From Chelativorans sp. (GTDB lineage: Bacteria > Pseudomonadota > Alphaproteobacteria > Rhizobiales > Rhizobiaceae), in NCBI RefSeq assembly GCF_031180965.1, contig NZ_JAPSLH010000016.1, forward strand, positions 1-64,000: 64,000 nt of DNA, written 5' to 3'. Both the position numbers and the translations under genes were made by a program. Under the pieces are notes generated by a model. The model ran no database searches and was not told where the DNA came from. It saw only the letters and a program-made list of their open reading frames with translations. Numbering within the stretch: position 1 is the stretch's first letter; each line of letters starts with the position of its first letter. Shown here piece by piece: positions 1-64,000 of the stretch.

Positions 1-19
1 TCGGGACAGCGGCCGGCGG

Positions 20-36
20 GGCGCGTGGAACGCGCC
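20..36. other. small GC hairpin in the 173-bp left-edge region
   Basis: Arms GGCGCGT and ACGCGCC are separated by three bases. No gene is seen in positions 1-173. The hairpin has no T-run on either side, so a terminator role is only possible. Confidence 0.25.
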
Positions 37-173
37 ACGTAAACTAACAGAGAGGCACGGATCACGCGCCCCGCTTCCCACCTTCTTCAATGGCCAGACG
101 GCGAAAGCCGGGCGTGGCAGCGATGAAACGCGCCTTCACCCTCCCCATAAAGAGCATCGGCCCCACCGCGACG

Positions 174-1235
174 TCAGAGCCAGCCGGAAAGCTCGCGCCG
201 GACAAGCTCCTCGATCACCCGCATCCCGTCCTCGCTGTCGTTGAGGCAGGGGATATGGGTGAAATTCACGCCGCCGGCGGCGCGAAACGTCTTTTCAGCC
301 TCGACCGCGATCTCCTCCAGCGTCTCCAGGCAATCGGAGACGAAGCCGGGGTTGAACACGGCGAGCGATTTCACGCCCTCGCGGGCAAGCCGCTCCACGG
401 TCTGGTCGGTGTAGGGCTGCAGCCATTCCTCCGGGCCGAAGCGGGACTGGAAACAGGTGACCAGCTTCTTCTCGTCCCAGCCGAGCCGTTGGCGCAGCAG
501 CCGCGTGGTGGCAAGGCAGTGCTCGTAATAGGGATCGCCCCGCTCGGAATAACTCTTCGGGATGCCGTGATAGGAGGCGATCACCACCTCCGGCGCGAAA
601 TCAAGGCCTGCGAGATGGCGCTCGATGGACCGGGCCAGTGCGTCGATATAGACCGGCTCGCCGGGGTAGGGCGGCACCGTGCGGATTGCCGGCTGGAAGC
701 GCAGCTTCATCAGCGCCTCGAAGAATTTGTCGTTCACGGTCGCGGTCGTGGTCGCCGAATATTGCGGGTAGAGCGGGAAGACCACCACCCGGTCGCAGCC
801 GCGCTCCATCAGGCTGTTGGTCACCGTTTCGATGGAGGGGTTGCCGTAGCGCATCGCCCAGTCGACGATCACATTGTCATGGCCAGCCAGGGCTGCGGCC
901 AGCTTCTCGCCTTGCGCCCGGGTGAAGGTGCGCAGCGGCGACTCGTTGCGCTCGCGGTTCCAGATCTTCGCATAGAGCGCGCCGGACTTCTTCGGCCGGC
1001 GGGAGAGCACGATGCCGTAGAGCACCGGGTACCAAACGGCGCGCGGCCACTCGATGACGCGCCGGTCCGACAGGAATTCGCCGAGATAGCGGCGCATGGG
1101 CCAGTAGTCCGTGCCATCGGGCGTGCCTAGATTGACGAGCAGCACACCCACCTTGCCGGCCAGCGGCAGCGCCGCAGGCGGGGCCGGGAAGGCGGCGCTT
1201 TCCGGTTCTATTCGGCGTGTGGTCTCAATGGTCAT
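174..1235 (-). CDS. hemH: ferrochelatase
   Basis: Inserts Fe2+ into protoporphyrin IX, the last step of heme synthesis, at the cytoplasmic face of the membrane. The 353-residue length is normal. The N-terminal VLLVNLGTPD segment (residues 31-40), the mid-region FPLYPQYSATTT, the catalytic-His motif SYHGIPKSY (His223) and the ETLEEIA segment (Glu304/Glu307) are all family hallmarks. The start ATG at 1235 is preceded by GGAAG. The next gene upstream is on the same strand but is separated by its own terminator, so hemH is probably transcribed alone. Family recognition is firm; nothing in the sequence shows its regulation. Confidence 0.96.
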   Translation of the reverse strand: MTIETTRRIEPESAAFPAPPAALPLAGKVGVLLVNLGTPDGTDYWPMRRYLGEFLSDRRVIEWPRAVWYPVLYGIVLSRRPKKSGALYAKIWNRERNESPLRTFTRAQGEKLAAALAGHDNVIVDWAMRYGNPSIETVTNSLMERGCDRVVVFPLYPQYSATTTATVNDKFFEALMKLRFQPAIRTVPPYPGEPVYIDALARSIERHLAGLDFAPEVVIASYHGIPKSYSERGDPYYEHCLATTRLLRQRLGWDEKKLVTCFQSRFGPEEWLQPYTDQTVERLAREGVKSLAVFNPGFVSDCLETLEEIAVEAEKTFRAAGGVNFTHIPCLNDSEDGMRVIEELVRRELSGWL

Positions 1236-1305
1236 TCTTGCGCTTCCGTTTGAAAGCGGAGGTAGCCGATTTCAGCCGGAAGGCAATGCCACTTGTGGCC
1301 GCAGG

Positions 1306-1334
1306 AACAAAATGCCCCGCCGGAGCGGGGCATT
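1306..1334 (-). terminator. rho-independent terminator of the nucleotidase gene
   Basis: A perfect 10-bp stem (AATGCCCCGC, 1311-1320, with GCGGGGCATT, 1325-1334) closes a 4-base loop. Read on the minus strand it is followed by TTTTGTT, immediately downstream of the nucleotidase stop codon at 1356. Confidence 0.8.
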
Positions 1335-1355
1335 GGGAAGTCCGCCGATCGCAGC

Positions 1356-3860
1356 CTACTCCGCCCGAGGTACCGTGATGGTCGACCCGACGATCAGCCG
1401 TCCGGCGCGGAGCTGCGGGTTCGCCTCGGCCAACGTCCGCCACTTGGTCGGATCGCCGTAAAACTCCTCGGCAAGATCCCAATAGGTGTCGCCGGCGGCG
1501 ATCACATGCGTCGTGACGGGCGAGGCCTGAGCAGGCTCCGTGCCGGCCCGCGGCTCGGCAGCCGCCGTTTCGGTGGAGGTGCCCGCCGCGGGTGTTTGCT
1601 CGCCGGTGGTCGCTGCAGGTGCCTCGGCCGTTGTCGCGGTGCCGCTTTGGCCGGCCCCGGTCCCCTCGGCGCCGGCCGCAGGCGCCTGCTCCGCGGTTTG
1701 GGCAGCGGGCGTGTCGCTTCCGGCCGCTCCGGCCGTGGCCTCCGCGCCCGCAGTTGCCGTTTCGCCCGCGGGCTGCGTCGCGGGCGGAGCCTGGTCGCCG
1801 GTGGTCGCCGCGGGTGTCTCAGCCGTCGCCGTGGTGCCGCTCTGGCCGGTCTGCGCGGCTTCCGTGCCGGCCGCAGGCGCCTGGTTCCCCGTCACGGCCG
1901 CTCCGCCGGCCGGCCGCTGCGTGGGGGTCGGGTCCGGTGCCGCCGTGTCGTTGGACGGCCGCTCTGTCGGCGTCGGCGCCTGACCTGCCGACCCTGCCGC
2001 GGGCGCTTCGGATATCGCGGCCGGGCCGCCTTCGCCCGCTTCCGTCGCAGCGCTTTCAGTGGCGGCTGCAGGCGCTTGTTCCGTGGTTTGGGCAGCGGGC
2101 ACGTCCGGCGCGGCGGCTCCGTCCGTAGCCTCAGCGCCGGCAGCTGTTTCAGCGGCAGGTTGCGTCGTCGCCGGAGCCTGCTCGCCTGCCGCCGTCGCGG
2201 GTGCGGTGCTGGCAGGCTGCTCTGCCGGAGCGGCGGCTTGCTGCTCTGCCGGGGCCGAAACCTCGGTGATGCGCCCGTCCGTATAGGGCTTGTACGGGTT
2301 GTTGGCCGCCAGATAGTCGGCCACGACCTGTTCGAGGCCGGGGCCGAAATCATAGGCGTTCTGGCCGTTTTGGGCGAACAGGGCATAGCCGTCGCCGCCA
2401 TTGCGCATGAAATTGTTGGTGGCGATGGTGTAGGTGGCGTTGGGGTCGATCGGCTCCCACCCGCCCTCGGCCTGCACCTCGACCTGCTTTATCCGGCCCT
2501 GGCCGGCAGCCACGGACTTGTCGAAGGTGTAGCGCAGGCCGGAGACCTGCGGGAAGCGGCCGGCGCCCTCCTCGATCTGGCCGACGCCGCTTTCGAGCGA
2601 GGCCACCACGTCCGAGCCCTTGAGCTGGAAGGTGGCGAGCGTGTTCTGGAAGGGCAGGACTTCCAGCACCTCGCCCATGGTCACTTCGCCCTGGTCGATG
2701 GAGGCGCGCAGGCCGCCGCCATTGGTGATGGCGAACTGCACGCCCTGGTCCTTGGTGCGCGCCAGCATGGCGTCGGTGACGAGATTGCCCATCTGGCATT
2801 CTCCGGCGCGGCAGGTTTCGCGGCTGCCGTCGATGGCCGCGGAGGTCTCGGAGACCACCTGCGCCTTCAGCTCCTCGATCGGGCCGGCGAGCTCCTTCAC
2901 GCGGGCGGCAACGGTAGCATCCGGCTCTACCTTGGCGTCGATCAGATGCACATCGCCCGTGGCTTCCTTGACCACCCCATTGTCGTCGAAGACGAGCTTC
3001 AGGTCGCCGAGATATTTCGAATAGGCGCCGGCCTGGACGACAGGCACCTTGTAGCCCTCGGGATTGTCCACCATGGTCGGGTAGGGGCCCGCGGCGCCCT
3101 CGGCCGTGTTGGAAAGCAGCGTGTGGCTGTGGCCGCCCACCACCACGTCGACGCCGGGTATCTTGGCGAGAGCCTCCACGTCGCGCGGGTAGCCGACATG
3201 GGTGAGCGCGAGGATCTTGTTGACGCCCTGGTCCTGCACGGCCTTGACGGCGGCGGTGAGCGCCTCGACATCATTGGTGATGGAGACGTTCTCGCCGGGC
3301 GAGGCAAGCTCGGCCGTGTCGTTCGCCACCACGCTGACGATGCCGATCTTCTGCCCGCCGACATCGAGGATGACATGGTCCTTCACCCGGTCGCCGAGCC
3401 TGGAAGCCTCGGTCGTCTCTACATTCGCCCCGAGCACCGGGAACTGGACCTTGTCGAGGAAGGCGGCAAGGCCCTCCTCGCCGTCGTCGAATTCATGATT
3501 GCCGACAGCCATCGCGTCGGGCTTCATCAGGTTCAGGAACTCGGCTTCCGCGTCGCCCTTGTAGGTCGTGTAGAAGAGCGAGCCCTGGAAATTGTCGCCC
3601 GCATTGAGGAAGAGCACGTTCTGCCCCTCAAGCGCCGCGCGGCGGTCGCTCAGCGCGGTCACAAGGCGCGCCGCCCCACCAAAACACTCGCCGGCCGTCT
3701 CGTCCTCCTCAGAGCAGGTGGAATCGAAGGCGTTGATGGACTGGATACGGCTGTGCCAATCGTTGATGTGGAGGATGTTGAGGGTAAAGTCCGCGAAGGA
3801 CGGCGCCGCCGAAAGCGCCAGAGCCGATGCGCTCAAGGCAAGGACTGCAAATCTCTTCAT
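1356..3860 (-). CDS. periplasmic 5'-nucleotidase / 2',3'-cyclic phosphodiesterase (UshA-like) with C-terminal LysM
   Basis: A secreted metallophosphoesterase hydrolysing nucleotides. A signal peptide (residues 1-23, ending PSFA) is followed by metal-binding motifs HINDWHSR (from residue 31), NAGDNFQGS, GNHEFDDG and GHSHT. The 5'-nucleotidase C-terminal domain has TNGGGLRAS and LPFQNTL. Residues from about 530 to 780 are a low-complexity Ala/Thr/Pro/Gln/Glu linker with recognisable internal duplication (PAAQT-EQAPAA appears twice). The last 50 residues are a LysM domain (HVIAAGDTYWDLAEEFYGD). At 834 residues it is much longer than UshA (about 550) because of linker plus LysM, which suggests tethering to peptidoglycan. 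The substrate is not fixed by sequence. Confidence 0.9.
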   Translation of the reverse strand: MKRFAVLALSASALALSAAPSFADFTLNILHINDWHSRIQSINAFDSTCSEEDETAGECFGGAARLVTALSDRRAALEGQNVLFLNAGDNFQGSLFYTTYKGDAEAEFLNLMKPDAMAVGNHEFDDGEEGLAAFLDKVQFPVLGANVETTEASRLGDRVKDHVILDVGGQKIGIVSVVANDTAELASPGENVSITNDVEALTAAVKAVQDQGVNKILALTHVGYPRDVEALAKIPGVDVVVGGHSHTLLSNTAEGAAGPYPTMVDNPEGYKVPVVQAGAYSKYLGDLKLVFDDNGVVKEATGDVHLIDAKVEPDATVAARVKELAGPIEELKAQVVSETSAAIDGSRETCRAGECQMGNLVTDAMLARTKDQGVQFAITNGGGLRASIDQGEVTMGEVLEVLPFQNTLATFQLKGSDVVASLESGVGQIEEGAGRFPQVSGLRYTFDKSVAAGQGRIKQVEVQAEGGWEPIDPNATYTIATNNFMRNGGDGYALFAQNGQNAYDFGPGLEQVVADYLAANNPYKPYTDGRITEVSAPAEQQAAAPAEQPASTAPATAAGEQAPATTQPAAETAAGAEATDGAAAPDVPAAQTTEQAPAAATESAATEAGEGGPAAISEAPAAGSAGQAPTPTERPSNDTAAPDPTPTQRPAGGAAVTGNQAPAAGTEAAQTGQSGTTATAETPAATTGDQAPPATQPAGETATAGAEATAGAAGSDTPAAQTAEQAPAAGAEGTGAGQSGTATTAEAPAATTGEQTPAAGTSTETAAAEPRAGTEPAQASPVTTHVIAAGDTYWDLAEEFYGDPTKWRTLAEANPQLRAGRLIVGSTITVPRAE

Positions 3861-4134
3861 GGTCGTGCTCCCTAGGTCCCGTATTCCCGCTCTACCGCCT
3901 GATCATGTCGGTTTCGCAACGTTCTTGATTGCCCGGCATGTTGGCACCGGGCTCGGGCGCGATGCAAGGGAAACTTGCCGGCTTGCGGCCTCGGAACGGC
4001 GCGGCCGGCGCAGGATGGATCGGGGGTTCGGGAGGACGCGCAGGGCGTGGCGAGAATCCGTGCGGCCACAGGTCCGGCGGAGCCGGCTGCAGCCGGGCAG
4101 TCGCCTGCCCGGCCGCCAATCCCTGCCCGCACCG

Positions 4135-4494
4135 TCAGGCCCGGCGGGTGAGGACGAAGCTTGTGCCCTGCGAATTGGTGCAGTTGAGCTGGTTTCGCGT
4201 TTCCATGGTGCAGCTGACATTCATCCGCGTCTGCCGCAGGAGCGAGGTCATGTCGATCTCGACATTGCGGCCGTTGCTGAAGCGGTAGGTGCCCTGCGAG
4301 ACGCGGTTTCCCGTGTCGCTGGCGACGGTGACGAACTGGCCGCCCGAGAAGGTGGAGACGCCGACCCCCTGCGCGTCCACCCACTGACCCTCGAGCGCGG
4401 ACTCGGCCGCGCGCGGGATGCCCCCGGCGCAGCCGGAGACAATGAGCGCGCACCCCAACCCCGCCGCTACGGCTGACCTGCGAAATGTGACCAT
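4135..4494 (-). CDS. Omp10-like outer membrane lipoprotein
   Basis: A 119-residue lipoprotein with a signal peptide and lipobox (LIVSGC near residue 20). The mature part closely resembles Brucella Omp10: G-WVD-G, SSF-GG-F, an NVEIDMTSL segment and a Cys pair ending NCTNSQGTSFVLTRR. This belongs to the AprI/Inh small beta-barrel inhibitor superfamily. A longer reading from 4602 would overlap the neighbouring gene and bury the signal peptide. ATG 4494 has GGAGG seven bases upstream and is preferred. It probably sits in the outer membrane; any protease-inhibitor activity is inferred from the fold only. Confidence 0.82.
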   Translation of the reverse strand: MVTFRRSAVAAGLGCALIVSGCAGGIPRAAESALEGQWVDAQGVGVSTFSGGQFVTVASDTGNRVSQGTYRFSNGRNVEIDMTSLLRQTRMNVSCTMETRNQLNCTNSQGTSFVLTRRA

Positions 4495-4571
4495 GACTAG
4501 CCTCCACTGAAGAATGCCATCATTCGGCGGATTTTTCGCGCGAATGCAAGCCGCAGAGTCGGCCGGAGGAA

Positions 4572-6017
4572 TTACCGCACCAGTATGTTGCGGAATTGCC
4601 ATGGGTCGCTTTCGTCGATGTCCTCCGGGAAGAGGCCGGGACGGCCCTCGAGCGGCGTCCAGTCCGTATAGTAGCCCTTGACTGGGCCGAGATAGGGCAG
4701 TTGGATCTCGAGGCAGCGCCGGTAGTCCATCTCGTCGGCCTCGACGATGCCCGCTTCCGGGTTCTCGAGCGCCCAGACCATGCCGGCAAGCACGGCCGAG
4801 CTCACCTGGAGACCGGTCGCGTTCTGATAGGGCGCAAGCTCGCGCGCCTCCTCAAGCGTCAGCTGCGAACCGTACCAATAGGCGTTGCGCGCATGGCCGT
4901 AGAGCAGGACGCCCAATTCGTCCATGCCGTCCACCAGCTCGTTCTCGTCGAGCACGTGATGCTCGGGCTGCGGCTTGCCTCCCGCGCCGAACATCTCGTG
5001 CAGCGACAGGACGGCGTCGTTGCAGGGGTGGTAGGCATAGTGGCAGGTTGGCCGGTAGACCGGTTCGCCCTTCTCGTCGCGGACGGTGAAGAAGTCGGCG
5101 ATCGAGATCGATTCGTTGTGGGTCACGAGGAAGCCGTATTGCGGACCCGGCGTCGGGCACCAGCTACGCACGCGCGTGTTGGCGCCCGGCTGCTCCAGAT
5201 AGATGGCCGCGCGGCAGCCCTTCTCGTGCCCGCGGGCATTTTCCGGCATCCACCTCTCATGCGTACCCCAGCCGAGTTCGGCCGGCTGCATGCCCTCGGA
5301 GACGAAGCCCTCGACTGACCAAGTGTTCCAGAACACGTCCATCGGCTTCGGTTTCCTGGAGCGCTGGGTGTCGCGCTCGGCGATGTGGATGCCCTTGACG
5401 CCCAGCCGCTGCATGAGCCTGGCCCAGCCCTCCCGGTCGTCTGGACCCGGCTCCTCGATGTCGAGCATCAAGTCCTGCGCCAGATGGATCGCCGCCTGCT
5501 TGACGAACCAGGACACCATGCCGGGATTGGCGCCGCAGGTGGAGACCGCGGTCGTGCCGCCCGGATTCCTCCGCTTCTCCTCGCGCACGGTCTCGCGCAG
5601 GGCATAGTTGGTGCGCCCGGCGCTGCCCAGGCCGGGATCGAAATAGAAGCCCACCCAGGGCTCCACCACCGTGTCGACATAGAGCACGCCTAATTCGCGG
5701 CAGAGCTTGATGAGATCGAGGGAAGAGGTGTCGACGGAGAGATTCACGCAAAAGCCCTGGCCCTGCCCCTCGGTCAGGAGCGGGGTGAGCAGCTCGCGGT
5801 AGTTCTCCCGGGTCACATGCTTCTGGATGAAGCGGATGCCGCGCTCGTCGAGCAGCTTGCGATCCGTGTCCACCGGATCGATCACCACCATGCGCGACTT
5901 GTCGAAACGGAAGTGGCGCTCGATAAGCGGCAGCGTGCCCCGTCCGATCGAGCCGAAGCCGATCATGACGATTGGGCCGGTGATCGTGCCGTGGATGGGC
6001 CACTCTTTCTCTGCCAT
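4572..6017 (-). CDS. hss: homospermidine synthase
   Basis: Makes sym-homospermidine from two putrescines with NAD+ as prosthetic group, in the cytoplasm. The 481 residues match the family length. The N-terminal dinucleotide site reads MIGFGSIGRGTLPLI, and diagnostic segments such as STCGANPGMVSWFVKQA and WGTHERWMP are present. Homospermidine is the typical long polyamine of many rhizobia. The other enzyme required, ornithine decarboxylase, is also in this window at 22674-23807. Its 5' region holds an 11-copy 8-bp tandem repeat 84-171 bp before the start codon, which could affect its promoter. Start ATG 6017 follows AAGGAG. Confidence 0.95.
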   Translation of the reverse strand: MAEKEWPIHGTITGPIVMIGFGSIGRGTLPLIERHFRFDKSRMVVIDPVDTDRKLLDERGIRFIQKHVTRENYRELLTPLLTEGQGQGFCVNLSVDTSSLDLIKLCRELGVLYVDTVVEPWVGFYFDPGLGSAGRTNYALRETVREEKRRNPGGTTAVSTCGANPGMVSWFVKQAAIHLAQDLMLDIEEPGPDDREGWARLMQRLGVKGIHIAERDTQRSRKPKPMDVFWNTWSVEGFVSEGMQPAELGWGTHERWMPENARGHEKGCRAAIYLEQPGANTRVRSWCPTPGPQYGFLVTHNESISIADFFTVRDEKGEPVYRPTCHYAYHPCNDAVLSLHEMFGAGGKPQPEHHVLDENELVDGMDELGVLLYGHARNAYWYGSQLTLEEARELAPYQNATGLQVSSAVLAGMVWALENPEAGIVEADEMDYRRCLEIQLPYLGPVKGYYTDWTPLEGRPGLFPEDIDESDPWQFRNILVR

Positions 6018-6100
6018 TTCGGGAGCACTCCTTCTGCATTCCGGAAAGCCGCCTCAAGGGCGGCAGACTGCGTCAAAACACAGATCGCCGTCACAATAAA

Positions 6101-6188
6101 GGGGAGTAGGGGAGTAGGGGAGTAGGGGAGTAGGGGAGTAGGGGAGTAGGGGAGTAGGGGAGTAGGGGAGTAGGGGAGTAGGGGAGTA
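6101..6188 (+). repeat. 11 perfect tandem copies of the octamer GGGGAGTA
   Basis: The repeat lies between pabB and hss and ends in a degenerate GGAGAG. The + strand has eleven regularly spaced G4 runs, so G-quadruplex formation is plausible. The 8-bp unit is typical of slippage-prone microsatellites. It lies 84-171 bp upstream of hss and 19 bp from the pabB stop codon. Related GGGAAGTAGGG sequence occurs at 26439-26550. Confidence 0.97.
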
Positions 6189-6206
6189 GGAGAGCGCCTT
6201 CCGAAG

Positions 6207-7436
6207 CTATTCGCTCATCGCCACGGCAAAGCGCGTCTTGAGCAGCGCCTCGTCGTATTCGTCGCGCGCCCTGGAATCAAAGACGATGCCGCCGCCCACA
6301 TTGAAGACAGCCTCGCCGCCCGGATAGAGCGAGATGGTGCGGATCGCGACATTGAAACGCATGCGCCCGTCCGGCGCAGCCCAGCCGATCGCGCCGCAAT
6401 AGACGTCGCGGGGGCCGGCCTCGAGCGAGCGCAGGATCTTCATGGCGCTGATCTTCGGCGCGCCGGTCACCGACCCGCAGGGAAAGAGCGCGGCGAGAAT
6501 GTCCGTCAGGCTGAGGCCACCAAGCAGCTTGCCGCGGACCCGGCTGATCATGGTGTGCACGGTGGGATAGGTCTCGACATGGAATAATTCGGGCACGGCG
6601 AGCGTGCCGACCTCGGTGATGCGCGAGATGTCGTTGCGCAGGAGGTCGACGATCATGCGGTTTTCCGCTTGGTTCTTCGGATCGTTGCGCAGGGCTTCCC
6701 TGATCGCCTCGTCCTCGGAAGGCGTCTTGCCGCGCGGCATCGTGCCTTTCATCGGCAGCGTCTCGATCCAGCCCTCGGCGGAGACCTCGAAGAAGAGCTC
6801 TGGCGAACGCGACAGAACCACCGGCCCGCCAAGATCGATGAAGCTCGCATAGCGCACCGGCTGGCGGGCGGTCAGCGCTTGGAAGAGGGCCAGCGGATCG
6901 CCCTCCCAGCGGGCGCTGACCGGAAAAGTGAGGTTGCCCTGATAGCAGTCGCCGAGGCGCAGATGGCGGTGCAACTCCTCGAAGCGCGTCCGGTAGTCCG
7001 CAAAGCTCCAGGCCGCTTTTGTGTCGAAGAGGCGAGGAGGAGGCTCGGCCTGACGGCCAGGCTCCTCCCCGGCAGGCGCCGGCGCGTCGAAGACGCCGAG
7101 GCAAAGGAGAGGGGCGCGCCGGCCTTCCGGCAAGTGCGGCACCAGGGCCTCGTCCAGGAGGTACCCGGCTTCGTACGAGATATAGCCCGCTAGCCACTTG
7201 CCGGAGCGGCGGAGGGCCTCGGCGCGGGCGAGGGCGGGAAGGAACTCTCCCGGCTCCTTGGCGAGAAGGATCTCCTCGGGCGCGGAAAAGCAGAGCGTCT
7301 CGTCCTGCAGGTCGTTGCGGAAGAGCGCGATCGGGTGGGTTGCAACGGGGCGCCGAGATCTAGCCTCTCCTTTCCCAGATGCAAAAACATACTTCCCGTC
7401 GCGCCCTTTCGCGCCCCCCTCGGTCCTGCCGGACAT
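6207..7436 (-). CDS. pabB: aminodeoxychorismate synthase component I
   Basis: Converts chorismate and glutamine-derived ammonia to 4-amino-4-deoxychorismate for folate (PABA) synthesis. The chorismate-binding domain is clear: PMKGTMPRGKTPSEDE, NRMIVDLLRNDI, HTMISRVRGKL, the glycine-rich FPCGSVTGAPK and a final NVGGGIVFDSRARDEYDE. The start is uncertain. Homology begins near TTC 7330 (ALFRNDL), but the only in-frame starts upstream are within or beyond a palindromic repeat. ATG 7436 (409 residues) is the shortest option; an extension to 7586 would translate two repeat copies. No pabC or pabA is adjacent. Confidence 0.88.
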   Translation of the reverse strand: MSGRTEGGAKGRDGKYVFASGKGEARSRRPVATHPIALFRNDLQDETLCFSAPEEILLAKEPGEFLPALARAEALRRSGKWLAGYISYEAGYLLDEALVPHLPEGRRAPLLCLGVFDAPAPAGEEPGRQAEPPPRLFDTKAAWSFADYRTRFEELHRHLRLGDCYQGNLTFPVSARWEGDPLALFQALTARQPVRYASFIDLGGPVVLSRSPELFFEVSAEGWIETLPMKGTMPRGKTPSEDEAIREALRNDPKNQAENRMIVDLLRNDISRITEVGTLAVPELFHVETYPTVHTMISRVRGKLLGGLSLTDILAALFPCGSVTGAPKISAMKILRSLEAGPRDVYCGAIGWAAPDGRMRFNVAIRTISLYPGGEAVFNVGGGIVFDSRARDEYDEALLKTRFAVAMSE

Positions 7437-7461
7437 CTCCCCCACAAGGGGGGAGATCCCG
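7417..7461. repeat. rhizobial-type palindromic repeat, copy A
   Basis: The core ATCTCCCCC-ACAA-GGGGGGAGAT is itself a hairpin. It is an inverted copy of the repeat at 7527-7573 and overlaps the presumed start of pabB. Such elements are abundant in Mesorhizobium-like genomes. Confidence 0.8.
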
Positions 7462-7526
7462 CCGGCCGCATTACGGGTGCTCCCATTGCCGCGTTGGCGA
7501 TTGGCGTAGACCGCGCTGGCAGCCGA

Positions 7527-7573
7527 TCTCCCCCCTTGTGGGGGAGATGGGCGGCAGCCCAGAGGGGGGCGTG
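7527..7573. repeat. rhizobial-type palindromic repeat, copy B
   Basis: This is the inverted partner of copy A (7417-7461). It shares the GATCTCCCCCCTTGTGGGGG core and the following CCAGAGGGGGGCG. Together with the 65-bp centre the pair looks like one MITE-like element between pepF and pabB. Confidence 0.8.
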
Positions 7574-7598
7574 ACGATTGCGCCATCGCCGGTCCGGC

Positions 7599-9461
7599 CT
7601 AGCGGCCTTCCTCCAGCGCTTCCAGCTCGGCGATCAGGTTCTCGATCACCGCGAGGCCCTTGTTCCAGAAGGATGGGTCCGACGCATCGAGGCCGAAGGG
7701 AGCGAGAAGCTCCCTGTGGTGCTTCGTGCCGCCCGCTTTCAGCAGCTCGAAATACTTGTCCTGAAACCCTTTTTCCGCCTGCTGGTAGACCGCGAAGAGC
7801 GAGTTCACCAGGCAATCGCCGAAGGCATAGGCATAGACATAGAAAGGCGAGTGGATGAAATGGGGCACATAGGCCCAGAAGGTCTCGTAGCCCTCCCGCA
7901 GGGCGATGGCCGGCCCCAGGCTCTCCGACTGCACCTCGAGCCAAATTTCGCCGATCCGCTCCGCAGTCAGTTCCCCAGCGCGGCGCTCCGTATGCACCTT
8001 GCGCTCGAACTCGTAGAAGGCGATCTGGCGCACGACCGTGTTGATCATGTCCTCTACCTTCTGCGCAAGCATGGCCTTGCGCTCGCGCCGGTCGGTGGTG
8101 CGATCGAGCAGCGAGCGGAAGGTCAGCATCTCGCCGAAGACGGAGGCCGTCTCGGCAAGGGTCAGCGGCGTGGAGGCCATCAGCGCGCCCTGGCCGGCAG
8201 CCAGCACCTGGTGCACGCCGTGACCGAGCTCGTGGGCAAGGGTCATGACATCGCGCGGCTTGCCCATATAGTTCAGCAGCACATAGGGGTGGGCCGAAGG
8301 CACCGTCGGATGGGCGAAAGCGCCCGGGGATTTTCCGGGCCTCACCGGCGCGTCGATCCAGTTGCGGTCAAAGAAGCGGCTGGCGATCTCGGCCATTTCC
8401 GGCGCGAAGGCGCCGTAGGCGGAAAGAACGGTTTCCCTGGCCTCGGCCCAGCCGATCATCGCCTGCGGTGTCTCGGGCAGGGGCGCGTTACGGTCCCAGT
8501 GGTTGAGCTTGTCCATGCCGAGCCACTTCGCCTTCATCGCGTAGTAGCGGTGCGATATGCGCGGGAAAGCCTCGCGAACGGAGGCGGCCAGCGCCTCCAC
8601 CACCTCGCGCTCAACGCGGTTGGCGAGGTGGCGGGCGTCGGCCACGTCCTCGAACCTGCGCCAGCGGTCGGCGATCTCCTTGTCCTTGGCGAGCGTGTTG
8701 GTGATCAGCGTGAAGAGGCGGATGTTGCCTTTCAAGGTCACCGCCAGGGCCTCGGCCGCCTTGCGCCGCTTCTCCCCGTCCCGGTCCTGCAAGAGGTTCA
8801 GCGTCGGCTCCAGCGTCAGCTCCTCGCCGTCGACATTGAAGCGCAGACTGGTCATGGTCTCATCAAAGAGCCGGTTCCAGGCGCCGCGTCCGGTGAGCGA
8901 GGTCTCGTGGAACAGCTGCTCGATGCGGTCCTCGAGCTGGTGCGGTCGGTCCTTGCGGATGTCGAGCACCCATGGGCGGTAATGGCCGAACCGGGCATCC
9001 TGCTGCAGGGCGGCGTCGATGAGGTCGTCGTCGATCTTGTTGAGCTCGAGGGTGAAGAAAAGCAGGTGCGTGCTGGCGTCGGTCAGCTTCTGCTGCACGT
9101 CGCCATAGAATTTCGCCCGCTTGGGATCGGACGTGTTGGCGGCGTAAACCAGACCTGCATAGGAGCCGATGCGGCCGAACAGCTCGTCGAGCGCCTCGAA
9201 GGCGCGCACCGCCTCGCCCAGCCGGCCGTTCGCCCCCTTGGCCGCTTCCGCCGCGAGACGCCCCTTCCACTTGTCCTCGAATGTCGCCGCCTCGCGCGCG
9301 ACGCGGGCAAGATCGTCTGCGAGCTCCGGGCTGTCCATACCGGGATAGAGGTCGGAAAGGTTCCATTCGGGAAGCGCGCCCAAATCGGGCTGGGTGCCGC
9401 TCGCGGCGCCCCTATCGGGCATCGAAAGCATGCGGCGCGCACTTCCTCTATGATGGGCCAT
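7599..9461 (-). CDS. pepF: oligoendopeptidase F family M3 metallopeptidase
   Basis: A cytoplasmic zinc peptidase that degrades oligopeptides. The HExxH motif is TLAHELGHGVHQ (His410, Glu411, His414 from the chosen start). The downstream glutamate segment is TASVFGEML. The rest of the M3B catalytic fold is recognisable, including EIWLEVQSESLG and YVYAYAFGDCLVNSLFAVYQ. A longer reading starts at 9512, but ATG 9461 has AAGGAG seven bases upstream and gives 620 residues, close to the family norm. It is divergent from the response-regulator gene at 9604. Confidence 0.93.
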   Translation of the reverse strand: MAHHRGSARRMLSMPDRGAASGTQPDLGALPEWNLSDLYPGMDSPELADDLARVAREAATFEDKWKGRLAAEAAKGANGRLGEAVRAFEALDELFGRIGSYAGLVYAANTSDPKRAKFYGDVQQKLTDASTHLLFFTLELNKIDDDLIDAALQQDARFGHYRPWVLDIRKDRPHQLEDRIEQLFHETSLTGRGAWNRLFDETMTSLRFNVDGEELTLEPTLNLLQDRDGEKRRKAAEALAVTLKGNIRLFTLITNTLAKDKEIADRWRRFEDVADARHLANRVEREVVEALAASVREAFPRISHRYYAMKAKWLGMDKLNHWDRNAPLPETPQAMIGWAEARETVLSAYGAFAPEMAEIASRFFDRNWIDAPVRPGKSPGAFAHPTVPSAHPYVLLNYMGKPRDVMTLAHELGHGVHQVLAAGQGALMASTPLTLAETASVFGEMLTFRSLLDRTTDRRERKAMLAQKVEDMINTVVRQIAFYEFERKVHTERRAGELTAERIGEIWLEVQSESLGPAIALREGYETFWAYVPHFIHSPFYVYAYAFGDCLVNSLFAVYQQAEKGFQDKYFELLKAGGTKHHRELLAPFGLDASDPSFWNKGLAVIENLIAELEALEEGR

Positions 9462-9603
9462 GGGCTTACTCCTTCCGCGCGATCCGACGGGTCGGATCAA
9501 GGATTCGTTCACCGGGTTTCTTGAACGCCTGTTTAGAAGCCCCTGTCATATAGTTCCAGTCCACAGGGAGTCACATCCAAGATTCGTCGAGCTGTCTGCA
9601 TCC

Positions 9604-11124
9604 ATGTCTGAAACCGTCCTGATCGTCGATGATGACCCGGTGCAGCGCCGTCTCCTCGACGCGACGGTCCGCAAGCTCGGCTACGCCCCGCTTCTGGCTG
9701 AAGGCGGCGAGATGGCGCTGGAGGCCGTCGAGAGCACCCGGCCGGACGAGTTGCGCGCCGTCATCCTCGACCTGATGATGCCCGGCATGGACGGCATCGA
9801 GGTCATGCAGCGGATGCGCCGGCACGGCATCGACGTGCCGGTGATCGTGCAGACTGCCAAAGGCGGCATCGAGACCGCGGTGGCCGCCATGCGCGCCGGC
9901 GCCTTCGATTTCGTGGTGAAGCCGGTCTCGCCGGAGCGGCTCGGCACCGCGATCCGCAACGCGCTGAAGGTGGAGGCGCTCGAGGGCGAGCAGCGGCGCA
10001 AGCTCGGCAAGGCGGCGAGCGAGTTCAGCTTCCGCGACATGGTGACCCGCAGCCCGGCGATGCAGCGCGCCATCCAGCTTGCCCGCAAGGCGGCGGCCTC
10101 GGACATACCCATCCTCATCGAGGGCGAATCGGGCGTCGGCAAGGAATTGATCGCCCGCGCGATCCGCCGCGAGAGCGCGCGCCGCACAAAGCCTTTCGTG
10201 ACCGTCAATTGCGGCGCCATCCCCGACAATCTCGTCGAGAGCATCCTTTTCGGCCACGAGAAGGGGGCTTTCACCGGCGCCACGGAAAAGCACGCCGGCA
10301 AATTCGTCGAGGCGAATACCGGCACGCTGTTCCTCGACGAGATCGGCGAATTGCCGCTCGACGTGCAGGTCAAGCTCCTGCGAGCGGTGCAGGAGGGCGA
10401 GGTCGACCCGGTGGGCGCGCGCGGCACGGTCAAGGTGGACATAAGGCTGATCTCGGCGACCAACCGCGATCTCCTCGGGCAGGTGCGGGAAGGGCGGTTC
10501 CGTGAGGACCTGTTCTACCGCCTCAATGTCTTTCCGATCACCATCCCTCCGTTGCGCGATCGGCGCGAGGACATACCCCTTCTGGTGCAGCATTTCATCG
10601 CCCGCTTCGCCGGCACCATGCCGGGCCGGACAATCACCGGGATTTCCAGCAAGGCACTCGATCTCCTGTCGGCCTATGACTGGCCCGGCAATATCAGGCA
10701 GCTGGAAAACGCCGTCTTCCGCGCAGTCGTGCTGTGCGACGGAGAGGTACTGACGGCCGAGGAATTCCCGCAGATCCGCGCCCAGGTGGAAGGCATCGAG
10801 TCGGGCGGGCCGGCCGAGCAGATGGAGGCCGCGGCCCCCGCTGCGACGGCAGTGGAGCCCAAGGCGGAAGCGGGCCCGGCGCGCCAGCCGCTCCATCCCG
10901 GGCTCCTGCGCGCCATCGGGGATGACGGCCATGTGCGTCCCCTCGAAGCCGTCGAGCGGGAGGTCATCGGCCTTGCCATCACCTTCTATGGCGGCCAGAT
11001 GAGCGAGGTGGCGCGGCGGCTGCGCATCGGCCGCTCGACGCTCTACCGGAAACTCAAGGAGATGGGCCTCGAGCCCGCCGGAGGACGGCCGGACAAGGAC
11101 CAGGACGGCCCGACCGGCACTTAA
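9604..11124 (+). CDS. sigma-54-dependent response regulator (NtrC family)
   Basis: A cytoplasmic transcription activator of 506 residues. An N-terminal receiver domain has the acidic pocket DDD (9-11) and phospho-acceptor Asp56 in ILDLMMPGMDG. The central AAA+ domain has Walker A GESGVGKE (about 174), the sigma-54 contact loop GAFTGA (221) and Walker B LFLDEIGELP. A Fis-type C-terminal helix-turn-helix is near VARRLRIGRSTLYRKLKEMG. No sensor kinase is adjacent, so the partner and the regulon are unknown. Homologues are widespread in Hyphomicrobiales. ATG 9604 starts exactly at the receiver domain; the upstream extension to 9460 has no domain content. Confidence 0.93.
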   Translation: MSETVLIVDDDPVQRRLLDATVRKLGYAPLLAEGGEMALEAVESTRPDELRAVILDLMMPGMDGIEVMQRMRRHGIDVPVIVQTAKGGIETAVAAMRAGAFDFVVKPVSPERLGTAIRNALKVEALEGEQRRKLGKAASEFSFRDMVTRSPAMQRAIQLARKAAASDIPILIEGESGVGKELIARAIRRESARRTKPFVTVNCGAIPDNLVESILFGHEKGAFTGATEKHAGKFVEANTGTLFLDEIGELPLDVQVKLLRAVQEGEVDPVGARGTVKVDIRLISATNRDLLGQVREGRFREDLFYRLNVFPITIPPLRDRREDIPLLVQHFIARFAGTMPGRTITGISSKALDLLSAYDWPGNIRQLENAVFRAVVLCDGEVLTAEEFPQIRAQVEGIESGGPAEQMEAAAPAATAVEPKAEAGPARQPLHPGLLRAIGDDGHVRPLEAVEREVIGLAITFYGGQMSEVARRLRIGRSTLYRKLKEMGLEPAGGRPDKDQDGPTGT

Positions 11125-11221
11125 AATCTATTTACTATCTTCACGAAACGTCCAGGTCGGACATTTTCTTGCCACGGTCTGTGCGCAATCCTGCTTCAAT
11201 AAGGCCCGGTTAACCATTAGG

Positions 11222-13207
11222 GTGAACACTCCGGCTGCTTCGGGAGGCATCCGGAGCGCGTGGGGACAATTCAAGCGGACAGGCCGTAGTTTGAAAAACG
11301 ACGACGCTCGACACCGAGAATGCCGCCGGGGAGGACTCGGCCCGAAAAGGCTCCTGGCCGGACTGATGCTGGCAATGGGCTTCTTCATGGCCGCCGCGCC
11401 CGTGGCAAGCGCAGAGACGCGCACGCTGAAGCTCTACTTCATCCATACGAAAGAGCGCGCCGAAATCACCTATAAGCGCAATGGGCGCTATCTGCAGAGC
11501 GGTCTCAACCAGATCAACCGATTCCTGCGCGACTGGCGGCGCAACGAGCCGGCCAAGATGGATCCCCGGCTGCTCGACCTCGTGTGGGAGGTCTACCGCG
11601 CCTCCGGCGCGCGCGACTATATCCACGTGGTTTCCGCCTACCGTTCGCCGGCGACCAACGCGATGCTGCGCAGCCGCTCCAACGGCGTGGCCGAGAAGAG
11701 CCAGCATATGCTCGGCAAGGCGATGGACTTCTACATTCCCGGCGTGAAGCTCTCGACCCTGCGCGCCGCTGCCCTCAAGAAGCAGGCCGGCGGCGTCGGC
11801 TACTATCCGCGCTCGGGCTCGCCTTTCGTGCATCTGGACGTTGGCAGCGTGCGCTATTGGCCCCGCATGAGCCGCAGGGAGCTGGCTGCCCTGTTCCCCG
11901 ACGGCAAGACTCTTTACGTGCCGTCGGACGGCAAGCCCATGCCCGGCTACAAGCAGGCGCTCGCGGCCTATGAATCGCGCAAGCGCAACGGCGGCTCGAT
12001 CCAGATCGCCAACGATTCCGGCCGCGGCCGCGGGCTTCTCGCCGCGCTCTTCGGCGGCGGCGCCGACGAGGCGGAGGACAATGCCGAGATCGAGGTCGCC
12101 GCAGCGCCGGCTCCGGCGCGGGCGGCCCGCAGGCAAGCGCCCGCGGCGCAGCAGCAGCCGCAGCCGCAGCAGGTGCTCCAGCCTCAGCCGGCGGAACAGC
12201 AGCGGCAGCCGGAAAGCCCGGGCACGCTGATCGCGGCGCTGCCGGCGCGCGAGATACCCGTGCCGCGCGCCGCGCCCCGCCCAAGCGCCGATGTTGGCGC
12301 GACGACCGCCGTCGCGGCCGCCGCGCAGGTCTCCGGCGCTCCCCTGCCGTTCGATGTCGCGCCCGCCGCAGCCGAAGAGAAGGCGCAGCAGCCGGCCGAG
12401 ACGCTGACGGCGCTGAACGTACCGCTGCCCACCCGGCGGCCGGACTACACGCCGCCCGAAGCAGCCGTCCAGGTCGCCGCGGCCACGGAGACCGCGCTGC
12501 CGGCGGCCGTTGCCTATACGCCGACGCGGCGCCCCGAGCCGGCCGCATCAGCGGACGCCATCGCCCAGCTCCTCGCGCAGGAAAAGCAGGTGGTGAAGCC
12601 GGAGCAGCCGGTGATCGCCGCAGCCTATCTGCCGGTCCCGAACACGCGGCCGGGCGGGGACAAGGCCGGGATGACCGTCGCCGCCGTTCCCGCGGAAGCC
12701 GAAAATGTCGCGGCGATCGGCGAGATGGCGGCAGAAAGCGTGGCCGCCAAGGCGAACGCACTTGCAGCCGACACCAGCTCTGAGCCGATGTCGCCCGCCG
12801 CGATCGCGGCACTCAAGGAGGCGGCGCTGAAGGCGGCACAACCGGTCGAGGCCTCGCCCCGCGTGGCCATGCTGGAGAACAAGGGCGTGTCACCGTCCGC
12901 CCTCCTTTCGGGCGGCGCGAAGAGCACGCCGAAGGCCCGGCGGCCGCGGCCGACCGATATGGTCGGCGCGCCGGAGCCGAAGGTCGTTCCCGTGCAAACC
13001 GTGGTTGCGAAGCTCGCGCTCAGCCCCGAGTCGGTCCTGAACAGGCGGCCGGTGGGCAAGACGCCCGGCTTCAGCAAGGAGATGGCCAGCGCGCCGAGCG
13101 CCGTCTATACGCACGGCTTCCAGCCGGACAACAAGGTCGCCGATCCCCGCCGCTTCACGGGCAAGGCCGTGGTCTTCGAACCGCTCGCAAAGTTCGACGG
13201 CGAGTAA
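11222..13207 (+). CDS. DUF882 (MepK/YcbK-like, M15 fold) murein endopeptidase with long Pro/Ala-rich tail
   Basis: A probable periplasmic peptidoglycan endopeptidase. After a basic N-terminus and signal segment (LLAGLMLAMGFFMAAAPVASA) comes the DUF882 domain. It has HVVSAYRSPATNAML, the zinc-site SQHMLGKAMDFYIPG (His near residue 162) and SPFVHLDVGSVRYW. The remaining ~370 residues are low-complexity Ala/Pro/Gln with recurring PTRRP motifs, as in other rhizobial DUF882 proteins; they end in a conserved-looking ARRFTGKAVVF-like segment. The start used is GTG 11222; TTG 11291 would still keep the signal peptide. Function is inferred from the E. coli MepK family. Confidence 0.87.
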   Translation: MNTPAASGGIRSAWGQFKRTGRSLKNDDARHRECRRGGLGPKRLLAGLMLAMGFFMAAAPVASAETRTLKLYFIHTKERAEITYKRNGRYLQSGLNQINRFLRDWRRNEPAKMDPRLLDLVWEVYRASGARDYIHVVSAYRSPATNAMLRSRSNGVAEKSQHMLGKAMDFYIPGVKLSTLRAAALKKQAGGVGYYPRSGSPFVHLDVGSVRYWPRMSRRELAALFPDGKTLYVPSDGKPMPGYKQALAAYESRKRNGGSIQIANDSGRGRGLLAALFGGGADEAEDNAEIEVAAAPAPARAARRQAPAAQQQPQPQQVLQPQPAEQQRQPESPGTLIAALPAREIPVPRAAPRPSADVGATTAVAAAAQVSGAPLPFDVAPAAAEEKAQQPAETLTALNVPLPTRRPDYTPPEAAVQVAAATETALPAAVAYTPTRRPEPAASADAIAQLLAQEKQVVKPEQPVIAAAYLPVPNTRPGGDKAGMTVAAVPAEAENVAAIGEMAAESVAAKANALAADTSSEPMSPAAIAALKEAALKAAQPVEASPRVAMLENKGVSPSALLSGGAKSTPKARRPRPTDMVGAPEPKVVPVQTVVAKLALSPESVLNRRPVGKTPGFSKEMASAPSAVYTHGFQPDNKVADPRRFTGKAVVFEPLAKFDGE

Positions 13208-13226
13208 GTAAGCTCTGGGGAGAGGC

Positions 13227-13871
13227 TCAGGCGCCGCGGCCGAGCGCCGCGGCCTTGCGGGCCAGATTCTCGACGGCTTCCCAGTTCCCGGCCTTCAATT
13301 CCGCCTCCGGCGCGACCCAGGAGCCGCCGACGCAGACCACATTGGGCAGCGACAGGTAATCGGTGGCGTTCTTGCTGGAGATGCCGCCGGTCGGGCAGAA
13401 GCGCATATCGGCCAAGGGCGCAGCCAGGGATTTCAGGAAGGCGGCGCCGCCCGCCTGCTCCGCAGGAAAGAATTTCAGCACCCGGTAGCCGGCTTCCCGC
13501 AGCGCCATGACCTCACTGGGCGTCACCGCGCCGGGCAGGAAGGGCACGCGGGCATCCTCCGCCTTCTCCAGGAGGTCCGCGGTCGCGCCGGGCGAAACGA
13601 TGAACCGGGCGCCGGCGTCCTCTGCCCTTGAAAAATCCTTGGCCGAAAGGATCGTGCCGGCGCCGACGATCGCTTCGGGCACCTCCTCCGCCACCTGGCG
13701 GATCGCCTCCAGGGCGTCCGGCGTGCGCAAGGTGATCTCGATCGCCGGCAGGCCGCCCTTGGCCAGGGCCCTCGCGAGCGGAACGGCGTCGGCGAGCCGG
13801 TCGATCCTCAGCACCGGGATCACCGGCTGGGCGGTGAGCACTTCCAAGAGCTTTTCGGTCTTCTTCTTCAC
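13227..13871 (-). CDS. eda: 2-dehydro-3-deoxy-6-phosphogluconate (KDPG) aldolase
   Basis: Cleaves KDPG to pyruvate and glyceraldehyde 3-phosphate in the Entner-Doudoroff pathway. Family features are VIPVLRIDRL, PAIEITLRTPDAL (with the catalytic Glu), GAGTI, ARFIVSPG, the Schiff-base lysine in YRVLKFFPAEQAGG and CPTGGI. The GTG start at 13871 follows a GGAG and gives 214 residues, the usual size. An ATG at 13955 would add a 28-residue Cys/Pro-rich leader with no counterpart. No edd is in the window. It ends 19 bp from the convergent DUF882 gene. Confidence 0.93.
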   Translation of the reverse strand: MKKKTEKLLEVLTAQPVIPVLRIDRLADAVPLARALAKGGLPAIEITLRTPDALEAIRQVAEEVPEAIVGAGTILSAKDFSRAEDAGARFIVSPGATADLLEKAEDARVPFLPGAVTPSEVMALREAGYRVLKFFPAEQAGGAAFLKSLAAPLADMRFCPTGGISSKNATDYLSLPNVVCVGGSWVAPEAELKAGNWEAVENLARKAAALGRGA

Positions 13872-14032
13872 GGGCGGCTCCGTCTTGCAGTCGGTTGGAC
13901 CATTTGGTCGGGGCGTGGGCACAGCTTTGTCGCAAGGACAAGGCGCTCTTCCCACTGGCCGTAGCGGAAAGAATATGCAAGTTCCAGCCCTGTCCTTCGG
14001 CGCCCACTTCCGCGCCCATCACGGGAAGGCCA

Positions 14033-14923
14033 ATGAAACGACTGTGGCACTCGCCCCTCGCGCTCCTGCTCGTCAATGGCGCGCTGCTCGGCCTCACTCC
14101 GCCGCTCGGCAAGGTGGCAGGTGAAAACGGCATTCCGCCGGCGGTGTGGTCCTTTGTCATCTCCTTCGGCGCGGGCGCGGTGCTCCTCTGCGCGCTCGCC
14201 GCGCGCGGCGGCGGGGTGCAGCTCGATGCCCACCGCCTGCGCTATTTCCTGGTCGTCGCGGCAGTGTCCTTTGCCGGCCCGAACATGCTGATGTTCCTGG
14301 CGGTTCCTCATCTGGGGGCGGGTTTCACGGGCATCATGTTCACGCTGACGCCGGTGAACACGCTGATCCTCTCGCTGCTGCTCGGCGTGCGCCGGCCGAA
14401 TCTCTTGGGCGCGGCCGGCATCGTCATCGGCTTCATGGGTGCGGTGATCGTCGCGACGACGCGCGGCGAGGTCGGCCGCCCGGCAGAGATGTTCTGGATC
14501 GGCGTCGGCCTCCTCACCCCGCTCTGCCTTGCCGCCGGAAACATCTACCGCACCATGGACTGGCCGGGAGACACCGGCCCGATAGAGCTTGCCGTGGGCA
14601 GCCATCTTGCCGCTGCGGGCATGCTGCTGATCGGCACCTTTCTGACCGGAGAGATCGGCGCCTTCGAGCGGCTGGCCGACTTCCCCTTTCTTGTCATCGG
14701 CCAGGTGGTGGCGGCGGCGACGATGTATGCGTTCTTCTTCCGCCTGCAGGCGGTCGGCGGCCCGGTCTATCTCAGCCAGATCGGCTATATCGGCGCCGCC
14801 GTCGGCCTGCTTTCGGGAATCCTGTTCCTCGGCGAGCGCTATGCAGCGCTCACCTGGATCGGTGCGGCAGTCCTGGCTGTAGGCGTGCTGGTCACGACCA
14901 AGGCGCAGAACCAGGCGGGCTGA
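14033..14923 (+). CDS. DMT-superfamily EamA transporter
   Basis: An inner-membrane protein of 296 residues with about ten hydrophobic segments, arranged as two EamA repeats typical of the drug/metabolite transporter superfamily. The N-terminal GALLGLTPPLGKVAGENGIPP and the C-terminal YIGAAVGLLSGILFLGERYA are characteristic. ATG 14033 follows GGGAAGG. The substrate cannot be predicted. It runs divergently from eda and converges on the muramidase gene 7 bp away. Confidence 0.88.
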   Translation: MKRLWHSPLALLLVNGALLGLTPPLGKVAGENGIPPAVWSFVISFGAGAVLLCALAARGGGVQLDAHRLRYFLVVAAVSFAGPNMLMFLAVPHLGAGFTGIMFTLTPVNTLILSLLLGVRRPNLLGAAGIVIGFMGAVIVATTRGEVGRPAEMFWIGVGLLTPLCLAAGNIYRTMDWPGDTGPIELAVGSHLAAAGMLLIGTFLTGEIGAFERLADFPFLVIGQVVAAATMYAFFFRLQAVGGPVYLSQIGYIGAAVGLLSGILFLGERYAALTWIGAAVLAVGVLVTTKAQNQAG

Positions 14924-14929
14924 GCGCGC

Positions 14930-15820
14930 CTATTTCGGCTCCGTCACAAGCATCCGCAGGACGTGCCGCAACCGCTCCGCCAATACGCGCCAGAACTCCG
15001 CCGCGCCGCCGAGAGGCTGCGTTTCCAGCGCGTTCCTGGTGCGCGGGCCGACGATGCCGTCGGCCACAAGGCGGTGTTCCCGCTGAAAGGCGAGCACCGC
15101 CTCGCGCGTCCTTCGGCCGAAGATCCCGTCCGCTGCCACCGGATAACCGGCGGCCGAAAGCAGCGCCTGCAGGCGGCGGACGCTCTCGCCCCGGCTCCCC
15201 GGGCGCAGGATCTCGCTCTCGGGCGCGCCGGAGGGGCGGTGAGAATGCCGGCGATAGGCGAGCGCCAGGCGCAGGTGATAGCTCTTGCGCCGATAGCCCG
15301 GACCGTTATAGCCGCGCGCGAAGGCGGCCCAGTCATGGCGACGCAGAGGCTGTGCCAGGCCGGATTTCAGGATGTAGCGCAGCATGAGGCCGAGCTGGCC
15401 TTGAAGCCCGCTGCGCGCCTCGTCCACCAGCGCATCGACACTCGCATAGCCGAGCCATGCCCAATGGGCGCCCATCACCTGGCCGACGCCCCAGGAGGTG
15501 GATTCGTAGGCGGCGGGGCGGTCGATCTCGGCCGCCCGTGCCAGCATGCGCCAGCGCGCTGCCTGGGAGGGCGGATTCTTGACGGCGCCGGCCGAGGGTG
15601 AGGCAAGCCCCTCCCGGCGCGCGATCTCGCGGTCGGGCGGCGACAGCCTGCGATCGAAGTAGTGGCCTTCGAAGCGGATGAGCGGCTCCATCCGACCCTC
15701 GACGAGCGCATGCGTGCGGCCGCCCGCCTCTACGTCGACGAGGGCCAGCAGCACGGCGGGTTCGAGATCGGCGCCTTCGGCGGCTTGGGTGATGAGGCGG
15801 GTGGTTTCGGGAGAGAACAT
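14930..15820 (-). CDS. N-acetylmuramidase-family protein with C-terminal peptidoglycan-binding domain
   Basis: A probable cell-wall lytic enzyme of 296 residues. Residues about 10-185 match the endolysin-type N-acetylmuramidase domain: LVDVEAGGRTHAL, MEPLIRFEGHYFDR, ESTSWGVGQVMGAHWAWLGY and FARGYNGPGY. A PG_binding_1 repeat follows (LRPGSRGESVRRLQALL to DGIVGPRTRNAL). No classical signal peptide is seen, as in phage-derived endolysins, but no phage genes flank it. ATG 15820 is preferred over a longer reading to 16027 because AAGGAG lies eight bases upstream. Confidence 0.85.
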   Translation of the reverse strand: MFSPETTRLITQAAEGADLEPAVLLALVDVEAGGRTHALVEGRMEPLIRFEGHYFDRRLSPPDREIARREGLASPSAGAVKNPPSQAARWRMLARAAEIDRPAAYESTSWGVGQVMGAHWAWLGYASVDALVDEARSGLQGQLGLMLRYILKSGLAQPLRRHDWAAFARGYNGPGYRRKSYHLRLALAYRRHSHRPSGAPESEILRPGSRGESVRRLQALLSAAGYPVAADGIFGRRTREAVLAFQREHRLVADGIVGPRTRNALETQPLGGAAEFWRVLAERLRHVLRMLVTEPK

Positions 15821-16076
15821 GGATCGGGCTCCTTTTTTCCCGGCCATTCTCACTGGTGCGCGGAGGACGGGGATCGATTTTGCCGCAATTATTTTCGCTT
15901 TGTGCCGGCAGGCAGGCGAAGCATTTGAAAATTTTGCGCAATCTCCTCCGCCACATATGCTCTCCCCTTGCTGCTTGTGCGATCCTATCCCCGCCGCTGG
16001 TGGAGAGCCGGCGAATCTCATTTGCATTGGGCGCCCGGCTGCCTACCTCTTGAGTGATTGTTGCAGGAGACCCTCC

Positions 16077-16775
16077 ATGATCGATCCGAAGAAGCTGCTC
16101 GACCAATTCCTGGGCTCCGGGGCGCCCGGCACCCAATCGGGGATGGGCGGCCACGCCGAGCGCCTGACGCAATTCGCCAAGAACAATCCGCTTGCCACCG
16201 GCGCGATCGCGGCGGTGCTTCTGGGCTCCGGCCGCGGGCGCGGGCTCGCGAGGAATGCCCTGAAGCTGGGCGGAATGGCGGCGATCGCCGGCCTCGCCTA
16301 CAAGGCCTATCAGGACTACCAGGCCGGCAAGACGCCGGGCCAGGGCGCGAAGGAGGGAAACCTCCTGCCGCCGCCGGAGAATACCGGCTTCCATCCCGCT
16401 CAGGCGCCGCAGGGCGAGGATGAGTTCGCGCTCACCCTGGTGCGCGCCATGATCGCGGCCGCCCGCGCGGACGGCCATATCGACGAGGCGGAGCGCCGGA
16501 AGATCGCCGGCCGGCTGCGGGAGAGCGGGATCGGGGAGGAGGTGGAGAGCTTCCTCGTCGAGGAACTGGAGCGCCCGGTCGATCTTGACGCGCTGATCGC
16601 CGCCGCCAGGACCGAGGAGCAGAAGGTGGAGCTCTATACGGCATCGCGGCTGGCGATCGAGCCGGACGGGCGCGCCGAGCGGGGCTATCTCGACCTGCTC
16701 GCCGGACGCCTCAAGCTGCCGGATGCGCTGGTTGATCACATCGAGGCCACGGTGGCCGAGACCATCGTCCCCTGA
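16077..16775 (+). CDS. DUF533 / TerB-like protein
   Basis: A 232-residue protein related to E. coli YebE. A Gly-rich N-terminus and a short hydrophobic stretch (NNPLATGAIAAVLLGSG and LGGMAAIAGLAYKAYQ) are followed by a TerB-fold helical domain: VRAMIAAARADGHIDEAERRKI with conserved acidic residues. Its biochemical role is unknown. It may be membrane-associated. ATG 16077 has GCAGGAG upstream; the longer in-frame reading to 15678 has no supporting features. Confidence 0.83.
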   Translation: MIDPKKLLDQFLGSGAPGTQSGMGGHAERLTQFAKNNPLATGAIAAVLLGSGRGRGLARNALKLGGMAAIAGLAYKAYQDYQAGKTPGQGAKEGNLLPPPENTGFHPAQAPQGEDEFALTLVRAMIAAARADGHIDEAERRKIAGRLRESGIGEEVESFLVEELERPVDLDALIAAARTEEQKVELYTASRLAIEPDGRAERGYLDLLAGRLKLPDALVDHIEATVAETIVP

Positions 16776-16965
16776 CCTTCTTGCCAACAGCGGCGCGCCG
16801 GGCATAAGGTATCGGAGCGCCGCCTTCATGGCCGGTGCGGGCGGCAGTGATTGGCCGCCTCTGCGTCAAGGTCATGGCGGCATCCGGGGCGCGGATGCCG
16901 CGCCTGCCCACCATCACGTCCTGTTGCTGCAACCGGCGCTTGGCGTCGCCTGCCATGGAGGATGT

Positions 16966-17703
16966 GTGCCCAGGATTCTCTTCGCGCTGTTCCTTGCGCT
17001 CGCCGCCAGTTTTCCGGGAGCGCTTCGCGCGCAGGAACGCGTCACCGTCTTCGCCGCCGCCAGCCTGAAGGAGGCGATGGACCGCGCAGGCGCCGCCTTC
17101 CGCAAAAGAACGGACATAGCAGTTGTCGTCTCGCTGGCGGCAAGCTCCGCGCTCGCGCGCCAGATCGAGGCCGGCGCGCCCGCCGACCTCTTTATCTCCG
17201 CGGACCAGGAATGGCTGGATTGGCTCGCCGAGCGCGACCTCACCCGCAAGGAGAGCCGCCGGCTCGTCGCGGCCAATGACTTGGTCATCGCCGCCAGGAC
17301 GTCCGAGGCCGCCGAGCCGGGAGCCATCCTCGGCCAGGGCCGGTTCGCGATGGGCGATCCCACGCATGTGCCCGCCGGCCGCTACGCACAGGCGGCGCTG
17401 ACCACGCTCGGCCTATGGGAGGCGGTGAAGGACCGCGCCGTCTTCGGCGAAAATGTGCGCGTGGCCCTGGAACTGGCCGAGCGGGGAGAGGTGGCCGCCG
17501 CGATCGTCTACGGCACAGACCAGCGCGCCGCCGGGCTTTTCCGCGTCTATACCTTTGCAGCGGAGAGCCACCCGCCGATCGTGTATCCTGCGGCCCTCAC
17601 CGCGAAGGCCGGTCCGGCGGCGGAGGCGTTCCTCGACTTCCTCTTGGGCGAAGCAGGGCAGAAGATATTCCGCGAACTCGGCTTTGCCCCGCCGCCGCTT
17701 TGA
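16966..17703 (+). CDS. modA: molybdate ABC transporter substrate-binding protein
   Basis: Periplasmic molybdate/tungstate-binding protein of 245 residues. A signal peptide (ILFALFLALAASFPGALRAQ) precedes the ModA core: VFAAASLKEAMDRAG, SSALARQIEAGAPADLFISAD and a C-terminal AEAFLDFLLGEAGQKIF. The GTG start at 16966 is chosen because GGAGGA lies just upstream and the signal peptide begins directly after it. It is the first gene of modABC; a 132-bp gap separates it from modB. No modE or Mo-responsive element was recognised. Confidence 0.93.
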   Translation: MPRILFALFLALAASFPGALRAQERVTVFAAASLKEAMDRAGAAFRKRTDIAVVVSLAASSALARQIEAGAPADLFISADQEWLDWLAERDLTRKESRRLVAANDLVIAARTSEAAEPGAILGQGRFAMGDPTHVPAGRYAQAALTTLGLWEAVKDRAVFGENVRVALELAERGEVAAAIVYGTDQRAAGLFRVYTFAAESHPPIVYPAALTAKAGPAAEAFLDFLLGEAGQKIFRELGFAPPPL

Positions 17704-17835
17704 CATGCCGAGCTCCGTCGCGCCCCTCTCCGACGTGGCTCGCGCCCACCCTCCTCACACGAGGGACGGTGGGGCGCCGGCCGCATGGTTTCACTCGCGC
17801 GCTGATGCGCCTGCTGCCATAGTGGAAACGGCCGC

Positions 17836-18528
17836 ATGAGCGAAGCCGAGCTCGGCATTCTCCTGCTTTCGGCAAGGGTGGCGCTCGCCGCCATGGCCGT
17901 CTCGCTCGTGCCGGCATTTGCGATCGCGTGGCTGCTCGCGCGCGGCCGCTTTCCCGGCAAGGCGGCGCTGCAGGCGCTGGTCACCCTGCCGCTCGTGCTG
18001 CCGCCGGTGGTGACCGGCTATGGGCTGCTCGTGCTCTTCGGTACGCAGGGCCCGCTCGGGCGCTTCTTCGAAAGCGTGTTCGGCCTGAGCTTCGCCTTCC
18101 GCTGGACGGGGGCGGCGCTTGCGGCCGGAGTCATGGCCTTTCCGCTCCTCGTCCGTCCCATCCGCCTCTCGCTGGAAGCGGTCGACCGCGGGCTGGAGGA
18201 GGCCGCCGCCACGCTCGGCGCCCGTCGCCCCGTCGTCTTCCTCACCGTCACCCTGCCGCTCGCCCTGCCGGGGCTGCTCGCGGGCACGGTGCTGGGCTTT
18301 GCCAAGGCGCTGGGCGAGTTCGGCGCCACCATCACCTTCGTCTCCAACATTCCCGGGGAGACGCAGACGCTTTCGCTCGCCATCTATGCGCTGATGCAGA
18401 GCCCGGCCGGCGACGCGGCGGCGCTGCGCCTGATCGTCATCTCGATCGTGCTTGCCCTCGCCGCCGTGATCCTCTCCGAATGGGTTGCGCGGCGCCTGCA
18501 AAGGAGGGGCGGCAATGGCGGCGCTTGA
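17836..18528 (+). CDS. modB: molybdate ABC transporter permease
   Basis: Inner-membrane permease of 230 residues with about five to six transmembrane segments. The EAA loop that contacts ModC is EEAAATLGARRP, followed by LAGTVLGFAKALGEFGATITF, typical of ModB. LPPVVTGYGLLVLFG is another family segment. It overlaps modC by 14 bp, implying coupled translation. Confidence 0.95.
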   Translation: MSEAELGILLLSARVALAAMAVSLVPAFAIAWLLARGRFPGKAALQALVTLPLVLPPVVTGYGLLVLFGTQGPLGRFFESVFGLSFAFRWTGAALAAGVMAFPLLVRPIRLSLEAVDRGLEEAAATLGARRPVVFLTVTLPLALPGLLAGTVLGFAKALGEFGATITFVSNIPGETQTLSLAIYALMQSPAGDAAALRLIVISIVLALAAVILSEWVARRLQRRGGNGGA

Positions 18529-19606
18529 GGTGGACATTTCCGGGCGGGCCGGCAGTTTCGCCGTCGCCGCCGCCTTCCGCGCGGAGCCCGGCGTGACCGC
18601 GCTGTTCGGCCGGTCCGGCGCGGGCAAGAGCACGATCCTGAAGATGATCGCCGGCACGGTGCGGCCGGAACGGGGCCGAATCGCCGCCGGGGGACGCGTG
18701 CTCTTCGACAGCGAGACGGGAAGCAACCTGCCGCCGAGGGCGCGCGGCATCGGCTTCGTGTTCCAGGAGGACCGGCTGTTCCCGCATCTTTCCGTGCGCA
18801 GGAATCTCACCTATGCCCGCTGGGCCGGACGGCGCACGGGCATGCGGGCTGTGGAGGAGGTGGTGGCGCTGCTCGGCCTAAAAACCTATCTCGACCGCTA
18901 TCCCGAAACGCTCTCGGGCGGCGAGCGCCAGCGCGTCGCTATCGGCCGGGCGCTCCTCGCCGAGCCGCAAATCCTGCTGATGGACGAGCCGCTCTCCTCG
19001 CTCGATCGGGAAAGGCGGGCGGAAATCCTTCCCTATCTCGAAGCAGTAGCCGACGAGGCGCGCATTCCGATCCTCTATGTCAGCCACGATACGGACGAGG
19101 TGGCACGGCTCGCCGACCGCGTGGTGGCGATCGAGGCGGGGAGGGTAGTTGCGGCCGGCACGCCTGCCGAAATCCTCGGCCATGCGGGCGGGGAGGAAGA
19201 CGGCCCCATCTCATTTCTCGACGGGGAGGTCGTGGCCTTCGATGCGGCCTATGGGACCGTCCTGGTCGAGACCGCCGGCGGACCGGTCGAGCTCTCCGCA
19301 AACGAGCTGCCGGCGGGAAGCCGGATAAGGCTGCGCATCGGCGCGGGCGACATCGCCATAGCCACAGCGGCGCATGAAGGGCTCTCGATCCGCAATCAGC
19401 TCCGGTGCGAGGTGGAGAAGGTGGAGCGGCGCGGCAATTCCGCGGAAGTCCTTCTCGGCTTTGGCCAGGAGAGGCTCACGGCGCGGATCACCGCGAAATC
19501 CGCGGACGCGCTGTCGCTTCGGCCGGGGCTGCGCGTGGTGGCGCTCATCAAGGCGATCTCCATCGAGCGCACCCGCCTGCTGCCCACGAGGTACCGCGGC
19601 GGCTGA
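18515..19606 (+). CDS. modC: molybdate ABC transporter ATP-binding protein
   Basis: ATPase energising molybdate import, 363 residues. Walker A is GRSGAGKST, the signature LSGGERQRVAIGRALL and Walker B ILLMDEPLSSLD; the H-loop is YVSHDTDEV. The C-terminal MOP (molybdopterin-binding-like) domain, about residues 290-355, carries SIRNQLRCEVEKVERRG and binds oxyanion. ATG 18515 has AAGGAGG upstream; it lies inside the end of modB. The probable small RNA at 19700 starts about 95 bp after its stop. Confidence 0.95.
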   Translation: MAALEVDISGRAGSFAVAAAFRAEPGVTALFGRSGAGKSTILKMIAGTVRPERGRIAAGGRVLFDSETGSNLPPRARGIGFVFQEDRLFPHLSVRRNLTYARWAGRRTGMRAVEEVVALLGLKTYLDRYPETLSGGERQRVAIGRALLAEPQILLMDEPLSSLDRERRAEILPYLEAVADEARIPILYVSHDTDEVARLADRVVAIEAGRVVAAGTPAEILGHAGGEEDGPISFLDGEVVAFDAAYGTVLVETAGGPVELSANELPAGSRIRLRIGAGDIAIATAAHEGLSIRNQLRCEVEKVERRGNSAEVLLGFGQERLTARITAKSADALSLRPGLRVVALIKAISIERTRLLPTRYRGG

Positions 19607-19688
19607 AGCCTTCCCGAAGAACCTGTGGAAGAATCTCCGAATTCGCGCGATGGTTGCGTTGTTAACTTCTTCTTAGGAGAAGACACAG

Positions 19689-19694
19689 TATAAA
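19689..19694 (+). promoter_or_regulatory. -10 element (TATAAA) for the small RNA
   Basis: TATAAA lies about 7 bp before the predicted RNA start near 19701. No good -35 is seen (CTTCTT at 19666-19671, 17 bp upstream, is weak). Confidence 0.45.
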
Positions 19695-19699
19695 TAGGC

Positions 19700-19769
19700 A
19701 TGTCGAATCCGCTTTCCTCCTCCCAAGCAGATTCGCATCGGGGCGGCCCAAGTGCCGCCCCAACTTTTC
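19700..19769 (+). ncRNA. probable trans-acting small RNA with anti-Shine-Dalgarno loop
   Basis: About 70 nt. The 5' hairpin has two stacked stems: CGAATC (19704-19709) with GATTCG (19730-19735), and GCTT with AAGC inside it. They display the ten-base loop TCCTCCTCCC (19715-19724), which is complementary to ribosome binding sites. A second hairpin, GGGGCGGC (19740-19747) with GCCGCCCC (19754-19761), is followed by AACTTTT, a rho-independent terminator. This layout resembles rhizobial sRNA families with CCUCCUCCC loops (alpha-r8/mmgR, alpha-r14). Family assignment is not certain. Confidence 0.68.
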
Positions 19770-19787
19770 CGGACCAGTTCTTAGCTT

Positions 19788-20966
19788 CTACTTTCTCCCG
19801 CCGGCCAGGAACTCGCCCATCCTGTCGATGGCACGCAGGATGTTCTCCTCGGAATTGGCGTAGGAGAGGCGGATATAGCCCTCGCCGAGAATGCCGAAAT
19901 CCGGCCCGCCGATGAGCGCCACGCCGGCCTCCTCCAGAAGCGCGGAAGCCAGTTCCTTGGCTTTCCAGCCGGTGCCCCGCATGTTCGGGAAGGCGTAGAA
20001 GGCGCCCTTGGGCGTGAGGCAGGAGAAGCCGGGCAGGCCGTTCAGCCCCTCGACCACCACTTTGCGGCGCGATTCGAAGGCGCGCATCATCTGCTCCACA
20101 TCGTCCTGCGGACCGTCTATCGCCGCGATGCCGGCATATTGCGCGGGCGCGTTGACGCAGGACCAGCAATTGACGGCCAGCTTCCGCACGAGGCCGTAGA
20201 GCCGGTCCGGCCAGATCGACCAGCCGAGCCGCCATCCGGTCATCGCCCAGGTCTTCGACCAGCCGTTCAGCACGATCAACCGGTCGCGGATTTCCGGGAA
20301 GGTCAGAAGCGACGTCGCCTTCTCGCCGTCATAGGTCATGACGTCGTAGATCTCGTCGGAGAGGATGGCGACCTGGGGGTACCCCTCCAGCCCCTTGACC
20401 AGCTTTGCAATCTCCTCGCGCGGGGTAACGCCGCCCGTCGGATTGGCGGGCGAGTTGAGGATCAGAAGCCGCGTCTTCGGCGTGATCAGGGAGAGCGTCT
20501 CCCCGGCCGAGAAGGCAAAGCCGTTCTCCTCGCGGATCGGCACCGGCACGGGCTTTGCCCCCGTGAACTCGATCATGGACCGGTAAATGGGGAAGCCCGG
20601 ATCCGGGTAGAGGATCTCCGTGCCCGGCTCGCCGAACATGACGATGGCCGCATACATGGTCGGCTTGCCGCCCGGCAGGATCATGATGTTGTCCGGCGAG
20701 ACCTCCACGCCGGTGGTGGCCAGCGTCCGCCTCGCCACGGCCTCGCGCGCAGGCAGGATGCCGGTCGCCGGCGTATAGCCGTGATGGCCGTCGCGCAGCG
20801 CCTTCACGGCGGCCTCGACGATGTGCTCGGGCGTGCGGAAATCCGGCTGGCCGATGCCGAGATTGATGATGTCGCGCCCCTGATGGGCAAGTTCCGTCGC
20901 CCGTGCCAGGACGGCAAAGGCGTTCTCCTCGCCGATACGGTCGAAAGCGGCTACGGTCTGGAGCAT
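19788..20966 (-). CDS. class I/II PLP-dependent aminotransferase (aspartate aminotransferase family)
   Basis: A cytoplasmic transaminase of 392 residues. The PLP lysine is Lys238 in GWSKTWAMTGWRLG. The cofactor contacts NSPANPTGG (171-179) and SDEIYD (203-208) are present, as are INLGIGQPDF near the N-terminus and YIRLSYANSEENI near the C-terminus. The fold-type I class is certain; the amino donor is not. It is divergent from an acetyltransferase gene. Confidence 0.88.
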   Translation of the reverse strand: MLQTVAAFDRIGEENAFAVLARATELAHQGRDIINLGIGQPDFRTPEHIVEAAVKALRDGHHGYTPATGILPAREAVARRTLATTGVEVSPDNIMILPGGKPTMYAAIVMFGEPGTEILYPDPGFPIYRSMIEFTGAKPVPVPIREENGFAFSAGETLSLITPKTRLLILNSPANPTGGVTPREEIAKLVKGLEGYPQVAILSDEIYDVMTYDGEKATSLLTFPEIRDRLIVLNGWSKTWAMTGWRLGWSIWPDRLYGLVRKLAVNCWSCVNAPAQYAGIAAIDGPQDDVEQMMRAFESRRKVVVEGLNGLPGFSCLTPKGAFYAFPNMRGTGWKAKELASALLEEAGVALIGGPDFGILGEGYIRLSYANSEENILRAIDRMGEFLAGGRK

Positions 20967-21045
20967 CGGGCGTTTCCATCTGGTGCTGTTGCGGTGCGGG
21001 CGCTTTTGTGACGCTTGGCAGGAAAAACGTCAACGAGGAAGCGCC

Positions 21046-21738
21046 GTGACCGACCTGAAGCACTGGACCGCCAGGCCCGAGCCCGCCCGCGCGCCGCTAG
21101 AGGGCCGCTATGTGCGGCTGGAGCCGCTCGACCCTAAGCGCCACGGCGATGGGCTCTTTGCCGCCTCGAGCGTGCCGGATGCCGGCCAGCGCTTCCGCTT
21201 CCTCAGCGACTATCCGCCGGAGACCCGCGAGGCCTTCCAGCCCTGGGTCGAAAAGGCGGCTGCCAGCCCCGACCCGCTCTTCTTCGCCGTCATCGACGCC
21301 GCCAGCGGCGAAATTGGCGGGCGGCAGGCCCTCCTGCGCATCGACGCGGCCAATGGCGTCGCCGAAATAGGCCACATCTATTGGGGGCCGGGCATTGCCC
21401 GCACCCCGCTCGCCACTGAAGCCCTGTTCCTGTTCGCCAGGCATGTCTTCGACGATCTCGGCTATCGCCGCTTCGAATGGAAGTGCAACGACCGCAACGA
21501 GCCCTCCAAGCGCTCTGCGCTCCGCTTCGGCTTCCGCTTCGAGGGGATTTTCCGCCAGCACATGGTGGTGAAAGGCGAAAACCGCGACACGGCGTGGTAT
21601 GCCATGCTCGATCACGAGTGGCCGGCGATCCGCAGGGCCATGGAACTCTGGCTTGCGCCGGAAAACTTCGATAGCAACGGGCGGCAGTTGCAAAGACTCG
21701 AGACCTTCAGGGAAAGAGCGCGTGGCGACCAGGGTTAG
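21046..21738 (+). CDS. GNAT acetyltransferase (RimJ/RimL type)
   Basis: A 230-residue acetyl-CoA-dependent N-acetyltransferase. The N-terminal GRYVRLEPLDPKRHGDGLF, the central GEIGGRQALLRID and the C-terminal FEWKCNDRNEPSKRSALRFGFRFEGIFRQHMVVKG-type region (shown here only in outline) define the RimL subgroup. The GTG start at 21046 has GAGGAA upstream; the longer frame from 20983 overlaps the divergent gene's promoter. The substrate is unknown. Confidence 0.85.
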   Translation: MTDLKHWTARPEPARAPLEGRYVRLEPLDPKRHGDGLFAASSVPDAGQRFRFLSDYPPETREAFQPWVEKAAASPDPLFFAVIDAASGEIGGRQALLRIDAANGVAEIGHIYWGPGIARTPLATEALFLFARHVFDDLGYRRFEWKCNDRNEPSKRSALRFGFRFEGIFRQHMVVKGENRDTAWYAMLDHEWPAIRRAMELWLAPENFDSNGRQLQRLETFRERARGDQG

Positions 21739-21795
21739 CTTCACGAGTGCGGATGGGGGGTGCGAAGGAGCGCCTGGCCGTCCAGACGGGTGCAG

Positions 21796-21999
21796 ATGAA
21801 GGAGAACCGCGGAGCCATCATCGCCGCCGCCCTCATCCTGCTCGGCTTCGGCATCGTGGGTTATTTCATGCCGCGGCTGATGCTGTGGGTAGGCAATTTC
21901 TCCACCGCCGCGGCAGGCCTGCTCGCGGCGGCTTTCGTGGCGGCGTTCTTCCTCGTCTTCTGGTTCAGGACGCGCAGCCAGAAGCGGAAGGAAAAGTAG
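21796..21999 (+). CDS. small two-helix membrane protein
   Basis: A 67-residue hypothetical protein with two hydrophobic segments, AIIAAALILLGFGIVGYFM and AAGLLAAAFVAAFFLVFWF, and a basic C-terminus (RTRSQKRKEK). It is probably an inner-membrane protein with both ends in the cytoplasm. It starts 57 bp after the acetyltransferase and may be co-transcribed. No function can be assigned. Confidence 0.65.
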   Translation: MKENRGAIIAAALILLGFGIVGYFMPRLMLWVGNFSTAAAGLLAAAFVAAFFLVFWFRTRSQKRKEK

Positions 22000-22000
22000 C

Positions 22001-22582
22001 TCAGGCCGCGGAAGACACCCGCCGCCCGGCCGCCTGCAAGACGCCCTCTGCGCCGTCAAGTGCGCCGGCGGACAGCTCCAGCGCCAGAAAGCGCTCCTTC
22101 TCGTAAGGGCCGGGCATGGCGAGGCGGTCCGTCCTTTCCGCCGAGAAGCCGAAGCGCGTATAATAGGGCGCATCGCCCACGAGCAGGATCGCGGTGTGGC
22201 CGAGGCGCGCAGCCTCGGCGATGGCGTGCCGCATCAGGGCTGCGCCGATACCCGCGCCCTTCAGCGCCGGCTCGACCGCGAGCGGTCCGAGGAGCAGGGC
22301 AGGCGCGCCGCTATTGCCGAGCCTGACATCCCACAGGCGTACAGTACCGACCAGTACGCTTTTCTCGTTGCGGGCGACAAAGGCCAGGCCCTCGGCGGGC
22401 AGGCGGCCGCGGCGCAGCTTTTCGGAGGACTTGCGCCGGCGCTTTGTGCCCATCGCGCGGTCGAGCAGCGCCTCGCGCGCCGGTATGTCGCCGGGCGCCT
22501 CGTGGGCGATGGAGAAAGCCGGCGCCTTTCCCGTTGCCGGGAGGCGGTCGGTGCGAAAGGTTTCGACGGCGTGCTGGGACAT
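22001..22582 (-). CDS. GNAT N-acetyltransferase (YhbS-like)
   Basis: A 193-residue acetyltransferase with the acetyl-CoA motif LAVEPALKGAGIGAALM and the following GHTAILLVGDAPYYTRFGF, typical of the YhbS subgroup. ATG 22582 has GAAGGA/GGGAAGA upstream and removes a basic extension to 22645. It converges on the small membrane protein gene, with 1 bp between stop codons, and lies downstream of ornithine decarboxylase in the same orientation (91 bp gap). Substrate unknown; a link to polyamines is only positional. Confidence 0.85.
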   Translation of the reverse strand: MSQHAVETFRTDRLPATGKAPAFSIAHEAPGDIPAREALLDRAMGTKRRRKSSEKLRRGRLPAEGLAFVARNEKSVLVGTVRLWDVRLGNSGAPALLLGPLAVEPALKGAGIGAALMRHAIAEAARLGHTAILLVGDAPYYTRFGFSAERTDRLAMPGPYEKERFLALELSAGALDGAEGVLQAAGRRVSSAA

Positions 22583-22673
22583 TCTTCCCGATCCTTCACA
22601 AGCGGTGGTTCCACAAGCGAACCCGGGCGGGCGAGACGCCCGCACCGGCCGTGACCCGAGAGGCTTCCGCCTC

Positions 22674-23807
22674 TCAGATCACGTAGGATCGGAGCGGCTC
22701 GAAGCCGTTGAAGGCGACCGAGGCGTAAGTCGTGGTATAGGCGCCCGTGCCCTCGATCAGCACCTCGTCGCCGATGGTCAGCGAGACCGGCAGCGGATAA
22801 GGCGTCTTCTCGTAGAGCACGTCGGCCGAGTCGCAGGTCGGGCCGGCAAGCACGCACGGAGCCGTCTCGTCGCCGTCGCGCGGGGTGACGAGCGGGTAGC
22901 GGATCGCCTCGTCCATGGTCTCCGCCAGGCCGCCGAACTTGCCGATGTCGAGATAGACCCAGCGCACATCGTCGCTGTCGGCCTTCCTGGAGATCAGCAC
23001 GACTTCCGACTTGATGACGCCGGCATTGCCCACCATGCCGCGGCCGGGCTCGATGATCGTCTCGGGGATGCGGTTGCCGAAATGCTTCCGCAGCGAGGAG
23101 AAGATCGCCTGGCCATAGGCCTGCGCCTGCGGCACGTCACGCAGATAGCGCGTCGGGAAGCCGCCGCCCATATTGACCATCTTGAGGACGATGCCCTCCT
23201 CGGCCAGCGCCTCGAACACCGTGCGGGCGTCGTTCAGCGCGCGGTCCCAGGCGGAAAGGTCCGTCTGCTGCGAGCCGACATGGAAGGAGACGCCGTGTGG
23301 GTCAAGGCCAAGCGCCTTCGCCCGGCGCAGGACATCGACGGCCATGGCCGGCACGCAGCCGAATTTGCGCGACAGCGGCCATTCGGCGCCCGCCCCGTCG
23401 GTGAGCACACGGCAGAACACGCGGGAGCCGGGGGCAGCGCGCGCGATCTTCTCCACCTCTTCCACGCAATCCACGGCGTAGAGGCGGATGCCCAGCTCGT
23501 AGGCGCGCGCTATGTCGCGCTCCTTCTTTATCGTGTTGCCGAAGGAGATGCGGTCGGGCGTCGCCCCCGCGTCGAGCGCCATCTCGATCTCGGTCACGGA
23601 AGCCGTGTCGAAGGACGAGCCGAGCGCCGTCAAAAGGCGCAGGATTTCCGGCGCGGGATTGGCCTTCACCGCGTAGAAGATCTTCGAATCGGGCAGCGCC
23701 CGCTCGAAAGCAACATAGTTCTCGCGCACGACGTCGAGATCGACGACGAGGCAGGGGCCCTCGGGACGTCGGGTGGCGAGAAAGTCGAGGATGCGCTGAG
23801 TCGCCAT
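22674..23807 (-). CDS. ornithine decarboxylase (fold-type III, PLP)
   Basis: Decarboxylates ornithine to putrescine. The 377 residues show the alanine-racemase-fold set: PLP lysine Lys48 in YAVKANP, HVGSQ (176-180), GGGFP, EPGR (253-256) and the catalytic cysteine motif CDSAD (Cys325). The last favours ornithine/lysine over diaminopimelate. With homospermidine synthase at 4572 it completes a putrescine-homospermidine route. ATG 23807 has GGAG upstream; ATG 23819 is possible. The long leader contains a translated-looking mini-ORF and hairpin (23893-23955), a likely site of control. Confidence 0.92.
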   Translation of the reverse strand: MATQRILDFLATRRPEGPCLVVDLDVVRENYVAFERALPDSKIFYAVKANPAPEILRLLTALGSSFDTASVTEIEMALDAGATPDRISFGNTIKKERDIARAYELGIRLYAVDCVEEVEKIARAAPGSRVFCRVLTDGAGAEWPLSRKFGCVPAMAVDVLRRAKALGLDPHGVSFHVGSQQTDLSAWDRALNDARTVFEALAEEGIVLKMVNMGGGFPTRYLRDVPQAQAYGQAIFSSLRKHFGNRIPETIIEPGRGMVGNAGVIKSEVVLISRKADSDDVRWVYLDIGKFGGLAETMDEAIRYPLVTPRDGDETAPCVLAGPTCDSADVLYEKTPYPLPVSLTIGDEVLIEGTGAYTTTYASVAFNGFEPLRSYVI

Positions 23808-23892
23808 CGGTTTCTCCATCGCTGCGGCCCTCAAGCCGCAAAAGAAGCTCAAGCTCTACGAGCGGCAAGCCGCCCGCGGTGGACAAAGGATG

Positions 23893-23955
23893 CGCCTTGG
23901 CGTTCCGACGGCCGGAGGGTGGAAATCACCGGAACCGTTGACGCGCCTTGCGCAT
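23893..23955 (-). promoter_or_regulatory. structured leader with Arg-rich mini-ORF upstream of ornithine decarboxylase
   Basis: On the minus strand a nine-codon ORF (MRKARQRFR, 23955-23926) has GGGAG nine bases upstream and ends 118 bases before the decarboxylase start. Its ATGCGC can pair with GCGCAT just downstream, and GTTCCG with CGGAAC, so translation of the mini-ORF would open or re-fold the hairpin. A conserved speF leader RNA is known upstream of alphaproteobacterial ornithine decarboxylases; identity with it was not tested. Confidence 0.5.
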
Positions 23956-24346
23956 AGCGATGAGCTCCCGCCTCGCGGCGAATGCTCGCTTTGTCTGCCT
24001 CAGCTTTGGATGGGAAACCCCTCCGCACTGCCGGCAATGAAGGTGTGCCTCTTCAGTAACCCCGGTCTTTGGACAACCGGCAGACACCAGAAAGGCCCGC
24101 ACCGTCGTTGCTTCAAGATGTCCTCGATCTCTCGGTTGGCCGTTAGATCGACTGGAGCGGTTAGGTCCAGGTACCGTACCGGTTTCCTCGCCATTTCGAG
24201 GCCCGGCGGACACCCACAGGCACGTGCGACTTTGGGCAGTCGCGATATAGGATCGTTCGCTGTCACAATCAACGCAAAATTCGCGCCGGCTTGAAAAATC
24301 CACCGCAAGCGCCGATTGTCCCGCCGAAGCTGCGGAAGAGGTTTCC
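23956..24346. other. 390-bp gene-free region between decarboxylase leader and amidase
   Basis: No convincing coding frame, tRNA or repeat is seen. It should hold the divergent promoters of ornithine decarboxylase (minus) and the amidase (plus); no clear -35/-10 pair was identified. Confidence 0.5.
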
Positions 24347-25534
24347 ATGACCGGCACACGCGACCCGCTCAACGCATTCGTCGACTATCCCGACAAGCCG
24401 GTGCGTTCCGCAGAAACGGGGCCGCTCAGGGGCCTCTCCTTCGGCCTGAAGGACATCTATGACGTCGCCGGCTATCCGACCGGCTGCGGCAATCCGCAGA
24501 AGGAGGCGGAAGCCGGGCCCGCGGCGAGCACCGCGCCGGCGATCCAGGCCCTGCTCGACGCTGGCGCCGCCTTTGCGGGGAAGACCCAGACGGACGAGCT
24601 CGCCTTTTCCATGATGGGCCTCAACGCCCATTTCCCGCCGCCGGTGAATGCTCGGGCGCGCGAGCGTGTGACCGGCGGCTCATCTTCGGGGTCGGCCGCC
24701 GCCGTCGCAGGCGGGCTGGCCGATTTCGCCATCGGGTCCGATACGAACGGCTCCGTGCGCATCCCGGCATCCTTCTGCGGGCTCCTCGGCCTGCGCACCA
24801 CCCATGGCCGAATCACGATGGAAGGCGCCATGCCGCTCGCGCCGTCGTTCGACACGCTTGGCTGGTTCACCCGCGATGCGGCGACATACGAAGCCGTCGC
24901 CAACGTGCTTTTCGGCGAAGATTCCCATGGCGAAGAGCTTCGCACGCCGGTGCGGATCGCCGAACTGGAGGCACGGTTCTTCGGCGAGGCGGAGCAAAAG
25001 GCCTATCGGGCAATGCTGGCCCGCGTGCTCGAGCGGTTCGAGAAGCCGGCAACCTTCCTCGCCCTGCCAGGAGAGCTGGAGGATCTCTACGAGAAGTTCA
25101 GGCAGATCCAGGCCTATGAGGCCTGGGCCTCACAGGCATCGTTCCTGTCCCAGAAGGATCGGGGTCTCGGTCCCGGCGTCAAGGAGCGGTTTGCCTTCGG
25201 CAGGTCGATCACGGGCGCAATGGTGGAGGAAGCGCGGCAAAGGCGGCGCGATTTCCAGGGCGATTTTTCCGCGCTGATGCGGCCGGACATGGTGGTCGTC
25301 ATGCCGACGCAGCCATCGGCTGCGCCGCTCAAGATCGCGACGCTGGAGGAGCAGGAGAGCTACCGCCATCGCGGCCTGGCGCTCACCTGCCTTGCCGGCC
25401 TGCTCGGCTGGCCGCAAATCTCCATTCCGCTCGGGGAGGTGCATGGCGCGCCTTTCGGCATCTCCCTGCTCGGGCCCGCAGGCAGCGACCGGCAGCTCAT
25501 CCGCATCGCGGCGAAAATCCTCTCCGGGTCCTGA
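24347..25534 (+). CDS. amidase-signature family amidase
   Basis: A 395-residue hydrolase with the Ser-Ser-Lys triad: Lys35 in GLKDIYDV, the cis-serine in GGSSSGSAAAVAGG (111-122) and the nucleophile Ser136 in GSDTNGSVRIPASFCG. The usual GSDTGGS is GSDTNGS here. A LysR gene starts 7 bp after its stop codon on the same strand, so the pair is probably one transcript and the regulator may control it. The substrate amide is unknown; the length fits small indole-/aryl-acetamide-type amidases as well as others. Confidence 0.88.
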   Translation: MTGTRDPLNAFVDYPDKPVRSAETGPLRGLSFGLKDIYDVAGYPTGCGNPQKEAEAGPAASTAPAIQALLDAGAAFAGKTQTDELAFSMMGLNAHFPPPVNARARERVTGGSSSGSAAAVAGGLADFAIGSDTNGSVRIPASFCGLLGLRTTHGRITMEGAMPLAPSFDTLGWFTRDAATYEAVANVLFGEDSHGEELRTPVRIAELEARFFGEAEQKAYRAMLARVLERFEKPATFLALPGELEDLYEKFRQIQAYEAWASQASFLSQKDRGLGPGVKERFAFGRSITGAMVEEARQRRRDFQGDFSALMRPDMVVVMPTQPSAAPLKIATLEEQESYRHRGLALTCLAGLLGWPQISIPLGEVHGAPFGISLLGPAGSDRQLIRIAAKILSGS

Positions 25535-25540
25535 CACCCC

Positions 25541-26455
25541 ATGGACACGCTCACCCGCATGCGCGCCTTCATCCAGGTCGTGGAGGCGGAAGGTTTTTCC
25601 GCCGCCGCCCGCAAGGCCGGGCGATCGAAGGCGTTGCTGTCGAAATATGTGCGCGAGCTGGAGGACGAGCTCGGCGCCCTGCTTCTCAACCGCACGACCC
25701 GCAAATTCTCGCTCACCGAAACCGGCCAGACCTACTACCAGAGGGCGACGGAGCTTGTGCGTGAGATCGACGCGCTCTCGGAAACCGTGCGCGAATCTTC
25801 GAGCGATATCCGCGGGCGCATAAAACTGTCCGCTCCGCGCACCTTTGCGGACGCGCCGATCGGTCAGTCGCTGATCGACTTCGCCGCGGCACATCCCGAT
25901 ATCGTGCTGGACATCCAGCTCGACGACCGCTTCGTCGATCTGGTCGAGGAAGGCTTCGATCTTGCGATCCGCATCACCAGGCTCGACGACTCTTCGCTGA
26001 TTGCCCGGCGCCTCGCACCCTTCCGCGTGCCGCTCTGCGCTTCGCCCGCCCTCATCGACAAGCATGGGCGGCCAAGGCATCCGCGCGAGCTGCAGAACCT
26101 GCCCTGCATTGTCGATACCAATAGCCGGTTTCGCCAGAACTGGCCCTTTCAGGAGCGGGGCTTGCCGATTACCGTTCCGGTCAATGGGCGCCTCGAGGCC
26201 AACAGCCCGCTCGCCGTGCGGGCTGCCGCGGTCGCCGGACTGGGCTTCGCCTTCGTGCCGGACTTCATCGCCGCACCCGAGCTGAAGGCCGGGCGCCTCG
26301 TCACGGTCCTCGACGACTTCATCACAGACGGGGCGGGCATCTTCGCCGTCTATCCGCACCGGCGCTATCTGCCGGCCAAGGTGCGTGCGCTGGTCGATTT
26401 CCTCGCTCAATGGCTCAAGGAGAATTGTGCGGGGGAGTGGGGAAGAAGGGACTAG
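25541..26455 (+). CDS. LysR-family transcriptional regulator
   Basis: A 304-residue regulator with an N-terminal winged HTH (MDTLTRMRAFIQVVEAEGFS, SKALLSKYVRELEDELGALL) and a C-terminal LysR substrate domain (RGRIKLSAPRTFADAPIGQSL). It belongs to the CrgA/PecT-like subgroup with the MDxLxxMRxFxxVVE start. It follows the amidase by 7 bp. The last codons and the TAG stop (26453) fall in an inverted repeat, so the C-terminal GEWGRRD may be repeat-derived. Confidence 0.9.
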   Translation: MDTLTRMRAFIQVVEAEGFSAAARKAGRSKALLSKYVRELEDELGALLLNRTTRKFSLTETGQTYYQRATELVREIDALSETVRESSSDIRGRIKLSAPRTFADAPIGQSLIDFAAAHPDIVLDIQLDDRFVDLVEEGFDLAIRITRLDDSSLIARRLAPFRVPLCASPALIDKHGRPRHPRELQNLPCIVDTNSRFRQNWPFQERGLPITVPVNGRLEANSPLAVRAAAVAGLGFAFVPDFIAAPELKAGRLVTVLDDFITDGAGIFAVYPHRRYLPAKVRALVDFLAQWLKENCAGEWGRRD

Positions 26456-26550
26456 GGAAGTAGGGATTGAGAGCAATCCAGGTTGTCGCATTGTCTAGAC
26501 AACTCGATCCCTCGCCCCGGGGGTTCTACTTCCCTATTGCCCTATTCCCC
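26439..26550. repeat. long imperfect inverted repeat around a nested hairpin
   Basis: The outer arms 26439-26463 and 26526-26550 match at 21 of 25 positions and share TAGGGAAGTAG. Inside are AGGGATTGAG with CTCGATCCCT, and GTTGTC with GACAAC. The whole could fold into one cruciform. The left arm contains the LysR stop codon. Its GGGAAGTAGGG unit resembles the 8-bp tandem repeat at 6101-6188. Confidence 0.8.
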
Positions 26551-26622
26551 TGATCCCGTGTCCCATTTTTGCCGGGATCGTGATAGAGAAGGCCGCTTCA
26601 CGGGAATCGATGGGGCTTTCGC

Positions 26623-27288
26623 ATGCCTTGCGGGACGGGACGAAAAAGGCTGGCCGGCGCGGCGGCCGCGCTCGCCGCGATGGCTGGGCCGGCGCTGGCG
26701 CATCCTCATGTCTTTGCCGAAGCGCGCCTTGACGTGGCCGTCGGGCAGAACCGGCAGGTGCAGGCACTGCGCCATGTCTGGCGCTTCGACGATCTCTTCT
26801 CAAGCACGGTGCTGGTGGAATTCGACGGAAATCAGGACCTGAAGCTCGACGATGCGGAGCTGAAGGAAGTGGCCGGCGTGGTCCACGAATCGCTGGCCGA
26901 GTTCAACTATTTCCAGATCGTCACCGCCAATGGGCGCGAGGTGGCCATGCAACCGCCGGCCGAGCTCAGGGCCGATTTCACGGACAACCAGCTCATCATC
27001 CTCTTCGAAACGCGCCCGAAGGACGCGCTGGAGCTGCAGGGCAAGGTGGATTTCGGCGTCTATGACCCGACCTTCTACACGGCGATCGATTTCACCGAGG
27101 ACGAGTATCTGGCGGTGGAGAACATGCCGCAGGGCTGCTCGCGCGCCGTCATCCGGCCCGATCCGGACGAGGCGATCGCGCAGAACCAGGACACGCTGAC
27201 GGAGGCTTTCTTCAGCGATCCGGGCGGCAACGATCTCAGCAGGATCTTTGCCACCAAGCTTGAGATTACGTGCAACGGCAACGGTTAA
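26623..27288 (+). CDS. DUF1007 periplasmic protein
   Basis: A 221-residue secreted protein: signal peptide to PALAHP, then the DUF1007 domain (HPHVFAEARLDVAVG, WRFDDLFSSTVLVEFDGN, DDAELKEVAG). DUF1007 proteins are regularly encoded next to NicO/RcnA-type nickel-cobalt transporters, as here with a 17-bp gap. The N-terminal His-Pro-His right after the signal cleavage site could bind metal; this is inferred. The role is probably periplasmic metal handling. Confidence 0.85.
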   Translation: MPCGTGRKRLAGAAAALAAMAGPALAHPHVFAEARLDVAVGQNRQVQALRHVWRFDDLFSSTVLVEFDGNQDLKLDDAELKEVAGVVHESLAEFNYFQIVTANGREVAMQPPAELRADFTDNQLIILFETRPKDALELQGKVDFGVYDPTFYTAIDFTEDEYLAVENMPQGCSRAVIRPDPDEAIAQNQDTLTEAFFSDPGGNDLSRIFATKLEITCNGNG

Positions 27289-27305
27289 GCAGCGGGGGCT
27301 GAGCT

Positions 27306-28445
27306 ATGAGCGGGAATGACGGCGTTCTGTTATACCGTGCCAAGACGCCGATCGGCCAATTGACGGAGGTCGTTGCCCTTGCCGCGTTGACGACAATCAT
27401 TCTCCTACCCGCCGCGCACGCGCAAAGCTCGCTCGGCATCGGCACGGCCGAGCCTTCCATCGCCCCGGGCGGGCCGTTCGCGGGACTGATGCAATGGGTG
27501 AACGCGCACCAGCAGAGCTTTTATCGCGCGCTCACGGGCGCGCTTAAGGGGATGCGTGAGGACGGCTCGCAGCTGTGGCTGCTCGTCGGCCTCTCCTTCG
27601 CCTATGGCGTGTTCCATGCGGCGGGGCCGGGCCACGGGAAGGCGGTGATTTCCTCCTATATGCTCGCCAATGAAGTGGCGCTGAGGCGCGGCATCGTCCT
27701 TTCCTTCGCCTCCGCGGCCCTGCAGGCGATCACTGCGATCGCCGTCATGGGGGCGGTGTTTCTGCTCCTGCGCGGCACGACCGTGTCCATGACGGACGCC
27801 ACGCGTGTGCTGGAATTGCTGAGCTACGTGCTGATTGCCGCCTTCGGCGCCTGGCTCCTGTGGCGCAAGCTCGCCCCCGTCCTTCGCGGGCAGGGGCAGC
27901 CCGCGCGCAGCCTTTCGGCCGCTGCCCCGGCGCTGGAACATGCCCACGACCACCACCATCACCACCACGATGAGCATGGGCATCATCATCTTGGCGGGGG
28001 TGAGCACCACCATCACCATGGTCACGGGCATGCGCATCACGACCACCACGATTTGACGGCGGGCGAAGTGTGTCCGTCCTGCGGGCACTCGCACGCGCCG
28101 GATCCGGCTCACCTCGGCCAGGATCGGCTCGGCTGGCGCGGCGCCTGGTCGGCGGTGGCGGCGGTCGGCATGCGCCCCTGTTCGGGCGCGCTGATCGTGC
28201 TGACCTTCTCGTTCCTCAACGCGCTCTGGCTCGGCGGCATCGTATCGGTCTTCGCGATGGCGCTCGGAACCGCTATCACCGTCTCGGTCCTGGCGATCCT
28301 CGCGGTCACGGCGAAGAACTGGGCGGTGGCGCTTTCCGGCGGCGGCGCCTGGAGCGCGCGCATCCATTCCGGCATCGAGATCGCCGGCGCGGCCCTCATC
28401 CTGCTGATGGGGCTGATCATGCTGGCGGCGAGCCTCGCCGCCTGA
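27306..28445 (+). CDS. NicO-family nickel/cobalt transporter
   Basis: An inner-membrane transporter of 379 residues with six or more membrane segments. The family motif is FHAAGPGHGKAVISSY. A cytosolic or periplasmic loop (about residues 211-251) is extremely His-rich, more than 20 His, with HDHHHHHHDEHGHHH and similar runs, then CPSCGHSHAPD. MRPCSGALIVLTFSF and the C-terminal membrane block complete the family. It probably exports Ni2+/Co2+ with the preceding DUF1007 protein. No metal-responsive regulator gene is adjacent. Confidence 0.9.
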   Translation: MSGNDGVLLYRAKTPIGQLTEVVALAALTTIILLPAAHAQSSLGIGTAEPSIAPGGPFAGLMQWVNAHQQSFYRALTGALKGMREDGSQLWLLVGLSFAYGVFHAAGPGHGKAVISSYMLANEVALRRGIVLSFASAALQAITAIAVMGAVFLLLRGTTVSMTDATRVLELLSYVLIAAFGAWLLWRKLAPVLRGQGQPARSLSAAAPALEHAHDHHHHHHDEHGHHHLGGGEHHHHHGHGHAHHDHHDLTAGEVCPSCGHSHAPDPAHLGQDRLGWRGAWSAVAAVGMRPCSGALIVLTFSFLNALWLGGIVSVFAMALGTAITVSVLAILAVTAKNWAVALSGGGAWSARIHSGIEIAGAALILLMGLIMLAASLAA

Positions 28446-28463
28446 CCTGCCGCGAGCCCCGGC

Positions 28464-28745
28464 TCAGATCACCTGGCTGAGCTGCATGGCGACCGACATG
28501 TCGCCCTCCACCTTGAGCTTGCCCTGCATGAATGCGGCAGTCGGATCGAGCTCGCCGGCGACCATCGCGGCCAGGTCGTCCTTGTCCAGCGCAATGACGC
28601 AATCGGCCGGGCCGTCACTGGTCGAGACGGTGCCGCCATCGATCAGGATCACGCCCTCCGCGCCGCAATCGAACTTCACGGACCGGTCGAAGCCGGAGCC
28701 GGCAACCCGGTCGCGCATCCTTGCGGCGATATCATCCATGCTCAT
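28464..28745 (-). CDS. SCP2 sterol-carrier-domain protein
   Basis: A 93-residue stand-alone SCP2 lipid-binding domain: GAEGVILIDGGTVS, CVIALDKDDLAAMVAGELDPTAAFMQGKLKVEGD in outline, and MQLSQVI at the end. It probably binds a lipid or acyl-CoA in the cytoplasm. The 6+2+6 palindrome at 28828-28841, about 83 bp upstream of the start, is a candidate operator. Confidence 0.85.
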   Translation of the reverse strand: MSMDDIAARMRDRVAGSGFDRSVKFDCGAEGVILIDGGTVSTSDGPADCVIALDKDDLAAMVAGELDPTAAFMQGKLKVEGDMSVAMQLSQVI

Positions 28746-28827
28746 CTGGCTGCTCCTAGGGTGAAAGGGTGAGGGCCTGCGGCGCGTCCTCTGCGCGCAG
28801 GCGAGAGAGCCAGGAATTAGGATCGAA

Positions 28828-28841
28828 TGACGTTTACGTCA
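28828..28841. promoter_or_regulatory. palindromic operator candidate TGACGT-TT-ACGTCA
   Basis: A perfect 6-bp inverted repeat with a 2-bp spacer lies 83 bp upstream of the SCP2 gene. It resembles sites of MerR-type LiuR regulators of branched-chain amino-acid and fatty-acid catabolism in proteobacteria, which use TGACGT/ACGTCA-like arms. Confidence 0.4.
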
Positions 28842-28911
28842 AGGTAATCTGGCGGAATCCCGCAGGCGCGGCTCCCTCCCGAATGAGCGCTGGGGAAGCG
28901 GCTGGGGCCCG

Positions 28912-29913
28912 TCAGCCCATCACTCTGCCGTCCGCATCGAAGCGGTAGATGCGCTGCGGCTGAGGCGTGACGAAAAGGATATCGTCCGGCGCGAAGCGGT
29001 GCTCGCCGAAGAGCCGGACCGTGACCAGTCCCGCCTGTTCCGTGTCGAGATAGAGGATCGTGTCGGCGCCGAGGTGTTCCACATGGATCACGCTGCCCTT
29101 CCAGTCGCCCGATTGCGGATCGACCGTGATGTGCTCGGGCCGCACGCCCAGGGTCTTGGCGCCATTCTGGCCGAGCCGCTCGGCTTCCACGAAATTCATC
29201 TTGGGCGAGCCGATGAAGCCGGCGACGAAGAGGTTCGCCGGCCGGTTGTAGAGCTCCATGGGCGTGCCGACCTGCTCGATGCGCCCGGCATTGAGGATGA
29301 CGATGCGGTCGCCCAGCGTCATCGCCTCCACCTGGTCATGCGTCACATAGATCATGGTTGCAGTGAGATCGCGGTGCAGCCTGGCGAGCTCCAGCCGGGT
29401 GTTCACGCGCAGCGCCGCATCGAGATTGGAGAGCGGCTCGTCGAACAGGAAAAGCTTCGGATTGCGCACGATGGCGCGCCCGATGGCGACGCGCTGGCGC
29501 TGGCCGCCGGAAAGCTCGGCCGGGCGACGCTCGAGATAGTCGTCCAGCCCGAGCATGTGGGAGGCGGCGGCCACGCGCTCACGGATCTCCTCCCGCGGCC
29601 GCCCGGCCTGCTTCAGGCCAAGGCCCATATTGTCGCGCACATTCAAGTGCGGATAGAGCGCGTAGCTCTGAAACACCATGGCGATGCCGCGCTTGGCGGG
29701 CGGCACATGGTCGACCGGCTGCCCCTCGATGAGAACATGGCCCGACGTGGCGTCCTCGAGGCCGGCGATGACGCGCAGTAGCGTCGATTTTCCGCAGCCC
29801 GAAGGCCCGACGAAGATCACGAACTCGCCGTCCTCGACGGAAAGATCGATGCCCTTCAGCACCTCGGTCGCGCCGAAGGATTTCCTGATATTCTGAAGAG
29901 TCAGCGAACCCAA
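28912..29913 (-). CDS. sugar ABC transporter ATP-binding protein (UgpC/MsmK type)
   Basis: A 333-residue ATPase with Walker A GPSGCGKST, signature LSGGQRQRVAIGRAIV, Walker B LFLFDEPLSNLD and H-loop YVTHDQVEAM. The C-terminal MalK-type TOBE region is present (LGVRPEHITVDP). It is the last gene of the five-gene sugar-import operon that begins at 34073, starting 7 bp after the dehydrogenase. Confidence 0.93.
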   Translation of the reverse strand: MGSLTLQNIRKSFGATEVLKGIDLSVEDGEFVIFVGPSGCGKSTLLRVIAGLEDATSGHVLIEGQPVDHVPPAKRGIAMVFQSYALYPHLNVRDNMGLGLKQAGRPREEIRERVAAASHMLGLDDYLERRPAELSGGQRQRVAIGRAIVRNPKLFLFDEPLSNLDAALRVNTRLELARLHRDLTATMIYVTHDQVEAMTLGDRIVILNAGRIEQVGTPMELYNRPANLFVAGFIGSPKMNFVEAERLGQNGAKTLGVRPEHITVDPQSGDWKGSVIHVEHLGADTILYLDTEQAGLVTVRLFGEHRFAPDDILFVTPQPQRIYRFDADGRVMG

Positions 29914-29920
29914 TTCTGCC

Positions 29921-30979
29921 TCACAATCTCACCGCACGCCCGGTGCGCACGCTTTCGTCCGCCGCCAGGCAAATCTTCAGGGACTGCACGGCATCCTCCA
30001 TGTGGCGGGAGAGGTCGACGTCCTCGCGGATGGCCTTCAGCAGAAACGCCTGCTCGCGCTCGCAGAGCTCCTGGTGGCCGGGCTCGCCCTCCATGCGCAG
30101 GATCTCGTCCGGCGCGGCGAAACGGCCGTCGGCGCGGCGCTCGGCGCGGTGGATGCGGATGGTGGCCGTCTTGGTATGCGTGTCGATGTCGTCGGATTTT
30201 GCGCCCTCGTCCATGACGATGGAGACGCTACCCTTGGGCGACATGATGTCTTTCACGAAGAAAGCGGTTTCCGAAATCATCGGCCCCCACGCCGCCTCGT
30301 ACCAGCCCACCGAGCCGTCCTCGAACAGCACCTGCAGATGCCCGTAATTGTACATGTCCGGCTTGATCTCGTCGGATAGCCGCACGCCCATGCCGCGCAC
30401 CTCCAGGGGCCATGCGTCGGTGATCTGGCACATGACGTCTACATAATGCACGCCGCAATCGACGATGGGGGAGGTCGTTTCCATCAGCCGCCGGTGCGTC
30501 TCCCAGGTGGGGCCGCTCGACTGCTGGTTCAGGTTCATGCGGAAGACGTACGGCCCGCCCAGCGCGCGGGCCTCCGCGATCAGCCTTTGCCAGGAAGGAT
30601 GGTGGCGCAGGATATAGCCGATGACCAGCTTGCGGCCATTCGCCCTGGCGGCGGCGACCACGCGCTCGGCGTCCTCCACCGTCGTCGCCAGAGGCTTTTC
30701 CACGAAGACATGGCAGCCGGCCTCCAGCGCCATGACGGCGTAGTCGGCGTGGCTGTCGGAATAGGTGTTGATGGAGGCGACGTCCGGCTTCTCGCGCCGC
30801 AGCGCCTCCTCGAAGGAGCGTTCGACCGTGTAACCGGCGAGCTCCTCCTCCAGGTCTACCGGAGAGCGGTTGACCAGGGCGGCGATCTCAAAACCGGGAT
30901 TGCGGTGATAGGCCAGCGCATGGCTGCGGCCCATATTGCCAAGGCCGGCCACAAGGACGCTCAAGGGCTTCCCGCTCAT
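29921..30979 (-). CDS. Gfo/Idh/MocA-family NAD(P)-dependent oxidoreductase
   Basis: A 352-residue cytoplasmic dehydrogenase. The Rossmann motif is VAGLGNMGRSHALAYHRNPG and the EKPLATT motif carries the conserved lysine; the C-terminal alpha/beta domain follows (DCGVHYVDVMCQI). It overlaps the upstream permease gene by 4 bp and precedes the ATPase by 7 bp, so it acts on the sugar imported by the operon. The substrate is unknown. Confidence 0.9.
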   Translation of the reverse strand: MSGKPLSVLVAGLGNMGRSHALAYHRNPGFEIAALVNRSPVDLEEELAGYTVERSFEEALRREKPDVASINTYSDSHADYAVMALEAGCHVFVEKPLATTVEDAERVVAAARANGRKLVIGYILRHHPSWQRLIAEARALGGPYVFRMNLNQQSSGPTWETHRRLMETTSPIVDCGVHYVDVMCQITDAWPLEVRGMGVRLSDEIKPDMYNYGHLQVLFEDGSVGWYEAAWGPMISETAFFVKDIMSPKGSVSIVMDEGAKSDDIDTHTKTATIRIHRAERRADGRFAAPDEILRMEGEPGHQELCEREQAFLLKAIREDVDLSRHMEDAVQSLKICLAADESVRTGRAVRL

Positions 30980-31815
30980 TTGACGGCTCCTGCTGTGATC
31001 CCGCGGATGAGCTGACGGGAGAAGATGAGGTAGAGGATCAGGACGGGCAGGATCGCCAGCGACAGGGCCGCCAGCACCGCGTTCCAGTTGGTCACGAACT
31101 GCCCGATGAAGACTTGCGCGCCGAGGGTGATCGTCTTGGTCTCCTCGGCCGGCGCGAGGATCAGTGGGAACCAGAGGTCGTTCCAGATCGGGATCATGGT
31201 GAAGACGGCCACCGTCGCCATGGCGGGGCGCACCAGCGGCAGGACGAGGCGGAAGAAAATGCGGTATTCCGAGAGCCCGTCTATGCGGCCGGCATTCTTC
31301 AGGTCGTCGGAGACCTGGCGCATGAATTCGGAGAGGATGAAGACGGCAAGCGGCAGGCCCTGGGCCGTATAGACCAGGATCAGCGCCGTCAGCGTGTTGA
31401 CCAGTCCGCTCGCCACCATCAACTGCAGAATAGCCACCGTGCCGAGCCGGATCGGGATCATGATGCCGAGCGCGAGGTAAAGCCCCATCAGCGAGTTGCC
31501 GCGGAAGCGGTATTCGGCAAGCGCAAAGGCCGCCATGGCGCCGAACAAGAGCACGCAGAACAGCGAGACAACCGTCACGATCATGCTGTTCTGGAAGTAG
31601 AGGAAGAAATCGCCCTGCGCCAGCACGGTCTCATAGCCGATCAGGCTGAAGGTCTCCGCGTTGGGCAGGGAAAGCGGCGAGCGGAAGATGCCTTGGCGGG
31701 TCTTGAAGGAATTGATGATGATGACGAGCACCGGGAACAGCGCGACGGCCGTATAGGCGATCAGCACCGCATGGGCCGCCGCGCTACGCCAGGGGGAGGT
31801 GCGGGCCTTGCTCAT
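30976..31815 (-). CDS. carbohydrate ABC transporter permease (MalG type)
   Basis: A 279-residue inner-membrane permease with six predicted segments and the EAA loop NAGRIDGLSEYRIFFRLVLP. The second permease of the operon; 7 bp after the first one and overlapping the dehydrogenase by 4 bp. Confidence 0.93.
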   Translation of the reverse strand: MSKARTSPWRSAAAHAVLIAYTAVALFPVLVIIINSFKTRQGIFRSPLSLPNAETFSLIGYETVLAQGDFFLYFQNSMIVTVVSLFCVLLFGAMAAFALAEYRFRGNSLMGLYLALGIMIPIRLGTVAILQLMVASGLVNTLTALILVYTAQGLPLAVFILSEFMRQVSDDLKNAGRIDGLSEYRIFFRLVLPLVRPAMATVAVFTMIPIWNDLWFPLILAPAEETKTITLGAQVFIGQFVTNWNAVLAALSLAILPVLILYLIFSRQLIRGITAGAVK

Positions 31816-31822
31816 CCCGACC

Positions 31823-32743
31823 TCAGAACTGATACCGACGCAGACGCGTCTGGATGGCGAAGAGGTAGAGGCACACGCCGGCGAGGATGATGAAGAACAT
31901 CATGGATGCGATCGTCGCGCCCATGTTGGAATCGCCGATCTGCAGCTGGAAGCCGAAAAAGGTGCGATAAAGGAACGTGCCGAGAATGTCGGTAGAGAAG
32001 TTGGGGCCGGCCATGGCGCCCTGGCTCGAATAGATCAGGTCGAACGCATTGAAATTGCCCACGAAGGTCAGCACCGAGATGATGCCGATCGAGGGCAGGA
32101 TGAGCGGCAGCTTTATCTTCCAGAACTGGGCCATGCCGGTGATGCCATCGCATTCGGCCGCTTCCAGGATCTCGTCGGGAATGGCGAGAAGCGCGGCATA
32201 GATCAGCATCATCGGAATGCCCACGAACTGCCAGACGGAGATGAGGCCCAGCGTGGTCAGCGCATATTCCTCCTTGCCGAGCCAGGGCGCGAACAGCCCC
32301 TTGAGGCCGATCATCCCGAGCAGGTCGGGCGCCACGCCCCAGATCGGGCTCAGGATCAGCTTCCAGACGAAGCCGACGATGACGAAAGAGAGGATGGTGG
32401 GGATAAAGATCGCCGTGCGGTAGAAGCCGCGCAGGCGCAGCCGCGGATTGGAAAGCAGCGCGGCAAGAAGGATGCCGATCGGGTTCTGCACCAGCATGTG
32501 GATGATGAAGAACCAGACATTGTTCCAGAGTGCGTTCCAGAAGCTGGCGGACCAGCGCGGGTCGCCGAGCAGCGTGCGGAAATTGTCGAACCCGACGAAG
32601 ACCTGGCCGTCGGGGGTTCCGCGGAACAGCGAAAGCTGCAGCGTGCCGAAGAGCGGCAGGATCATCACCACCGTGTAGACGAGCACCGCCGGCGCCAGAA
32701 ACAAGACGATGTGCCAGCGGATCGGCTTGGTTGCGGCCGCCAT
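31823..32743 (-). CDS. sugar ABC transporter permease (MalF type)
   Basis: A 306-residue inner-membrane permease of the CUT1 family with the EAA loop EAAECDGITGMAQFWKIKLPL. The N-terminal segment IVLFLAPAVLVYTVVMILPLF is typical. It lies between the binding-protein gene (61 bp gap) and the second permease. Confidence 0.93.
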   Translation of the reverse strand: MAAATKPIRWHIVLFLAPAVLVYTVVMILPLFGTLQLSLFRGTPDGQVFVGFDNFRTLLGDPRWSASFWNALWNNVWFFIIHMLVQNPIGILLAALLSNPRLRLRGFYRTAIFIPTILSFVIVGFVWKLILSPIWGVAPDLLGMIGLKGLFAPWLGKEEYALTTLGLISVWQFVGIPMMLIYAALLAIPDEILEAAECDGITGMAQFWKIKLPLILPSIGIISVLTFVGNFNAFDLIYSSQGAMAGPNFSTDILGTFLYRTFFGFQLQIGDSNMGATIASMMFFIILAGVCLYLFAIQTRLRRYQF

Positions 32744-32804
32744 ACCCTACCTCAAAAAAGAGAGGCCGCCGGAGTGGCGGCCCCGAACGCGGCTGAATCT
32801 TCCG

Positions 32805-34073
32805 TCACTTCCCCTTCTGCGGCTCGTACCAGCTTGCAAGTCCCTCCTGCAGGCGCTGGGCGGCGGCTTCGGGCGTCTCCGTGCCGTTGATCACATTGGC
32901 GGAGGCGGTCCAGGTCTCGTTTTCCAGATTGGGCGTGCCGCGCGACAGGATCTGATAGGTGGAGCGGATGGTGGGCTCGCACTTCTCGCGCCAGGAGACG
33001 AATTCCTGCGCCAGCGGGTCCTGCATCTCGACAGGCTTGGACGAGAGGCTGAAGAAGCCCGGCAGCGCATTGGCATAGATCCTGGCGAACTCCTCCGACG
33101 CCACCCAGGACAGGAATTTCCTGCCGGCTTCCGCGTTCGGGCTCTTGGCATTGAGGCCGATGGCGATGTCCGTGTGGTCGGAGATGTAGCAGGTGTCGCC
33201 GGCGGCCTTCACGGGCGGCGGGAACGCGCCCATCTCGAAGTCGGCCTGGGTGTTGAATACCGAGATCTCCCACGAGCCGGCAGGATAGATCGCCGCGCGG
33301 CCCAACGTGAAGAGGTTCTGGCTATCAGGATAGGACTGCGCCTCGAAGCCGTCGCCGAAATAGTCCTTCCAGCGCGCCAATGTCTTGAACGGGTCCACCC
33401 ATTGCGGATCGGTCAGCTTCTGCTCGCCCTTGATGAGCGCCTGGCGGCCTTCCTCACCCTTCCAGTAGTTCGGGCCGATATTCTGGTAGCCCATGGTGGC
33501 GGCTTCCCAGAGGTCCTTCGTGCCCATGGCCATGGGGATGTAGGTGCCGTCCTCCTTGATCTTGTCGAGCACGGCGAAGAACTCGTCCTCGGTCGTCGGC
33601 ACCTCGAGCCCCAGTTCCTCGAAAGCATCCTTGTTGTAGATGAAGCCGTGGATCACCGAAGCCATGGGCACGCAGAAGGTGGCCGAGCCGTCGTCGGTCT
33701 GCCAGGCGGACTTCGCCACATCGGAGAAATTCTCCATGCCCGGAAGGTCGGAAAGATTCGCGAGCTGGCCCTTGTTGTAGAGCTCGAGAGAGGCGTCGAA
33801 GGGGCGGCAGGTGATGAGGTCGCCACCCGAGCCGGCATCGAGCTTGGCGTTGAGCGCCGCATTGTACTCGGTGGGCGCCGAGGGGGAGAAGACCACCTTG
33901 ATGCCGGGATTGGCCGCCTCGAAGGCGGGAATGAGCTGTTCCTGCCAGATGGCGAGATCGTCGTTGCGCCAGCTTTCGATCGTCAGCGTCACATCCTGCG
34001 CCGTCGCCAGCCCGGCGCTGCCCGCAAGCATGCTGGTGGCGCTGAGGAATGCGAGTAGGCTTCTGCTTGTCAT
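32805..34073 (-). CDS. sugar ABC transporter substrate-binding protein (CUT1 family)
   Basis: A 422-residue periplasmic binding protein with a signal peptide (LLAFLSATSMLAGSAGLATA) and the extracellular solute-binding family 1 fold (WQEQLIPAFEAANPGIKVVF, LDKIKEDGTYIPMAMG, RAAIYPAGSWEISVF). It is the first gene of the minus-strand sugar operon and is divergent from the kinase at 34335. The kinase suggests an amino sugar, but the ligand is not determined by sequence. Confidence 0.92.
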   Translation of the reverse strand: MTSRSLLAFLSATSMLAGSAGLATAQDVTLTIESWRNDDLAIWQEQLIPAFEAANPGIKVVFSPSAPTEYNAALNAKLDAGSGGDLITCRPFDASLELYNKGQLANLSDLPGMENFSDVAKSAWQTDDGSATFCVPMASVIHGFIYNKDAFEELGLEVPTTEDEFFAVLDKIKEDGTYIPMAMGTKDLWEAATMGYQNIGPNYWKGEEGRQALIKGEQKLTDPQWVDPFKTLARWKDYFGDGFEAQSYPDSQNLFTLGRAAIYPAGSWEISVFNTQADFEMGAFPPPVKAAGDTCYISDHTDIAIGLNAKSPNAEAGRKFLSWVASEEFARIYANALPGFFSLSSKPVEMQDPLAQEFVSWREKCEPTIRSTYQILSRGTPNLENETWTASANVINGTETPEAAAQRLQEGLASWYEPQKGK

Positions 34074-34334
34074 CTTTCTCTCCCTTCGGCTGACGCCGTG
34101 TTCCCTTGATTGATGGAGGTTTTAGAGGTGGGGCAGCCGGCTTCCGGTGCTCGGCCTGCGCATGTCAATGAACGCTGTGCTTGATCACCCCACGATCGTG
34201 CCCCCGCGGATGCGGCCATGTAAGAACATTCCGCGGCGCTTTTCCAGCAGGAAAATTAAACGGTTGAATCGTCAGCGCGGGCGGGCAACATGGCGCCTGC
34301 GGCGGGGAGTCGGCGAAGGGAAGGCGATCGGCTG

Positions 34335-35192
34335 ATGAGGCTCGTGGCGGTCGACGGGGGCGGAACGGGATGCCGGGCGATTGTCGCCGATGCGGGAGGC
34401 CATATGCTCGGGCGCGCCGAGGGCGGGCCGGCCAATGTGATGACGGATCTCGAGGGCGCTCTCGTCAACATCATCGGGGCGGTGGAGCGCGCCGCCCAAG
34501 CAGCGGGGCTCGCTCCCGCGGCGCTGTCCGGCTGCAAGGCGGTGCTGGCGCTGGCGGGCGCCAATGTAGGCCGGTACGGGGAGGAGCTGCAGCGGCGGCT
34601 GCCCTTCGCCGACAGCATCGTCGAATCGGACGCCACGGCCGCCGTGCGCGGCGCGCTGGGCGGCCATGACGGGGCCGCCGGCATCATCGGCACCGGATCG
34701 GTCTTCGGCGCCCAGGTCGGCGGGGCCATCCGCATCATCGGCGGCTGGGGCTTTCTGCTAGGCGACCAGGCGAGCGGTGCAAGGCTCGGGCGCGCGCTGC
34801 TGGAAGAGGCGCTGCTCGCCTTCGACCACATCACTCCCGGCTCGGCTCTGACGGAGGCCGTGCTTGCCAGGTTCGGCAATGATCCGCGCGAGATCGTCGT
34901 CTTCGGACAGCGCTCCCGGCCGGCCGAGTTCGCCGCCTTCGCGCCGGAGATCTTCGACCATGCCGGGCGGGGCGACGCGGTGGGAAAAAAAATCATCGAT
35001 GATGCGATCGGTTGGATCGAGGCCTCGCTTGATGCCGTGATGCCGCCGGGATGTGACCGCGTCTGCCTACTGGGTGGGCTCGGAGCCCCCTATACGCCTT
35101 ATCTCGGCGAGCGTTTCCGGTCGCTCCTGCAGCCCGCTCGCGGCACCGCATTGGACGGCGCGCTGGCGCTCGCGGTGGAAAAATTCGGCTAG
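34335..35192 (+). CDS. N-acetylglucosamine-kinase-like BadF/BadG ATPase
   Basis: A 285-residue ASKHA-fold kinase with phosphate-1 motif VDGGGTGCRAIVADAGG, adenosine/phosphate-2 segment AAGIIGTGSVFGA and GGWGFLLGDQASGARLGRALL. This is the eukaryotic-type NagK/BadF family, acting on N-acetylglucosamine or related sugars. It is divergent from the sugar ABC operon and is likely part of the same pathway. ATG 34335 fits the domain start. Its stop overlaps the end of the convergent oxidase gene by 4 bp. Confidence 0.85.
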   Translation: MRLVAVDGGGTGCRAIVADAGGHMLGRAEGGPANVMTDLEGALVNIIGAVERAAQAAGLAPAALSGCKAVLALAGANVGRYGEELQRRLPFADSIVESDATAAVRGALGGHDGAAGIIGTGSVFGAQVGGAIRIIGGWGFLLGDQASGARLGRALLEEALLAFDHITPGSALTEAVLARFGNDPREIVVFGQRSRPAEFAAFAPEIFDHAGRGDAVGKKIIDDAIGWIEASLDAVMPPGCDRVCLLGGLGAPYTPYLGERFRSLLQPARGTALDGALALAVEKFG

Positions 35193-36472
35193 ATGAAGAT
35201 GCGCAGGAGGTGGACCGCCTGCGCGCCCCATTCGATGCCGGCCTGGCGCAGGCCGCGCAGGGCAACCGGCTTCGGCGGCGTCACCGGCAGGGGCAGGTCC
35301 TCCTCCGAGATTTCGCCGAGGACATGCTGCGCCAGCAGGCGGCCGAAGACCGTGCCGGGGGCAATGCCGCGGCCGTTATAGCCGCTGAAGCCGACGACAT
35401 TTTCCGCCAGGCGGTGGAATTTCGGCAGGCTGTTGTCCGTCATGCCGATCATGCCGTACCAGGAATGCCGGAAGGCAACCTCGCCGAGCATGGGGAAAAG
35501 TTTTTTCACGGTGCGCCGCGCCCAGGCTTCGTGCACGGCGCGGCCCGTCCCGCGCAGCGCGCCGACGCTGCCGAAGATGAGGCGGCCCTGCCGATCCAGC
35601 CGGAAGGAGGTCAGCACTTTCTCCGTGTCCCAGGCGCCCTGCCGTTCGGGGAGGATCTTTTCGCGGGTGGCCTCGTCCAGCGGATCGGTGGCGAAGTTGA
35701 AATAGGGCAGGAGCACGAACTCGCTGCGGATCTCCGGCCAGAGATTGGCCGTGTAGGCGTTGGTGGCGGCGATCACCCAGTTGGCGATGACGGTTCCGGA
35801 GGGGGTGGCGATCCGCCAACGCGGCCCATCGCGCTCCAGGGACAGTGCCGGAGTGTGGGTGAAGATCTGTGCTCCGGCGGAGATCGCCGCCCCTGCCAGG
35901 CCGCGCGCATAGGCGAGCGGCTGGATCGTTCCAGCCCTGAGGTCGAGGAGGGCGCCCGTATAGGCGCTGGTGCCCGTCTTTCGCGTGGCCTCGTCGGCGG
36001 ACAGCAGATGGACGGGCGCGCCTCTTTTCGCCCATTGCTCGGCGCGTATTTCCAGTTCCCTAAGCCCGGCCTTGCCGACGGCACAATGCAGTGTGCCGGC
36101 GCGCTCGGCCTCACAATCGATGCCATGCCGTTCGATCAGCTCGAAGACCGCGCGGGGCGCATCGCCCAGCAGCCGGAGGAGCCTTTCGCCATGGATTGCG
36201 CCCAGCGCGCGCGGCAGTTCGTCCGGCAGCACCCACATGCCGGCATTGACAAGCCCCACATTGCGGCCCGAACCGCCATGGCCGATCTCCGCGCCGTCCA
36301 GCACGACGGTCTCCACGCCCGCCTGCGCCAGGTGCAGGGCGGCCGAAAGGCCGGTGAAACCGCCGCCGACAACGGCCACGTCGACGGTCCTGAGGCCGGC
36401 GAGCCCGGCCGTCGAGGGCGCGGGCGACGCGGTTTCGGCCCAGAGACCTTGCCCGTCTGTGCTGTCTTGCAT
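35189..36472 (-). CDS. FAD-dependent amine/amino-acid oxidase (PuuB/DAO family)
   Basis: A 427-residue flavoprotein with the FAD dinucleotide site DVAVVGGGFTGLSAALHLAQ, the GHGGSGRNVGLVNAG segment typical of gamma-glutamylputrescine oxidase-like proteins, and the C-terminal VVGFSGYNGRGIAPGTVFGRLLA. It may oxidise a putrescine-derived or sarcosine-like amine. No other puu genes are adjacent, so the substrate is open. It is convergent with the kinase and divergent from the nrd riboswitch. Confidence 0.85.
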   Translation of the reverse strand: MQDSTDGQGLWAETASPAPSTAGLAGLRTVDVAVVGGGFTGLSAALHLAQAGVETVVLDGAEIGHGGSGRNVGLVNAGMWVLPDELPRALGAIHGERLLRLLGDAPRAVFELIERHGIDCEAERAGTLHCAVGKAGLRELEIRAEQWAKRGAPVHLLSADEATRKTGTSAYTGALLDLRAGTIQPLAYARGLAGAAISAGAQIFTHTPALSLERDGPRWRIATPSGTVIANWVIAATNAYTANLWPEIRSEFVLLPYFNFATDPLDEATREKILPERQGAWDTEKVLTSFRLDRQGRLIFGSVGALRGTGRAVHEAWARRTVKKLFPMLGEVAFRHSWYGMIGMTDNSLPKFHRLAENVVGFSGYNGRGIAPGTVFGRLLAQHVLGEISEEDLPLPVTPPKPVALRGLRQAGIEWGAQAVHLLRIFI

Positions 36473-36599
36473 GGTTCGTAGGAGCCTGGTTCAGATTCGC
36501 CGCTGTTTGGCATGGCCGGGCGGAAATGCCAATGCCGGTCCCCGCCGGTGTTTTCCCGCGGCGCGGTGCCCGGACCTGCAAAAAAGTGATCTCCACCTA

Positions 36600-36627
36600 T
36601 TGACAGGGGCGACAGCCCGGATACTAG
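36600..36627 (+). promoter_or_regulatory. candidate promoter of the riboswitch-nrdAB transcript
   Basis: A perfect -35 hexamer TTGACA is at 36600-36605. Downstream GATACT (36620) and TACTAG (36622) are weak -10 candidates at 14-16 bp spacing. Confidence 0.4.
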
Positions 36628-36631
36628 ATGT

Positions 36632-36812
36632 TGGGTATTCACGGTGCTGTCGAGTCGAGTTCGGGTCGAGAGCTAAGAGGGAAGCCGGTGCAAGGCCGGC
36701 GCTGCCCCCGCAACTGTAAGCAGCGAGTTGCTGTCGCGTAACGCCACTGGCGCAAGAGCGCTGGGAAGGTCAGACAGCGGCGATGACCTGCGAGCCAGGA
36801 GACCTGCCGTGA
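36632..36812 (+). promoter_or_regulatory. cobalamin riboswitch
   Basis: The conserved elements of the adenosylcobalamin aptamer occur in order: CACGGTGCTGTCG at the 5' side, GAGGGAAGCCGGTG-CAAGGCCGGCG, GCTGCCCCCGCAACTGTAAG (36701-36720), and the B12 box GCCAGGAGACCTGCC (36794-36808). It lies 117 bp upstream of nrdA in the same orientation. A 7-bp all-GC hairpin (36862-36879) lies between aptamer and nrdA but lacks a T-run, so control may be translational or rho-dependent. Confidence 0.95.
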
Positions 36813-36928
36813 TGCGCTTTTGAACGTCCACGGGCGGGGTGTCCCGGCGGTGCGCTTGGTTGCGGCGGTTCTCCGCCGCCGTCCGGCATGCATCCCGAAT
36901 TCCCGTCGCTTCACACACGGGGTTTTCC

Positions 36929-39790
36929 ATGTCGGCAACTGCTTCTCACTATCCGAACGGGACGGCCAGCGTCCCCATTCCCGCGCCAGAGCGGCGTGAT
37001 CACGCGGCCGAGCCCGGCTGGCGCGTCATCCGCCGCAACGGCTCGGTCACGCCCTTCGATCCGGGCAAGATCGCCATCGCGCTCACCAAGGCATTTCTGG
37101 CGGTGGAAGGCTCGGTCGCTGCCGGCTCGCGCCGCGTGCACGAGGTGGTGGAAGAGCTGACCGGGCAGGTGGTCGCCGCCCTGACCCGCCGGGGAGAGGC
37201 GGGCCGCACCTTCCATATCGAGGAGATACAGGACCAGGTGGAACTCGCCTTGATGCGCGGCGGGCACCACAGGATAGCCCGAGCCTATGTGCTCTACCGC
37301 GAGGCGCGGGCGCGCGAGCGGCAGGCGGCGCGGCCCGTCGAGGCTGCGCAGCCGGCCCTGCAGGTGACGCTCGCGGATGGCAGCAAGGCGCCGCTGGACG
37401 AGGCACGGCTGGCTGCGATCGTCGCGGAAGCCTGCGACGGGCTGGAGGCGGTTTCGGCCGAGGCCGTTCTCACGGAGGCGCGGCGCAACCTCTATGACGG
37501 GATTTCGCTCGACGAGCTCTCGCTGGCGCCGATCCTGGCCGCGCGCACACTGGTGGAGACCGAGCCGAACTATTCCGAGGTCAGCGCGCGGCTGCTCCTC
37601 GACAGGCTGCGCCGCGAGGCGCTCACCTTCGTGGAGGGCAGGCCCGAACAGGCCACCCAGGCCGAGATGGCCGAGCGGTACCCCGTCTATTTCGAACGGT
37701 TCATCAAGGCGGGAATCAACGCCGAGATGATCGACCCCGAGCTTGCCCGCTTCGACCTGAAAAAGCTGGGCGCGGCGCTGAAAGCCGAGCGCGACCTCAA
37801 ATTCCAGTATCTCGGCCTGCAGACGCTCTACGACCGCTATTTCCTGCACAAGGAGGAGGTGCGCTTCGAACTGCCGCAGGCCTTCTTCATGCGTGTGGCC
37901 ATGGGGCTTGCGGTGCGCGAGATCGACCGTGAGACGCGCGCGATCGCGTTCTACGAACTCCTCTCCTCCTTCGATTTCATGTGCTCCACACCGACGCTGT
38001 TCAACGCCGGCACGCTGCGCCCGCAGCTTTCCTCCTGTTTTCTCACCACAGTCTCAGACGATCTCGACGGCATCTTCAAGGCCGTCCGGGACAATGCGCT
38101 TCTGGCGAAATATTCCGGCGGGCTCGGCAATGACTGGACGCCGGTGCGGGGGCTCGGCGCCCGCATCAAGGGCACCAATGGCAAGAGCCAGGGAATCGTG
38201 CCCTTCCTCAAGGTGGCCAACGACACGGCGATCGCCGTCAACCAGGGCGGCAAGCGCAAGGGCGCCGTATGCGCCTATCTCGAGACCTGGCACATCGATA
38301 TCGAAGAGTTCCTTGATCTTCGGAAGAACACGGGTGACGACCGCCGCCGGACGCATGACATGAACACGGCCAACTGGGTGCCGGATCTCTTCATGGAGCG
38401 CGTGGAAACGGACGGGGAGTGGACGCTGTTCTCGCCCGACGAGGCGCCGGACCTGCACGACCTCTACGGCCCGGCCTTCAAGGCCGCTTATGAGGCCTAT
38501 GAGGCGAAGGCGGCACGCGGGGAGATCCGCGTGATCAAGAAGCTGCGTGCGGTCGAGCTCTGGCGGCGCATGCTGACCATGCTGTTCGAGACCGGCCATC
38601 CCTGGATCACCTTCAAGGACCCCTGCAACCTGCGTTCGCCGCAGCGCCATGTCGGCGTGGTGCACTCCTCCAACCTCTGCACCGAGATCACGCTCAACAC
38701 GTCCCGGGACGAGGTGGCCGTGTGCAATCTCGGCTCCATCAATCTTGCTGCCCATGTGAGCGAGAAGGGGCTCGACCTGGAGAAGCTCGCTCGCACTGTC
38801 TCGACCGCCATGCGCATGCTGGACAATGTCATCGACATCAATTTCTACACCATCCCCGAGGCGCGCCGGTCCAACCTCCGGCACCGGCCGGTCGGCCTCG
38901 GCATGATGGGCTTCCAGGATGCGCTGCAGACTCTGCGGCTGCCTTACGCCTCGGAAGGGGCGGTGGAATTTGCCGACCGCAGCATGGAGGCGATCGCCTA
39001 TCACGCCATCGCCGCTTCCGCGGAGCTGGCCGAAGAGCGCGGCGCCTATGCGAGCTTTCCCGGCTCGCTCTGGTCGAAGGGCGTGCTGCCGATCGACTCT
39101 GTCGGCTATGTCGCCGAATCCCGCGGCTTTGAAAGCATGGATCGCAGCGCTACGCTCGATTGGGAGAGCCTGCGCAAGCGCGTGGTGGAGCACGGGATGC
39201 GCAACTCGAACTGCATGGCGATCGCGCCGACGGCGACGATCTCCAACATCTGCGGGGTATCCCAGTCGATCGAACCCAACTACCAGAACCTGTTCGTGAA
39301 ATCGAACATGTCCGGCGACTTCACGGTGGTGAACGCGGCGCTGGTGCACGATTTGAAGGCGCGCGGGCTGTGGGACGAGGTGATGGTCTCCGACCTCAAA
39401 TATTACGACGGCTCGCTGGGTGAGATCGACCGCGTGCCCGACGACCTCAAGGCGCTCTACGCGACCGCCTTCGAGATCGATCCGGCCTGGCTGATCGAGG
39501 CCGCCTCGCGCAGGCAGAAGTGGATTGATCAGGCACAGTCGCTCAACCTCTACATCGCCAATCCTTCGGGCAAGAAGCTCGACGAGCTCTACCGGCTCGC
39601 CTGGCGGAAGGGGCTGAAGACGACCTACTATCTGCGCTCGCGCTCGGCGACCCATGTGGAGAAGTCCACGCTCAAACGCTCGGACGGCAAGCTGAATGCT
39701 GTGGCCGTCACGCCGCAGCCGACCCCCTTCGAGCTGGAGGAGGCGAAAGCCTGCGCGATCGACGATCCCGATTGCGAGGCGTGCCAATAG
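36929..39790 (+). CDS. nrdA: ribonucleoside-diphosphate reductase, large subunit (class I)
   Basis: Reduces ribonucleotides to deoxyribonucleotides, with NrdB supplying the oxidant. The 953 residues begin with two ATP-cones: WRVIRRNGSVTPFDPGKIA, and a second starting LQVTLADGSKAPLDEARLA. The catalytic domain has LSSCFLTTVSDD, the active NLCTEI (Asn-Cys-Glu), SNCMAIAPTATISNI and, at the C-terminus, the redox CEAC pair. ATG 36929 opens just after the riboswitch region; a longer frame starts inside the leader. The duplicated ATP-cone resembles Chlamydia-type enzymes. Confidence 0.96.
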   Translation: MSATASHYPNGTASVPIPAPERRDHAAEPGWRVIRRNGSVTPFDPGKIAIALTKAFLAVEGSVAAGSRRVHEVVEELTGQVVAALTRRGEAGRTFHIEEIQDQVELALMRGGHHRIARAYVLYREARARERQAARPVEAAQPALQVTLADGSKAPLDEARLAAIVAEACDGLEAVSAEAVLTEARRNLYDGISLDELSLAPILAARTLVETEPNYSEVSARLLLDRLRREALTFVEGRPEQATQAEMAERYPVYFERFIKAGINAEMIDPELARFDLKKLGAALKAERDLKFQYLGLQTLYDRYFLHKEEVRFELPQAFFMRVAMGLAVREIDRETRAIAFYELLSSFDFMCSTPTLFNAGTLRPQLSSCFLTTVSDDLDGIFKAVRDNALLAKYSGGLGNDWTPVRGLGARIKGTNGKSQGIVPFLKVANDTAIAVNQGGKRKGAVCAYLETWHIDIEEFLDLRKNTGDDRRRTHDMNTANWVPDLFMERVETDGEWTLFSPDEAPDLHDLYGPAFKAAYEAYEAKAARGEIRVIKKLRAVELWRRMLTMLFETGHPWITFKDPCNLRSPQRHVGVVHSSNLCTEITLNTSRDEVAVCNLGSINLAAHVSEKGLDLEKLARTVSTAMRMLDNVIDINFYTIPEARRSNLRHRPVGLGMMGFQDALQTLRLPYASEGAVEFADRSMEAIAYHAIAASAELAEERGAYASFPGSLWSKGVLPIDSVGYVAESRGFESMDRSATLDWESLRKRVVEHGMRNSNCMAIAPTATISNICGVSQSIEPNYQNLFVKSNMSGDFTVVNAALVHDLKARGLWDEVMVSDLKYYDGSLGEIDRVPDDLKALYATAFEIDPAWLIEAASRRQKWIDQAQSLNLYIANPSGKKLDELYRLAWRKGLKTTYYLRSRSATHVEKSTLKRSDGKLNAVAVTPQPTPFELEEAKACAIDDPDCEACQ

Positions 39791-39829
39791 TTCACGTGCC
39801 CTCACCAGGCGTGGGACCGCGAACAGTAC

Positions 39830-39980
39830 CGTAACCCCCCTCCGGCTCGCTGCGCTCGCCACCTCCCCCACTCCGTGAGGGAGAGGAAAACCCCAGCCGC
39901 AACGCCGGGCGCTCTTCCTCTCGCCCGCTTGCGGGGAGAGCTGGCCCGCGAAGCGGGACGGAGTGGGGGACCATCCGCGA
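39830..39980. repeat. palindromic repeat element between nrdA and nrdB
   Basis: Perfect 12-bp terminal inverted repeats, CCCCCACTCCGT (39865-39876) and ACGGAGTGGGGG (39958-39969), flank internal palindromes such as CTCTCGCCC-GCTTGCGGGGAGAG. The flanking GGCTCGCTGCGCTCGCC is common in rhizobial intergenic repeats. It occupies most of the 206-bp nrdA-nrdB gap. Confidence 0.85.
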
Positions 39981-39996
39981 AATCAGGAGACCAAAA

Positions 39997-41118
39997 ATGC
40001 TGAACTGGAACGAGTCCAATCCCGAACTCTCTTCATCAAACCCGCCGACCGTGAACGGCAATGCCGACGCCACGGGCCTCGGCGCGATCGAGCGCGGGGC
40101 GGGGCGCGTCTCCGTCGACGACAAGCGCATGATCAATGCGCGCGCCGACGTGAATCAGCTCCTGCCGCTCAAATACCGCTGGGCGTGGGAGAAATACCTG
40201 TCGGCCTGCAACAATCATTGGATGCCGACCGAAGTGTCGATGCAGGCTGACATCGCCCTGTGGAAGTCCACGGACGGCCTGACGGAGGACGAGCGGCGCA
40301 TGGTGAAGCGCAATCTCGGCTTCTTCGCCGCCTCCGAATCGCTGGTGGCCAACAACATCGTCCTCGCAATCTACCGCCACCTCACCAATCCAGAATGCCG
40401 GCAGTACCTCCTGCGCCAGGCATTCGAGGAGGCGGTGCACACGCACACCTTCCAATACATCGTGGAAAGCCTCGGGCTCGACGAGGGAGAACTCTTCAAC
40501 ATGTACCGGGAAGTGCCGTCGATCACCGACAAGGCGGCCTGGGCGCTCGACTACACGCGCCACCTGGACGACCCGGATTTCCGCACCGGCACGCCGCAAG
40601 CCGATCAGGCTTTCCTGCGCGATCTCGTCGCCTTCTACGTCGTCTTCGAGGGGATGTGGTTCTATACCGGCTTCGCGCAGATCCTGTCGCTCGGCCGGCG
40701 CAACAAGATGGTGGGCATCGCCGAGCAGTACCAGTACATCCTGCGCGACGAGTCGATCCATTTGAATTTCGGCATCGACGTGATCAACCAGATCAAGCAC
40801 GAGAATCCGCATCTGTGGACGCCCGCTTTCCAGGACGAAGTGCGGCACATGCTGAAGGAAGGGGCGGAGATCGAGGCGGCCTATGGGCGGGATACGATGC
40901 CGCGCGGCTTTCTCGGCCTCAACGCCGCGCTGTGCGAAAAATACATGCACTTCATCGCCAACCGCCGCTGCGCACAGCTCGGCCTTCCGCCGGTCTTCGC
41001 CGAGACCGAAAATCCATTCCCCTGGATGTCCGAGGCGATGGATCTGAAGAAGGAGAAGAACTTTTTCGAGACCCGCGTGATCGAATACCAGAACGGTGGG
41101 GCGCTGAGCTGGGACTAG
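39997..41118 (+). CDS. nrdB: ribonucleoside-diphosphate reductase, small subunit with class Ic signature
   Basis: The metallo-cofactor subunit of class I RNR, 373 residues. Ligand positions by alignment to E. coli NrdB are Glu114 (E. coli Asp84) in [11 protein letters not shown], Glu145 and His148 in FEEAVHTH, the Glu in VVFEGMWFY, and Glu/His in [11 protein letters not shown]. The position of the radical tyrosine (Glu145 +7) is Phe152. Glu for Asp84 and Phe for Tyr122 are the Mn(IV)/Fe(III) class Ic hallmarks known from Chlamydia. It lies 206 bp after nrdA with a repeat between. Confidence 0.95.
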
Positions 41119-41135
41119 CCTCGCGGAGGATCGCG

Positions 41136-41160
41136 GGAACGCCCGACCGGCAGGTGCGTT
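41136..41160 (+). promoter_or_regulatory. EcfG/RpoE2-type general stress promoter of the DNA ligase
   Basis: GGAAC (41136-41140), 16 bp, then CGTT (41157-41160): a perfect match to the EcfG consensus of rhizobia. It predicts a start near 41167, with the ligase ATG about 18 bp on. Confidence 0.75.
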
Positions 41161-41184
41161 CTGCCCGGCAAAGCAGGACGCATC

Positions 41185-42261
41185 ATGGCCGCCGCCCCAT
41201 CCAGGACATCGCGAGGCAAAGGTGAAAAGCCCGCAGATATCGTGCTGCCGATTCCGCCCATGGAGGCGAAATCGGTCGATGCCCTGCCTGAGGAACCCGG
41301 CTGGGAGTTCGAGCCGAAATGGGATGGCTTCCGCTGCATCGCCTCGCGTTTTGGTGACGACGTCGAGCTTTTCGCGAAATCCGGCAAGCCGCTCGGCCGC
41401 TTCTTCCCGGAAGTCGTGGAGATCGTGCGCTCGCTTCCCGGCGAGGGTTTCGTGGTCGACGGCGAACTTGTCATCCCCGTAGGGGAGACGCTGTCCTTCG
41501 ACGCGCTGCAGCTGCGGCTGCACCCGGCGGAGAGCCGCATCCGGAAGCTGGCGCGGGAAACGCCTGCGGTCCTCATCCTCTTCGATATGCCGGTCAGGCC
41601 CGGCGGGGAGAACCTGATGGAGGCGCCGCTGACCGAGCGGCGCGCCGCGTTGGAAAGCTTTCTTGCCGGCGCCACCGTCCCGGGCGTGGGCCTTTCGCCC
41701 TATACGCGCAAACGCAGCGAAGCGGAGGCGTGGCTGGCGCGGGCCGGCGGTGCGCTCGACGGCGTGATCGCCAAGCGGCTCGACGGCCCTTACGAGAGCG
41801 GCGAGCGCGCCATGCTCAAGGTGAAGCGCATCCGCTCGGCCGACTGCGTGGTCGGCGGCTTCCGTTACGGCAAGGACAGCAAGCTTGTCGGCTCGCTGCT
41901 GCTGGGGCTTTTCAACGGCGAAGGGAAGCTCGATCATGTCGGCTTCACCTCCATGATCAGCAATGAGGAGCGGCCGGCCCTGACCCGAAAGCTGGAGGCG
42001 CTGAAAGGCCCGCCCGGCTTTACCGGCCGCGCGCCTGGCGGGCCCAGCCGCTGGTCGACGGAACGGAGCGGGCAGTGGGAGCCGCTCCGGCACGAGCTTG
42101 TTGTGGAAGTGTCCTACGATCAGGTGACCGGCGACCGCTTCCGCCATGGGACGCGGCTCCTGCGCTGGCGCCCCGACAAGGCGCCGCATCAATGCACGTT
42201 CGACCAGCTCGAGCGGGAAGCACGGCCCGGCAAGCTGATCGAAGAGGTGATCCGGCGCTGA
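41185..42261 (+). CDS. ATP-dependent DNA ligase (LigD/LigC ligase domain only)
   Basis: Seals DNA nicks with ATP. The adenylation lysine is Lys45 in EPKWDGFRC (motif I); motif III is VDGELVI, motif IV DGVIAKRLD and motif V MLKVKRI. The C-terminal OB domain ends near HGTRLLRWRPDKAPHQC. The 358-residue enzyme lacks the polymerase and 3'-phosphoesterase domains of full LigD, so it is a stand-alone LigC-like ligase. No ku gene is in the window. The EcfG promoter 25 bp upstream of the start puts it in the general stress response. Confidence 0.92.
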   Translation: MAAAPSRTSRGKGEKPADIVLPIPPMEAKSVDALPEEPGWEFEPKWDGFRCIASRFGDDVELFAKSGKPLGRFFPEVVEIVRSLPGEGFVVDGELVIPVGETLSFDALQLRLHPAESRIRKLARETPAVLILFDMPVRPGGENLMEAPLTERRAALESFLAGATVPGVGLSPYTRKRSEAEAWLARAGGALDGVIAKRLDGPYESGERAMLKVKRIRSADCVVGGFRYGKDSKLVGSLLLGLFNGEGKLDHVGFTSMISNEERPALTRKLEALKGPPGFTGRAPGGPSRWSTERSGQWEPLRHELVVEVSYDQVTGDRFRHGTRLLRWRPDKAPHQCTFDQLEREARPGKLIEEVIRR

Positions 42262-42269
42262 AGCGCTGC

Positions 42270-43019
42270 TCAGCCCGCCAGCGCGTCGTAGACGATCTTC
42301 GCCGCCAGCACGCCGAGGAGCACCAGGATCGCCCGATCGAAGGCTTCGCGCGACAGGCGCCGGCCGAGCGCCGCGCCGACCGGCATAAAGGCCAGGATCG
42401 GCACCATGGCCATGAGGCTGATCAGGGCGCCCTCTACGGAAAAAATGCCGAGATAGACGAGGGTGACGATCTGCAGCGCGGTCATCGCGACGAAGAGCAT
42501 CGAGATCGTCGCCATGAAGATATGCCGCTCCAGTCGCATGGCGCTCAGGAAGGAGATGGAGACGGGGGCGGAAAGGCCGGCGGCGCCCTGTAGAACGCCG
42601 GCGGCAAGGCCCGCGGGCACGCTCAAGCGGCTGGCGAGAGGGTAGGCGATCTGCCAGCTCGGGCGCGCGCGGCGCAGCAGGATATAGATGATGACTGCGC
42701 CGGCCACCATGAGCGACAGCAGGTCCGGCGATAGGAAGGCAAGCATCAGGGTGCCGACGAAGACGCCGGCCGCGCCGGCTCCCGCGAGCCTTATCACAAA
42801 GGGGGCGGGCAGAAGATGGCGGCGCAGATTCCAGCCCTGCCAGAGATTGGTGAGCAGGTTCGGCATCAGCATCACGATCACGGCGAATTTGACGTCGACG
42901 ATCATCGCGATCGCCGGCACGGCGAGCACCGGCGCGCCCGCACCGGTCGCGCCCTTCAGGATTCCGCCCCCCGCGAGGCAGGCGAAGATGATGGCGAGCT
43001 GGATCGGGTCCAAGGACAT
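42270..43019 (-). CDS. sulfite exporter TauE/SafE-family membrane protein
   Basis: A 249-residue inner-membrane protein with about eight hydrophobic segments and the TauE/SafE fold: GGILKGATGAGAPVLAVPAI near the N-terminus and GVLQGAAGLSAPV in the second half. It probably exports an organosulfur or sulfite anion, but family substrates vary. It converges on the ligase with an 8-bp gap. Confidence 0.88.
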   Translation of the reverse strand: MSLDPIQLAIIFACLAGGGILKGATGAGAPVLAVPAIAMIVDVKFAVIVMLMPNLLTNLWQGWNLRRHLLPAPFVIRLAGAGAAGVFVGTLMLAFLSPDLLSLMVAGAVIIYILLRRARPSWQIAYPLASRLSVPAGLAAGVLQGAAGLSAPVSISFLSAMRLERHIFMATISMLFVAMTALQIVTLVYLGIFSVEGALISLMAMVPILAFMPVGAALGRRLSREAFDRAILVLLGVLAAKIVYDALAG

Positions 43020-43331
43020 CGAGAGGCGGTTTCCAGTTCGAATGGTTCAGGCGAATCGGCGGCGCAAACGGCGTTCCGCGCTGCCGGGCGCGGCCGCCCG
43101 CACGCAGTGGGATGGCGCGATGGAAGTGCATTGTAAATCCCGTGCGAATCCATGCTGCATCAACAATCTCATTGCAAGGGATTTTTACCTTACTTTCGGC
43201 GCGGGGAAAGCAGTAGGAGCCCACATGTGCGAGGCACGTATTGGCGGGAGGCAAGTGTAGCCGCGGGGAGCGGGCGCCCGTTGTCTCCTCCTTTGGCGAA
43301 ACGCCCGCGAGGCGATAATATCACTTAATGA

Positions 43332-45149
<1,818 letters not shown>

Positions 45150-45161
45150 GGTCAGGGAACA

Positions 45162-45192
45162 GGGTCCGGGCGGCATAGCCCGGGCCCGTTCT
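45162..45192 (+). terminator. GC-rich hairpin after the demethylase gene
   Basis: GGGTCCGGGC (45162-45171) pairs with GCCCGGGCCC (45178-45187) with one G-T pair, followed by GTTCT. The T-run is weak, so termination may be partial. A second hairpin follows at 45197-45218. Confidence 0.45.
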
Positions 45193-45298
45193 CCTGCGAG
45201 GCGCCGGGGCGCCTTGCAAAAGGCAGTTGCATGCGGGCAGCATTCTCATCTACGCCTGCCGGGGGTAGTTTTCGCAACCGGGATAAGGCTTTGAGCCG

Positions 45299-46042
45299 AT
45301 GAAACGGGTGGCGGACAGGAAACGGGACAGCCAGACCTTCAAGGCGCTCCTTGGCGTGCGCGACCTGGTGCTCGGCGGCGGCGTCTCGCCGGGCGAAAGG
45401 CTGTCCGAGGCAAGCCTTGCCGAGCGGCTCGGCATTTCCCGCACGCCGCTGCGGGCGGCCCTTGCGCGGCTGGAGCAGGAAGGGCTGCTGGAGCAGATCC
45501 CCTCCGGCGGCTATGCGGTGCGCAGCTTCACCGTCGCCGATGTGTTCGACGCGATCGAACTACGCGGCGTCATGGAGGGAACGGCAGCAAGGCTCGCCGC
45601 CGAGCGCGGCGTGGCCCCGGCCAAGCTCAAATCCATCAAGCAGCTCATCGCCGAACTCGACAAATGCTTCCGCGAGCGTCCGGAGGACATGCTGTTCGAC
45701 CAGTATGTCGAGCTCAATGCCGAATTCCATACGGCGCTGGCCGGCCTTTCCGGCAGCGAGATGATGCGGCGCGAAGTGGAGCGCGCCACCAAGCTGCCCT
45801 TCGCCTCGCCCAGCGCGTTCCTGGAAAAGCAGGAGGACGTGCTGGCTTTCCGCATGTCGCTGGTGCATGCTCAGCGCCAGCACAGGGAAATCGTCGCAGC
45901 CATCGAAATGCGCGAGGGGGCGAGGGCGGAATCGCTGGCGCGCGAGCACGCCCGCCTGGCGCGCCACAATATCGAGTTCGTCATGGATGAAGACCGCAGC
46001 CTGATCCACCGCGTGCCGGGGCTAGCGCTGGTCTCGGCCTAG
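45299..46042 (+). CDS. GntR-family (FCD) transcriptional regulator
   Basis: A 247-residue regulator with an N-terminal GntR winged HTH (GGVSPGERLSEASLAERLGI, SRTPLRAALARLEQEGLLEQ) and an all-helical FCD ligand domain with metal-binding-type Glu/His residues (ELNAEFHTALAGLSGSEMM, HREIVAAIEMREGARA). It sits between the demethylase and the ABC transporter and is the probable local regulator of the island. The two TGTATACCG sites upstream of the demethylase are plausible targets. Confidence 0.92.
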   Translation: MKRVADRKRDSQTFKALLGVRDLVLGGGVSPGERLSEASLAERLGISRTPLRAALARLEQEGLLEQIPSGGYAVRSFTVADVFDAIELRGVMEGTAARLAAERGVAPAKLKSIKQLIAELDKCFRERPEDMLFDQYVELNAEFHTALAGLSGSEMMRREVERATKLPFASPSAFLEKQEDVLAFRMSLVHAQRQHREIVAAIEMREGARAESLAREHARLARHNIEFVMDEDRSLIHRVPGLALVSA

Positions 46043-46123
46043 ATAATCTGTCATCTCCGGAGCAAAAGCCGGAGCAAAGCAAAAGAGGCGGCGCGAGCCG
46101 CCGCAACCTGAGTGGAGGAAGTC

Positions 46124-47311
46124 GTGATCACCAGAAGAAGCTTCGTCGCCGCATCGGCCGGCCTTGCCATGTCGGCACTGGCCGCAATACCGGGCCATGC
46201 GCAGGAGACGGTCAAGGTCGGGCTCATCCTGCCCATGACGGGTCCCTTCGCCTCGACCGGCCGGCAGGTGGAAGCAGGCGTCCGCACCTACATGGCCATG
46301 CATGGCGACACGGTGGCGGGCAAGAAGATCGAGCTCGTCGTCCGCGATGATGCCAGCACCGCCGACCAGACGCGCCGCATCGCGCAGGAGCTTGTCGTGA
46401 ATGAGGGCGTGAATGTGCTGGGCGGCTTCGGCCTCACGCCGCTTGCGCTCGCGGTGGCGCCGGTAATCAACCAGGCGAAGATCCCAGCGGTGGTCATGGC
46501 CGCGGCCACTTCGTCGATCACCGAGCAGTCCGACTATTATGTCCGCTCGAGCTTCACGCTGCCGCAGGCCTCCGTCCCGGTCGGGACCTGGGCTGCGGAG
46601 AACGGCCTCAAGCGCGTCGTCACCCTGGTGAGCGACTACGGTCCCGGCATCGATGCCGAGACCTGGTTTACGAAGGAATTCACCGCCAAGGGCGGCGAGA
46701 TCGTGGAAGCGGTGCGCGTGCCGCTGCAGAACCCGGATTTCGCGCCCTATCTGCAGCGCGTTCGCGATGCCGACCCGGACGCCATCTTCGTCTTCCTGCC
46801 GTCGGGCGTCGGCTCGCTCTTCATGAAACAGTTCGCCGACCGGGGACTCGCCGAGGCGGGCATCAAGCTGATCGCCACCGGCGACGTCACGGATGACGAC
46901 CTTCTCAACGATATGGGCCAGCCGGCGCTCGGCGCAATCACCGGCCATCACTATTCGGCCGCCCATGACAGTCCGGAGAACAAGGCCTATGTGGAGGCCT
47001 TCAAGTCGGCCCATAACGGCATGCGCCCCAACTTCATGTCGGTCGGCGGCTATGACGGCATGCATCTGATCTATGCCGCGCTAGAAAAGACCGGGGGCGA
47101 TGCCACCGGCGAGGCTCTGATCGAAGCCATGAAGGGCCTGTCCTGGACCAGCCCGCGCGGCCCGATCACCATTGATCCGCAGACGCGCGACATCGTCCAG
47201 AACATCTATATGCGCGAGGTGAAGGAAGCCGACGGCGAACTCTACAATGTCGAGTTCGCGACCTACGAGGCCGTGAAGGATCCGGCGAAGGCCGAGGCTT
47301 CCGGCCAGTAG
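46124..47311 (+). CDS. branched-chain-type ABC transporter substrate-binding protein
   Basis: A 395-residue periplasmic binding protein of the LivJ/Peripla_BP_6 family. Twin-arginine-like signal TRRSFVAASAG; then VKVGLILPMTGPFASTGRQVEAGVR in outline and DDASTADQTRRIAQELV. The GTG at 46124 is preferred over GTG 46112 because GGAGGAA sits 4-5 bases upstream and the signal peptide follows directly. First of the five liv-type genes. This family often binds aromatic acids as well as amino acids. Confidence 0.92.
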   Translation: MITRRSFVAASAGLAMSALAAIPGHAQETVKVGLILPMTGPFASTGRQVEAGVRTYMAMHGDTVAGKKIELVVRDDASTADQTRRIAQELVVNEGVNVLGGFGLTPLALAVAPVINQAKIPAVVMAAATSSITEQSDYYVRSSFTLPQASVPVGTWAAENGLKRVVTLVSDYGPGIDAETWFTKEFTAKGGEIVEAVRVPLQNPDFAPYLQRVRDADPDAIFVFLPSGVGSLFMKQFADRGLAEAGIKLIATGDVTDDDLLNDMGQPALGAITGHHYSAAHDSPENKAYVEAFKSAHNGMRPNFMSVGGYDGMHLIYAALEKTGGDATGEALIEAMKGLSWTSPRGPITIDPQTRDIVQNIYMREVKEADGELYNVEFATYEAVKDPAKAEASGQ

Positions 47312-47382
47312 CAAACCGTGCCATCAATGGCGGCGGGGAGGGAACTTCCCGCCGCTTTCCATTGCAAGGACCCAGCGGTCTC

Positions 47383-48243
47383 ATGCTGACCATCCTGTTC
47401 GACGGCGTCGCCTATGGAATGCTGCTGTTCATCATCGCCGTGGGCCTTGCCATCACCCTCGGCCTGATGAACTTCATCAACCTCGCCCATGGCGCCTTCG
47501 CCATGGCCGGCGGCTACATCACCGTCGTGCTGATGAACCGCTACGGCGTCTCCTTCTATCTTTGCCTGCCGATCGCCTTCCTGGTCGTCGCCGCGCTGGG
47601 CGCGCTTCTGGAGGGCACGCTCTATCGCCGGCTCTATTCCGCTCCCCATCTCGACCAGGTGCTCTTCTCGGTTGGGCTCGTCTTCATGTCGGTCGCTGCG
47701 GTGCACTATCTGATGGGGGGCCAGCAGCAGCTCATCCACCTGCCGCCGGAGCTAAACGGCCGGACGGAGATCTTCGGCATCGGCGTCGGGCGCTACCGGC
47801 TGTTCATCACCGCCGTCTGCGCCGTCCTCGTGGTCGCGCTCCAGCTCGTGCTGGCGAAGACCCGCTTCGGCAGCCAGCTGCGCGCCGCCGTCGATGACGG
47901 GCGGGTCGCGCGCGGGCTCGGCATCAATGTCTCCGCCGTGTTCGCGCTCACTTTCGCCTTCGGCTCCGGCCTTGCCGGGCTGGGCGGCGCCATGGGCGCC
48001 GAGATCCTCGGCCTCGATCCCAACTTCCCGCTCAAATTCATGGTCTATTTCCTGATCGTGGTGACGGTGGGCGGCACCTCGTCAATGACCGGCCCCTTCC
48101 TCGCCGCCCTTCTCCTCGGCATCGCTGACGTCGCCGGAAAATACTATTTCCCGCAGATCGGCGCCTTCGTCATCTATGGGGTAATGGTGATCATGCTGGT
48201 CCTGCGCCCGCATGGGCTGTTTTCGCGCGAGGGCGCGCGATGA
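47383..48243 (+). CDS. branched-chain-type ABC transporter permease (LivH type)
   Basis: A 286-residue inner-membrane permease with the start MLTILFDGVAYGMLLFIIAV and GLMNFINLAHGAFAMAGGY, typical of LivH. It has about eight membrane segments. It overlaps the next permease by 4 bp. Confidence 0.93.
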   Translation: MLTILFDGVAYGMLLFIIAVGLAITLGLMNFINLAHGAFAMAGGYITVVLMNRYGVSFYLCLPIAFLVVAALGALLEGTLYRRLYSAPHLDQVLFSVGLVFMSVAAVHYLMGGQQQLIHLPPELNGRTEIFGIGVGRYRLFITAVCAVLVVALQLVLAKTRFGSQLRAAVDDGRVARGLGINVSAVFALTFAFGSGLAGLGGAMGAEILGLDPNFPLKFMVYFLIVVTVGGTSSMTGPFLAALLLGIADVAGKYYFPQIGAFVIYGVMVIMLVLRPHGLFSREGAR

Positions 48244-49310
48244 CGGCGGTCAGCGAAAGCCAGGAGGCGGTCTCCGCGGCCGCTCCGGAGCATCTGGCCG
48301 CGGCACAGCTTCGCCGGCGCAGTGCATGGCGAGCCTATGAGCTGGTGCTGTGGCTCGTCGCCGTGGCGCTGATCTTCCTCCTGCCGTCCAAGGCGCTGCT
48401 CCTGACGGAGATCGCCATCGTCGCGCTCTTTGCCGTCTCACTCGATCTCATCCTTGGCTATGCCGGCATCGTCTCGCTCGGGCACGGGGCCTTTTTCGGC
48501 CTTGGCGCCTATGTGGCCGGCCTCTTTGCCCGGCACTACTTCACCGAACCCGTCACCGGGCTTCTCGTGGCGGGTCTTGCGAGCGGCATCTTCGGCTTTG
48601 CGGCGAGCTTCCTCGTCCTGCGCGGCTCCGATCTCACGCGCCTGATGACGACGCTCGGCATCGCCCTGATGCTGGCGGAGCTCGCCAACCAGATGGCCTG
48701 GCTCACCGGCGGCGCCGACGGGCTCGGCGGCTTCACCATCGGGCCGATCCTCGGTCTGTTCGAGTTCGATCTGTGGGGCCGGACCGGCTATATCTATTCG
48801 CTTGCCGTCCTCTTCCTGGCGATGCTGATCGCGCGGCGGCTGGTCCACGCGCCTTTCGGCCTCTCGCTCAAGGCCATCAAGGCCAATCGCGTGCGCGCCG
48901 CCATGGTGGGCGTGCCGGCGAATAGCCGCATCGTCGTCATCTACACGATCGCCGCCGTCTATGCCGGCTTTGCGGGCGCGCTCTTGACCCAGACGACCAG
49001 TTTTGTCTCGCCGGACGTCCTTGCCTTCCACCGCTCCGCCGACGTGCTCCTGGTGCTCGTGATCGGCGGCGTCGGCTACCTCTATGGCGGCATCATCGGC
49101 GCGATCGTCTTCACGCTGCTGCGCGACTGGCTGTCGGTCATCACGCCGCAATACTGGATGTTCTGGATCGGCCTCGTGCTGGTGGTCATCGTCCTCATCG
49201 GGCGCGAGAACCTTGCCCGCTGGCACACGTTCCTGCCCGCGCCGGTGCAGCGCGTTTTCAAGCGCGCCGCGAGCTGGCGGCCCGGCGTGAAGCTCGGGGG
49301 CGGCGGATGA
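48240..49310 (+). CDS. branched-chain-type ABC transporter permease (LivM type)
   Basis: A 356-residue permease with DLILGYAGIVSLGHGAFFGL and RLVHAPFGLSLKAIKANRVRA, both LivM hallmarks. A 35-residue hydrophilic N-terminus precedes the first membrane segment. It overlaps both neighbours by 4 bp. Confidence 0.93.
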   Translation: MTAVSESQEAVSAAAPEHLAAAQLRRRSAWRAYELVLWLVAVALIFLLPSKALLLTEIAIVALFAVSLDLILGYAGIVSLGHGAFFGLGAYVAGLFARHYFTEPVTGLLVAGLASGIFGFAASFLVLRGSDLTRLMTTLGIALMLAELANQMAWLTGGADGLGGFTIGPILGLFEFDLWGRTGYIYSLAVLFLAMLIARRLVHAPFGLSLKAIKANRVRAAMVGVPANSRIVVIYTIAAVYAGFAGALLTQTTSFVSPDVLAFHRSADVLLVLVIGGVGYLYGGIIGAIVFTLLRDWLSVITPQYWMFWIGLVLVVIVLIGRENLARWHTFLPAPVQRVFKRAASWRPGVKLGGGG

Positions 49311-50049
49311 GCACCGTTCTTGAGACACGCAACCTGGTCAAGCGCTTCGGCGGCTTCGTGGCGACGGATAATGTCTCGCTCACCGTGCAGCGCGGAGCGC
49401 GGCACGCGCTGATCGGGCCGAACGGCGCGGGCAAGACAACGCTGATCAATCTCCTCACCGGCTCGCTCAAGCCGACATCGGGCCGCGTGGTCCTGGAAGG
49501 GGAGGACATTACGGGCCTGCCCGTCCATCGGCGCGTGAGCCGCGGCCTTGCGCGCACCTTCCAGGTGAACCAGCTCTTCCCCGACTTCACTCCGCTGGAA
49601 TCGGTGGTGCTGGCCATCAACGAGCGTGAGAGGCTCGGCGCTTCCGCCTGGGCCCCGCTTGCCGCCCACGCCGAGGCCGTGGACGAGGCAGCCGGGCTTC
49701 TTGAAAGATTCGGCCTGACGGACGTCATGGGCGAGCGCACCTCGCACCTGCCCTATGGCAAGCAGCGGCTGCTCGAGATCGCGCTCGCCTTTGCGGCCAA
49801 GCCTCGCGTCCTCCTCCTCGACGAGCCGGCGGCCGGCGTGCCGGAGGAAGAGCGCCACGAGGTGCTCGCCATCGTCCGCGCCCTGCCGGCGGAGGTGACG
49901 GTGATCCTCATCGAGCACGATATGGACTTGGTCTTCTCCTTCGCCGACCGCATCTCGGTGCTCGTCGCCGGCGCGCTCTTCACGGAAGGCACGGTGGCCG
50001 AGATCGCCGCCGACCCGCGCGTGAAGGCCATCTATCTCGGGGAGGACGC

Positions 50050-50053
<4 letters not shown>
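49307..50053 (+). CDS. branched-chain-type ABC transporter ATPase (LivG type)
   Basis: A 248-residue ATPase: Walker A GPNGAGKTT, the LivG-type RGLARTFQVNQLFPDFT, a shortened signature region HLPYGKQRLLEIALAFA and Walker B VLLLDEPAAGVPEEE. In place of LSGGQ it reads LPYGKQ, which is normal for this subfamily. It overlaps LivF by 4 bp. Confidence 0.94.
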
Positions 50054-50778
<725 letters not shown>

Positions 50779-50823
50779 GGATCGCGCACCGTCGCGCCGT
50801 CCTGCCAGATTGGAGCTGCCCGC

Positions 50824-52038
50824 ATGAAGATCACCGACATAAGAACCTTCGTGGTGGGAAACCCGCCGCCGCAGGCCGGCGGGCGCTACTTCATATTCGT
50901 GAAGCTCACGACGAATGGCGGCGTGGTCGGCTATGGCGAGGCCTATAGTGCGAGCTTCGGGCCGAAGGTCACTGCAGCCATGATCGAGGATGTGGCCGAG
51001 CGCTACCTGATCGGCCGCGATCCGCACGACATCGAGAGCTTCTTCCGCCGCGCATACTCTTCCGGCTTCACGCAGCGTCCGGACATTGCCATGATGGGCT
51101 GTGTCTCGGCGCTCGAAACGGCCTGCTGGGACATCATCGGCAAGGAAGCGGGAAAACCGGTCTACAAGCTGCTGGGCGGGCAGGTGCACGAGGCGCTGCG
51201 CTCCTACACCTATCTTTACCCGGACAGCGGAAGCGTCTATCCGGGCGAGGCGGAGAACGCCGAGCGGAACGTCTATAACGATCCCGATCTGGCGGCGGCT
51301 GCCGCCACGGCCTGCGTCCGCCAGGGCTTCACGGCTGTGAAGTTCGATCCCGCCGGCCCTTATACGGCCTTCGATGGGCATCAGCCGCGCCTCCAGGATA
51401 TCGACCTTTCGGTCCGGATGGTGAAGGCCGTGCGCGAGGCGGTCGGCACCTCCGCGGACATCCTTTTCGGAACGCACGGGCAGTTCACGGCGGCGGGCGC
51501 GCTGCGCATGGCAAAGGCAATCGAGCCCTATGATCCGCTCTGGTTCGAGGAGCCGGTGCCGCCCGACATGCCCGAAGTCATGGCCGAGGTCGCGCGGGGC
51601 ACGTCGATCCCCATCGCCACCGGAGAGCGGCTCGCCACGAAGTGGGAGTTCGCCCGCGTCATCGATCATCGCGCGGCGGCGGTCCTACAGCCCAATCTCG
51701 GCCGTTCCGGCGGCATTCTCGAGACCAAGAAGATCGCCGCCATGGCCGAGGCGCATCACGTCCAGATCGCGCCGCACTGTTATTGCGGGCCGATCGTCGC
51801 GGCGGCCAATATCCAGCTCGCCGTCACCCTGCCCAATTTCCTGATCCTGGAATCGATCAAGACCTGGGACGGCTTTCACGCCAAGCTTTTGAAGAAGAAG
51901 ATCGAGTGGCAGGACGGCTATGTGATCCCGTCCAAGGAGCCGGGGCTCGGGGTCGAACTCGACGAAGCGGTGGCGGAAGCCCATCCTTGGGAAGGAGACA
52001 AGCTGCATCTGGAGATGGCGCCCGACCCGCTGCTCTAG
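50824..52038 (+). CDS. enolase-superfamily (mandelate racemase/sugar-acid dehydratase-like) protein
   Basis: A 404-residue TIM-barrel protein closest to the ManD/GalD dehydratase subgroup. By spacing to Novosphingobium ManD (metal ligands 210, 236, 262; His 212 and 312), the equivalents are Gly216, Glu242, Glu268, His218 and His318, all at a constant +6. So the first metal ligand, normally Asp, is Gly in LFGTHGQ, while the other ligands and both histidines remain. Lys173 (AVKFDPAGP) is on the second strand. It is downstream of the transporter and probably transforms the imported acid. Confidence 0.85.
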   Translation: MKITDIRTFVVGNPPPQAGGRYFIFVKLTTNGGVVGYGEAYSASFGPKVTAAMIEDVAERYLIGRDPHDIESFFRRAYSSGFTQRPDIAMMGCVSALETACWDIIGKEAGKPVYKLLGGQVHEALRSYTYLYPDSGSVYPGEAENAERNVYNDPDLAAAAATACVRQGFTAVKFDPAGPYTAFDGHQPRLQDIDLSVRMVKAVREAVGTSADILFGTHGQFTAAGALRMAKAIEPYDPLWFEEPVPPDMPEVMAEVARGTSIPIATGERLATKWEFARVIDHRAAAVLQPNLGRSGGILETKKIAAMAEAHHVQIAPHCYCGPIVAAANIQLAVTLPNFLILESIKTWDGFHAKLLKKKIEWQDGYVIPSKEPGLGVELDEAVAEAHPWEGDKLHLEMAPDPLL

Positions 52039-52064
52039 GCCAGCGCTCGCTGAGCGCTGCGGCC

Positions 52065-52916
52065 TTACCGGCCCGCCGCACTGCGGAAGCCGGCGGCAAG
52101 CACCCGGAAAGCCTCGACCGCGCGCGGTTCGCTGACGCGCGAATAGAGCACCACCTTGGTGCGCGGCAGGGGCGGGAGGCTGAGCTTAGCCGCGACGTCG
52201 ATACAGCCGGGCGGGGCGACGCGCCGGGCGAAGGCCCCCACGGCAAGGCCCGCCGAAACGGCGGCCGATACCGCGCTCACACCGCCACCGACAAAAGCCT
52301 CGCGCCACGGCTGGCCGGCAGCCTCCAGGGCGCGCACCGCAATGGCCCTAATGCCGCAGGGCGATGCGAGATTGGCGAGAGGCAAGGGCTCGCCCGCGCG
52401 CTTGTGAAAAGAGGCGGCGGCGAACCAGGACAGTTCGTCCTCCGCCAAAGTTTCCCCGTCGCGACTGCTCCGCTCCTGGCGGACGATCACGCCGTCGAAC
52501 CTTCCCTGATCGTGGGCTTCGATGAGCTGCTGCGAAAAGCCGATGCTGAGGTCCAGCGCGAGCGACGGGTCGGCCTGGCTGAGCCGCGCCAGCAGCATGG
52601 GCAACTCGCTCCCGAGCACGTGGTCGCTGATGCCAATGCGAAGCCGCGCTGCCGATCCCGGTGCGCCCGACAGCGCCCGCTCGTTCGCCTCGAGTAACGC
52701 CCTCGCATGTTCGAGGAATGCCTCGCCCTCCGCCGTGAGGCGGACCGACCGGGGCGTGCGCTCGACCAGCCGCCGGCCGAGCGAGGCCTCCAGCCTTTTC
52801 AGCTTCAGGCTCACCGCCGACTGTGTCGTGCCCGTCGCCTCCGCCACCCGCGTGAAGTTCAACAGCGACGCCAGGAGGGCGAATGTCTGAACGGCATCAA
52901 GGTCGAGCGTCTGCAT
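52065..52916 (-). CDS. LysR-family transcriptional regulator
   Basis: A 283-residue regulator with an N-terminal HTH (LDAVQTFALLASLLNFTRVA, TQSAVSLKLKRLEASLGRRL) and a LysR substrate domain. It is divergent from the tautomerase gene across 107 bp, the classic arrangement for a LysR regulator and its target. It is convergent with the enolase gene (26-bp gap). Confidence 0.92.
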   Translation of the reverse strand: MQTLDLDAVQTFALLASLLNFTRVAEATGTTQSAVSLKLKRLEASLGRRLVERTPRSVRLTAEGEAFLEHARALLEANERALSGAPGSAARLRIGISDHVLGSELPMLLARLSQADPSLALDLSIGFSQQLIEAHDQGRFDGVIVRQERSSRDGETLAEDELSWFAAASFHKRAGEPLPLANLASPCGIRAIAVRALEAAGQPWREAFVGGGVSAVSAAVSAGLAVGAFARRVAPPGCIDVAAKLSLPPLPRTKVVLYSRVSEPRAVEAFRVLAAGFRSAAGR

Positions 52917-53023
52917 AGCTCCGACTATGACATTTCTTTATGGCTGAAATCAAGAACCACAAGTTTTCTAGATTGCTGATCGGGGGTAGCCTCCGGCTCA
53001 TCATTCACCCGATGGAGCACACA

Positions 53024-53455
53024 ATGCCCTTGATCACCGTTCAATACGCCACCCCGCAGCCCGCTCGGGCGAAGGCCGAAGCCATCGCCAAGGCAGTCAA
53101 CCAGCTTTCCGCGGAGGTCCTGCGCAAGGACCCGAACGTGACCGCGATCATTACGGAGGAGGTTAAACCTAGCCACTGGTTCGTCGCCGACCGGACGCTG
53201 GCGCAGCACGGTCTGGCGAGCTTCTGGATCGACATCCGCATAGTCGAGGGGACCAACACACGCGAGGAGAAGGCGGCGTTCGTGGCGGCCGCCTTCGCCA
53301 GGATGCAAGAGCTGCTCGGTCCGCTTCACGGCGAAAGCTATGTCCATGTGAACGAGGTGCGCGGCGACGCCTACGGCTATGGCGGCGTCACCCAGAACGA
53401 GCGCTACATAGCGGGCAGGCTGAAGGCGTTGGGGAAGGCGGCGCTCGAGGGGTAG
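53024..53455 (+). CDS. tautomerase-superfamily protein
   Basis: A 143-residue protein starting MPLITVQYATPQ, so processing of Met would expose catalytic Pro1, as in 4-oxalocrotonate tautomerase. The fold is a fused two-domain form (about twice a 62-residue unit), with VTAIITEEV and VNEVRGDAYGYGG. ATG 53024 is chosen over the frame from 52940 because it places Pro at position 2. It is the probable target of the divergent LysR gene. Confidence 0.82.
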   Translation: MPLITVQYATPQPARAKAEAIAKAVNQLSAEVLRKDPNVTAIITEEVKPSHWFVADRTLAQHGLASFWIDIRIVEGTNTREEKAAFVAAAFARMQELLGPLHGESYVHVNEVRGDAYGYGGVTQNERYIAGRLKALGKAALEG

Positions 53456-53509
53456 GGAGCGCTTTGCCTAAAAGGGCAGCATGGAGAGCGCGCAACCCTC
53501 TCGCGGTTC

Positions 53510-53535
53510 TTCGCCTGCCGGTGCCCGCAGGCGAA
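53510..53535. other. 9-bp stem hairpin between convergent genes
   Basis: TTCGCCTGC (53510-53518) pairs with GCAGGCGAA (53527-53535). It sits between the convergent tautomerase and MetE-like genes and may be a bidirectional terminator, though no T-run follows on either strand. Confidence 0.4.
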
Positions 53536-53585
53536 GCGGGGGGCACGACAGAGCGCCACCTAACGCGCTTTGCTTCAGCGCCGCG

Positions 53586-54707
53586 TCACACCTCGCCCCA
53601 GATCGCCTCGGCGGTCTTGATCACCAGTTCCAGCTTCCGCTTCTGGTCATCCTCGGTGATCTTGTTGCCCTCCTCGGTGGAGGCGAAGCCGCATTGCGGG
53701 GCGATGCCCAGCTGGTCGAGATCGGCATATTTGCCCGCGGCCTCGAATTTCCGCTTGAGGTCGTCGAGCGATTCCAGGTCCGGCACCTTGGTGGTGATGA
53801 AGCCCGGCAGAACGCGCTTCTTGCCCTTGGGCAACAGGCGCAGCGGCTCGAGCCCGCCGGCCCGCTCCGTGTCATACTCCATGAAGTAGATGTCGACGTC
53901 GATCTTGTTGAAGATCGCATCGGCCGCGGGGTCGTAGGCGCCCTCCGCCACCCAGGCGGACTTGAAGTTGCCGCGACACATATGCATGCCGATCACCAGG
54001 TCGTCGGGCCGGTCCTTGATGGATTCCTGCATCATCCATGCGTATTTCTCGATCAGCCAGTCCGGATCGAGGCCCTCGGCGCGCTTGTGCTCGCGGATCT
54101 TCGGATCGCAGAGATAGGCGAAGAAGATGTCGTCCATCTGCAGGTAGCGGCAGCCCGCCTCGTAGAACTTGCGCACGGCCTTGGCATAAGTGCGGGCAAG
54201 GTCGGCGAAGAGCACTTCCAGGTCCTGGTATTCCTTCGGGTGGATGTCGGCGGCCGCGGTGCGGAAATGGCAGCAGCTCGGGCCCGGAATGGAGATCTTC
54301 GGCATGACCCTCGTCACCGATGCGAGGTACCGGAAATGGTCCAGCATCGGGTGATCATCCGGAAAATCCAGGCGGCCGGTGATCGTCGGGACGACCGGGC
54401 GCAGGGTGACGCCCTTGAACTGGACGCCCTTCTCGGGCTCGCGCTCGACGAGCTCGAAGCCGTCCAGCGCGCCCATGAAGTCATAGTGCCAGAAGGAACG
54501 GCGCAGCTCGCCGTCGGTGACGACGTTGAACCCGATATTCTGCTGCATCTTCACGATGTCCGTGACGGCGGCATCCTCGACCTCTTTGAGCTCTTCCGCC
54601 GAGATCGACTTGTCCTCGTAGAACTTCTTGCGCGCCTCCTTGACCGGAACGGGCCGCAGCAGGGAGCCGACATGGTCGGCGCGGAAAGGCGGGGTGGGTG
54701 TCGTCAT
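53586..54707 (-). CDS. MetE C-terminal-like cobalamin-independent methyltransferase
   Basis: A 373-residue protein of the MetE catalytic (C-terminal) domain family. Zinc-site residues appear in GMHMCRGN and APQCGFAS, with the folate/homocysteine barrel segments FRADHVGSLLRPVPVKEA and VTDGELRRSFW. It lacks the N-terminal half of MetE. In this island it could accept the methyl group of 5-methyl-THF made by the LigM-like demethylase; this is inferred. It is divergent from the FAH-family gene. Confidence 0.85.
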   Translation of the reverse strand: MTTPTPPFRADHVGSLLRPVPVKEARKKFYEDKSISAEELKEVEDAAVTDIVKMQQNIGFNVVTDGELRRSFWHYDFMGALDGFELVEREPEKGVQFKGVTLRPVVPTITGRLDFPDDHPMLDHFRYLASVTRVMPKISIPGPSCCHFRTAAADIHPKEYQDLEVLFADLARTYAKAVRKFYEAGCRYLQMDDIFFAYLCDPKIREHKRAEGLDPDWLIEKYAWMMQESIKDRPDDLVIGMHMCRGNFKSAWVAEGAYDPAADAIFNKIDVDIYFMEYDTERAGGLEPLRLLPKGKKRVLPGFITTKVPDLESLDDLKRKFEAAGKYADLDQLGIAPQCGFASTEEGNKITEDDQKRKLELVIKTAEAIWGEV

Positions 54708-54881
54708 GGTGTCCTCGATCTAGGCTGAGGGGCGGACGAGTCCGCAGGAATGCTTTCCTGTTTAAACCGTTTGGCGGCTGGTGCAAGGATTCCGGCGGGC
54801 GATTTGCGCAGGCGGCGGGTCTTTCCCTCGCGTCCCAAGGGCGCTACTCGTCAGCTTTCGGGATTGGTTCGGGAGGCGGCG

Positions 54882-56036
54882 ATGATTCTTGATTCCGTTG
54901 AGGCCAAGCGCGGGCATTTCGTCGGCCGGGTCTGGCGCCCGGACGTGCGGGGGCCAGCCCTGGTCGCGATGCGCGACGGCCGCCTCTTCGACATCACGTC
55001 GCGCCAGACGCCCACCATGCGCGATCTTCTGGAGCAGGACGATCCCGTTTCCGTGGCCGACAGTGCCGCCGGCGAGGATCTCGGATCACTGGAGGAGATC
55101 GCGGCCAATTCCACGGAAGGGGCCGCGGGTGATCGCGTGCATCTTCTCGCCCCATGCGACCTGCAGGCGGTGAAGGCCTGCGGGGTCACCTTCGCGCGTT
55201 CCATGATCGAGCGGGTCATCGAGGAGAAGGCGGCGGGCGACGCAGCCAAAGCGGCGGCGGTTCGCGAGCGCGTGGGCGCCATCATCGGCGAGAGCCTGCG
55301 CAACCTGGTGCCGGGCTCGCCGGAGGCGGCCAATGTCAAGCAGGCGCTGATCGAGGAGGGCGTCTGGTCGCAATATCTCGAGGTCGGCATCGGCCCGGAT
55401 GCGGAAGTGTTCACCAAGAGCCAGCCCATGTCGGCGGTGGGCTGGGGCGCTGCTGTGGGCCTCCACCCAGTCTCGCAGTGGAACAATCCGGAGCCGGAGG
55501 TGGTGCTCGCCGTCGACAGCCGCGGGCGCGTCAAGGGCGCCACCCTCGGAAACGACGTCAATCTTCGGGACGTGGAGGGCCGATCGGCGCTGCTCCTCGG
55601 CAAGGCCAAGGACAACAACGCCTCCTGCGCCATCGGCCCCTTCATCCGCCTGTTCGACGACAGCTATGGCATGGACGATGTCCGCAATGCCGAGCTCCAG
55701 CTGCTGGTGGAAGGGGAGGACGCGTTCGTGCTCAGGGGGAGCAGCTCGATGCGGGAGATCAGCCGCGATCCGCTCGACCTCGTGGCGCAGACCCTCGGCC
55801 GGCACCACCAGTATCCGGACGGCTTCGTCCTTTTCCTCGGCACGCTCTTCGCCCCCATTGAGGATCGGGACGCACCCGGGCAGGGCTTTACGCACAAGAC
55901 GGGCGACATCGTCAGCATCTCCAACGACAGGCTGGGCGTGCTGAAGAACACCGTGCGCCTTTCCACCGAGTGCCCCGAATGGTCGTTCGGCACCGCCGCC
56001 CTGATGCGCAACCTCGCCGCGCGAGGCCTCCTCTAG
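54882..56036 (+). CDS. fumarylacetoacetate-hydrolase-family enzyme
   Basis: A 384-residue FAH-fold protein. The metal site is typical: EPEVVLAVDS, GNDVNLRDVEGRSALLLGKAKD in outline, with further Asp. FAH enzymes cleave or hydrate C-C bonds in aromatic or sugar-acid breakdown. Length (384) is longer than the ~290 of most family members, closer to 2-keto-3-deoxy-sugar-acid dehydratases. ATG 54882 follows GGGAGG. It probably ends the island's pathway. Confidence 0.85.
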   Translation: MILDSVEAKRGHFVGRVWRPDVRGPALVAMRDGRLFDITSRQTPTMRDLLEQDDPVSVADSAAGEDLGSLEEIAANSTEGAAGDRVHLLAPCDLQAVKACGVTFARSMIERVIEEKAAGDAAKAAAVRERVGAIIGESLRNLVPGSPEAANVKQALIEEGVWSQYLEVGIGPDAEVFTKSQPMSAVGWGAAVGLHPVSQWNNPEPEVVLAVDSRGRVKGATLGNDVNLRDVEGRSALLLGKAKDNNASCAIGPFIRLFDDSYGMDDVRNAELQLLVEGEDAFVLRGSSSMREISRDPLDLVAQTLGRHHQYPDGFVLFLGTLFAPIEDRDAPGQGFTHKTGDIVSISNDRLGVLKNTVRLSTECPEWSFGTAALMRNLAARGLL

Positions 56037-56144
56037 GCCTGTCTGCCGGGCAGCTTGGCAAGGCGGCGGGGATGCGGCATGGTTCAGGGTGACAGGCGCG
56101 TCCATGCAACGCGTCGCGCCGGTGTTGGAGCGGGAGGGGCTTTG

Positions 56145-57086
56145 ATGCTTTCGCGGGTTTTCACGGTGGCCACGCTGGTGGCGGGCTTGGCGGCGGGCCT
56201 ATGTTGCCCGGCTTGGGCGCAAGACCTTGAGGGCAGTGCCGACCACCCGCTCATCCCCCGCTATGAGGGCTCGGAAATCGTCGGCTACGAAGCGGAAGCC
56301 TTCACCGATTACGAGTTCCGCACCGGCAAGGAGGCGAGCACCGGTACCACGATTCTCGAGGGCAAGCTGGCGCGGATCACCTATCGCGGGCCGGCCGATC
56401 GCTCCGTGCTGGAGGTTTTCCGCAACTATGAGAATGCGCTTGCGGAAGCCGGGTTCGAGACGCTGTTTTCCTGCGCGAAGGCCGAGTGCGGAGACGTGCC
56501 GCGCACCATCGAAAGCGGGCCGCGCTACATGCTCCTCTGGGGGGAGGGCGATCACCGCTATCTGGCAGCCAAGCTCGCCCGCCCCGAAGGCGACGTCTAT
56601 GCCGCCGTCTATGTGACGAGGAACGGCAGCGGCGGTCCTGCGAAGGGCCGGGCGATGGTGCAGCTCGACGTGGTGGAAGTCGCGGCCATGGAACAGAAGA
56701 TGGTCGTGGTGGAGGCGGATGCCATGCGCGACGACCTCGCCCGTGGCGGGCGTGTTGCGCTGCACGGCATCCAGTTCGATTTCGACAAGGACACGCTGCG
56801 CCCCGATTCCGCGCCGCAGATCCTCGAAATCGCCAAGCTGCTTCAGGAGAACCCCACACTGTCGGTCCTGCTGGTCGGGCACACGGACATGCAGGGCGGT
56901 CTCGACTACAATATGGACCTTTCCCGTCGCCGCGCCGCGCGCGTGGTCCAGACGTTGGTCCAGGAGCACGGCATCGCCGAAGCGCGCCTGCAGGCGCTCG
57001 GCGTCGGACCGGCAGCACCGCTCGCCAGCAATGATAATGACGAGGGCCGCGCGCTCAACCGCCGGGTCGAGGTCGTCAAGAAGTAG
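56145..57086 (+). CDS. OmpA-family outer membrane protein
   Basis: A 313-residue secreted protein with signal peptide (VATLVAGLAAGLCCPAWA). Residues about 30-190 are a domain of the DUF4892 kind (EGSEIVGYEAEAFTDYEF, FETLFSCAKAECG). The C-terminal OmpA domain binds peptidoglycan (GIQFDFDKDTLRPDSAPQIL, VGHTDMQGGLDYNMDLSRRRA). ATG 56145 follows GGGAGG; the longer frame to 56055 lacks a signal. It probably anchors the outer membrane to the wall. Confidence 0.88.
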   Translation: MLSRVFTVATLVAGLAAGLCCPAWAQDLEGSADHPLIPRYEGSEIVGYEAEAFTDYEFRTGKEASTGTTILEGKLARITYRGPADRSVLEVFRNYENALAEAGFETLFSCAKAECGDVPRTIESGPRYMLLWGEGDHRYLAAKLARPEGDVYAAVYVTRNGSGGPAKGRAMVQLDVVEVAAMEQKMVVVEADAMRDDLARGGRVALHGIQFDFDKDTLRPDSAPQILEIAKLLQENPTLSVLLVGHTDMQGGLDYNMDLSRRRAARVVQTLVQEHGIAEARLQALGVGPAAPLASNDNDEGRALNRRVEVVKK

Positions 57087-57172
57087 GCCGGCCCGCGCGC
57101 CGGCGCAATCACGGGGCAATCTTTTGTAAGCTGCCGCGCGGTTTGCCGGCTGCCGACTAACCTTTCCTTTGC

Positions 57173-57197
57173 GGAACATTCCTCCTGCTGATGCGTT
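57173..57197 (+). promoter_or_regulatory. EcfG/RpoE2-type general stress promoter of the terminal cluster
   Basis: GGAAC (57173-57177), 16 bp, CGTT (57194-57197), a perfect consensus. It predicts a start near 57204, about 160 bp before the methyltransferase. Confidence 0.75.
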
Positions 57198-57334
57198 TCC
57201 CGCGCACTTCTTCGGCAGGAGGTTGGCCGGGTTTTTCGTGTGAGAGCCGAAGTGGACCGGCGAAGCAGACAGCGGCGCCGGAGCCATTGCGGGCGCCCTT
57301 AACCGCGCCCGATCCGCTCGAGCAAGGAGGCGAG

Positions 57335-57367
57335 ATGTTCAGGAACGAGGAAAGCGGGACCCGATGA
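57335..57367 (+). CDS. 10-codon leader ORF overlapping the methyltransferase start
   Basis: The peptide MFRNEESGTR has the strong AAGGAGG five bases before its ATG. Its TGA (57365-57367) overlaps the methyltransferase ATG in ATGA. The methyltransferase has no good site of its own, so translational coupling is likely. Whether the peptide matters is unknown. Confidence 0.4.
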   Translation: MFRNEESGTR

Positions 57368-58113
57368 ACACGAATTTCCAGAATGATGTGGCCCGGCGCA
57401 TCGCCGAGCTTGGTCCCTGGTTCCAGAACATGACGATCGGCGGCATCCAGACTGCGCCTGAGCATTTCCTGGGCGACTATCCCAACTGCAAATGGCGCAA
57501 CTTCTCCCACGTCATCCCTGACGACCTGGAAGGGCGCTCGGTGCTCGATATCGGCTGCAATGCCGGCTTCTACACGATCGAGATGAAGCGGCGGAACGCC
57601 GGCCGCGTGCTCGGGATCGACAGCGATCCGCATTACCTGCGCCAGGCCGAATTCGCCGCCGAGCAGGCAGGCGTGGATATCGAGTTCCGGCAGATGTCGG
57701 TCTACGAACTCGGCCGGCTCGGCGAGAAATTCGATCTCGTCATCTTCATGGGCGTGCTCTACCATTTGCGTTATCCGCTGCTGGCGCTCGACCTCATTTA
57801 CGAGCATGTGGCGAAGGACCAGATGCTCTTCCAATGCCTGCAGCGCGGCTCGAACAAGCTGGCCGAACTCGATCCTGACTATCCCTTCGCCGAGTGGGAT
57901 GTGTTCGACAGGCCGGAATTCCCGAAACTCCACTTCATCGAACACCGCTATACGGGCGATCCGACCAACTGGTTCTTCCCCAACCGCGCCGCGGTGGAGG
58001 CGATGCTGCGCAACAGCGGCTTCGTCATAGAGGAGCACCCGGAGCGCGAGGTGTATCTCTGCCGCAAGGGCGAGCGTGGCTTTGCCGTCGACCCGCCGCC
58101 GCTGATCGGCTGA
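57364..58113 (+). CDS. SAM-dependent methyltransferase (TIGR04290/CmoB-like)
   Basis: A 249-residue methyltransferase with SAM motif I SVLDIGCNAGFYTIEMK and VIFMGVLYHLRYPLLALD. The N-terminal ELGPWFQNMTIGGIQTAPEH and the central FPKLHFIEHRYTGDPTNWFFP recall tRNA cmo5U-methyltransferase relatives in TIGR04290, a family seen in gene clusters with sugar enzymes. The target is unknown. It opens the terminal cluster, downstream of an EcfG promoter and a translationally coupled leader ORF. Confidence 0.82.
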   Translation: MNTNFQNDVARRIAELGPWFQNMTIGGIQTAPEHFLGDYPNCKWRNFSHVIPDDLEGRSVLDIGCNAGFYTIEMKRRNAGRVLGIDSDPHYLRQAEFAAEQAGVDIEFRQMSVYELGRLGEKFDLVIFMGVLYHLRYPLLALDLIYEHVAKDQMLFQCLQRGSNKLAELDPDYPFAEWDVFDRPEFPKLHFIEHRYTGDPTNWFFPNRAAVEAMLRNSGFVIEEHPEREVYLCRKGERGFAVDPPPLIG

Positions 58114-58201
58114 TTTTCGGCAGCAACAGAACAAATCCTTGCCAGGCGTGTTGGGGCGCCGTTGCCGGGACGGGGGTTCCGGCCTTCCCGGCGATCTGTG
58201 G

Positions 58202-59137
58202 ATGCAAATCGAGATATTGAACGAAGCGGAATCCCTTGAGGAGGAGTGGTGGGCCCTATGGCGCCGCGACCCCTGCGCCACGCCATTCCAGAGCCCCGCC
58301 TGGCTTCTGCCCTGGCGGCGCCACTTCAATGACGGCGAGAGCGTCGTCCTGGCGCTGCGGCAGGACGGGCAGCTCGTCGGCCTCATACCCCTGATGCGGC
58401 TTGACGGCCGGCTGCTCCTCTGGGGCGCTGGCACTTCGGATTGGCTCGGCGGCCTGTTCGATCCGGATATTGAGCCGGACGCGATCGCATCCGCCCTTTT
58501 GCAGATCGAGGAGCCTGTGGATCTGTTCCAGCTGCCGGAAAACTCGCCGTTGCTGCGCTCGCCCGCCCCGGAGGGCTGGGACGACCGGCGCGGGCTGTCC
58601 GAGAGCTGCGCGATCCTTTCCCTGCCGGCCCAGCTCAGCCCGAATATGCGGCAGAACCTGCGCTACTATTCCCGACGCGCCGCCCGCAGCGGAGTGAGCG
58701 AGCCGGCGGAGCTCGGATCCGACTATGTGAAATGCCTCGCCGACCTGCATACGCGGCGCTGGCAGAACCGGCAGGAGCCGGGCGTGTTCGCTGACCCGCG
58801 CCTTCTGGCGTGGCAGCAGGAGGCCGCCGTGCTGCTCGAGCAGGCCGGTTTGCTTCGCCTCTATTCCCTGCGCAGGGCCGGGCATATCGTGGCTGCAATA
58901 TGCGTGCTCTGGGGCAAGGAGCGCGCCTTCTACTATATCGGCGGCTTCGACCCAGAGCATGCCAATCTTGGCCTCGGCACGGTGCTCGTCGGCCACGCGA
59001 TCGCAGAAGCCGAGCACGGGAACCTGACGAATTTCGATTTCCTGCGCGGGCGGGAAGAATACAAATATCGCTGGGGCGCCGCGGACAGCCCGACCCACGC
59101 GCGTTACCTGGCCCCAGGCGCGCAGAGAGCGGCGTGA
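58202..59137 (+). CDS. FemAB/CelD-like GNAT acyltransferase
   Basis: A 311-residue protein of the GNAT_acetyltr_6/FemAB-like group: FQSPAWLLPWRRHF near the N-terminus, then LRYYSRRAARSG, DLHTRRWQNR, and the C-terminal FDFLRGREEYKYRWGA. Such proteins transfer acyl or aminoacyl groups in polysaccharide or peptidoglycan assembly. ATG 58202 is chosen; a TTG at 58139 is also possible. Its TGA overlaps the GTG of the next ORF. Confidence 0.8.
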   Translation: MQIEILNEAESLEEEWWALWRRDPCATPFQSPAWLLPWRRHFNDGESVVLALRQDGQLVGLIPLMRLDGRLLLWGAGTSDWLGGLFDPDIEPDAIASALLQIEEPVDLFQLPENSPLLRSPAPEGWDDRRGLSESCAILSLPAQLSPNMRQNLRYYSRRAARSGVSEPAELGSDYVKCLADLHTRRWQNRQEPGVFADPRLLAWQQEAAVLLEQAGLLRLYSLRRAGHIVAAICVLWGKERAFYYIGGFDPEHANLGLGTVLVGHAIAEAEHGNLTNFDFLRGREEYKYRWGAADSPTHARYLAPGAQRAA

Positions 59138-59274
59138 GAAGGGAGCTCGGCATCCGCTGGACCATCGGCGATGTATCGCAGCGCGGCTTCGAGGCCCTTC
59201 GCCTCTCCATCTGGGGCCCCCGCCTGGCCTATCAGCCGCATCTAGGCCATGCGGTGCCCATCACGCCCGGCTGA
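59134..59274 (+). pseudogene. short 46-codon ORF, probable 5' remnant
   Basis: Starts with GTG overlapping the preceding TGA (GTGA), as a coupled gene would. The product RRELGIRWTIGDVSQRGFEA continues to LSIWGPRLAYQPHLGHAVPITPG, then stops. The following 120 bases, in other frames, contain a plausible protein tail (YRRVALKVSEAA before TGA 59397). This looks like a gene with an internal deletion. Identity is unknown. Confidence 0.4.
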
Positions 59275-59461
59275 ATTCGCGGCGTCTCCCTTGGCCTCTC
59301 TTACGACCGGCCGGCGAGGGACTGCATTGCCGAGCACTGAAACTGCGCCGTGCCGAATTCTACCGCCGCGTCGCCCTGAAAGTGTCCGAGGCAGCCTGAA
59401 GTCCGCGGCGGTGTAGCCCCGGTCCCCGCGGGTATCTGGCCAGGCGAGCACCTGCGAAGCG

Positions 59462-59486
59462 GGAACCAAATCGCGCCATGCCTGTT
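59462..59486 (+). promoter_or_regulatory. EcfG/RpoE2-type promoter of inositol-3-phosphate synthase
   Basis: GGAAC (59462-59466), 16 bp, TGTT (59483-59486); equals GGAAC-N18-TT. It is about 85 bp upstream of the start. The CG of CGTT is TG here, so slightly less ideal than the other two. Confidence 0.6.
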
Positions 59487-59570
59487 TCCCTCCGGTTGGA
59501 GGGAGTTCGGCTGCGATCTTGCCCGCGGAGCCGCATGGGCGCTTCCTCCTGGAGACATGGAGACGAGACT

Positions 59571-60674
59571 ATGCATGGTGCTCAAGTGCGCGTGGGTATT
59601 GTCGGCGTCGGCAACTGCGCGTCCTCCTTCGTGCAAGGGCTGGCCTATTACCGCGGCTTGCGCTCCAACAATCCCATTCCCGGGATCATGAATGCCGATA
59701 TCGGCGGTTATCTCATCGACGACGTCGTCATCAGCTCCGCCTTCGACGTGAATGCCTCCAAGGTCGGGCGCGACGTGGCGGAGGCGGTCTTCGCTCGTCC
59801 CAACAACACGATCAAATTCGCCGAGGTGGAGCGCACGGGCGTCACCGTCTCGCGCGGCCCGACGCTTGACGGCATCGGCAAGTATCTGCGCGAGGAGGTG
59901 GAGGAATCCGACGAGGCGGAAGTCGATGTCGCAGAGGTGCTGAGCCAGACCAGGACGGATGTGCTCGTCTCCTATCTTCCGGTCGGCTCCGAGCAGGCCG
60001 CCGTCTTCTATGCCGAGGAGGCGCTGAAGGCCGGCTGCGCCTTCGTCAACTGCATGCCCGTCTTCATCGCTTCGCGGCCGGAATGGCGCAAAAGGTTCGA
60101 GGAGCGCGGCCTGCCGATCATCGGCGACGACATCAAGAGCCAGTTCGGTGCCACCATCGTGCACCGGGTGCTCACAAACCTCTTCCGCGAGCGCGGCGTG
60201 CAGCTCGACCGCACCTATCAGCTCAATTTCGGCGGCAATACCGATTTCCAGAACATGCTGGAGCGCGAGCGGCTGGAATCAAAGAAGATTTCCAAGACCC
60301 AGGCTGTCACCAGCCAGCTCGGGGTTCCCATGGAGCCGGAAAACATCCATGTGGGCCCGAGCGATCACGTGCCGTGGCTGACCGACCGGAAGTGGGCCTA
60401 TATCCGCATGGAAGGAACCACCTTCGGCGGCGTCCCGATCAATTGCGAGCTGAAGCTGGAAGTCTGGGACTCGCCCAACAGCGCCGGCATCGTCATCGAC
60501 GCGGTGCGCTGCGCCAAGCTCGCCATGGACCGCGGCGAGAGCGGCGCCCTTATCGGCCCGTCCAGCTATTTCATGAAGTCGCCGCCGCAGCAATTCACCG
60601 ACGCGGAAGCCCGGTTGCGCACGCTTCAGTTCATTTCCGGCGAGGACGAACTTCCCTCCGGCCTCAAGCAGTGA
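59571..60674 (+). CDS. inositol-3-phosphate synthase
   Basis: Converts glucose 6-phosphate to 1L-myo-inositol 1-phosphate with NAD+. The 367 residues match the bacterial/archaeal type. The N-terminal dinucleotide site [51 protein letters not shown] and [12 protein letters not shown] are family signatures. ATG 59571 follows GGAG. It starts the coupled set ips-phosphatase-glycosyltransferase and has its own EcfG promoter. Myo-inositol made here would be a building block for the cluster product. Confidence 0.94.
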
Positions 60675-61291
60675 AAACCGTGTTCCACCTCCTGCGCCAT
60701 GCCTCGCATGGCCACGTCGGCAGGGTGTTGACGGGGCGCCTTCCGGGCGCGCCGCTGACAGGTGAAGGCCGCGAGGAAGCGCTCGCCCTCGGCAGGCACA
60801 TGGCAGGTGAGAAGCTCGACGCCATCTATGCAAGCCCCCGGCTGCGCGCGCAGCAGACAGCCGAGATCATCGCCCGCGAGACGCGCGTTGAGAGCAGGAC
60901 CGCGGAGGAGCTGGACGAGATCGATTTCGGCGGCTGGTCCGGCAGGAGCTTCGACGATCTCGCCGCCGATCCGGCCTGGCGGATCTGGAACGAGGAGCGC
61001 GGCAGCGCGGCCACGCCCGCAGGCGACACGATGGAACGCGCCGCCGCCCGCATCACCGGCTTCATGGAGCGGCTTTGCCGCGAGCGCGCGGGCCAGCATC
61101 TTGCGCTGGTCAGCCACTGCGATGTCATCAAGGCGGCCCTCTGCCGCTATCTCGACCTCCCCTTCCAGAGCGTGCACGGGTTCGAGATCGCTCCCGCATC
61201 GATCACGACGCTGGCCATCGGCAAGGGCGGCGCAACGCTGATCGCGCAGAACGTCCGTCCCGCGCAGCTTCCCGTGGGAGCACTGGCATGA
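60671..61291 (+). CDS. histidine phosphatase family protein (phosphoglycerate-mutase fold)
   Basis: A 206-residue phosphatase with the RHG-type motif [34 protein letters not shown] and the second catalytic His in ALVSHCD. It begins with GTG overlapping the ips stop (GTGA). It may remove the phosphate of inositol phosphate or of a sugar phosphate; its position suggests inositol 1-phosphate. Confidence 0.88.
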
Positions 61292-62385
61292 AGCTGGTGA
61301 TCTTCGGCCTCAGCATCAGCTCCTCCTGGGGCAACGGCCATGCCACGCTCTGGCGCGGCCTCGTGCGCGCGCTCGGCCGGCGCGGCTGGACGGTGGTCTT
61401 CTTCGAGCGCGACCTTCCCTACTATGCCGGCGCGCGCGACCTATACGAGATCGAGAATGGTGAGCTGATTCTCTACAGCGATTGGGAGGATGCGCTGCCC
61501 GCCGCCCGCCGTCACCTGGCCGATGCGGATGTCGCGCTCGTCTCTTCGTATTGCCCCGATGGGGTCGCCGCCTCCGATCTCGTCCTTGCCGCGCCGCGCC
61601 CTGTCCGCCTCTTTTACGATCTCGATACGCCGGTGACGCTGTCCGTCCTCGAGCGCGGCGAGAGCACCAGCTATATCGGGCCGCGCGGCCTCACCGACTT
61701 CGACCTGGTGCTTAGCTATACGGGCGGCGAGGCGCTTGACGAATTGAAATCGCGGCTCGGAGCCCGCATCGTCGCCCCGCTCTACGGCCATGTCGATCCG
61801 TGCGTGCACCGGCCGACGACGCCGGTTGAACACTATGCGGCCGACCTTTCCTATATCGGCACCTATGCCGAGGATCGGCAGGCAGGCGTTTCCGCCTTCC
61901 TGCTGGAGCCGGCGCACAGGCGTCCCAATCTGCGCTTCGTCATTGCCGGGGCGCAGTATCCGCAGGATTTTCCATGGGCGGAGAATGTCTTCTTCGTCCG
62001 CCATCTGCCGCCTGAGGAACATCCGGCCTTCTATTCCTCCTCACGGCTAACGCTCAATGTCACGCGCCGGGCCATGGCCAAGATGGGCTGGTGCCCGTCC
62101 GGCCGGCTGTTCGAGGCGGCGGCCTGCGCCGTTCCCATTATTTCCGACTGGTGGCAGGGGCTCGACGCCTTCTTCGAACCGGGACGCGAGATCCTGGTCG
62201 CGCTCGAATCGGAAGATGTCACCGCCGCTCTCGACCTTGGCGACGCGGAACTCCGTCGCATCGCGGAAGCAGCGCGCGAGCGGGTGCTCTCCAGCCACAC
62301 GTCCGAACATCGCGCCATCGAGTTCGAAGCTATTCTCGACGATCTGAAATCCGCCGCCGCCGGCGAGCCCGCGCTGCAGGCATGA
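61288..62385 (+). CDS. CgeB-like glycosyltransferase
   Basis: A 365-residue GT-B fold protein resembling CgeB/Glyco_trans_1_2 glycosyltransferases: [39 protein letters not shown], and the C-terminal nucleotide-sugar region GWCPSGRLFEAAACAVPIISDWWQGLDAFFEPG in outline. It overlaps the phosphatase by 4 bp. Acceptor and donor are unknown; it may glycosylate an inositol or lipid. Confidence 0.82.
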   Translation: MKLVIFGLSISSSWGNGHATLWRGLVRALGRRGWTVVFFERDLPYYAGARDLYEIENGELILYSDWEDALPAARRHLADADVALVSSYCPDGVAASDLVLAAPRPVRLFYDLDTPVTLSVLERGESTSYIGPRGLTDFDLVLSYTGGEALDELKSRLGARIVAPLYGHVDPCVHRPTTPVEHYAADLSYIGTYAEDRQAGVSAFLLEPAHRRPNLRFVIAGAQYPQDFPWAENVFFVRHLPPEEHPAFYSSSRLTLNVTRRAMAKMGWCPSGRLFEAAACAVPIISDWWQGLDAFFEPGREILVALESEDVTAALDLGDAELRRIAEAARERVLSSHTSEHRAIEFEAILDDLKSAAAGEPALQA

Positions 62386-62398
62386 AGGAGGTGCTCCG

Positions 62399-63244
62399 AT
62401 GTGGGGAATCATTCCGGCCGCAGGCTGCGGAAGCCGAATCCAGCCGCTGGCCTTCTCGAAGGAGCTTCTGCCCGTCGGCAGCCGTCTGACGGACGGGGCC
62501 GAGCGGCCCTGCGCCGTCAGCGAATATCTGTGCGAGCGCATGATCGCGGGCGGAGCGGACAAGCTCTGCTTCGTCATCGCGCCCGGCAAGTCCGACATCC
62601 TTGAATATTACGGCGGCAGCTATGGCAGCGCCTCCATCGCCTATGTCGTGCAGCCGGAGCCGAGCGGGCTGTGCGATGCGATCTTCCGCGTGGCGCCGCT
62701 GATCGCACCGGACGAGCATCTGCTGGTCGGCCTGCCCGACACGATCTGGATGCCGGCCGACGGGTACCAGGCACTGCCCGACGGGGTGCTCTCCTTCCTG
62801 CTCTTCCCGGTGGAAAACCCGTCCGCATTCGACGCGGTCGAGACGGATGAGGACGGAAATGTCCGGGAAATCCAGGTGAAGCAGCAGAACGCCTCGACCA
62901 ACTGGATCTGGGGCGGGTTCAAGATGTCCGGCCGCATCCTGCACGAGCTTCTGGCGCTCTGGCTCGAGCGCGGCCGCACGGACGAATATATGGGCACGTT
63001 GGTCAATGCCTATCTGGCCAAGGGTGGCAGGGCGGAGGGCATCCGCGCCGGCCGCGCCTATGTGGATGTCGGCACGCTCGAAGGCTACCGCGCCGCCAAT
63101 GACCTGCTGCGGCACAGCGCCGTCGAGCAAGGCGCGCCGGTGCCCGGCGCCCATGTCACCGCCGGTGCGCCGGCGGGGCGCCAGTTGCTTGCGCATCGTC
63201 GCGAGCTTGTCATGTCTTTCAAGCAAGTTGAACGAGGGGTCTGA
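62399..63244 (+). CDS. sugar-1-phosphate nucleotidyltransferase-like protein
   Basis: A 281-residue NTP-transferase fold protein with the signature IIPAAGCGSRIQPLAFSKELLPVG, GLCDAIFRVAPLI and DEDGNVREIQVKQ. It resembles RmlA/GalU-type enzymes, making an NDP-sugar. Together with ips it could even activate inositol phosphate, but this is speculation. ATG 62399 has GAAGGAGG upstream; 13 bp after the glycosyltransferase. Confidence 0.85.
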   Translation: MWGIIPAAGCGSRIQPLAFSKELLPVGSRLTDGAERPCAVSEYLCERMIAGGADKLCFVIAPGKSDILEYYGGSYGSASIAYVVQPEPSGLCDAIFRVAPLIAPDEHLLVGLPDTIWMPADGYQALPDGVLSFLLFPVENPSAFDAVETDEDGNVREIQVKQQNASTNWIWGGFKMSGRILHELLALWLERGRTDEYMGTLVNAYLAKGGRAEGIRAGRAYVDVGTLEGYRAANDLLRHSAVEQGAPVPGAHVTAGAPAGRQLLAHRRELVMSFKQVERGV

Positions 63245-63247
63245 CTG

Positions 63248-64000
63248 ATGATCGAAGCCGCGATGATCTGGAACGAGCCGAACAACAAGTCCCATTGGGA
63301 CCCGGAGATCGATCCCGATTGGAGCCTCTTCGCCCAAATGGCCATCGGCGCGGCCGACGCGATTCACAGCGTCAACCCCAATGTCGTTCGCGTGCTGGGC
63401 GGCATGTCGCCCATCGATCCGCTCTTCGTGCAGAACCTCCAGGGCAAGGGCGTGCTGGATCACGTCGACGCGATTGCCGTCCACGGCTTTCCGCTCGATT
63501 GGAACCTGTGGCAGATCCACGAATGGCCGCAGAAGCTCGCCGAAATCCAGGCCGTCACGCATCTGCCCGTCTGGGTGAGCGAAGTGGGTATCTCCACCTT
63601 CGGCGCCGAGGAGGTTCAGGTCTGGGGCCTGCAGCGGACTTTCGAGCTGCTCAAGGGCCGGGCGCCGCGCGTCCAATGGTACAGTCTTTTCGACCTGCCG
63701 CAGGCCTGGGGCGCCACCACGCGCCACAAGGAGGCGGAAGGCTCCTCCTATTACCGGCACTTCTATATGGGGCTGATCCGCGAGGACGGAACGCCGAAGC
63801 CGTCCTTGGAGAAGTTCGGCGAATGCACGCCGGAATTCGGCCTTTGCCAATGGTTCCACTTCGAGGATCCGCGTCTCGACGAGGCTGTCACCTGGATGAA
63901 GCGGCTGGGCGTGAAATATCTGCGCACCGGCCTCTCCTGGGCCGACAGCTTCCGCCCGAACGCGCTCGACTGGTTCGACCGGCAGATGGAGGCGCTGGCC
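63248..64000 (+). CDS. GH-A clan glycoside hydrolase (beta-xylosidase-like), truncated by the window
   Basis: At least 251 residues; the gene continues past the window. The acid/base motif is MIWNEPNNKSHWD and the nucleophile region WVSEVGISTFG, typical of clan A (family 39-like) TIM barrels. After a first barrel region, GLCQWFHFEDPRLDEAVTWM starts a second TIM-barrel-like segment. It starts 3 bp after the nucleotidyltransferase. The substrate is unknown; it may trim or remodel the cluster product. Confidence 0.82.
   Translation, partial: MIEAAMIWNEPNNKSHWDPEIDPDWSLFAQMAIGAADAIHSVNPNVVRVLGGMSPIDPLFVQNLQGKGVLDHVDAIAVHGFPLDWNLWQIHEWPQKLAEIQAVTHLPVWVSEVGISTFGAEEVQVWGLQRTFELLKGRAPRVQWYSLFDLPQAWGATTRHKEAEGSSYYRHFYMGLIREDGTPKPSLEKFGECTPEFGLCQWFHFEDPRLDEAVTWMKRLGVKYLRTGLSWADSFRPNALDWFDRQMEALA

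Follow-up and report, generated by a model that had tools for sequence, protein, structure and literature searches.

The gene cluster at the end of the window (the whole 64,000-nucleotide stretch of Chelativorans sp. DNA analyzed here) appears to be one half of a two-locus pathway under general-stress control, whose product would be a decorated oligosaccharide or oligoglycoside; we assign this reading a probability of roughly 0.55. The oligosaccharide would carry O-methyl groups, would often contain inositol and would sometimes be N-acylated.

Gene content and extent of the cluster

All seven genes named in the preliminary description of positions 57087-64000 are present on the forward strand, and their family assignments are confirmed by profile matches, with the exception of the putative clan-A hydrolase (GH), which is recognized by motifs (Table 1). 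The tight spacing ascribed to the cluster holds from the inositol-3-phosphate synthase (IPS) onward, where the IPS/phosphatase and phosphatase/CgeB pairs overlap by 4 bp and the CgeB-NT and NT-GH gaps are 13 and 3 bp; it does not hold for the MT-FemAB gap (88 bp) or the FemAB-IPS gap (433 bp; ATG starts at 58202 and 59571). Within the FemAB-IPS gap lie a promoter-like site and what is left of a deleted gene, c32, with an N-terminal piece (~59143-59262) and a C-terminal piece in another frame (~59253-59396); the middle, approximately residues 43-222 of 270, is gone, and intact homologues are found in loci L036 and L037.

Table 1. Coordinates of the cluster genes and associated features.
Feature	Position	Strand	Evidence or remark
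EcfG-type promoter-like site GGAAC-N16-CGTT	57173..57197	+	191 nt upstream of MT start
Methyltransferase (MT), SAM, TIGR04290 family	57364..58113	+	394.4 bits, curated cut-off 300
FemAB/CelD-like GNAT acyltransferase	58202..59137	+	PF13480 1.1e-29
Remnant of deleted gene c32	59143..59396	+	tblastn 1e-14 and 1.8e-9
EcfG-type promoter-like site GGAAC-N16-TGTT	59462..59486	+	109 nt upstream of IPS
Inositol-3-phosphate synthase (IPS)	59571..60674	+	PF01658 1.6e-36
Histidine phosphatase (HP), GTG start	60671..61291	+	PF00300 3.9e-43
CgeB-like glycosyltransferase (CgeB4)	61288..62385	+	PF13524 7.1e-40
RmlA/GalU-like sugar nucleotidyltransferase (NT)	62399..63244	+	PF00483 2.5e-11
Putative circularly permuted GH39/PslG-like (beta/alpha)8 barrel (GH)	63248..64000, on to contig position 64165	+	WNEPNN, WVSE motifs
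PIG-L deacetylase, outside window	about 64162-65028 (contig)		
GT4 glycosyltransferase, outside window	about 65019-66155 (contig)		

The methyltransferase scores well above the curated TIGR04290 cut-off and probably performs O-methylation. The solved structure closest to the IPS is the inositol-3-phosphate synthase 1gr0 (1.2e-142), and the histidine phosphatase is a candidate inositol-phosphate phosphatase. CgeB4 and the third CgeB encoded at the C11 locus are paralogues (67% identical over a 271-base stretch). The FemAB-like GNAT has no significant relative among solved structures; it may N-acylate after the PIG-L step.

The interval 57087-64000 cuts the system, as GH runs past the window edge and PIG-L and GT4 lie beyond it. 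Elsewhere in the genome, a second locus encodes two SDRs, a GT4, three CgeB glycosyltransferases, a UDP-xylose-synthase-like enzyme and an inositol-dehydrogenase-like pair (IolG-like and IolM-like). Since counterparts of the two loci adjoin in relatives, and both halves lie within one stretch in Sinorhizobium pSymB, Roseomonas and Azospirillum, the window cluster is, by this comparison of neighborhoods, about half of a larger two-locus system.

Conservation and modular composition

Co-occurrence was tabulated for the best 80 of at least 584 relatives, a set that is biased towards Rhizobiales and in which related loci are not independent, so that Fisher p-values from it cannot be read as probabilities; full-length counts refer to 68 of these 80 named loci, the other twelve being excluded. 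Among the full-length loci the phosphatase and GH each accompany IPS in 19 of 19 cases, and FemAB is present in 12 of 13 loci with GT4 and also co-occurs with PIG-L. Locus L044 has an IPS without a phosphatase beside it. GH and its normal-order relative, GH', never share a full-length locus (0/68), and 13 of the 68 have neither; the permuted GH of S. meliloti is ~13 kb away from MT, which puts it beyond a 10-kb flank of this kind. L120, which is not full length, carries both types and is the sole such case among the 80. In locus L112 GH is split across two frames. A survey of 288 other alphaproteobacteria found five genomes with GH, all with MT within about 0.1 kb and four with IPS within 2 kb. 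The claim of one functional unit in a conserved neighborhood is thus supported, with gene order or content kept across genera and several phyla.

Inositol synthesis was absent from most of these loci, which lack both IPS and the phosphatase, and of the 18 genomes in which TIGR04290 exceeds its cut-off (the window's own and 17 relatives), 7 have no IPS-like gene; inositol synthesis is therefore, on this gene distribution, a module and not the core of the system. Conversely, at the threshold used, MT is missing from 19 of the 24 other genomes of the class that carry IPS. The proposal of a methylated, acylated inositol glycoside made under stress accordingly retains its glycoside or oligosaccharide chemistry and probable stress control, while inositol is not universal.

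A pyruvyl transferase, a second methyltransferase and a radical SAM gene (one representative of each was scanned) vary between versions as decoration genes, and the Azospirillum version contains a TIGR04295 'B12_rSAM_oligo' gene over cut-off; both are compatible with a glycan product. TIGR04290, to which the window MT belongs, and TIGR04295 are rated only 'hypoth_equivalog', with no function attached. No open-licence literature was found for TIGR04290 or for Rta_06860/Ramlibacter, nor for CgeB together with inositol synthase, EcfG or Rhizobium.

EcfG-like sites and general-stress control

Two EcfG-type promoters had been proposed, and two EcfG-like sites are present in the sequence (Table 1). 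Sites of the GGAAC-N16/17-cGTT type are given in the available text of PMC3892343 and PMC6180224, and sites of this type occur at the operon heads of the system. GGAAC-N16/17-NGTT is found upstream of MT in 8/8 same-genus clusters of the window type (stricter YGTT in 4/8) and 65-112 nt upstream of IPS in 10/10 clusters (YGTT in 7/10), counts for which YGTT was relaxed to NGTT and the spacing to 15-18 after the data had been seen, and which for IPS cover 10 of the 11 clusters that have it, L044 being left out. Across the 80 named loci the YGTT form precedes 10 of 21 IPS, 22 of 56 SDR0 and 12 of 43 ADH genes, against an expectation of about 0.02 per gene; ADH and SDR0 are often divergent, and their counts are partly one region read on both strands (antisense 15 and 14). 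A YGTT site precedes only 2 of the 79 MT genes, and none was found at HP, CgeB4, NT, GH, PIG-L, GT4 or FemAB in these loci. The window genome has a site ahead of MT, IPS, SDR0 and ADH. The motif is common, with 126 sites in the genome versus 99 in a backwards control.

ECF sigma genes, which we take to be EcfG, occur within the fetched stretch of 13 of the 80 loci; for two such members scanned, the models give sigma factor only. Because of the motifs at operon heads and these nearby sigma genes, the cluster is probably under general-stress control. In keyword searches of stress-regulon papers, glycosyltransferases went unmentioned in the main text. In a separate literature search on IPS and stress, none of the matches listed contained IPS.

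A circularly permuted barrel

The GH protein returned no Pfam or NCBIfam match at E 0.001. Its two halves stand in the opposite order to those of 40 of 40 GH' homologues, and un-permuting it converts two swapped profile matches of 181 and 105 columns into a single one of 278; for these reasons GH is, as judged from its sequence, a circular permutant of a GH39/PslG-like barrel. The strands of the (beta/alpha)8 barrel do not follow the standard order in GH, and the two catalytic glutamates, whose role is assigned by motif, are conserved: E10 and E112 are invariant in 20 GH rows, and E127 and E234 are conserved in 19 GH' rows. When GH was submitted to a sequential fold search, the matches were TIM barrels of mixed kinds, with TM scores by query length of 0.23-0.47 in the 50 listed; these were mostly non-glycosidases and included a GH5 cellulase and a redesigned endo-alpha-N-acetylgalactosaminidase core. 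Since such a mixture is expected of a permutant, GH' was modelled in place of GH. The three best fold matches of the GH' model were all PslG (TM 0.68-0.70); no solved structure matched GH' in a sequence-profile search, and the alignment of PslG to GH was not significant (best E 0.15, with only 2 bits in the first half). Like PslG, a GH39 enzyme of the Pseudomonas Psl cluster, these proteins conserve a glutamate in NEPN and in a second Glu motif; they differ in that the window GH is permuted, is about 305 aa long and begins at the NEPN strand, while GH' is fused to an SDR, and PF01229 scored under its gathering score in this comparison.

Proposed pathway and alternative products

In the proposed pathway, IPS and the phosphatase would supply myo-inositol, and the linked IolG-like and IolM-like dehydrogenases may oxidize or epimerize myo-inositol or a sugar. 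The UDP-xylose-synthase-like enzyme, the two SDRs and the nucleotidyltransferase would provide NDP-sugars, from which GT4a and the four CgeB-type glycosyltransferases could assemble a chain to be O-methylated by the TIGR04290 enzyme. GT4b would add an N-acetylamino sugar, which PIG-L would deacetylate and the FemAB-like GNAT would re-acylate on the free amine; the permuted GH39/PslG-like enzyme may trim the chain or act in transglycosylation. Gene content, modular conservation, the placement of promoter motifs and the swapped halves of GH relative to GH' are observations; all substrates, the order of steps, the product, its stress induction and its protective role are inferred.

PslG has an editing role in the Psl cluster, and the present genes could likewise make repeat units or side chains of an EPS, LPS or capsule, with GH editing as PslG does and the export machinery encoded elsewhere. 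The resemblance of the GH' fold to PslG, the polysaccharide pyruvyl transferase adjoining some versions and the many glycosyltransferases speak for this alternative, which is nevertheless less likely: the 14 contiguous Roseomonas cluster genes include none annotated as a flippase, polymerase, ABC exporter or priming transferase, and none for a Wzx/Wzy or ABC-type exopolysaccharide system is annotated inside the clusters in four records from three genera, a check confined to the clusters themselves and to PLSDB gene tables, which are incomplete. Owing to this lack of export, flippase or polymerase genes in the annotated versions examined, the product is more likely to be a protectant in the cytoplasm than a classical exopolysaccharide.

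A mycothiol- or bacillithiol-like small molecule, with GT4b, PIG-L and the acyltransferase making a GlcN-inositol conjugate and the other glycosyltransferases accessory, is improbable. The mycothiol INO1 model and 1gr0 are the closest matches of the window IPS, PIG-L and GT4 are weakly similar to Bsh/Msh, the acyltransferase occupies the place where MshC would act, and the phosphatase is closest to the MSMEG_4193 model, below its cut-off. However, every pathway model tested fell below cut-off: IPS reached 529.3 bits against 638 for TIGR03450, with MshA at 44.9 of 462.5, MshB at 19.7 of 224.35, BshA at 49 of 273.7, BshB2 at 44 of 195.25 and BshB1 at 39.8 of 182.5. The best MshC score in the window's own genome (95% complete) was 232.9 of 485.1, for a model that matches in 14 of 14 control genomes and exceeds its cut-off in one. 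Other solved glycosyltransferases also resemble GT4 more closely than MshA does, and such a product leaves GT4a and the four CgeB enzymes unexplained. Membership of both pathways was rejected on these cut-offs. The statement that the system is not mycothiol-like, which took in only the sequence up to the window edge, is incomplete: the GT4 and PIG-L past the edge, with the INO1-type IPS and the putative amine acylation by the acyltransferase, give the system a mycothiol-like logic even though formal membership fails. That GlcNAc is attached to inositol is guesswork, since PIG-L and GT4 score far under the cut-offs of the mycothiol and bacillithiol models.

That these are unrelated neighboring genes with no common pathway is highly improbable and was dropped on co-occurrence, for although the long MT-FemAB and FemAB-IPS gaps, a gene order that differs among lineages and the partial sets of some genomes would suit it, it is largely refuted by strong module co-occurrence and adjacency in many genera of several phyla and by the common motifs at operon heads.

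Taken together, these results favor the two-locus oligosaccharide pathway. We extend it, tentatively, to an undescribed and broadly distributed general-stress pathway whose product, an inositol-containing oligosaccharide with methyl and N-acyl groups, would protect the cytoplasm, and in which the permuted GH39-like barrel could be a transglycosidase or editing enzyme that replaced the epimerase-fused, normal-order domain when the inositol module joined; this fuller version is possible but doubtful. Gu et al. 2011 reportedly dealt with S. meliloti UDP-xylose synthase/epimerase genes, and the system resembles these in having a UDP-xylose synthase-like enzyme in Sinorhizobium. The available text of PMC6024577, the sole open-licence match for SMb204xx tags, cites the S. 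meliloti UDP-xylose work.

The system is patchy yet widespread; it also occurs on pSymB of the model symbiont Sinorhizobium meliloti, where genes of stress type surround it. The permuted barrel, whose normal-order relative occurs in loci without it, would offer a natural test case of an enzyme fold rearranged without loss of its active site. If the product is a general-stress glycan, it would be a chemical effector for a regulon known mainly by its regulators.

Layout of the cluster and a second locus

All seven genes named in the preliminary description are present in the sequence: MT (TIGR04290 methyltransferase), FemAB (acyltransferase), IPS (inositol-3-phosphate synthase), HP (histidine phosphatase), CgeB4, NT (nucleotidyltransferase) and GH (a putative hydrolase). 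The tight packing attributed to them holds from IPS through GH, but not for MT-FemAB (88 bp) or FemAB-IPS (433 bp); the latter gap contains a promoter-like site and two fragments of a gene, c32. The middle part of c32 is gone in this genome, and the gene is intact in the close relatives L036 and L037; Pfam and NCBIfam give no hit for its intact product (~270 aa), in which a DND motif may suggest a GT-A glycosyltransferase. The cluster is truncated by the edge of the window, which covers 1-64000 of contig C25. Past position 64000 GH comes to its end and is followed by a PIG-L deacetylase (PF02585, 1.7e-22), a GT4 glycosyltransferase (GT4b) and then, on the opposite strand, urease and other genes. 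An OmpA-like gene upstream of the cluster occurs at the same place in one of 17 relatives' loci (L038 only).

A CgeB gene on a second contig, C11, is the only other match that the window region has in its own genome, with 40 of 208 candidates scored. Its neighbours are SDR0, SDR, GT4 (GT4a), three CgeB genes in all (CgeB1-3) and a UDP-glucuronate-decarboxylase-like gene (UXS), whose closest match is UDP-glucuronate decarboxylase 1 (2b69, 1.6e-114); that of the SDR is CDP-tyvelose 2-epimerase. A zinc dehydrogenase (ADH) and a Gfo/Idh protein (Gfo) lie ~4 kb upstream of this set, with 70% and 62% identity, respectively, to their cluster-side counterparts in L039, for which the top NCBIfam models are scyllo-inosose 3-dehydrogenase and inositol 2-dehydrogenase, both far under cut-off. 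The C11 locus is part of the same system as the window cluster.

Coordinates of features in the window and in compared loci
Feature	Location	Coordinates
OmpA-like protein with DUF4892 domain	window	56055-57086
c32 remnant	window	59143-59396
GH'-SDR frame (example)	L056	2428-4467
580-600 aa protein	L133	2104-3852
580-600 aa protein	L108	10743-12557
580-600 aa protein	L124	

Modular composition and distribution

Co-occurrence counts and a separate survey of 288 other alphaproteobacteria divide the system into a core (SDRs, GT4a, CgeB1-3, UXS and MT), an inositol module (IPS, HP and GH) and an N-acyl module (GT4b, PIG-L and FemAB). Of the best 80 named loci, 68 are full length; in these, IPS and HP occur together in 19, neither in 49 and one alone in none; GH accompanies IPS in 19, with GH alone in one and IPS alone in none. 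GH (20 loci) and its distant homologue GH' (35) never occur together, and 13 loci have neither. GT4 and FemAB are found together in 12 and GT4 alone in one; PIG-L accompanies FemAB in ten, and FemAB lacks PIG-L in two. Across all 80 loci, HP without IPS was seen in two, GH without IPS in four and GH with GH' in one. The survey (E limits 1e-60 for MT and IPS, 1e-40 for GH) found MT in 13 genomes, GH in 5 and an IPS-like gene in 24. MT lies within ~0.1 kb of GH in all five GH genomes and IPS within 2 kb in four, with none in G207; MT is present in only 5 of the 24 IPS genomes, indicating that IPS is mostly found apart from this system.

TIGR04290 scored above cut-off in 18 of 61 genomes (the window's own and 60 relatives): 14/16 in the genus, own genome counted, 2/21 in other family members and 2/24 in the order. 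The C11-type set terminates directly in MT in 7 of the 18 (L040, L043, L046-L049, L051), and an IPS-like gene was found in none of these seven genomes. C11-type and IPS-type genes share one place in two others, L039 and L044; HP was not found in the L044 cluster. Named genomes hold at least 584 MT relatives, the best 80 of which include Rhizobium, Sinorhizobium, Devosia, Mesorhizobium, Bradyrhizobium and roseobacters, and also assemblies labelled Bryobacteraceae, Acidobacteriaceae, Verrucomicrobiota and Deltaproteobacteria. Of the MT matches in the alphaproteobacterial survey, those in G093, G222 and G320, all from one genus (g82), each contain one in-frame TGA, and that in G219 contains a TAG.

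Fused clusters of Alsobacter, Mesorhizobium and Inquilinus (L118, L119, L122, L126, L128) share the order IPS-HP-CgeB4-NT-MT-GH-PIGL-GT4-FemAB. Sinorhizobium meliloti pSymB carries GH, HP, IPS, Gfo, ADH, two SDRs, GT4, three glycosyltransferases, UXS and MT, flanked by a pyruvyl transferase and genes labelled stress-type in this analysis. Compact versions occur on Roseomonas and Azospirillum plasmids; no UXS, ADH or Gfo is annotated within the Azospirillum stretch. IS elements flank the Roseomonas mucosa version (L136) on both sides, with two other genes intervening on one of them, and suggest block transfer. In several clusters a 580-600 aa protein adjoins IPS or UXS; the L108 copy matches nothing in Pfam or NCBIfam, and the L133 copy nothing in NCBIfam.

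GH is a putative circular permutant

Neither GH (305 aa) nor the homologue scanned has a Pfam or NCBIfam match. Across 20 rows drawn from several phyla, the columns average 76% identity, and E10 (WNEPNN) and E112 (WVSE) are invariant. The NEPN strand is the start of GH; in such barrels it is usually strand 4. In 40/40 GH' loci, GH' shares an open frame with a C11-type SDR downstream of it (39 under a strict limit; in L095, the remaining case, the matches overlap by 20 residues). In L056 and the 39 others alike, GH' is a GH39-like domain and the SDR resembles CDP-tyvelose epimerase.

Residues 7-184 of GH align with ~194-369 of GH', and 197-294 with ~87-186 (L056 numbering), the halves being in swapped order in 40/40. 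Profile alignment gave two swapped hits, 2.2e-29 (181 columns) and 7.5e-14 (105 columns); un-permuting GH by script gave a single hit of 278 columns at 4.6e-44. The order swap was also seen against PslG, without significance. The AlphaFold2 model of the Chelativorans J32 GH (93% identical; pLDDT 84.4, pTM 0.86) has eight barrel-type strands, and sequential Foldseek returned mixed TIM barrels with TM by query of 0.23-0.47 among the 50 matches listed. With the GH' model (pLDDT 75.6, pTM 0.80), PslG was the best match (TM 0.70, 1.5e-12) and took ranks 1-3. The probable circular permutation of GH rests mainly on sequence comparison.

Candidate stress promoter motif

The EcfG-type promoter-like pattern GGAAC-N16/17-YGTT lies upstream of IPS in 10/21 named loci, SDR0 in 22/56 and ADH in 12/43 (expected ~0.02 per gene); the last two counts overlap because these genes are often divergent. 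Elsewhere it was found at MT (2/79), CgeB1 of the C11 type (3/63), UXS (1/59), Gfo (1/16) and MetE2 (1/3), and not upstream of HP, CgeB4, NT, GH, GT4 or FemAB (0 of 12-25 each) or PIG-L (0/10). In the window's own genome, sites lie ahead of MT, IPS, SDR0 and ADH. The whole genome holds 126 pattern sites versus 99 in a backwards control, so the pattern alone is weak and the argument for probable stress control rests on position and conservation. A looser NGTT form is present at IPS in all 10 clusters examined of 11. It also precedes MT in 8/8 same-genus clusters of the window's type; MT does not head the two other clusters (L039, L052), and neither has the form there. Comparable promoter sites appear in the available parts of PMC6180224 and PMC3892343; a keyword search of the available parts of the stress papers PMC8877191, PMC3616915, PMC6180224, PMC3892343 and PMC4814048 gave no mention of a glycosyltransferase. 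ECF sigma genes occur in the fetched stretch of 13/80 loci, at most 260 bp from a cluster gene in three and 5.6 kb at the farthest.

Proposed product

We found no description of this system among open-licence papers. Hypothetical NCBIfam models exist for two of the genes, indicating that members of the neighbourhood had been noticed before. Inside the clusters examined (S. meliloti pSymB, Roseomonas and Azospirillum records), no gene is annotated as an exporter, flippase or polymerase, which favours, short of proof, an internal location for the predicted product. Taken together, the gene set is consistent with assembly of an oligosaccharide, in which nucleotide sugars would be supplied, the glycan O-methylated and an amino sugar deacetylated and then re-acylated; in loci with IPS, inositol may serve as primer or building block.
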